Virus record (IMG/VR): IMGVR_UViG_3300042156_000024
Coordinates: 1 to 20,948 of that record
Length of the DNA: 20,948 bases
Origin: a virus
Strand: one strand, 5' to 3'
The position numbers and the translations under genes were made by a program. Each line of letters opens with the position of its first letter. Positions within the stretch are counted from its first letter, which is position 1. Below are positions 1 to 20,948 of the stretch, piece after piece. The notes under the pieces were generated by a model, which saw nothing but the letters and a program-made list of their open reading frames with translations, made no database searches and was not told the DNA's origin.

Positions 1-887
1 GGGGTAACCGAAGTGCTTAGCGCGGTGTTAGGGCCGCTAATCACAGGGATAGTCATAGAGATAGACGGGCGGAAACCTACGGGAAGAGTAGCCAAAACGG
101 TTCCGTTTGTCGCCGTACCCCCGGTGATCTGGAGTTCCAGCTGTACATTATCCATAATCAACCGGACTGCCGCCCTCCTAGTCCCTGCTATAGTCCATCC
201 ATTCTGCAAGGTTAAGTTCGTAAAGGTTTGTGCGGCCAGGCCGGTGCCTCCGTTTGCTACGGGCGTAATGGTTGAGGCAGATGTAACAAGCCCCTTGGCG
301 TTAACCGTAACCGAGCCGTATGTCCCCGCCCCAACACCTGACGCGGCAAGGGTAATTGCCGCCGTTGCGTTGGCTGTACCGTCGAAGTTAACGGACCACG
401 TTGCGTCCCCCGTGGTCGATATGCTGCGGGACGCGGCTAGAGCAGTTGCTGCCGCAGCGAGCCCGGTAACGTTTCCGGTACCGCCCTGCGCGATACTCAG
501 CGCTGTAGTCAACCCTGTAAGGCTCGTGATGTCGCTGTTAGCGCCGGAGCTGGCTGCCGCCAATGCCGTGCGACCTGCGGCAGCGTTTGCAATACCCCCG
601 AGCGTTCTACCTAGTGCTGAAAGGTCGTAGGTCGCGAGAGTGTTCGCGCCAGCGGCATACAGCCCCTTGTTCGCTGATAGGGTCAAACTGGCGAGCGAAG
701 CGACGTTCGGCGAAACAAGCGCCGCCGCGTCCTCCTCCATCTGCGCCCACGTCTTGCGCTGAACCCCCAGGCGGTCAGGCACGCTCGCAGCGGAAGACTG
801 AAGCAACAGATCGAACACCGTCGCGTTGTCGTCGAGGTCTCGGGGGTCGGTCGAAGGGACCGGATTCATCGTATTGTAATTACTCAT
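1..887 (-). CDS. Tail fibre protein, N-terminal part (runs off the left edge)
   Basis: The frame is open from ATG 887-885 to the window edge, about 295 residues without a stop. The N-terminus (MSNYNTMNPVPSTDPRDL, then a stretch with KTWAQMEEDAAAL) is of the kind that attaches phage fibres to the tail. It is followed by Ala/Gly/Thr-rich low-complexity shaft sequence, including SIAQGGTGNVTGLAAAA, a TGDATWSVNFDGTANATAAI segment and NAKGLVTSASTITPVANGG. These AQGGTG and TGDATWSV motifs are typical of trimeric side or tip fibres of proteobacterial phages. The receptor-binding C-terminus lies outside the window. The start overlaps the stop of the preceding minor tail gene as ATGA, so the two are probably translationally coupled. 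The fibre class is a confident call; the receptor is unknown. Confidence 0.85.
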   Translation of the reverse strand, partial: MSNYNTMNPVPSTDPRDLDDNATVFDLLLQSSAASVPDRLGVQRKTWAQMEEDAAALVSPNVASLASLTLSANKGLYAAGANTLATYDLSALGRTLGGIANAAAGRTALAAASSGANSDITSLTGLTTALSIAQGGTGNVTGLAAAATALAASRSISTTGDATWSVNFDGTANATAAITLAASGVGAGTYGSVTVNAKGLVTSASTITPVANGGTGLAAQTFTNLTLQNGWTIAGTRRAAVRLIMDNVQLELQITGGTATNGTVLATLPVGFRPSISMTIPVISGPNTALSTSVT

Positions 888-1399
888 GGCTGCGGCCAGT
901 CCTCGTTAATTGCGGTGTCCATGGCTTCGATGTAGACCTGCCAAGGGTTCAAAGGCCACTCGCGATTCATCGCGTAATCAAAGATGTCAGCGTACAAAAT
1001 GTAATCAGGCAATATCTCGGCCCACCCTGGATCTAGCAAAGGTCTATTCCTTACTTCACAAGTTACGCTATAGCGCCAAAGGAATTTACCTGTTAGCTCT
1101 CCTCCAACCGGTGTCTCAGTGAACCGTACCTCTTGATCTTCGAAGCCCAAAGGCGTCAGGACGTTCAGCGTGAACCATCCTGCGCCTACAACCTGCGCAG
1201 CCCAAGCCTCGAACAGCGACGCCTGCGGCGAAGTCATCGTCCAGCGTAGCGAAACCATGGTCGGAACGTTGCGGAATTCAATCCGCTGGCGCGCCCGTCC
1301 GCTGTCCATCGGAGTGCGGCGGATGTTATTGACCGGCGTAAACCCGTAACTCTCGCGCAGTGGGCACGGCAGCCCTTCCGGGTAGGCTGGAATCGGCAT
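884..1399 (-). CDS. Minor tail protein
   Basis: The protein has 171 residues. It resembles a family of small tail proteins of Pseudomonas and Burkholderia siphophages: an N-terminal segment around GFTPVNNIRRTPMDSGRARQ, a central FRNVPTMVSLRWTMTSPQA followed by FEAWAAQVVGAGWFTL, and a conserved arginine/tryptophan region (LWRYSVTCEVRNRPLLDPGW). No catalytic motif, signal peptide or membrane helix is visible. Its start overlaps the tape-measure stop as TGATG and its stop overlaps the fibre start as ATGA. It therefore sits between tape measure and fibre, where distal tail proteins are encoded. The family assignment is from memory of the sequence style; the exact role in the tail tip is unknown. 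Confidence 0.65.
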   Translation of the reverse strand: MPIPAYPEGLPCPLRESYGFTPVNNIRRTPMDSGRARQRIEFRNVPTMVSLRWTMTSPQASLFEAWAAQVVGAGWFTLNVLTPLGFEDQEVRFTETPVGGELTGKFLWRYSVTCEVRNRPLLDPGWAEILPDYILYADIFDYAMNREWPLNPWQVYIEAMDTAINEDWPQP

Positions 1400-4248
1400 C
1401 AGCGGCCCGCCGTCTGCAAACCGAACTTACGGTTCATCGCGTCAGCGGTGCGCCCATCGCCCAGCAAGTCCGCTACGAAAACATCGATCATCTTCTCCCC
1501 CTGGTCGCCAGTCCGCTCTTCCGATTGTCCGGCGCGCGATGCGTCTTCGATCAAGTTTACCGTAGTGTTGCCTGTTCCGGTTGGGGATTTGATGTCGTTC
1601 AAGGTTTTGTCCAGTTTGGCGCTGGTCTGAGCGGTGGTAACGCGTTCCCCTTTCTGTAGGAGCCAAGTGCCTGTCTGCGGTACGGCGTCGATACCGTCGT
1701 GCGCCATGCCGGCCAGCGCTACGCCTTCTGCCACTGCTGTAGTGGAGAGGATGGCGGCAGTAGCGGGAATGGCCGCGCCGCCTAAAGTGGCGATAGAAGC
1801 CAAAGCAGCCGCGGGAGCGTAGGCGGTGGCGATAGCCGTACCGGTGATACCGGCTTGGGCGATAGACGCCGCGGATGCGGTAGAGCCTACCAAGAGCTGC
1901 ACGGCTTGGTACACGAGCCACTGAGCCGCCATCTTGACCAGGGCGCCTACCACGGCTTGCACCATGGTTCTTCCGAGATCCGAGAACGCTTCCCCTACCG
2001 ACTTAGTGCCGTCAAGGATCGACATGAAGCTTTCCGCTAGGCCGTCGCTCAGAGTGTCAAGCGTACCGGTGACCATTTCTGCAGCTTGCGCACTGAAGTT
2101 TGTAGCCTCCTCAGCCCAGTTTGCCCAACCTTCGGACGCGCCGAGGAAGAACGAACCCTGCGCTTCATCCAGTTGGTTGTAGTAGTCCTGCTGCATCACT
2201 AGGCGCGATGCCAGGTTCTCCTCGAGGATCGCAGTCTCTTGGGTGTAAAGATCTTCGCTGATTTGTCCGGTGTTGAACTGCTTGTTCAGTTTGTCGACTT
2301 CGGACTGATATTCCTTACGGATCGCCAGGTCTTCTTTCAGACGTTCGCGCAGCTTCTCGCCGGAGCCGAGTCCTGCCAGTTGCGAGTCTAGGCCTTCCTG
2401 TGCGGTGCTGAGCTTCGACGCTTGGTTCTCCTGGAACGCAGCGAGCTTGCCTGCTTCGGCTGTCGCCTGTTTGCGTGCCGCGACTTCCTGCTCCAAAGCC
2501 ACGTTGCGCTTCAACTGCGCTGTGATCAGCGCTTCGCTGGCGAGCAGCGACTTCTGGTCAGCGGTCTGAATCTGTTTCGACTTGATGTCGGCAATTTCTT
2601 GCTGGAACTTCGCGAGAGCCTGCGCCTGAACGCCGAGCTTCTCGTTAGTCTCCGATTGGAGCTGAAGCGCTGCGGCTTGCTGCCGCAAGCTGTCAAGCAT
2701 CTTCTGGCCGGCATCTTCACGAACAGCTTTCGGCGCTGCTACTTTATCCGCTTTGAATTGTTCCTCAGCGGCTTTGCGCAACTGGGCGATTTGAGCTTCG
2801 CTGTACTGCACACCGCGAGCTGCGGCCGCCGCGACCTGTTTGTCAATCTCCGCGAAACGCTTGGCGAGCTTGTCAGTCTTAGGCGCCGTTTCGTCTAGGG
2901 ATTTGTTCAGGGCTTCGACAGCCGCGATGCCTCGGCGGTCTTTAGCGGCGGCGTCTTCTTGTGCGGCGATACGTTTACGTTTTTCTTCTTCCTCCACCAG
3001 CCCATCAGTAATCTGCTTCTGAATCTCAGCCTCACCATTACGTCCAGCGCCGCGAGAACCGGTTCCTAGACGACGCGCATTCTCTAGGGCTTCCTGCAGG
3101 TCTGCCATTTTCTCTTCAAAGGTCGCTTCGCGGCCGATATCGAGGATCGCGTCCCACGCGCCTTTGGCGACGTTCTTAACAGTCAGCCATGCGGATTCAA
3201 CGTACCCGAGGTCTTCGCGGATCTTTTCCGCACGGCGTGTCAACGCTTCGGCGTATGTCTGTTCGGCTAGGGAGGCTGCCCCCTGTGCATCGCCTTGGCG
3301 CTGCAAGGCTTCGATCTGCGCGTAGGTCGACGTGGTTAGGAAGTTCATCGAGTCGTTCAACTCGCGAATTGCCTTAACCGGATCCTTAGCGATCTTCTCA
3401 AAGTCCTTGACAGTTTCTTCAGCCGCTTTGCCTGTGGCTTCCTGCATCTTCAGAGCGGCAATGGCGATCGCGTCGAACGAGGACGCGGGGATCTTACCGG
3501 AGGCCGCCAGTTGCGCGAGCACAGCCGCAGCGGCGCCGATGGTGCCGACGGACTGGCTGACGCTCTGCGCCAGCGTAGCGAGATGATCGGAGCTTGTGCC
3601 TGCTGCGTTGCCGCTTAGCGTTAGCGCCTTCTCGAATGCTGTAGCTTCGTCGCTGCCTTGCTTATAGGCAACGGTCAGCGCGACGGCAGCGGCAGCAGCT
3701 AAGGTGAAGGGGTTGATCAGCCCGAGAACGTAACCTCCAAGCGCTTTGGCCGCAGGGCCGATGCCTCCGAACATGTCCTTAAGCTGGCCGCCTTGCTGCA
3801 GGAAGACAGTAAGCGGGTTTTGACCGGCTGCCAGGGAAGTGGCAATGTCGGTAAACTGGGCAGGAACCCCGCGAAGGTTCGCGGCCAGTTGCTTGGCGGT
3901 TAAACCGTTGGCGTCGAATTGCTTGCCGTTCTTGGCTAGCACACCGTTAGTGGATTCAACGGCCTTGCGGGTCTCGTTCAGCTTGGCGAGGTAGACGTTG
4001 TAGTCTTCGGTCGGGAGGCGACCTGCGTCACGGTGCGCCTTGAGCTGCTGCTCCATCTTGTCGAGGCGGGAATACGCAGCGACTGTAGGGTCGATCTGAC
4101 CGACCAAACGATCCAGGGATTCGCCTTGCTTCTTGGCTTCGCGCGTGGCCGATGCCAAAGCACGTTCGGCCTGATTCATACCGCGTTCGAAACCGGCGGT
4201 ATTTGCAACGAGATCCAGCGTCAGCTGGCCCAGCGAGGCGGTGGCGAT
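1399..4248 (-). CDS. Tail tape measure protein (lambda gpH-like), probable AUC start
   Basis: The protein has 949 residues if it starts at the ATC codon 4248-4246. The first ATG in frame is at 4179 and would give 926. The region before that ATG translates as ATASLGQLTLDLVANTAGFE, the usual N-terminus of this family, and is preceded by AGGAGG with an 8-nt spacer. An in-frame TAG at 4263-4261 rules out any further extension, so I place the start at 4248. The protein is rich in Ala, Gln, Lys and Glu, with long coiled-coil stretches. It has a hydrophobic block around ALGGYVLGLINPFTLAAAAA and a C-terminal part resembling the lambda tape-measure C-terminal domain (SEGWANWAEEA, then VQAVVGALVKMAAQWLVYQA). 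The protein fixes tail length and is ejected with the DNA. At about 1.5 angstrom per residue it suggests a tail near 140 nm. Confidence 0.9.
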   Translation of the reverse strand: MATASLGQLTLDLVANTAGFERGMNQAERALASATREAKKQGESLDRLVGQIDPTVAAYSRLDKMEQQLKAHRDAGRLPTEDYNVYLAKLNETRKAVESTNGVLAKNGKQFDANGLTAKQLAANLRGVPAQFTDIATSLAAGQNPLTVFLQQGGQLKDMFGGIGPAAKALGGYVLGLINPFTLAAAAAVALTVAYKQGSDEATAFEKALTLSGNAAGTSSDHLATLAQSVSQSVGTIGAAAAVLAQLAASGKIPASSFDAIAIAALKMQEATGKAAEETVKDFEKIAKDPVKAIRELNDSMNFLTTSTYAQIEALQRQGDAQGAASLAEQTYAEALTRRAEKIREDLGYVESAWLTVKNVAKGAWDAILDIGREATFEEKMADLQEALENARRLGTGSRGAGRNGEAEIQKQITDGLVEEEEKRKRIAAQEDAAAKDRRGIAAVEALNKSLDETAPKTDKLAKRFAEIDKQVAAAAARGVQYSEAQIAQLRKAAEEQFKADKVAAPKAVREDAGQKMLDSLRQQAAALQLQSETNEKLGVQAQALAKFQQEIADIKSKQIQTADQKSLLASEALITAQLKRNVALEQEVAARKQATAEAGKLAAFQENQASKLSTAQEGLDSQLAGLGSGEKLRERLKEDLAIRKEYQSEVDKLNKQFNTGQISEDLYTQETAILEENLASRLVMQQDYYNQLDEAQGSFFLGASEGWANWAEEATNFSAQAAEMVTGTLDTLSDGLAESFMSILDGTKSVGEAFSDLGRTMVQAVVGALVKMAAQWLVYQAVQLLVGSTASAASIAQAGITGTAIATAYAPAAALASIATLGGAAIPATAAILSTTAVAEGVALAGMAHDGIDAVPQTGTWLLQKGERVTTAQTSAKLDKTLNDIKSPTGTGNTTVNLIEDASRAGQSEERTGDQGEKMIDVFVADLLGDGRTADAMNRKFGLQTAGR

Positions 4249-4262
4249 GGCTAAGGCCTCCT
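4246..4262 (-). promoter_or_regulatory. Ribosome binding site and AUC start of the tape measure gene
   Basis: On the minus strand AGGAGG lies at 4262-4257, then the 8-nt spacer CCTTAGCC, then ATC at 4248-4246. The spacer contains the TAG stop of the preceding chaperone frame (4253-4251). No ATG, GTG or TTG occurs between the in-frame stop at 4263-4261 and the ATG at 4179, and that ATG has no clear Shine-Dalgarno sequence. Confidence 0.6.
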
Positions 4263-4532
4263 AGAAGCTTGCAAGACACGCAAGAAGTCTTGCGGCGTGG
4301 CGTATCTGAGTTCGTCGTCCGATTCCCGATTAGGGATGAAATCCGCGACCTTTACCTTCTTGTTTCCCATCAGCTGCGCGCCTGTGGTGCAGATCAGCGC
4401 GGCAGCCTGCTCGATGCGTTCCGCGATGTTCAGGCCCCCGTGGCGCTGCATGTACCGAGCCCATTGCCGCGCTTCGACCAGTGACATGTTCTGTTGGGCT
4501 TCGGCGATCGTTCGACCGCCTATGCCGTTCAT
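4251..4532 (-). CDS. Tail assembly chaperone, downstream frame (lambda gpT-like part of a frameshift product)
   Basis: From ATG 4532 the frame encodes 93 residues (MNGIGGRTIAEAQQN, then MSLVEARQWARYMQRHGGLN). The frame is already open from 4586, directly after a TAA at 4589-4587, and upstream of the ATG it reads EPPEDLWFELV. That looks like genuine protein sequence of this family and would be lost with the ATG start. It lies in the -1 frame relative to the preceding chaperone gene, whose stop is at 4537-4535. This is the layout of lambda G and G-T: a short upstream protein, a ribosomal slip, and a longer fusion that carries a tape-measure-binding part. I infer that the main product is a fusion made by -1 frameshifting within 4586-4538. 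Independent initiation at 4532 is possible but has no strong ribosome binding site. Confidence 0.7.
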   Translation of the reverse strand: MNGIGGRTIAEAQQNMSLVEARQWARYMQRHGGLNIAERIEQAAALICTTGAQLMGNKKVKVADFIPNRESDDELRYATPQDFLRVLQASRRP

Positions 4533-4534
4533 AA

Positions 4535-4912
4535 CTAGTTCGAACCAGAGGTCTTCCGGGGGCTCGTCTTTGCTGATTGTGCTTCGTTAACCGCGGTGAT
4601 CAGCGCCAGGAACAGCGTATCGCACATCGCGCCGCGGCCTTCGATACCGGTCGTACCGAGAATGTCGGCCGTAGTGAAGATCGGACCTCCCTCCTCGTCG
4701 CACACCATGGTCGCAATCCGTGCGGCCAGGTGCTCCTGGTTGCCCTCGGCAGCCTTCCACGTATTGGTGATCGTGTGGTAAGACGCAAGGCGCACACAGA
4801 TATCGGCGGTCAGCTCTTCGCCTTCCGTGTTGTGCCATTTGATTTGGCGCTTCACGAAAGGTTCTTTGACGAACGCGCCTTGCGCTACCAAGTCTTTAAG
4901 ATTCAGGCCCAT
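4535..4912 (-). CDS. Tail assembly chaperone, upstream frame (lambda gpG-like)
   Basis: The protein has 125 residues and starts MGLNLKDLVAQGAFVKEP, then KRQIKWHNTEGEELTADICV. Its position between the tail tube and tape measure genes, its size and the overlapping -1 frame downstream fit the phage tail assembly chaperone family. These proteins coat the tape measure while the tube polymerises and are absent from the virion. The last 12 or so residues after ITAVNEA are low in complexity (SAKTSPRKTSGSN), as expected for a tail that exists only when the ribosome does not shift. ATG 4912 follows the tail tube stop after 3 nt, with only a weak GAG upstream, so expression probably depends on translational coupling. 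Confidence 0.75.
   Translation of the reverse strand: MGLNLKDLVAQGAFVKEPFVKRQIKWHNTEGEELTADICVRLASYHTITNTWKAAEGNQEHLAARIATMVCDEEGGPIFTTADILGTTGIEGRGAMCDTLFLALITAVNEAQSAKTSPRKTSGSN
4556..4586 (-). other. Candidate -1 programmed frameshift region
   Basis: A -1 slip must occur after the TAA of the -1 frame (4589-4587) and before the TAG of the zero frame (4537-4535). Inside that window the zero frame reads GCA AAG ACG AGC CCC CGG AAG. The best candidate is the run of five C at 4562-4558. There a proline tRNA on CCC would pair equally well after moving back one base. A second candidate is GCA AAG, where lysine AAG re-pairs as AAA. Neither is a canonical X XXY YYZ heptamer such as the GGGAAAG of lambda. 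Confidence 0.45.
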
Positions 4913-4915
4913 GGG

Positions 4916-5398
4916 TTAGCTCGACGACTTAGGAACGAGGACTGGTTCGCCGGACACCTGAATGCCGACAGTGGAAGTGACCATCGCATTCAGCGCGAAG
5001 GTGAAAGGGAAGCTGTTCATGTAGCCTTCGAACGCGATCCAGCTACGTGTCGGGGGCAGAACGAACTCCGGGTCGCCGCTACTATCAGTGCCGGTGGTTG
5101 GCGCGACGGTGTCGTCAGAGAAACCGATAACCCATTGCAAAGTTACACCGGCTGTCTTCAACTGGTGCAGACGAACCTGATTTACGTCAGAGGGGTCAAA
5201 CTGCAGGCCGAAAGTAGCAGCGCCTGGAGTGGCTAGGCCGGCTTCGTATTTACGGGCCAGGTCGTTCAGGCAGGTCGTTTCGATCTGATCAATGGCGGTA
5301 TCGATACCGTCAATCGAAGTGACGCAACCCACGTCCAGCAAATCGCCGGTATCGGGGTCGATCGTGTAGAGATCGGTTCCTTGTGACTTGATGGTCAT
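4916..5398 (-). CDS. Major tail tube protein
   Basis: The protein has 160 residues and starts MTIKSQGTDLYTIDPDTGDL. I chose ATG 5398-5396 because GAGG lies 8 nt upstream. An earlier in-frame ATG at 5440 would add 14 residues unlike the family and has no ribosome binding site. The central part (IDQIETTCLNDLARKYEAGL) and the C-terminal part with FEGYMNSFPFTFALNAMVTS and an Ig-like GIQVSGEPVLVP end match lambda gpV/HK97-type tail tube proteins. Hexamers of such proteins stack to form the non-contractile tube. Its place directly before the chaperone pair supports the call. Confidence 0.88.
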   Translation of the reverse strand: MTIKSQGTDLYTIDPDTGDLLDVGCVTSIDGIDTAIDQIETTCLNDLARKYEAGLATPGAATFGLQFDPSDVNQVRLHQLKTAGVTLQWVIGFSDDTVAPTTGTDSSGDPEFVLPPTRSWIAFEGYMNSFPFTFALNAMVTSTVGIQVSGEPVLVPKSSS

Positions 5399-5464
5399 GG
5401 GTGAAGCCTCGTCGAAGTAATGAACGTTCGGCGGAAGCATACCATGTGGCGGGGGTTTCGCAAA

Positions 5465-5830
5465 TTAGCGATTGACGATCCAATCGAGGTGGAATGTCGT
5501 ACGGTAAAGGCCGGTCTCCGTGTCCCTCATGTTCCCCGCGTAGAAGGTTATGTAGCTCTGCAATTCCACGGCGTAACGGATGGCTTTCGCGATCTCGGTA
5601 CTAGAGGATTGGGTGGGAGCGTAAGCGTCGACCTGGAGGCTGATTTGATCAGCGTCGGGGCGGCAGTTCAACATGTTATACGGGTCGCCGCCGATCCATT
5701 GGTAAACCACGTATGGTTTGGTTACCTGTTGCGGGGCGACCCCAAAAGGATAAATCCGTGGCTCCGGCGATCCGAGCAGGGTTAGTACCGTTGGGTCGGC
5801 TTTGCATACTGTGTAGAAAGGTACGTCCAA
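5465..5830 (-). CDS. Tail completion protein, DUF3168-like
   Basis: The protein has 121 residues and a TTG start (5830-5828). A GGGGA sequence about 7 nt upstream supports this start: it reads AGGGGACTGACC before the TTG. Features of the family are the N-terminal VCKADPTVLTLLG, the RIYPFGVAPQQVTKPYVVYQ segment, a QISLQVDAYAPT strand and the C-terminal LYRTTFHLDWIV strand. Members such as lambda gpU-type and SPP1 gp17-type proteins cap or complete the head-proximal end of the tail. The gp10-like gene ends two bases before its start, so the two are coupled. Confidence 0.78.
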   Translation of the reverse strand: MDVPFYTVCKADPTVLTLLGSPEPRIYPFGVAPQQVTKPYVVYQWIGGDPYNMLNCRPDADQISLQVDAYAPTQSSSTEIAKAIRYAVELQSYITFYAGNMRDTETGLYRTTFHLDWIVNR

Positions 5831-5832
5831 GG

Positions 5833-6273
5833 TCAGTCCCCTATCTTCAAAAGCTCGAATCTAGCGCTGGAAATAAACTCGCGGAATACCGCTTCTCTAT
5901 TCTGCGACAAAGCGTTTTGCATGAAGGGCTGCGCTCTCATGCGTGAGTTACCTAGGGTTATCCACCACCAATAATAGGTGTTGCCGCCGCGCTGCCCGCG
6001 CTTTGTCTTGCGAACGCCTACCGACACTTTGGTCGATCCAGTTTCCGCGAAATACTTCGTATCTTCTATCAATGCGATGTTTTTCGAGATGTCAGGAACT
6101 GTGCGAGGGTCATCGATCGCGCTGGCACGTTGGATAGCGTCCTTAAGCACAATGTCCATGGCGTCTTTCGCGGCGGGTACGACTATCTTTCGCTGCATTT
6201 CCTGGCTAAGCGTTTTGAACCGAGCAGAGAGTGCCTCGGTCCCGGTCAGCTTGTATGTGATCCAATCGGCCAT
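5833..6273 (-). CDS. HK97 gp10-like tail/neck component
   Basis: The protein has 146 residues and starts MADWITYKLTGTEALSARF. The N-terminal helical part (LSQEMQRKIVVPAAKDAMDI), the basic VSVGVRKTKRGQRGGNTYYW stretch and the ITLGNSRMRAQPFMQNAL motif (usually G-T-x-x-M-x-A-x-P-F-x-x-P-A) are hallmarks of the HK97-gp10-like family. These proteins act at the head-tail joint or tail terminus. The gene comes just before the tail completion gene, the usual order. The head-tail adaptor gene normally found directly upstream is instead 3.5 kb away, beyond the cassette described in the findings. Confidence 0.85.
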   Translation of the reverse strand: MADWITYKLTGTEALSARFKTLSQEMQRKIVVPAAKDAMDIVLKDAIQRASAIDDPRTVPDISKNIALIEDTKYFAETGSTKVSVGVRKTKRGQRGGNTYYWWWITLGNSRMRAQPFMQNALSQNREAVFREFISSARFELLKIGD

Positions 6274-6284
6274 GGCTGCGCTCG

Positions 6285-6980
6285 CTACGCGATCATTTCA
6301 GGGGGCATCTTAGCACCTTTCGCGTAATTATCTTCGGCCCACAACGGTTGCAGGTTAGAGAAATGGCAAAGGGCCTCAATCTCCTCGGCGGTGGACGCTG
6401 AAGCTAAAGGTATCCTGTGGTCTATATGCCATTCGGTTCCGCGGTTACCCCAAGACATGCCGGGAGAAAATTGCCGTTCTAAATGGGCGCGAAGTTCTAC
6501 GTAACTGCAGCCGATCATTTTAGCAGTTGGGGATTCCTTCCGAATTCTCTTAGCAGAAAAAGCCATGAGGATACGGGCTCGACACAAAGTCTCCAAGGCA
6601 TAGATCGGGTCTTGGCGATAGCGGCGTTTCCGGTACTCAGATTCAGTTTTCGCGCGCCTCTCGGAGTTAACGGCCTTCCATTCTTTCGTCTTCTGTCTGA
6701 AGAAGTCAGGTCTTTCAGCATATCGCTCTTTATGTTTCGCGCTGTAATGCTCCGGCTTTTTAGCATAGGCAGCTTTCTTCGCCGCAGAGACCTTTTCGGG
6801 ATTCGCCGCACGATACTCGGCCATCTGCGCTAAGCGCTTTTCTCTGTTCCGCTGATAGTCTTCAGATTTCTTCGCGGTGAAACAAGGTCGGCACCAGAAA
6901 TGCAAGCCATCTTTTGTTGATTTGCGCGGAGGGTATTCAGTAAGGGGTTTTTCGGTTTTGCAGAGGGTACAGGTCTTCAT
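6285..6980 (-). CDS. Free-standing HNH homing-type endonuclease
   Basis: The protein has 231 residues. The N-terminus carries a zinc ribbon (C4, C7, C30, C33). The middle is a highly basic region of short repeated motifs with Tyr, Arg and Lys (residues about 45-125, for example YAKKPEHYSAKHKERYAERP). This probably contacts DNA. The C-terminus is an HNH fold: WHIDHRIPLA with H185, D187 and H188, then HFSNLQPLWAEDN with N209 and N218. It is a stand-alone gene of the kind that inserts itself into phage structural operons. It starts behind GAGAG about 7 nt upstream and ends 11 nt before the gp10-like gene. A terminator lies upstream, so its expression may be separate from the cassette. It looks intact. 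Confidence 0.88.
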   Translation of the reverse strand: MKTCTLCKTEKPLTEYPPRKSTKDGLHFWCRPCFTAKKSEDYQRNREKRLAQMAEYRAANPEKVSAAKKAAYAKKPEHYSAKHKERYAERPDFFRQKTKEWKAVNSERRAKTESEYRKRRYRQDPIYALETLCRARILMAFSAKRIRKESPTAKMIGCSYVELRAHLERQFSPGMSWGNRGTEWHIDHRIPLASASTAEEIEALCHFSNLQPLWAEDNYAKGAKMPPEMIA

Positions 6981-7097
6981 TCAGATGCTCTCAAGTCGGA
7001 GGCGGGTCAGTCGTTTGGTGTTGCGCGGAAGGCAGTGACTAAGCTGCTCTTCGGATGGCCGTCCTATCCGCGAACCAAGTGTAACTAAATCGTAGGC

Positions 7098-7122
7098 AAA
7101 AGAAAACCCGCCTAAGCGGGTT
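7098..7122 (-). terminator. Intrinsic terminator after the methyltransferase gene
   Basis: On the minus strand AACCCGC, a TTAG loop and GCGGGTT form a perfect 7-bp stem, followed by TTTTCTTTT. It lies 57 nt after the methyltransferase stop and 118 nt before the HNH start, closing the cassette. Confidence 0.85.
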
Positions 7123-7173
7123 CCCGTACTGCACCGAAAGATTTGGGCTTCTACGAGAGGCCTATCGGTTAAT

Positions 7174-7189
7174 GGTTATCAGGATAACC
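7174..7189. repeat. Perfect palindrome, partly repeated near 20525
   Basis: GGTTATCAGGATAACC is a 7-bp inverted repeat with a 2-nt centre that contains the methyltransferase stop codon, and CTTTT follows the core. A near copy (GGTTATCAGGATAATCC, then TTTT) lies at 20525-20545. The two share 14 identical bases. Confidence 0.5.
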
Positions 7190-7796
7190 TTTTAAATGCA
7201 AACGATGTAATGCCCTCACGGCCCAAATCCGTCTCGGCGTGGTTGAGCTCCATCAGTAAGAATCCCTGCTCTTCAACCCAGTTTATCAATCCTTGCAGGG
7301 ACCAGTAAAAAATATGCTCGCCAGGTTTGTAGTGTTTCGAAGCTAGCCACTCTTCCGCAGAGTCGCACAACGGCAGCGAAACGAAGAACCAGTCGTCTAC
7401 CTGGGCGAGAAGCTTCTCGGGCTCCGGGATGTGCTCCAAGCTATCCCAACACGTGGCGTGCGAAACCCTTTCAGTGTAAGGGTCTTTGTAGGAGCCGGTT
7501 TGCTTCAACCACTCTACCGCTTCGCTGCTCACGTCGTAGCCATCGCCCCACGACTCTTTAACGTAGCGTCCGCCGCCGATGCCGATATCCACACCGAGGG
7601 AAGCCTTTGTGTACTTCTCGACCAGTTCCAATCGGGCTTTGGTCAGCAAGCCGCCCATCGGCGTTTCGTCTAGCTTCTGGTAATGGGCGAAATACTCGCC
7701 GCTGTAGGTCATCGGCGGCGAGCTGTGCCACCCGTAGCCCTTCTCAGGGCTCCAAACGAAGGTGTCGGTCAGCCCACTGGGCAAGCTTTGAGTCAT
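7179..7796 (-). CDS. Class I SAM-dependent methyltransferase
   Basis: The protein has 205 residues from ATG 7796, which has AGAGGA about 10 nt upstream. The ATG overlaps the end of the glycosyltransferase gene by 53 nt. An earlier start at 7865 would add 23 residues that do not look conserved. The SAM-binding motif I is LGVDIGIGGGRYVKE (residues 67-81). An acidic residue follows in DGYDVS (85-90), and the CWDSLEHIPEP motif (117-127) is the usual DxLEHI post-motif seen in Methyltransf_11/23-type small-molecule and glycan methyltransferases. No DNA- or RNA-binding domain and no target recognition domain is present. A DNA modification role is therefore unlikely, and the neighbour points to a sugar or surface substrate. 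The substrate is unknown. Confidence 0.75.
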   Translation of the reverse strand: MTQSLPSGLTDTFVWSPEKGYGWHSSPPMTYSGEYFAHYQKLDETPMGGLLTKARLELVEKYTKASLGVDIGIGGGRYVKESWGDGYDVSSEAVEWLKQTGSYKDPYTERVSHATCWDSLEHIPEPEKLLAQVDDWFFVSLPLCDSAEEWLASKHYKPGEHIFYWSLQGLINWVEEQGFLLMELNHAETDLGREGITSFAFKRLS

Positions 7797-8577
7797 AATC
7801 GGAAATCCTCTTGTCGCAGTTGTGTTGTTTGAGGCGGCAGCGACAAAAGTTGTCAGGAACCGCAAACGTAATTGTACTACCGGCCGGGCAAATTAGCTCC
7901 GGCGCGTTGAATCCGCCCTGTCCGCCACAGATAATCCATGCAGGAACCCTGGCCGCTAGCGCAGCCGGGACCAACCAGCCGATGCCGCCGATCACCGCCG
8001 AGGCATTCGCAACGAGCGACAGGAGTTGTTCGACCGGCAGTTCGCCTTTGTGGTAGCGCTTGTCAGCAGGATAATCAGCTGGCCCTACCAACCACTCTTG
8101 GCCCTCTACCAAGTCCGCTACGGATATGACCCTATAGCCTCGTAGTCGCGCTTCCCAAACCCCGCGGTAGATGTACTCCGGATCAGGGTTCCGGGTATCG
8201 GCACGCCACTCGCTACGCACTGTAGCTGGCCGCACGACGACGTACCTACCCTGCTCGGGTGATGGGGGAAGCGGCGGTAAATCGAACGCACCTGGGGCAA
8301 CGCCGAAGCAGGCCGCCATGCCGGAGATGATGCCTTCGGCGCCGTAGCGGATCTGGCGGGTAGGTTGGCGCGTCGGCGGCATTACCCAATCGGCATGGCG
8401 CGCGATGTTCTTCGCCTGGGTGCGCAGCGTGGTTTGCGGACGGATGAAGTGGACTCCGGGAATGTCTGAATAAATTTCCGGCCAGGGGGTGTCGAGGTAG
8501 ACCGGCTTCGGTAGCGCTTTTATGAAAGGGCGCTGAAACAAGTTGTCTCCGAGGCCTTTCATTGAATGGATGATCAT
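7744..8577 (-). CDS. Glycosyltransferase, GT9/heptosyltransferase-like
   Basis: The protein has 277 residues and starts MIIHSMKGLGDNLFQRPFIK. The GLGDN loop near the N-terminus is the nucleotide-sugar glycine motif of GT9/ADP-heptose transferases. In the second half, SLVANASAVIGGIGWLVPAA followed by LAARVPAWIICGG matches the family's C-terminal donor site (normally a Ser/Asp-Gly-x-x-H-x-A-A segment), with Trp in place of the usual His. Near the C-terminus there is a cysteine cluster (NFCRCRLKQHNCDK) that may bind a metal. The start overlaps the small membrane protein stop as ATGA. It probably adds a sugar to a virion protein or host surface polysaccharide. The enzyme class is reasonably sure; the sugar and acceptor are unknown. 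Confidence 0.68.
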   Translation of the reverse strand: MIIHSMKGLGDNLFQRPFIKALPKPVYLDTPWPEIYSDIPGVHFIRPQTTLRTQAKNIARHADWVMPPTRQPTRQIRYGAEGIISGMAACFGVAPGAFDLPPLPPSPEQGRYVVVRPATVRSEWRADTRNPDPEYIYRGVWEARLRGYRVISVADLVEGQEWLVGPADYPADKRYHKGELPVEQLLSLVANASAVIGGIGWLVPAALAARVPAWIICGGQGGFNAPELICPAGSTITFAVPDNFCRCRLKQHNCDKRISDYDSKLAQWADRHLRLEP

Positions 8578-8738
8578 CCTTTTATCTCTATTTTAGTCCC
8601 GTGATGAACGATGAAATCCACGAACGACTCTGGAAATTCACTTCTGCCGGCGACCGCAAATATGAAAGCAGCGCAATGCGCTAATGGTATTACCCACCAT
8701 TTAAGCGTTATTTCGGCGGTAATTTCTGATAGGGCCAT
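8574..8738 (-). CDS. Small membrane-associated phage protein, unknown function
   Basis: The protein has 54 residues and starts MALSEITAEITLKWWVIPLA. I chose ATG 8738 because GGAG lies about 9 nt upstream. Longer versions would read through the terminator hairpin. One likely transmembrane helix spans about residues 14-30 (WWVIPLAHCAAFIFAVA). It is followed by an acidic/aromatic segment and a short hydrophilic end. I recall similar 50-residue proteins in other phages, but cannot name a family with certainty. It begins 18 nt after an intrinsic terminator and is coupled to the glycosyltransferase by an ATGA overlap, so it is the first gene of the cassette's second half. It is not an obvious holin. 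Confidence 0.65.
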   Translation of the reverse strand: MALSEITAEITLKWWVIPLAHCAAFIFAVAGRSEFPESFVDFIVHHGTKIEIKG

Positions 8739-8755
8739 GGTGTGGTCTCCACTTA

Positions 8756-8780
8756 AAAAGAAGCCCGCTCGAAGGCGGGC
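8756..8780 (-). terminator. Intrinsic terminator upstream of the small membrane protein gene
   Basis: On the minus strand GCCCGC, a CTTCGA loop and GCGGGC form a 6-bp GC stem followed by TTCTTTTT. It lies only 18 nt before the ATG of the next gene, so it must be bypassed by read-through or antitermination for that gene to be expressed from upstream. Confidence 0.8.
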
Positions 8781-9014
8781 GAAGGGTCGCACGGAGAATT
8801 CTTGGGGTCCCGCATGTGCGGGCTGCGACGGGCAAACTTCTCTAGACTTGCCATGCTTTCGCGGTCGGCGGCGTTGGTTGATCAAGGTGGCGGGCCAGAT
8901 GTGCACTGCGCAAGAGACCGTTGTGCACCCACGGCCTAAACAGACTCAGAATCGAATGTGCTTAGGTTGATCTCTCTGATAGCCAGTTATTCCCCGCCTG
9001 GGGCTAATCCGCGG
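8756..9014 (-). ncRNA. Candidate non-coding RNA between hammerhead cleavage site and terminator
   Basis: This is the 259-nt stretch between the predicted hammerhead cleavage (between 9015 and 9014) and the terminator U-tract. I see no convincing gene in it: the only ATG-initiated frame (8854 to about 8753, 33 codons) has no ribosome binding site and runs through the terminator stem. Inverted repeats are dense. GTCGCA pairs with TGCGAC around a nested CCCGCA/TGCGGG hairpin (8809-8822), and two GTGCAC copies face each other near 8900-8935. A GGCAA/TTGCC pair is also present near 8831-8851. It could be a discrete RNA with a ribozyme-made 5' end, or simply a structured leader. Confidence 0.35.
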
Positions 9015-9060
9015 GACTCCTAAGAGTTTCGACCTACCGGTCTCATCAGCCGCGTTAAGC
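9003..9060 (-). ncRNA. Type I hammerhead ribozyme
   Basis: All core elements are present in order on the minus strand. Stem I 5' strand is CGCGG (9054-9050). CTGATGA is at 9049-9043. Stem II is GACC/GGTC with loop GGTA (9042-9031). GAAA is at 9030-9027. Stem III is CTC/GAG with loop TTAG (9026-9017), closed by the A9027-U9016 pair. The cleavage triplet is GUC (9017-9015), and the stem I 3' strand is CCGCG (9014-9010). Beyond an internal loop, stem I continues as GCT/AGC (9060-9058 with 9005-9003), the place of the usual tertiary contact. The open helix is stem I, so it is type I. Cleavage is expected between 9015 and 9014. It starts 5 nt after the stop codon of the MptE-like gene. Confidence 0.9.
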
Positions 9061-9065
9061 AAACT

Positions 9066-9641
9066 CTAGTCACTCGCATCACAAGTGTCAACAACCTTTT
9101 GCAACTCTTTTTCCAACATGCCTAAACGGTACGCAGTCAGCGCCGTGTCACGCGAACAATTCACTACGCGTTCACGCTGTGCCAACCGGCAATGCTGCTT
9201 GCTCCACTTCCTGCAAAGCTCTTCCGTCGGGTTCTTCGTGTCTCGATGATCACCGTGCCAGTGCGTACCGCCTTGCACCGTGCAGTCGTACCCAAGAAGC
9301 AGTACGCGTTCGGCGCCTAGCTGAAAGGCCAGTTCGATCGCGCGTAGTCCACTGTTATATTCACCATAAGCAGTATGCAGGTTCAGAGCGTGCTTTGCAG
9401 ACGCCTGGCGGGTGCACGTCCATCGCTTCGGACCTTCTGGAAGACCTCCCACGTTCGCATCCCACCATGCGAGATCACCTGCGTAAAGATGATCGCACCA
9501 CGGGGCTAGCTGCCAGGAGTTGTTCACAGCGATTGTAGGGAGGCCGGCGGCGCGGACCAGTTCGCAGTCGTGCGCGTTGAGGCTCGGGCCGGAGGCGATG
9601 CAGACGAAAATATTAGAGAGGCTCAACCGTAACGTTCTCAA
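9066..9641 (-). CDS. MptE-like (DUF115-type) protein of unknown substrate
   Basis: The protein has 191 residues and a probable TTG start at 9641. A second TTG at 9626 would give a protein five residues shorter, and neither has a strong ribosome binding site. The N-terminal NIFVCIASGPSLNAHD is the Gly-rich first strand and loop of the 6-hydroxymethylpterin-diphosphokinase MptE-like family. Further on come TIAVNNSWQLAPWCDHLYAG and AERVLLLGYDCTVQGGTHWH, the second half of a Rossmann-like fold. Phage members of this family sit in structural operons, sometimes under the name norphogenetic protein, and DUF115-type proteins elsewhere are linked to glycan or flagellin modification. It overlaps the previous gene by 29 nt and is followed after 5 nt by the hammerhead ribozyme. 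Confidence 0.65.
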   Translation of the reverse strand: MRTLRLSLSNIFVCIASGPSLNAHDCELVRAAGLPTIAVNNSWQLAPWCDHLYAGDLAWWDANVGGLPEGPKRWTCTRQASAKHALNLHTAYGEYNSGLRAIELAFQLGAERVLLLGYDCTVQGGTHWHGDHRDTKNPTEELCRKWSKQHCRLAQRERVVNCSRDTALTAYRLGMLEKELQKVVDTCDASD

Positions 9642-9804
9642 GAAAAATCGTCTCAGTAATCAATTTTCCGTTTTCTACTTTCATAGGATCAAATGAACAA
9701 ACGCATTCTCCCGTTTCTGTATCTACCCGGATAACCATTCGATCAACTTCTACGCCATTCGAGAAAACCTTTCCGCGATCGCCTTTATCTGCGTCATAAA
9801 TCAT
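9613..9804 (-). CDS. Small phage protein, unknown function
   Basis: The protein has 63 residues and starts MIYDADKGDRGKVFSNGVEV. A VDTETGECVCSF segment and an ITETIFLENVTVEPL end suggest an all-beta fold. There is no signal peptide or membrane segment. The base composition is clearly more AT-rich than in the adaptor gene upstream. It begins 3 nt after the adaptor stop and overlaps the MptE-like start by 29 nt, so it is read with them. I do not recognise a function. Its position suggests it belongs to the cassette border rather than the head-tail joint. Confidence 0.6.
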   Translation of the reverse strand: MIYDADKGDRGKVFSNGVEVDRMVIRVDTETGECVCSFDPMKVENGKLITETIFLENVTVEPL

Positions 9805-9807
9805 GGT

Positions 9808-10146
9808 CTAGCCCTCATTGACGCCCCGTGAGCACGGAGCAGAAACATAGTCGCGCCCGCTTTCCTGATCCGGCAGCCACGCGTGAACGTTGTAGATGTC
9901 GCCATTGTGCAAAATTCGTTGCTTGGCGTTCAGGCCGGGGCGCTGGCGGATCACGATGCGCGCGATGATCTCGGATTGAATCGCCGCAGCGGCCAGGAAT
10001 TCACGCCCGCTGGCCGGAGCAATGCGCGCCGGGACGTTCTCGAAGACGGTTACCCAAGCTTCGGTGAAGCTGCCCGTGTCAGGATCGCGGACTTCTACCC
10101 AGTCTTGGATGTCCACCCGGTGGCGGTACTGGCCGGCGCGACTCAT
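9808..10146 (-). CDS. Head-tail adaptor (head closure) protein
   Basis: The protein has 112 residues and starts MSRAGQYRHRVDIQDWVEVR. It shows the pattern of the phage head-tail joining family (SPP1 gp16 / HK97 gp7 type). The opening is an RHRVDIQ strand and a D-x-x-TGSFTEAWVTVFENVPAR segment. This is followed by REFLAAAAIQSEIIARIVIR, GLNAKQRILHNGDIYNVHAW and a C-terminal glutamate-rich loop. These proteins plug and extend the connector and form the tail docking surface. The start overlaps the stop of the preceding gene as ATGA. Confidence 0.85.
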   Translation of the reverse strand: MSRAGQYRHRVDIQDWVEVRDPDTGSFTEAWVTVFENVPARIAPASGREFLAAAAIQSEIIARIVIRQRPGLNAKQRILHNGDIYNVHAWLPDQESGRDYVSAPCSRGVNEG

Positions 10147-10781
10147 GGGCGTTCCTCGACGATCAAAGTGTAGACGCCGGACGACGCGCCGGAGACCCCG
10201 GTCAGCTTAGAGACGACCAGGTAGTAGGTATCGAACAACAGGCCTCGCTCGCCGAAGGAGCTTTCGCCGACGGTCGATTGCTGCGCGGTGGCCCCCGCCG
10301 TCCTTACCCGAATCGTCTCGACGGATGGGGCAGACGGCGTAAATGTTCCGCCGGTAGAAACCGTTGCCTGGAACACGTAAGCAGGTTTCTCATCCATGAA
10401 GTTGACTGAGTACATGAGCACCGGAGTGCTGAACGTTCCTCCTTCGGTACCCTGGCCCGTACGGTATGCGCGCAGAGCTACGCCACCCTCGTCAACCGCG
10501 AGCTGTTGGTGATGGATGATGAAATTAACCGGAACCGTGACCTTGAACACTAGGGGCGTAGCATCAAGCCCCGTAAATTCGTAAGACAGTCGCCACATGT
10601 GACGGGAGAAAAACCCGGTCTGTCCGCTATCGACACGAAGGCGACGGCTTTCCCCCGTACCCCCGTCGGTGAGCAGATCAAATGGAGGCTCAGCGACAAC
10701 GCGTTCCGAGAACGTGCCGTCCTGCATGTCTATTATTTTTCGGAGGAAGCCCCCAAATACGCGCGCGAATCGGTCTGCCAT
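10143..10781 (-). CDS. Uncharacterised structural-region protein
   Basis: The protein has 212 residues with start ATG 10781 behind GAGGTAACGGCC. I do not recognise a family. The sequence is mostly beta-strand-like (RHMWRLSYEFTGLDATPLVF, then KVTVPVNFIIHHQQL). It has Gly/Thr-rich turns (ATVSTGGTFTPSAPSVETIR) and a C-terminal DTYYLVVSKLTG strand. There is no signal peptide or membrane helix. It lies between the gp6-like connector and the head-tail adaptor genes, and the adaptor start overlaps its stop. A virion role, for instance a head decoration or neck fibre, is a reasonable guess from position only. Confidence 0.6.
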   Translation of the reverse strand: MADRFARVFGGFLRKIIDMQDGTFSERVVAEPPFDLLTDGGTGESRRLRVDSGQTGFFSRHMWRLSYEFTGLDATPLVFKVTVPVNFIIHHQQLAVDEGGVALRAYRTGQGTEGGTFSTPVLMYSVNFMDEKPAYVFQATVSTGGTFTPSAPSVETIRVRTAGATAQQSTVGESSFGERGLLFDTYYLVVSKLTGVSGASSGVYTLIVEERP

Positions 10782-10786
10782 GGCCG

Positions 10787-11161
10787 TTACCTCAGTGCTG
10801 GATCGCGAAGTGGGTACAGCAGCGCAGTAACGGGTTTCGGGAGATAGCCTTGCGCAAACGCTTGATCGGGGTTCTCGTCCCGGTCTTTGTAGAGGAAGCC
10901 TAGCATCAGCAACACCGCGGCCTGCACCTCATACTTCACGACCTTATCGTCGGAGCTATCGACGACGTATGTCGGATCGCCCGAACTGTCAAGAATCGGA
11001 TCGTCATTACTGTCGCGCTCGACCTCATACGGACTGGCCGACTTCAGGTAGTTCTTCACCGCGCCGGATGCCGCGCCGATATACGCCGTGATCAACACGT
11101 CGTCAAGGTCGTGATCCATGTTCAGATGCTGCTTCCCCCTTTCGAGGGTGACGTACATCAT
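10787..11161 (-). CDS. Head-tail connector, gp6-like
   Basis: The protein has 124 residues and starts MMYVTLERGKQHLNMDHDLD. It is an all-helical small protein with the gp6-like/Phage_QLRG-type signature: an N-terminal LERGKQHLNMDHDLDDVLIT helix pair, the AASGAVKNYL helix, and a C-terminal VKYEVQAAVLLMLGFLYKDR. HK97 gp6 and SPP1 gp15 form a 12- or 13-mer ring under the portal. An acidic insertion of about 25 residues (EVERDSNDDPILDSSGDPTY) interrupts the middle, with two Asp/Ser-rich stretches. The start overlaps the upstream gene's stop (ATGATG), which couples translation. Confidence 0.82.
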   Translation of the reverse strand: MMYVTLERGKQHLNMDHDLDDVLITAYIGAASGAVKNYLKSASPYEVERDSNDDPILDSSGDPTYVVDSSDDKVVKYEVQAAVLLMLGFLYKDRDENPDQAFAQGYLPKPVTALLYPLRDPALR

Positions 11162-12063
11162 ATCTTGACCCCTTTCGCCGGGTCGAAGGTGCTCGCATTC
11201 TCGCGAAGGTCTTTGCCGTTACGTCCTGCCTTCACGCAAAGTGTCCACGCGTCGCTAGAGCCTGGCTTGTCGGTGTTCTCCGCTTTGGTCGAGGTCCACT
11301 GGCTACCGGCCCATGTGACGTTGTCGTGAGCGTCGTAGGCTTCGCCATCCTTGTGCACGCCTTTGTAAATTTGAATCGGCAGCGCGAACTTCTGCGCGAC
11401 TTCCTGACCGCTGGACTTCATCAGCTTCACCGAAAACTCCCGGTCACCGTCCTGCGTGATGCTCACACCGTCGATACCGTCCACGATACATTCCCAGCCG
11501 CGCATCCCGTGAGTGCGCTCATAAGACTTCCACAGGCCACCACGGTGCGCAGCGTAAGTGCCGCGGGGATACTGTTTCGCTTCCTCGATCGCTGGCAGGA
11601 TCTCTACGTCGATCGCGTCGCGTCCGTCTTCAGCCTGGCGCACTTCAGGAACGACGATCAGGTCAGCAGCGGAACGTGCCAGAGCTTGAAGGTCCACAGG
11701 ATCAGCATCTTTGCCGGGAATCGGTTCAGGAACGTCGACGAGCTTCGCCGCTTCGGCAGCGAGCAAAGCTATGTCGATAGTAGGCAACTGGACGAACTCA
11801 GCGGCGGCCTTCGCCAACGCTTCCAGGTCGACCGGATCAGCGTCTTTGCCATCCTTCACTTCCGGTAGCACGACGAGCGCCGCGGCGGATTGAGCCAATG
11901 CTTCCAGGTCGACCTTTTCAGGCTCTACCGGCATTGGCCGGTCGGCTAAGCACTTGCGCAGGTCGGCCAGTTCGAGATTAAGCGGTGCAACAGCCTTGGC
12001 CACCGCTGCGGCGATAACCGGCGCGAGGAATTCGGCTTGCGCTTCAAGTTCACGCAGGTTCAT
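11158..12063 (-). CDS. Repeat protein with carbohydrate-binding-like C-terminus
   Basis: The protein has 301 residues. Residues 1-50 are helical. Residues 51-148 hold four degenerate repeats of about 20-27 residues built on VDLEALAxSAAxLV. Three of them end in a proline-containing turn, and two carry the identical GKDADPVDL. After an acidic link, two Trp-rich modules follow: GTYAAHRGGLWKS (about 169-180), and YKGVHKDGEAYDAHDNVTWA (233-252) running on to a DAWTLCVKAGRNGKD end (271-285). The second resembles the CBM5/12-type or phage minor structural module often seen next to portal genes. The gene overlaps the portal 3' end by 14 nt and the gp6-like start. It may decorate the head, or bind host polysaccharide. 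Confidence 0.6.
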   Translation of the reverse strand: MNLRELEAQAEFLAPVIAAAVAKAVAPLNLELADLRKCLADRPMPVEPEKVDLEALAQSAAALVVLPEVKDGKDADPVDLEALAKAAAEFVQLPTIDIALLAAEAAKLVDVPEPIPGKDADPVDLQALARSAADLIVVPEVRQAEDGRDAIDVEILPAIEEAKQYPRGTYAAHRGGLWKSYERTHGMRGWECIVDGIDGVSITQDGDREFSVKLMKSSGQEVAQKFALPIQIYKGVHKDGEAYDAHDNVTWAGSQWTSTKAENTDKPGSSDAWTLCVKAGRNGKDLRENASTFDPAKGVKI

Positions 12064-13420
12064 TAGCGAGCCTCTTTTCGATCAGCAGAGCGAGCATTTT
12101 CGCGCTGTCTTGGATTTGTTCGTCGGTTGGTTCTTCCGGTGAGGCCTCGGGCGTAGCTGCGGGCTGCGCCGTGCCGAATGGGTCTCCAGATTCACTACGT
12201 TTAGCGAGATCTTGGAGGCTAAAATTCTGCTGCTGTAGGTATGGTTGGGCGCCTCCGGTAACCGGGCCTAGACTCATCCGATACCGCGCTTCGTTCGGAG
12301 CCATAATGCCTGCTCCTACCGCTGTTTTCAGCGTATCCACAAGTTTACCCATATCCATTCGCAGCAAGCCGTCAAGATCAAGCTCTACACCATAGCGGTC
12401 TGGCAGGGCGAGCCCATCGTCCATGCAGGCTTCGTACTCCTCTACTAGAACCTGGATGCAATCAGAGTAGTACTTCTGGTTTTCCTGTTCGGCAGTTACA
12501 CCATTCGCTGCGGTTGTTACACCTACCTTGGAAGCCGGGACGTGAAACGCCGTGCAGATCATTTCCGCGGTCAGCTTGAACTGCTCGATCAACTGCGAAT
12601 CTGTGGCCGACATCTTCATCTGCTGGAACTTCAGATCGTCACCGACCACGGCTACACGTCCGGCGTTCTCGCCAGTGTAGTTCGAATCCCAATGCGCTTT
12701 CAGGCGTGCTGCAGTCTCATCGCTGATGGCGCCCGGGGCACTCAGGATGCCGCCAGGGCGTGCGCCGTTAGCGAAGAAGGTCGAGCTATCATTCTGCATC
12801 TTCAACGACTGGCACGCGGCTTGCGCGGCGGCGTAGAGCGGGCTCACACCGACCAGGGGGTGAAACAAGCAGTTCATCCGGTCGTGAATGATCTCCGACG
12901 CTGGAACGGTAACCCCGTCACCTACTCTGCTCAGGTTGTCGTTGCTCAACTGGTAGTAAATCGAGCCATCAGCAGCAACCAGAGGAAGTACGCGGCAAGG
13001 GTCTAGCAAGTAGATGGACGTTACGACACCGCGCTGATCGCGTTGCTTCAACCCGTAGGAGTTGCCGCTGATCAGCTTGGAAGTCTGCCACCACTGCTTA
13101 AACTGGATATGGTTCTGGTAGTTGTTCGGCTTCTTGAGGACCGGAGAGAACGCCGGACTAGACGTTTCTTTCCAGATCCCGTCCGCGTCCAGGAGCATCA
13201 AGCGTTGGCGCAACTTGCCGATATCATTCGCGATAAGCGTAATGCAGGCGTACACAGCGTAATGCGCCAGGACCGTTTCATTGGTCCACGTGTCGTTCTT
13301 CTGCCATGCGCCGGAATACGGCTCTTTGATCATCGGCCACCAACCGCCCATGCCCGTACCGGGCGGCGACATCGGCGCACGCTTGAAGCTCAGGGTCAGT
13401 TCTCGGCCGAATAGACGCAT
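12050..13420 (-). CDS. Portal protein (HK97 family)
   Basis: The protein has 456 residues. Family motifs include AVYACITLIANDIGKLRQRL (near residue 55), KQWWQTSKLISGNSYGLKQR, SIYLLDPCRVLPL, VPASEIIHDRM, GVSPLYAAAQA, FFANGARPGGILSAPGAISD and FKLTAEMICTAFHVPASKVG. All match HK97-type phage portals, which form the dodecameric ring through which the terminase packs DNA. The C-terminal 50 residues are Pro/Glu-rich (PAATPEASPEEPTDEQ), probably a flexible crown. The gene follows the E3-binding protein by 3 nt, and its end overlaps the next gene by 14 nt. Length is normal for the family. Confidence 0.95.
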   Translation of the reverse strand: MRLFGRELTLSFKRAPMSPPGTGMGGWWPMIKEPYSGAWQKNDTWTNETVLAHYAVYACITLIANDIGKLRQRLMLLDADGIWKETSSPAFSPVLKKPNNYQNHIQFKQWWQTSKLISGNSYGLKQRDQRGVVTSIYLLDPCRVLPLVAADGSIYYQLSNDNLSRVGDGVTVPASEIIHDRMNCLFHPLVGVSPLYAAAQAACQSLKMQNDSSTFFANGARPGGILSAPGAISDETAARLKAHWDSNYTGENAGRVAVVGDDLKFQQMKMSATDSQLIEQFKLTAEMICTAFHVPASKVGVTTAANGVTAEQENQKYYSDCIQVLVEEYEACMDDGLALPDRYGVELDLDGLLRMDMGKLVDTLKTAVGAGIMAPNEARYRMSLGPVTGGAQPYLQQQNFSLQDLAKRSESGDPFGTAQPAATPEASPEEPTDEQIQDSAKMLALLIEKRLANEPA

Positions 13421-13423
13421 CGT

Positions 13424-13705
13424 TTACACCTGCACGGCGATAAAGGCTTCAACATCTGACTTCTTGATGCGCCCGTCTTTACCCGTGCCGATAACTTTCG
13501 TCAGATCGACATTATTGTCCGCCGCGAATTCAGCGATAGCTTCGGATACCAACGGTTCTTCAGGTTCTGGAGACCTGGCCGGAGCAGTGGTAAGCATCCG
13601 GGTTTCGTAAGTGCCGTGGCCCAACTTGCGCAAGGTTTCTGCGTATCGTAAAGCCATGGGAACCCGTTTCCCGCCTTTGCTGTAAATGAATTCGACTTTG
13701 CTCAT
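13424..13705 (-). CDS. Small protein with E3-binding (peripheral subunit-binding) domain
   Basis: The protein has 93 residues with start ATG 13705 behind AAGGGG (about 8 nt). Residues 1-37 form a short N-terminal segment (MSKVEFIYSKGGKRVPMALR), followed by a Pro/Glu linker. Residues 53-89 (SEAIAEFAADNNVDLTKVIG, then TGKDGRIKKSDVEAFI) match the three-helix E3-binding domain of 2-oxo-acid dehydrogenase acyltransferases, including the diagnostic GTGKDGRI turn. No lipoyl or catalytic domain is present. In phages this domain appears in small head-region proteins and may serve as a protein-protein or DNA-binding clip. It lies directly before the portal gene. Confidence 0.75.
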   Translation of the reverse strand: MSKVEFIYSKGGKRVPMALRYAETLRKLGHGTYETRMLTTAPARSPEPEEPLVSEAIAEFAADNNVDLTKVIGTGKDGRIKKSDVEAFIAVQV

Positions 13706-13737
13706 GCGGGAAACCCCTTAAATTTAACGGGAGTGTA

Positions 13738-15108
13738 TCACAAGCCTAGCGCTGCGGAATAAGCAGCTTGCGCGTAGCCTGCGAGTGTGCGGTAGCCCGT
13801 TATTGTTGGGTGCGTATTATCTTGGGTGTCGTATCCGATCCAAGTACTGGTGTCAATCCAGATAACATCGGGGTCGGCCAGGGTGGTTACGACGGATTCC
13901 AGTTCGACGTTATAGATCTCTCTCGTGTCGGAGCCGTCCGGCGTTGGCAGGATACCCCGACAAAGGATTTTGCCGTATCCCTTCGCTTGCAGCTTATTGA
14001 TGCAGGACAGGTAATCAGCTTTCTTCGTCTCGTCGATCCCGCCGGCTGCACTGTTGCCGCCGATGGACAAGACCGCCACGTCGGCAGCGCTGACAGTGAG
14101 AAGTGGCAGCGTGTTGTCAAGCATCGTCTTGCAGCCCGCAATTGTCTGTCCGGCGACACCGATAGTCGTGCCCGTCGCCCCGAGAGCTGCGGCTACGGAC
14201 ATCATTTCCGAATCTACAGCTGTAGCGCCGGGGCCCGCGCCAGCGACGATGGAGTCGCCAAAGATGTGGAACTTCCAAGTGGAGCCGATGTTTAGCAGTG
14301 TCGCGTTACCAGACACGGCGAAGTGCCCGCCTGTGTTTCGGATATTCCCACTGTCCCAAACGTTATACGTGGCCGTCGAACCGTCGCACGGCACGCGGAT
14401 TGCTCGAACTGGACTGTCGTTCTCATCTGCAATTGAATAGAACGTGGGTGCGCCACCGTTCTTACTAACGCCAATTTTCCGTATACCGTTTACGGCCACT
14501 GTGAGGCGAGTGAAAGCACCGCGCAGCTTCACAGAACCAACGTTAGAGCCGTAGACAGTTCCTGATGGTGCCTGTAGAGGCGGCGTGTAGGTAGCGTTGT
14601 TCGGTGCCAAGGCACCAGCGAAGACACCGGTAGAGGAGTTCGCACCGTCCTGCACCCAGTTGGTGGAAGGGTTTAGCGCCGGTGGTTGGCCTGTGACTTC
14701 TAGCACGTTGCCTGTAGCAGCGATATAGGGCGCATCGCCCATTTGCACGACCCAACGCACTTCGACGAACCTTACGGCATGGGAAAGCCCTGTGAATAGG
14801 GTGTATATCGAACCGGCCCTGGCAGCATTGGTGAACGCGCTACCGTCAAGCGCCACCTGCATCGATCCGTCGTTGTCGCCGAAGTCGGAAGGCGCTGTGA
14901 ATTTGGCTTCGTTGCCGGTGATAAAGCCGGACCACAACGTAAGCGCGCCGCGGGCGTAGACCCTGGCAACGTTCTTTGTTGTGCTGAGAGATCCGCTGAA
15001 ACCCGGTACGAACTGCGCCGACGTGAAATTAACTGTCGTAGGGTCGGGCAACGGAACCGGTTGATTCCCTGCACCTAGTAATCCTGTTTTCTGAATGAAT
15101 TCGATCAT
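13738..15108 (-). CDS. SGNH/GDSL hydrolase (virion-associated esterase)
   Basis: The protein has 456 residues with start ATG 15108 behind AGAGGAA. Residues 1-270 are beta-rich and Gly/Ala/Thr/Asn-rich, resembling a virion-attachment or carbohydrate-binding part. The C-terminal 180 residues form an SGNH hydrolase: block I FGDSIVAGAG with nucleophile S286, a block II glycine around G318-G320, block III SIGGNS with N352, and block V DNTHPTITGYR with D430 and H433. All four SGNH residues are therefore present. Such domains deacetylate polysaccharides or cleave esters, which fits removal of acetyl groups from O-antigen or capsule. The gene lies between capsid and portal, an unusual place, and follows its own upstream terminator. 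Confidence 0.82.
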   Translation of the reverse strand: MIEFIQKTGLLGAGNQPVPLPDPTTVNFTSAQFVPGFSGSLSTTKNVARVYARGALTLWSGFITGNEAKFTAPSDFGDNDGSMQVALDGSAFTNAARAGSIYTLFTGLSHAVRFVEVRWVVQMGDAPYIAATGNVLEVTGQPPALNPSTNWVQDGANSSTGVFAGALAPNNATYTPPLQAPSGTVYGSNVGSVKLRGAFTRLTVAVNGIRKIGVSKNGGAPTFYSIADENDSPVRAIRVPCDGSTATYNVWDSGNIRNTGGHFAVSGNATLLNIGSTWKFHIFGDSIVAGAGPGATAVDSEMMSVAAALGATGTTIGVAGQTIAGCKTMLDNTLPLLTVSAADVAVLSIGGNSAAGGIDETKKADYLSCINKLQAKGYGKILCRGILPTPDGSDTREIYNVELESVVTTLADPDVIWIDTSTWIGYDTQDNTHPTITGYRTLAGYAQAAYSAALGL

Positions 15109-15120
15109 GAAAATTCCTCT

Positions 15121-15145
15121 AAAGAAAAGGGCCCGAAGGCCCTTT
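15121..15145 (-). terminator. Intrinsic terminator with UUCG loop after the capsid gene
   Basis: On the minus strand AAAGGGCC, loop TTCG and GGCCCTTT form a perfect 8-bp stem, running into TTTTCTTT. It lies 24 nt after the capsid stop and 13 nt before the SGNH hydrolase start. Confidence 0.9.
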
Positions 15146-15168
15146 CCAATTTCACTCAGCGTAGCGCA

Positions 15169-17163
15169 TTAAGCGCCGGTGCCCCAGTTCACGTCGGTGA
15201 GGTAGGAGACTGCACTGGCACGACGACGCTGCCAGTTGATGAAGCGCTCGGCGAGGAACGCCGTGCTGTTGGTCTGGAACATCGACACCATAGTGGTAGG
15301 GGTACCGGTGGCGCTGTTGTTGGTTGGGTTGTCCAGCATCTGCAAACTGGCTTCCCGCGAAGCGTCGATGGTCACCTGACCGTCATCGGCCAGCCAGATG
15401 TCGGAAGCATTCAGCAGAACCACCATGCCGCCGCCCGAATCAACAGGCAGATAATCCGAAACGATCACAGGAACGCCCATGAACGTGCCGCCGTTCAGGG
15501 TCAGGCCGGGGAACTCGGATTGACCGAGCGGGTTCTGCATCATGCTCAGCGCCAGCGCGGTGGTCGAATCCATCAGGTACACAGCGTTACGCGGAGCGTT
15601 ACGTGCGGCTATGAACGGGGCCCACAGTGCGGCGACGTCGGCGCGGATGTCTTCGGCAGTGTTGCCACTCGAAGTGATGCCGGCGATGCCGTTGGTGATC
15701 GAAGCGGGCGACACGTTGGCTACAGCGGCCTTAGCCGGGTCCACGAAGTCGATGTCGGCGCGCTCGATTACCGCAGCGGCCAGGCCGTCACGGACGAGGC
15801 GTTCAGCAGACGGATCGCTGAAGCGGATCAGTTCGTTGGTCAACACCGCGATAGTCGCGATTTTGTTCCAGCGCAGTTCGGTGTCGTTGAAGTCGAACGC
15901 GGTCAGAGGCTTCGGCGCGCCTTCACCTACCCAGTACGCCTGGCCGCCAGTGGTCTGGCCTGCGATGCGCACGTTGAACGGGATGCGGTTCAGCGATGGG
16001 ATGCCACCGGTGCCGAACTGGCCGAGGATGGTGCGAGGACGCAGATACTCGACGAAATCGCCGGCGAAGTTCTGGTAATCGACCAGGGGGGCCGCCCAAG
16101 TAGCGTCCAGGGTGGTGCCGGCTTCGACGGTGGCTTTCATCAGGCCTTGCATTTTCTGGCCGCGTGCTTCCAGCTCCAGGGTTTTTACCATGCCTTCGTG
16201 CTGTGGATACTTCGACTTCGCGATCTCAACCGCCATGGCGGGGTTGTTCTGCGAAGCCATTTTGCACATGGCATAACGGGCGAACAGAATCCCCGGCTCC
16301 AGTTTCTCGGTGTTTTTGGCGAGAAGAGGAGCGCGCTCGCGGGATTTGGTCACGTCCTGAACAGGCGCAGCCTTTTCGACATTGGCCTTTTCCAGCACTT
16401 CGAGGCGCGTGATATGGACTTCGGCGGCCTTCAGTTCGTCGGTGATGGTGTCGAACTCTTCCGACTCGGCTTCGTCCAGGGTGCGACCTTCGGCGGCTTC
16501 CATCAGTTCTTTTTGGCGTGCGGACTTCTGCACCATGGTGTCCTTAAAGGACTTGATTTGCTCTGCAAAATTCATGTCTTGGCCCTCCTCGGGCTTCGGC
16601 TTAGCGGGTAGTTTTTTCGTAACGGTTGCCGAAGCGCCGGCAGGTTTATCAAGCCGAACAACGGTGAACTCCTTTTTGCCTGACGCGGCAGGTGCTCCAA
16701 TGTCGAACGCTTTGATACTGGTAATTGTCGCTTCGGCATTGGCCGGGATAGTTACGAGCGACAATTCATAAACTTCAGTTTTCAGGAAGCGAGTACCCCA
16801 ACTTCCTTTGATCGGTTCCGAACCCATATCGCGAAATCCGATTGACACCGCGCGAACTAGGCCGGCTTTAACCGACTGCCAAGCCTCTTCGATGCGGTTG
16901 AACAAACCTACCGGTTCGGTTACTTCGGCGAATGTGGCGGTAAAAGGTACGCCTTTCGCAGTAGGCTTGCCGAACTCTACCAGGCCCACCGGTTGCTGGT
17001 GGTCGTGCTGCCACAGGAGCGGGAGAGGGTTTTTGTATTGGACGCCGAGCGGTTCTACAACGTCACCGACGCGATCCACGCCTGGAGTTGTCGCCCACCC
17101 GGTGATGGTCCGCGTTTCAGCGTTGACCGCTTTTACGTCTAGAACGCTATAGGCTCTGTTCAT
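15169..17163 (-). CDS. Prohead protease - major capsid protein fusion (HK97 fold)
   Basis: The protein has 664 residues. Residues 1-150 are a prohead protease of the U35/HK97 type (TGWATTPGVDRVGDVVEP, then WQHDHQQPVG with the likely catalytic H53, AVSIGF with S107, and YELSLVTIPANAEATI). A Lys/Pro/Ala linker (150-196) follows. Residues from M197 start a scaffold-like delta domain (AEQIKSFKDTMVQKSARQKE and a Glu-rich coiled coil). From about residue 300 comes the HK97-fold capsid (for instance GGQAYWVGEGAPKPLTAFDF, WNKIATIAVLTNELIRFSDP and TFMGVPVIVSDYLP). Cleavage of the delta domain probably occurs near 290-310. A strong internal ribosome binding site precedes M197, so separate capsid protein is likely made too. 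ATG 17163 has GGAG 8 nt upstream. Confidence 0.92.
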   Translation of the reverse strand: MNRAYSVLDVKAVNAETRTITGWATTPGVDRVGDVVEPLGVQYKNPLPLLWQHDHQQPVGLVEFGKPTAKGVPFTATFAEVTEPVGLFNRIEEAWQSVKAGLVRAVSIGFRDMGSEPIKGSWGTRFLKTEVYELSLVTIPANAEATITSIKAFDIGAPAASGKKEFTVVRLDKPAGASATVTKKLPAKPKPEEGQDMNFAEQIKSFKDTMVQKSARQKELMEAAEGRTLDEAESEEFDTITDELKAAEVHITRLEVLEKANVEKAAPVQDVTKSRERAPLLAKNTEKLEPGILFARYAMCKMASQNNPAMAVEIAKSKYPQHEGMVKTLELEARGQKMQGLMKATVEAGTTLDATWAAPLVDYQNFAGDFVEYLRPRTILGQFGTGGIPSLNRIPFNVRIAGQTTGGQAYWVGEGAPKPLTAFDFNDTELRWNKIATIAVLTNELIRFSDPSAERLVRDGLAAAVIERADIDFVDPAKAAVANVSPASITNGIAGITSSGNTAEDIRADVAALWAPFIAARNAPRNAVYLMDSTTALALSMMQNPLGQSEFPGLTLNGGTFMGVPVIVSDYLPVDSGGGMVVLLNASDIWLADDGQVTIDASREASLQMLDNPTNNSATGTPTTMVSMFQTNSTAFLAERFINWQRRRASAVSYLTDVNWGTGA
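16573..16590 (-). promoter_or_regulatory. Internal ribosome binding site for separate capsid protein
   Basis: On the minus strand GAGGAGGG lies at 16590-16583, and the ATG of M197 at 16575-16573. The spacing from AGGAGG is 8 nt. M197 is exactly where the delta domain of an unfused HK97-type capsid protein would begin, and initiation would yield a 468-residue protein. Confidence 0.7.
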
Positions 17164-17197
17164 GTATACAGCTCCGGTAAATTACGCGCACTGTAAC

Positions 17198-18871
17198 TCA
17201 TAAAAACAGCATTTGAAACTTTTTGTGCGCGGCGGGCGGGTTAAGCGCCATCAGCGACACGGCGTTAAACAGCGCCATCACCGGGTCGATCTTGGCTGAG
17301 CCGGACGCGGCCTTGGTAATCAGGATCGAGTTTGCCCGCGGCTCGACGCGGCAATTGGAGACTGCCCAGTTCATCAGTGGTTGCACCGCGTGCTCCATGT
17401 CACCGGCCGCCAAGCGTCGTTCAGTCGTCTTGATAGCGCCGCCGAGCTTCCACCCCTGGCTGATGCCGACGATTTTGTCTTCAGGGATCTCACGCGCTAC
17501 CAGTTCGTCGAAGATGGCGCCGATGCCTACTGGGTCGACACCTATTTTGTCCAGTAGTCCGGATTCATAAATCTGCTCGACGATGTCGCACACTTCCGTC
17601 ACGTCGTCGCCGATGCGCTTCACGAGCACCAGGTCGCCATTATCGCTGAAGTCCTGCATCTTGGATGCTTCTTTCAGGTTCCGCTGCAGCGCGGAAGGGT
17701 GCGCCCACGCTTTAGACCACGAGAGCCACTTACCGCCGCCTGTCAGGCGCCCTACGATCGACAGACCTAGCAAGTCGTCCAGGCCGCCGCCGTCGATCCC
17801 TACGTCGATGACCTCGCACATTTCCATAATGAACTTCAGGTTTATCCGTTCGTTGTTCTGCGCCAACCAGTAATCCGCCGCAGCCCACCGGTCGGTGCGC
17901 AGCGCCATGCCGATTTCAATGTTCAGATACTTCGACAGAACGATCAGCATTTCGTGGGGGCCGGTCTCCTTGGCGCGACGAATCTCCCTAGCGATGAAGT
18001 CGATACTCGCTGACTTTCCTAGATTCGGATTCGTCATGTGGAAGTTAGCGGGGTCGAGATACGCTTCGCTTTCGATCATCGACTTGGGAAATTCGTACAG
18101 GATAGGCAGGAACTGTGGATCGTCGATTTCCCCGTCGCGGACTTTCCGAGCGTACATCAGCTTTGAGGCGAATACTCCTGCAGGCGGTTCATCAGACTGC
18201 GTCGTCAGATACAACACAAAACCTTCCGGCCGTGAAGCCAGGCCGCCGGTAGCTTCCACGAGCATTTTCGCAGCGTTCGGGTTTTTACCGAAAAGGTGGA
18301 TCTCATCGACCAGGATAACCGCAGCCTTCTTGCCGCCGACGGTGTTCGTGTCCGCCGCTACGACTTTCAACGTCGCGCCCGTGCCGAGGTGCGTGATGGT
18401 CCGAATGTGATCCTGCACCTGCATCATACCGTCGAGGGTCGGATCTTTCTTCACCATGTCCCGTGCCGGGGCGAAGGCGTTGTCGGCCACTTCCTTGGTT
18501 GGCGCCAGGATGATGAACTCGGCCGACTGCCGCCAGTTCAGCTTCAGCACCGTGAGCATGATGCTCGCGGCTTCTGTCGACTTGGCGTTCTTCTTGCTGA
18601 TCAGGACGAACGCTTCCCGGATTAGCTGAATGCCGGTCTCGGGATCGTAGGCCCCGAAAACAGCGTTAGCCACGTCTTCCGCCCACGTTGACCCGATGGC
18701 GCCGATTGTTTGTTGCCCGTCGCCCACGTCTACGATCTTGAGCTTGTGGCGGAACTCTCGGGCCTCCCTGGCCGATTCGGGAAACAGGGGCTCGAAAGGA
18801 ATTAGGCTACGCCCCTCAATGATTCGCTGCTCCCAATCTGGGCAGGCAGTCGTATACGCAGGCGCTCCCAT
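17198..18871 (-). CDS. terL: Terminase large subunit
   Basis: The protein has 557 residues. The ATPase has a Walker A-like FVLISKKNAKST (88-99, the Lys-rich variant of HK97-type terminases), a Walker B AVILVDEIH (184-192) and a coupling motif YLTTQSD (221-227). The nuclease part starts near CEVIDVGIDGGGLDDLLGLS (352-371), with acidic D360, and includes GVDPVGIG and, near the end, KIDPVMALFNAVSLM, which carries the last catalytic aspartate. This order fits Terminase_1/HK97 gp2. The motor packs DNA into the prohead and cuts the concatemer. Its start overlaps the small subunit stop as TGATG. Confidence 0.95.
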   Translation of the reverse strand: MGAPAYTTACPDWEQRIIEGRSLIPFEPLFPESAREAREFRHKLKIVDVGDGQQTIGAIGSTWAEDVANAVFGAYDPETGIQLIREAFVLISKKNAKSTEAASIMLTVLKLNWRQSAEFIILAPTKEVADNAFAPARDMVKKDPTLDGMMQVQDHIRTITHLGTGATLKVVAADTNTVGGKKAAVILVDEIHLFGKNPNAAKMLVEATGGLASRPEGFVLYLTTQSDEPPAGVFASKLMYARKVRDGEIDDPQFLPILYEFPKSMIESEAYLDPANFHMTNPNLGKSASIDFIAREIRRAKETGPHEMLIVLSKYLNIEIGMALRTDRWAAADYWLAQNNERINLKFIMEMCEVIDVGIDGGGLDDLLGLSIVGRLTGGGKWLSWSKAWAHPSALQRNLKEASKMQDFSDNGDLVLVKRIGDDVTEVCDIVEQIYESGLLDKIGVDPVGIGAIFDELVAREIPEDKIVGISQGWKLGGAIKTTERRLAAGDMEHAVQPLMNWAVSNCRVEPRANSILITKAASGSAKIDPVMALFNAVSLMALNPPAAHKKFQMLFL

Positions 18872-19344
18872 CAGTTAGGCACCGCTTTCAATGCTGGCGG
18901 TTTACGGGTGGCGTAAACGTCGCTCCCCGCTGCAGTTTCCTTAGCGCCGTCGGCCTTGGTTGCTTTCTTGCCTTTCTCCCCGATCTTGGCGTGCTGGAAA
19001 GGGAGCAAAGTTTTTGCCGCTTCCATCCGCCGGCCGAGAGGAATACGCGGATTTGCAACCACGGCTTCCAGGAACTCGAGCGAATCTTCTGTTTTCGGCA
19101 GGTCGTCGATTGGGTCTTCTTCAGGCTCTGGTTCGCTGTGCGTAACCTTTGGGCCGGCGGCTGGTGCGCCAGGGGTGGTGATACCGATAGCTGCTAGTGC
19201 TTCCACGATTGCAGGTTTCTTGCGCAGACGCGCGCCGGCCACGCGGGCGGTTTTCTCGCTAAGACCCGCAGCAATGGCCGCTTCCTCAGGCGTAGCGCCG
19301 CGCAACGTGGCGGCGAGGAACTTTTCGTCGGTGGGGTTGAGCAT
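18871..19344 (-). CDS. terS: Terminase small subunit
   Basis: The protein has 157 residues with start ATG 19344 behind GAGGTG. The N-terminus (DEKFLAATLRGATPEEAAIA, then AGLSEKTARVAGARLRKKPA) is a helix-turn-helix DNA-binding domain typical of small terminases. The middle is acidic (EPEPEEDPIDDLPKTEDSLE), followed by an amphipathic oligomerisation helix (RRMEAAKTLLPFQHAKIGEK) and a basic C-terminal tail. It recognises the packaging site, probably in the nearby intergenic region. The role rests on the HTH, the acidic middle and the place directly before terL. Confidence 0.85.
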   Translation of the reverse strand: MLNPTDEKFLAATLRGATPEEAAIAAGLSEKTARVAGARLRKKPAIVEALAAIGITTPGAPAAGPKVTHSEPEPEEDPIDDLPKTEDSLEFLEAVVANPRIPLGRRMEAAKTLLPFQHAKIGEKGKKATKADGAKETAAGSDVYATRKPPALKAVPN

Positions 19345-19737
19345 TTGTTACACCTCGTGTTTCGGTTGTTCAAAGCGTAACACGGTCAACAAAAGGCTGT
19401 AGGGGAATTAAATCTCTAAAAGGGGTCGGCGCGATCAGGGAGGGGGTGCCGATCCTGCACCAGGATAGCCCCCCGGTAGTGAGAGGAATTCGTATCTACC
19501 CGCAGAAAACGTAATGAAATCAGGTACTTGCGAGAACGCGTAAGCAACACGCACCATGTTAGTGCGCATTATTTGCGTAATATTTTGATGATATGAGAAT
19601 GAATCTCAAGGATGGTTGCGACGAACGCGCAGCCGTTGCGGATTGGTAGGTGGTGTGGGGCTGGCCTGCTAGCACCCTTCAAATAGGCTGAAAGCCGCAT
19701 GGCTAGCGGCTTGTAGGGTGGCCTGCGTGTGGTGTGC
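19345..19737. other. Intergenic region between HNH and terS; candidate packaging/cos region
   Basis: This gap of 393 nt holds no supported gene. A frame of 66 codons (19769-19569) has no ribosome binding site and starts inside the HNH gene. It contains the dyad at 19442-19474 listed separately and a weak hairpin with AGCCGC/GCGGCT at 19693-19711. It also has AT-rich sequence around 19565-19610. I see no clear promoter upstream of terS, although TTGACC occurs at about 19388-19383 on the minus strand. The HNH-terS interval is a usual location of the cos site in phages with an HNH-assisted terminase. Confidence 0.4.
19442..19474. other. Strong GC dyad, candidate cos or structured site
   Basis: GGGGG (19442-19446) faces CCCCCC (19469-19474). 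Inside that, ATCCTG (19452-19457) pairs with CAGGAT (19461-19466) around a CAC loop. No U-tract follows on either strand, so a terminator is unlikely. Confidence 0.35.
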
Positions 19738-20088
19738 TTAGCCCTTTCGAGCTGCGCCGATGCCGCCATCTGCTGTCTTGATCCCGTGGCACGGCTTGCA
19801 CAGGGGCTGCCAGTTACCAGCGCTGTCCCAAAACAGCGTCATGTCGCCACGGTGATCCTTGATGTGGTCGACCAAGGTAGCTTCAGTGACTCGGCCTTGC
19901 GCCTCGCACATCCTGCATAGTGGATGCTTGGCAAGGTAGGCGAGGCGGGCGCGTTGCCACTTCCCACCATAGCCACGCTGTGCAGTGGTCAGCCCTTCAC
20001 GCCATGCGTCAGGGTTCAGCATCTGCACAGTCTGCGTGCTGACCTCCTTGGCGCGTGTGGGCTGCATGGTGACACGGGACTTAGCCAT
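19738..20088 (-). CDS. HNH endonuclease of the terminase-associated type
   Basis: The protein has 116 residues. Two CxxC knuckles (C58/C61 in HPLCRMCEAQG and C97/C100 in QPLCKPCHGIK) bracket the HNH core: VDHIKDHRGD with H75, WDSAGNWQPLC with N92, and H101. HK97 gp74-type HNH proteins lie just upstream of the terminase genes in phages with cohesive ends and stimulate specific cutting by terminase. The location next to terS supports that role rather than a homing one. Its start overlaps the stop of the preceding gene as TGATG. Confidence 0.88.
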   Translation of the reverse strand: MAKSRVTMQPTRAKEVSTQTVQMLNPDAWREGLTTAQRGYGGKWQRARLAYLAKHPLCRMCEAQGRVTEATLVDHIKDHRGDMTLFWDSAGNWQPLCKPCHGIKTADGGIGAARKG

Positions 20089-20444
20089 CAGCGTTCACGT
20101 GGTGGGCGTGCGTTAAGGCCGCAGCCGCCGATAGGTTGATACCCTTCACCTGGTTCACGCTGCCTAGCGTTGAGCGCCTGTGGTGCGATCTGAGCCTCGC
20201 TAACCTCAGGTGGCTCTCCTTGCTTGACCAGTGCCTCTAGCGCCACGCATACGCGCTCCAGCAAAGCCGAGGAGCTGTATTCAAGACGAGCATCAGCACC
20301 GTTCCCCAAGACCAGTGGTTCAACGCCCAGTGCTTCCGCTGTTGGGGTCAGGTACTCGGTCAGCTTGTTCGCCGTCTCCTGACTCAGATCGCACGGGTAG
20401 CGCAGTACCAGTAATCCGTTGCTTGAGTTCTTCGAATCGTTCAT
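20088..20444 (-). CDS. Uncharacterised small phage protein
   Basis: The protein has 118 residues and starts MNDSKNSSNGLLVLRYPCDL. The ETANKLTEYLTPTAEALGVE segment and the following helix (LLERVCVALEALVKQG) suggest a compact alpha-beta domain. The C-terminal 40 residues are Pro/Gly/Arg-rich. No known motif, signal peptide or membrane helix is visible. The start has only a weak GGA upstream and lies inside the preceding small gene's frame (125-nt overlap), so translation may depend on it. It is coupled to the HNH gene by TGATG. Confidence 0.65.
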   Translation of the reverse strand: MNDSKNSSNGLLVLRYPCDLSQETANKLTEYLTPTAEALGVEPLVLGNGADARLEYSSSALLERVCVALEALVKQGEPPEVSEAQIAPQALNARQREPGEGYQPIGGCGLNARPPRER

Positions 20445-20508
20445 TGGCTAAGTCCAGTAGTCGTTTGAGTTTGGCCCGTCGCCGGGCGCACGCAGAGCAT
20501 GCCATCAT
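20320..20508 (-). CDS. Small Cys-containing protein, unknown function
   Basis: The protein has 62 residues and starts MMACSACARRRAKLKRLLDL. An AGGAAG sequence sits just upstream of ATG 20508, and a second ATG at 20505 may be the real one. The CSAC motif followed by an Arg/Lys-rich helix resembles small cysteine-containing phage proteins found before HNH genes. There is only one CxxC pair, so any metal site would need dimerisation. The C-terminal half overlaps the next gene by 125 nt in another frame and is probably constrained by it. Confidence 0.5.
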   Translation of the reverse strand: MMACSACARRRAKLKRLLDLANERFEELKQRITGTALPVRSESGDGEQADRVPDPNSGSTGR

Positions 20509-20687
20509 TTTGCTTCCTGAGAAAGGTTATCAGGATAATCCTTTTCGTAACCTGCGAACACCGACCAGCTAATGGCGTCTCGGCCAGGGTCGTTATCTGC
20601 ATTACGCGCAATTCTTGCGGGTTTATCTAATCTGCAATTCTTGCGTCTTTCTTTGTGGCTTTTACTCGTTCTGCATTTCTTGCGCAT
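20505..20687 (-). CDS. Doubtful small basic ORF
   Basis: The frame encodes 60 residues from ATG 20687, starting MRKKCRTSKSHKERRKNCRL and ending in an acidic FAGYEKDYPDNLSQEAK. The ATG has no ribosome binding site, and the first half consists of DNA repeats (GCAATTCTTGCG on the plus strand), so part of the protein sequence may be a by-product of those repeats. Its stop overlaps the next start (ATGATG), and the C-terminal 25 residues look more protein-like. It could be a real small gene or only its 3' half. No function can be assigned. Confidence 0.35.
   Translation of the reverse strand: MRKKCRTSKSHKERRKNCRLDKPARIARNADNDPGRDAISWSVFAGYEKDYPDNLSQEAK
20608..20684. repeat. Three copies of a 12-bp repeat
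   Basis: GCAATTCTTGCG occurs at 20608-20619 and 20634-20645, and GCATTTCTTGCG at 20673-20684. Start-to-start spacings are 26 and 39 bp, both multiples of 13. Confidence 0.6.
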
Positions 20688-20712
20688 TTGATTCGCTTTT
20701 GGCTCAGTTCCG

Positions 20713-20820
20713 TTACTCGGTTACTCGGTCTATAAAGACCGACCGAGTAAAACGAGTAATATCGGACTTACTCGGTTACTCGGTTTAGGGTAAAACGAGT
20801 ACGACCGAGTAACCGAGTAA
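20713..20820. repeat. Iteron-like array of TTACTCGG direct and inverted repeats
   Basis: TTACTCGGTTACTCGGT occurs exactly at 20713-20729 and 20768-20784. The inverse ACCGAGTAACCGAGTAA is at 20804-20820, a perfect 17-bp inverted repeat of the second copy with a 19-nt loop. A single inverse CCGAGTAA lies at 20743-20750 and a shortened CGAGTAA at 20753-20759. Seven exact octamers therefore lie within 108 bp. The array is in the gap between the end of the rightmost gene and the small ORFs. Confidence 0.85.
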
Positions 20821-20826
20821 ATTCCG

Positions 20827-20948
20827 TTACGCATCCGGCTTTACCGCGGAAACCAACCCGTTTTCCTCAAACACGTAATTATTGCCGATTAGCGCCGTCA
20901 AAGCCTCCTGGGCGCGGGTAGCACGCATGTCCTGTTTTGCGTTTTCCT
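20827..20948 (-). CDS. 3' end of an unidentified gene (runs off the right edge)
   Basis: A minus-strand frame is open from the window edge to TAA 20829-20827 and gives the last 39 residues. It includes KQDMRATRAQEALTALIGNN and ends VSAVKPDA. The helical, Ala-rich first part and the codon use look like real coding sequence. The rest lies outside, so I cannot name it. In phages of this layout the gene before the HNH-terminase block is often a replication protein such as a primase/helicase, but nothing in these residues proves that. Confidence 0.55.
   Translation of the reverse strand, partial: ENAKQDMRATRAQEALTALIGNNYVFEENGLVSAVKPDA

Follow-up and report, generated by a model that had tools for sequence, protein, structure and literature searches.

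The gene for the tape-measure protein, the ruler of tail length, in the 20,948 bp virus contig analyzed here (the window) almost certainly begins at the rare start codon AUC, at positions 4248-4246 on the minus strand, as judged from the sequence of the junction and of its relatives. It is very probable that this start is placed by an AGGAGG Shine-Dalgarno (SD) element and probably also by termination of the upstream chaperone, that the start codon is labile among relatives, and that a modest output would be held by SD strength and coupling.

The tail module and the chaperone/tape-measure junction

The tail module of the window contains the following features:

1399..4248, minus strand: tape-measure protein gene, 949 codons from ATC, plus stop
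4251..4586, minus strand: T-like chaperone reading frame (Pfam Phage_tail_T, 9e-6)
4535..4912, minus strand: G-like tail assembly chaperone (Pfam Phage_TAC_13, 2.9e-20)
4558..4562, minus strand: CCCCC slip run for the predicted G-to-GT -1 frameshift (AGC CCC CGG -> CCG GAA GAC CTC TGG)

The tape-measure product was identified as lambda-like by its profile matches (Pfam TMP_2, 1.3e-75; TMP_4, 2.1e-25; Tape_meas_lam_C, 4.7e-9; also phrog_24) and by the place of its gene after the chaperone genes. The T-like frame has an ATG of its own at 4532 and can be entered either there or by a -1 shift out of the G-like ORF. The C5 run (4562-4558), together with a T frame that is open through PPEDLWFELV, places the two chaperone frames in a lambda-like G/GT cassette and is, as predicted from sequence, a typical lambda G/GT -1 frameshift. 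A run of four to six C residues that leads into EDLWFE, or into a near variant, was found in most relatives of the window's subfamily (described below).

The junction between the T-like chaperone and the tape measure is laid out as follows:

4261..4263, minus strand: in-frame TAG closing the tape-measure frame upstream
4257..4262, minus strand: AGGAGG Shine-Dalgarno element, 8 nt 5' of ATC, within the codons for the chaperone's C-terminal Arg-Arg
4251..4253, minus strand: TAG stop of the T-like chaperone ORF, 2 nt 5' of ATC
4246..4248, minus strand: ATC start codon of the tape-measure gene, at a column that holds only ATG, TTG, GTG, ATA or ATC in relatives
4177..4179, minus strand: first in-frame ATG (codon 24), with a weak SD; the choice of a gene finder limited to ATG, GTG and TTG

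On the minus strand the junction reads GCTTCT AGGAGG CCTTAGCC ATC GCC ACC GCC TCG CTG, in which CCTTAGCC (4256-4249) is the 8-nt spacer between AGGAGG and ATC. Translated from the upstream in-frame stop, the tape-measure frame gives '*EALAIATASLGQLTLDLVANTAGFERGMNQ'. No ATG, GTG or TTG occurs in frame between ATC (4248-4246) and the ATG at 4179, and the only CTG codons in that interval are codons 6, 9 and 11. An N-terminus that lacks ATG, GTG and TTG and is closed by an upstream in-frame stop is as expected of a gene with a non-canonical AUN start. The duplex energy of the AGGAGG element is -10.2 kcal/mol, the joint strongest (with loci L009 and L011) of the 44 relatives, and the chance expectation for AGGAGG at a spacing of 5-10 nt is about 0.0015.

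The start codon in relatives

A search of IMG/VR with the N-terminal 216 residues of the tape measure returned 80 loci. The codon for residue 1 in these loci was mostly ATG; the exceptions were ATC (L009), ATA (L003, L006 and L031), GTG (L017) and TTG (L021, L027 and L038). As a guard against bias, a second set of loci was collected through the downstream motif DLVANTxGFExG, which is blind to the start codon. The start column of the 83 distinct junction sequences in this set contained only ATG (66), TTG (7), GTG (5), ATA (3) and ATC (2). In the close TAGFERG subfamily, which comprises 44 contigs including the window, the corresponding counts were 24, 9, 5, 4 and 2; no codon besides ATG and these four single-base neighbors was present (44/44), and a start codon is conserved at the orthologous position in every member. 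The family N-terminus, MA..SLGxLTxDLVANTAGFERGM, places residue 1 on the ATC in both locus sets. A scan with the chaperone C-terminus yielded 35 stretches and no locus new to the set, which indicates that selecting on the tape-measure N-terminus has not biased the set of relatives.

The original prediction had placed an AUC start at 4248-4246 in a closed frame with no ATG, GTG or TTG available, and this is confirmed by the sequence and by comparison with 43 relatives; the same evidence supports its description of AGGAGG 8 nt before the ATC and of a geometry suited to coupling with the chaperone stop. Comparison with homologous phages had been proposed there as a check, and it found a start codon in this column in all 44 contigs, with ATC also in L009.

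Other tape measures with SLGxLxxDLVA began with ATG (124) or GTG (3) among the matches listed, after three unrelated matches were set aside by eye. Non-ATG starts accounted for 20/44 subfamily members versus 3/127 other tape measures among the matches listed (Fisher p 3e-11, kinship ignored), and AT(A/C) starts for 6/44 versus 0/127 among the matches listed (p 2e-4, kinship ignored). Non-ATG starts are, on these sequence counts, concentrated in the window's subfamily. The Pseudomonas prophages, which are the closest relatives in genome contigs, belong to another subfamily, and those whose alignment with the motif reaches residue 1 all use ATG. A scan for ATH at the start position returned subfamily members only, plus L087, which was rejected as an AT(A/C)-start relative as it encodes an unrelated protein.

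In the four ATA members (L003, L006, L031 and L086) the start and the chaperone stop overlap within the sequence ATAG, and the third base of the ATA is therefore fixed by the overlapping TAG. The ATC start has no overlap of the ATAG type with the chaperone stop.

Alternative readings of the junction

The two ATC-bearing sequences, the window and L009, share 69.6% nucleotide identity over the first 900 nt of the gene (dS about 1.3). Within codons 2-22 they differ by 10 synonymous changes and 1 non-synonymous change, an excess which argues that these codons are translated. An in-frame TAG lies 15 nt upstream of the start in all six AT(A/C) contigs.

These comparisons bear on an alternative in which translation begins at the Met of codon 24 (4179) and the 23 upstream codons are untranslated or vestigial. 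This codon is the first standard start in the frame, and a Met is found at its place in nearly all relatives, in the window and in ATG users alike. However, codons 2-22 are constrained as protein in the non-ATG members, the SD ahead of Met24 is poor (-2.4 kcal/mol), and the ATG-starting relatives include the residues that precede Met24, which is therefore best regarded as an internal conserved residue. A start at Met24 is accordingly improbable.

Less probable still is synthesis of the tape measure as a chaperone fusion, through a -1 frameshift at AGG AGG CCT TAG and with no initiation at ATC. Tandem AGG codons and SD-like elements are frameshift stimulators in E. coli; both are present at the end of the chaperone, and in the window the tape measure lies in the -1 frame relative to the chaperone. 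Good tRNA re-pairing would nevertheless not be available in the -1 frame (AGG to GAG, CCT to GCC), and the orthologous column always holds a start-like codon. In addition, the chaperone and tape-measure frames are offset by 0, 1 or 2 across relatives and the distance from stop to start ranges from -4 to +5, so that a frameshift cannot be the mechanism shared by the family; this varying frame relation points to an initiation site rather than a frameshift junction. An error of sequencing, as raised with the original prediction, or of assembly that turned ATG into ATC would take a single base in a metagenomic contig but is effectively excluded by five other AT(A/C) contigs: ATC recurs in a second contig whose gene has diverged by about 30%, and four more have ATA, pinned by the overlapping chaperone stop TAG.

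Lability of the start codon and strength of the Shine-Dalgarno element

The history of the AUC start and its alternatives was followed on a tree of 40 tips, built from the first 918 columns of the alignment with the start codon left out. Explaining the observed start codons took 17 changes on this tree, which is no better than shuffled labels (17.8); ATC occurred at two separate places, and ATA needed three changes. The identity of the start codon is thus evolutionarily labile in the subfamily. The window and L009 agree at 32/33 nt around the junction, at 331/374 nt (88.5%) upstream and at 619/893 nt (69%) downstream. Recombination may have spread a single ATC event to both contigs; the window and L009 sequences fit one origin as well as two.

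Mean anti-SD pairing energies were -5.5 kcal/mol for ATG, -6.0 for GTG, -6.8 for TTG, -7.3 for ATA and -10.2 for ATC. In phylogenetically independent pairs, the side with TTG, ATA or ATC had the stronger SD in 8-9/11 and the weaker in 0 (p 0.004-0.008), in a test that was run at three cut-offs and in which the pairs are few (11 to 13) and recombination weakens the use of a single tree. That weaker starts are accompanied by stronger SDs suggests compensation as much as deliberate down-tuning. Compensation by a strong ribosome binding site had been proposed at the outset, and the association between SD and start codon supports it, also after correction for phylogeny. It had further been proposed that low initiation would suit a protein needed in only a few copies; this is possible, but the ATG and weaker SD of most relatives fit an approximately constant output equally well. 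Part of the variation in SD strength may follow the choice of Arg/Lys codons in the chaperone rather than compensation, since the SD sits within chaperone codons. The association at this junction agrees with the general compensation between start codon and SD in prokaryotes, for which a single change to AUU was reconstructed in 61,358 ancestral AUG starts (PMC5622118).

Proposed mechanism and purpose

We infer fMet initiation, coupling and protein output at the AUC, by steps that would run as follows. A ribosome ending the chaperone would halt two nt before the AUC, with AGGAGG free to pair with 16S rRNA. The terminating ribosome, or a new 30S subunit, would then initiate at the AUC with fMet-tRNA, which would pair with the AU while the third-base mismatch is tolerated. 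The first residue would be formyl-methionine, giving a predicted N-terminus of (M)ATASLGQLTLDLVANTAGFER. Output from AUC is expected to be lower than that from AUG because IF3 disfavors weak third-base pairs (PMC10158994). Weak starts would persist where the SD is stronger, and output would be kept near a modest level by SD strength and coupling.

Two further contributions to initiation were considered and rejected. The first was phage-encoded help for AUC/AUA initiation: no IF3 was found in the records of 9 relatives and no initiator-like tRNA in the relatives examined, several of the records in each case being fragments, and the window, the record of L009 and that of L003 (47 kb) have no tRNA genes. 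As neither IF3 nor an initiator-like tRNA was present in the relatives examined, the host machinery is probably sufficient. The second was a hairpin masking the SD. The window's minimum-energy fold contains such a hairpin, but its stability does not exceed that of shuffles (z -0.01), and it is neither shared with L009 nor conserved.

By analogy with the GTC start of sigR in the SigR/RsrA pair, the AUC could have been selected as an IF3-sensitive brake that keeps the tape measure scarce relative to the chaperones. This reading concerns the purpose of the start rather than its site, and overlaps with the explanation preferred here. The sigR precedent (PMC5472188) and the enrichment of non-ATG starts in the subfamily (20/44 versus 3/127 among the matches listed) would favor it, but the 17 changes of start codon on the 40-tip tree, the use of ATG by many relatives, the lack of a phage IF3 in the 9 relatives' records and the stronger SDs that accompany weak starts, which look like constant output, would not; selection as a brake is therefore rather doubtful. 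The preferred reading, in which SD strength and coupling hold a modest output from a labile start, can tentatively be extended. The junction could be an evolving translation rheostat, in which start codon, SD and stop-start geometry are traded to hold the ratio of tape measure to chaperone, and the AUA and AUC versions would tie tape-measure supply to chaperone translation and to host IF3.

Other features of the window and its relatives

The prohead protease (Peptidase_S78) and the major capsid protein are fused in a single ORF of 664 codons (15169-17163, minus strand). A GDSL-lipase-like protein of 456 aa is encoded within the head module (13738-15108, minus strand). Three genes lie between the head and tail genes (7179-9641, minus strand), of which one matches Methyltransf_23 and two have no Pfam match; these are possible cargo genes. 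Among the relatives examined only three records bear tRNA genes: tRNA-Trp (CCA) in those of L031 and L007, and tRNA-Gln (CTG) in that of L012.

Comparison with known systems

Few natural AUC and AUA starts have been documented, and here they recur in a phage virion gene. A literature search found no description of a tape-measure gene that begins at AUC or AUA, nor of a single junction at which start codons are exchanged rapidly. Gene finders limited to ATG, GTG and TTG misplace such starts, and the tape-measure annotation then loses about 23 residues. The near relatives that differ in start codon and SD constitute a natural experiment in SD strength and coupling set against a weak start.

The order of genes is that of G/GT/H in phage lambda, with chaperone G, a -1 shift to GT, and then the tape measure. 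Lambda gene H starts at ATG, whereas the tape measure of the window starts at AUC. The stoichiometry of lambda G/GT/H matters for tail assembly (PMC5009743).

AUN starts are already known from infC, ccpN and cvfC1, as is a GTC start from sigR, and the window adds another case. The IF3 gene infC likewise has a natural AT(T/C/A) start: ATC in Streptomyces, AUU in E. coli and AUA in S. aureus, with a strong extended SD reported in the S. aureus case (PMC5472188, PMC13009471). However, infC is a cellular gene under IF3 feedback, whereas the gene in the window is a phage structural gene whose start varies between relatives and which is not known to be part of any feedback. The S. aureus genes ccpN (AUA) and cvfC1 (AUU) also combine a non-canonical start with an extended SD and have reduced output, AUA/AUU starts with extended SDs there giving roughly 10-30% of AUG reporter output (PMC13009471). 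Their non-canonical starts are conserved across species, whereas the tape-measure start alternates with ATG, GTG and TTG. In Streptomyces sigR, a rare start with a strong conserved RBS represses one partner of a stoichiometric pair (PMC5472188); the start there is GTC and its regulation by IF3 was demonstrated, whereas the tape-measure start is ATC and its control by IF3 is hypothetical.

Follow-up and report, generated by a model that had tools for sequence, protein, structure and literature searches.

Genomic setting of the element

The window analysed here, a stretch of 20,948 nucleotides from a viral record, is the head and tail cluster of a tailed phage, with terminase, portal, capsid, connectors and tape measure encoded on the minus strand. 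Within this cluster, a sialyltransferase-like gene is followed by a non-coding element, in which a hammerhead ribozyme directly abuts a structured RNA termed the core below (Table 1). The element lies between a predicted promoter, which overlaps the stop of the preceding gene and whose predicted start at about 9056 is two bases before stem I of the ribozyme, and a hairpin resembling an intrinsic terminator, and these two signals together give it the appearance of an RNA gene of its own.

Table 1. Features of the element and its surroundings in the window
Feature	Position	Strand	Basis or remarks
Gene before the element	9641-9066	minus	phrog_4603, sialyltransferase-like
Sigma-70-like promoter, predicted	9091-9063	minus	TTGACA (9091-9086), 17 nt, TAGAGT (9068-9063); 10/12 consensus
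Type I hammerhead ribozyme	9054-9010	minus	sequence, MFE fold, shuffles, covariation
Hammerhead stem I	9054-9050/9014-9010	minus	
Hammerhead CUGAUGA	9049-9043	minus	
Hammerhead stem II	9042-9039/9034-9031	minus	
Hammerhead GAAA	9030-9027	minus	
Hammerhead stem III	9027-9024/9019-9016	minus	A15.1-U16.1 counted in
Cleavage site, predicted	9015^9014	minus	GUC 9017-9015 ^ C 9014; C17 = 9015; hammerhead rule
Core of the structured RNA, ~125 nt	9014-8889	minus	blastn, halves of CM R1, covariation
b strand CCGCGG (3' strand of stem I; predicted start of the cleaved core)	9014-9009	minus	b1 = 9014
Helix P2	9006-9002 with 8984-8980	minus	100% paired, 3 pairs changed on both sides
Pseudoknot PK1	GGCGGG 8998-8993 with CCCGCC 8894-8889	minus	15-member alignment, 72 permuted members
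Helix Px	AGAGAUC 8975-8969 with GGUCUCU 8919-8913	minus	6/7 pairs changed on both sides
Hairpin P4 (joins the halves in the direct order)	8966-8962 with 8939-8935	minus	100% paired, 3 pairs changed on both sides
a strand CCGUGG (same sequence type as the b strand)	8934-8929	minus	a1 = 8934
Pseudoknot PK2	GUGCAC 8928-8923 with GUGCAC 8906-8901	minus	100% paired, 4/6 pairs changed on both sides
Intrinsic-terminator-like hairpin	8780-8763	minus	GCCCGC-CUUCGA-GCGGGC then UUCUUUUU; consensus match only

The promoter is kept in all 27 inspected sister phages, again with 10/12 consensus positions, as a TTGACA-17-TA(A/G)AGT-like arrangement over the stop codon. Viral contigs contain 54 relatives of the gene before the element, and only one of these 54 loci (L311/L200) has the element itself; since the promoter is thus common to sisters that lack the element, it appears to serve the slot rather than this RNA in particular. 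In the sister phages (L310-L363), this slot, about 0-700 nt past the homologue of the 9641-9066 gene, is a variable site for RNA cargo behind the conserved promoter, containing tRNA-Trp, -Gln, -Met, -Phe, -Gly or other modules, and tRNA genes follow the homologue at about ten of the 31 loci scanned. A second non-coding module, located at 8810-8884 on the minus strand of the window (GATCAACCAACGCC...AGTCTAGAGAAGTTTGCCC...), occupies the same variable slot in sister phages and is also present in L312, L315, L317, L319, L321, L327, L329, L332 and L343. Elsewhere in the window, a match to the lysine riboswitch at 4891-4784 lies in a coding frame and reaches 18.7 bits against a cut-off of 30, which is most likely due to chance.

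A type I hammerhead ribozyme

Read along the minus strand, the ribozyme is CGCGG-CUGAUGA-GACC-GGUA-GGUC-GAAA-CUC-UUAG-GAG-UC^CCGCG, the caret marking the predicted cut. The initial annotation had described a complete type I hammerhead, and this description holds: all core bases (CUGANGA and GAAA), the A15.1-U16.1 pair and an NUH triplet are present, together with three covariation-backed stems, of which stem I is open to the flanks. Folding of positions 9056-9010 by minimum free energy (MFE) reproduces the type I three-way junction exactly. With a z of -1.1 the energy itself is unremarkable, and the core likewise has an ordinary MFE energy, in a model limited to pseudoknot-free folds. When both strands were scanned with a full hammerhead descriptor (core, 5+4+4 bp and NUH), this site was the only match in the window, and none of 400 dinucleotide shuffles gave one. 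The GUC triplet and the position of C17 point to the same predicted cleavage site as was originally proposed.

The search with the Rfam models, suggested earlier as a check, does see the hammerhead, though at a score below the curated cut-off: in Rfam 15, the window gives an HH9 match of 21 bits (E 0.44) against a gathering cut-off of 52, this cut-off being a curated score threshold and not a mechanistic feature. A relative (L131) likewise remains sub-threshold, with 24.7 bits against 34 for RF00163. The case for the hammerhead thus rests on comparison. When 15 relatives are aligned, 2 pairs of stem I, 3 of stem II and 2 of stem III have changed on both sides, with the stems 98-100% paired, so that the compensatory changes which had been anticipated for stems I and II extend to stem III. 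The closest sister (L200) has CCC/GGG in place of CUC/GAG in stem III, and its triplet is GUU instead of GUC. The outer part of stem I fared differently: the tertiary contact once assigned to it can be drawn, as GCU 9060-9058 with AGC 9005-9003, but is unconserved, and its 3' bases instead belong to the conserved helix P2 of the core, which is paired in 15 of 15 members. Stems I and II may still touch through some other contact. The hammerhead in the window is a genuine one, for which self-cleavage is predicted, and it adds a new member to the type I hammerheads already described in phages; bacterial and phage members of this type are collected in Rfam family RF00163 (PMC3088659).

Several further hammerheads were noted in the course of the scans. 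Members L227, L242, L279 and L282 carry an enlarged stem III of about 45-60 nt and of related sequence. Type III-like hammerheads of the form GUC-hairpin-CUGAUGA...GAAAC are located just before ORFs in L026, L027, L035, L052, L061, L066, L077, L079, L096, L103, L106 and L121. A recurring type I hammerhead with the stem I CUGUCU/AGACAG and a partly shared downstream sequence (L013, L015, L062, L068, L083, L118) is perhaps another case of a linked RNA.

A conserved and structured core RNA

A blastn comparison of the region with annotated phages returned four phages of quite different gene context, in which the common block comprises the ribozyme and about 125 nt downstream of it. In the Pappous annotation this block appears as a hypothetical protein; a short protein gene was rejected, because its indels do not come in threes and because base-pair covariation explains the conservation. 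The core consists of two halves. Half A can be written as CGUGG-[PK2]-[Px]-[PK2']-AUCUGG-[PK1], and half B as CG[U/C]GGA-[P2]-CC.A-[PK1']-GGAAUAACU-[P2']-CC(U)AG-[Px'], the CG[U/C]GGA of the b strand being invariant. In the window, the order of parts is hammerhead, half B, hairpin P4 and half A, which we call the direct order.

The alignment of the 15 direct-order members, window included, contains 42 pairs in eight helices, three of which are the hammerhead stems, with 97.3% of cells paired and 25 pairs changed on both sides; its covariation score is 0.471 compared with 0.146 after shuffling, and none of 500 shuffles reached it. Strong covariation was found in four helices of the core, two of them pseudoknots. 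The same fold recurs in 72 distinct members of the permuted order described below, where PK1, PK2 and P2 are paired to 100%, 98.8% and 98.8%, against 86%, 73% and 70% in the respective partner-shuffled controls, where variable helix positions use several pair types, and where a Px of 5-10 bp is found in 72 of 72. Many unpaired bases are invariant, in AUCUGG, GGAAUAAC and CGUGG. The MFE fold of the cleaved core additionally pairs CCGCGG with CCGUGG; this pairing of the two CGUGG strands lacks covariation support and was not adopted.

One family in two strand orders

The covariance model CM R1, built from 17 hammerhead-free cores, recognises the window in swapped halves, with B at 9014-8975 (30.1 bits) and A at 8936-8828 (27.1 bits), the B match starting at the first base past the predicted cut. 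The family, with cores of about 95-130 nt, thus exists in two circular permutations, the commoner of which has the order A-(hammerhead or short linker)-B. When the downstream strand (GGGGAATAACTGGNTANCAG and variants) served as a scan pattern, with no hammerhead required, all relatives recovered had one directly upstream, and a scan with half A alone hit at least 120 contigs, mostly true members and some of them without any hammerhead. Altogether, the structured RNA was seen in well over 100 phage contigs.

Among complete E. coli genomes, 108 of 5,426 contain a match, and plasmids yielded only an 18% partial match. Pattern scans of bacterial species genomes found no true member, which says little since prophages are strain-specific. 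Carriers available in culture are the Pectobacterium phages Pappous and Taid, Enterobacter phage SDFMU_EhYP, Arthrobacter phage Constance, the M. smegmatis phage Gaia and E. coli prophages, so that the RNA is open to direct study. In the sequenced phages inspected, the core RNA is unannotated. Against Rfam 15, the core had no match at E<=1 in the window and in L206, L210, L218, L236, L252 and L264, and none even at E<=10 in L131. Searches of the open-access literature yielded no description of it; the core RNA is apparently an undescribed family.

Members frequently reside near tRNA genes: a same-strand tRNA gene lies within 500 nt of 30 of 102 members, compared with 4.6% of random positions. 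In the M. abscessus phage phiGD24-3, strand A starts at the first base after an annotated tRNA-Ser, and in phage Gaia it adjoins the end of tRNA-Ser. Other locations include the interval between antiterminator Q and holin in an E. coli prophage and a position after the capsid gene in an Autographivirus relative. Contig L206 encodes a bacterial class A RNase P RNA besides more than 20 tRNA genes, and two of its tRNAs flank a core without hammerhead. Promoters are far less regular: other direct-order members have no comparably good promoter, with none obvious in most, and in the permuted order a -10 box 7 nt upstream occurs in 8 of 73 members where about one is expected, a modest enrichment. A promoter belonging to the family in general was dropped on these grounds, and given this weak signal an own promoter is claimed for the window only. 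The conserved unpaired bases and the neighbourhood of tRNA genes suggest that the core has a partner common to many bacteria.

A further regularity links two bases, a1 directly before CGUGG in strand A and b1 directly before CG[U/C]GGA in strand B. They are the same in 97 of 100 distinct members of the permuted order (C/C in 53, G/G in 38 and U/U in 6) and in 25 of 25 direct members, and these include every one of the 21 members without a hammerhead. This relation is not Watson-Crick, and mutual information revealed no covariation partner of a1 elsewhere in the core; candidates for its origin are a common trans partner or a symmetric tertiary contact. It is conceivable, though we consider it improbable, that the core is an undescribed class of RNA machine, spread over many phages with Gram-negative, actinobacterial and cyanobacterial hosts, whose shared partner recognises both NCGUGG strands, which would account for the identity of a1 and b1, and that the hammerhead is a timed or ligand-controlled switch coupled to the fold.

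The hammerhead is tied to the core at a fixed base

With the register left free, 77 hammerheads of the family were parsed, and every one of them places the cut exactly 2 nt ahead of the G[U/C]GGA of the core; the triplets are NUH throughout. In the direct order, a hammerhead-blind scan found an intact hammerhead abutting the core in each of 25 distinct elements. In the permuted order, it is located within the joining loop in 52 of 68 clusters and missing in 16, and decayed-looking copies occur in L221, L224, L266 and Mycobacterium phage Gaia (L306); since some cores lack a hammerhead or have a decayed one, cleavage is not required for the core in every member. A general pattern for phage hammerheads gave 130 distinct matches, of which only the window has the core, so that the link between this hammerhead group and the core is specific. 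The published PaP3 hammerhead has no such core.

Probable maturation of a phage RNA and alternative explanations

The hammerhead probably serves to trim the 5' end of an independent, structured non-coding RNA of the phage, with cleavage as predicted from the sequence. Transcription from the dedicated promoter would begin near 9056, the leading ~42 nt would fold as the hammerhead and remove themselves by the cut between 9015 and 9014, and the remaining RNA would carry its 5'-OH exactly at the first base of CCGCGGA and fold into the compact core of P2, Px, P4, PK1 and PK2. Because the 3' strand of stem I is also the b strand of the core, b should become available to the final fold once the RNA has been cut and the 42-nt ribozyme fragment has left. 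The hammerhead would act in cis as a device of 5'-end maturation, whichever promoter made the transcript. In the direct order, a leader would otherwise be left on the first strand of the core, and the ribozyme would remove it; in the permuted order, the 5' end may be set by a promoter or by a tRNA end, and the ribozyme would be optional. The parts of this proposal that comparison between relatives establishes are, as sequence features, the hammerhead, the core fold, the fixed junction and the conserved promoter. What we infer beyond this is that the RNA is cleaved inside the cell, that it functions in its cut form and that this form, with its 5'-OH, is stable and persists.

The initial annotation had seen the job of the ribozyme in cutting the late mRNA. 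In its developed form, this explanation holds that the hammerhead cuts a polycistronic late mRNA between genes and that the downstream structure merely protects the 3' piece. The site does lie between genes of the head and tail cluster and on the coding strand, hammerheads that flank phage genes are on record (PMC3088659), and such a core is missing from most other phage hammerheads that the scans found. It is nevertheless unlikely, as the promoter at the stop codon in 27 of 27 sisters and the terminator-like hairpin after the element argue against it, as does the absence of the element from sister phages with the same neighbouring gene, and relatives occur in such unrelated places as the Q/holin interval, tRNA clusters and the post-capsid position. 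The conserved promoter, the terminator-like hairpin, the abutting structured RNA and the sisters without both make the ribozyme appear part of an RNA cassette. The emphasis on late mRNA is thus probably wrong, while it would still be true that a late mRNA reading through the element is cut equally.

The sharing of a strand between stem I and the core also means that ribozyme and finished core compete for it, and a natural switch, in which a ligand or partner sensed by the core sets whether the hammerhead cuts, would make use of this competition. Strand sharing with a fixed register in 77 of 77, the many invariant unpaired bases and the MFE pairing of CCGCGG with CCGUGG in the cleaved core are consistent with such a switch, but the core is kept in hammerhead-free and decayed members and the a/b pairing is without covariation support, and we regard the switch as quite unlikely. 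Still less probable is a neutral insertion, in which the hammerhead would be a tolerated passenger in a loop of the core. Its optional presence in the permuted order, the very variable lengths of stems II and III and the decay of some copies would fit; the exact register in 77 of 77, the intact catalytic bases in nearly all copies, the constant presence of the hammerhead in the direct order and the compensatory changes in all three stems are hard to reconcile with it. That the hammerhead cuts and then re-ligates, yielding a circular or rejoined RNA, is very improbable, since the identity of a1 and b1, through which the 5' strand of the ribozyme could pair with a or b alike, extends to every hammerhead-free member, and neither a second hammerhead nor an NUH consensus before a1 was found.

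Comparison with known systems

With 5'-end maturation as the preferred reading, one group of phage hammerheads is joined to one particular conserved RNA at a constant base and thereby gains a concrete and testable job, and the question of why phages keep hammerheads can be put as a simple test on the attached RNA. This RNA is itself widespread, often found among phage tRNA genes, and exists in two permutations, which is rare for natural RNAs.

The ribozyme shares its catalytic core, three stems, NUH triplet, connectivity and occurrence in phages and prophages with the type I hammerheads of RF00163; it differs in that the copy in the window is under the Rfam cut-offs and in that a conserved RNA downstream uses the 3' strand of stem I as well. 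The core resembles GOLLD and ROOL, which are phage and prophage RNAs near tRNA islands (PMC12286853), in being structured, pseudoknotted and phage-encoded near tRNA genes. In contrast to these RNAs of 600-800 nt, it comprises about 95-130 nt and does not match their Rfam models, and two circular permutations and a built-in hammerhead belong to the core RNA. Permuted hammerhead and twister ribozymes likewise realise one fold in several strand orders, natural circular permutation being rare (PMC10085705). Here, however, the hammerhead keeps its type I order, and it is the attached RNA that is permuted.
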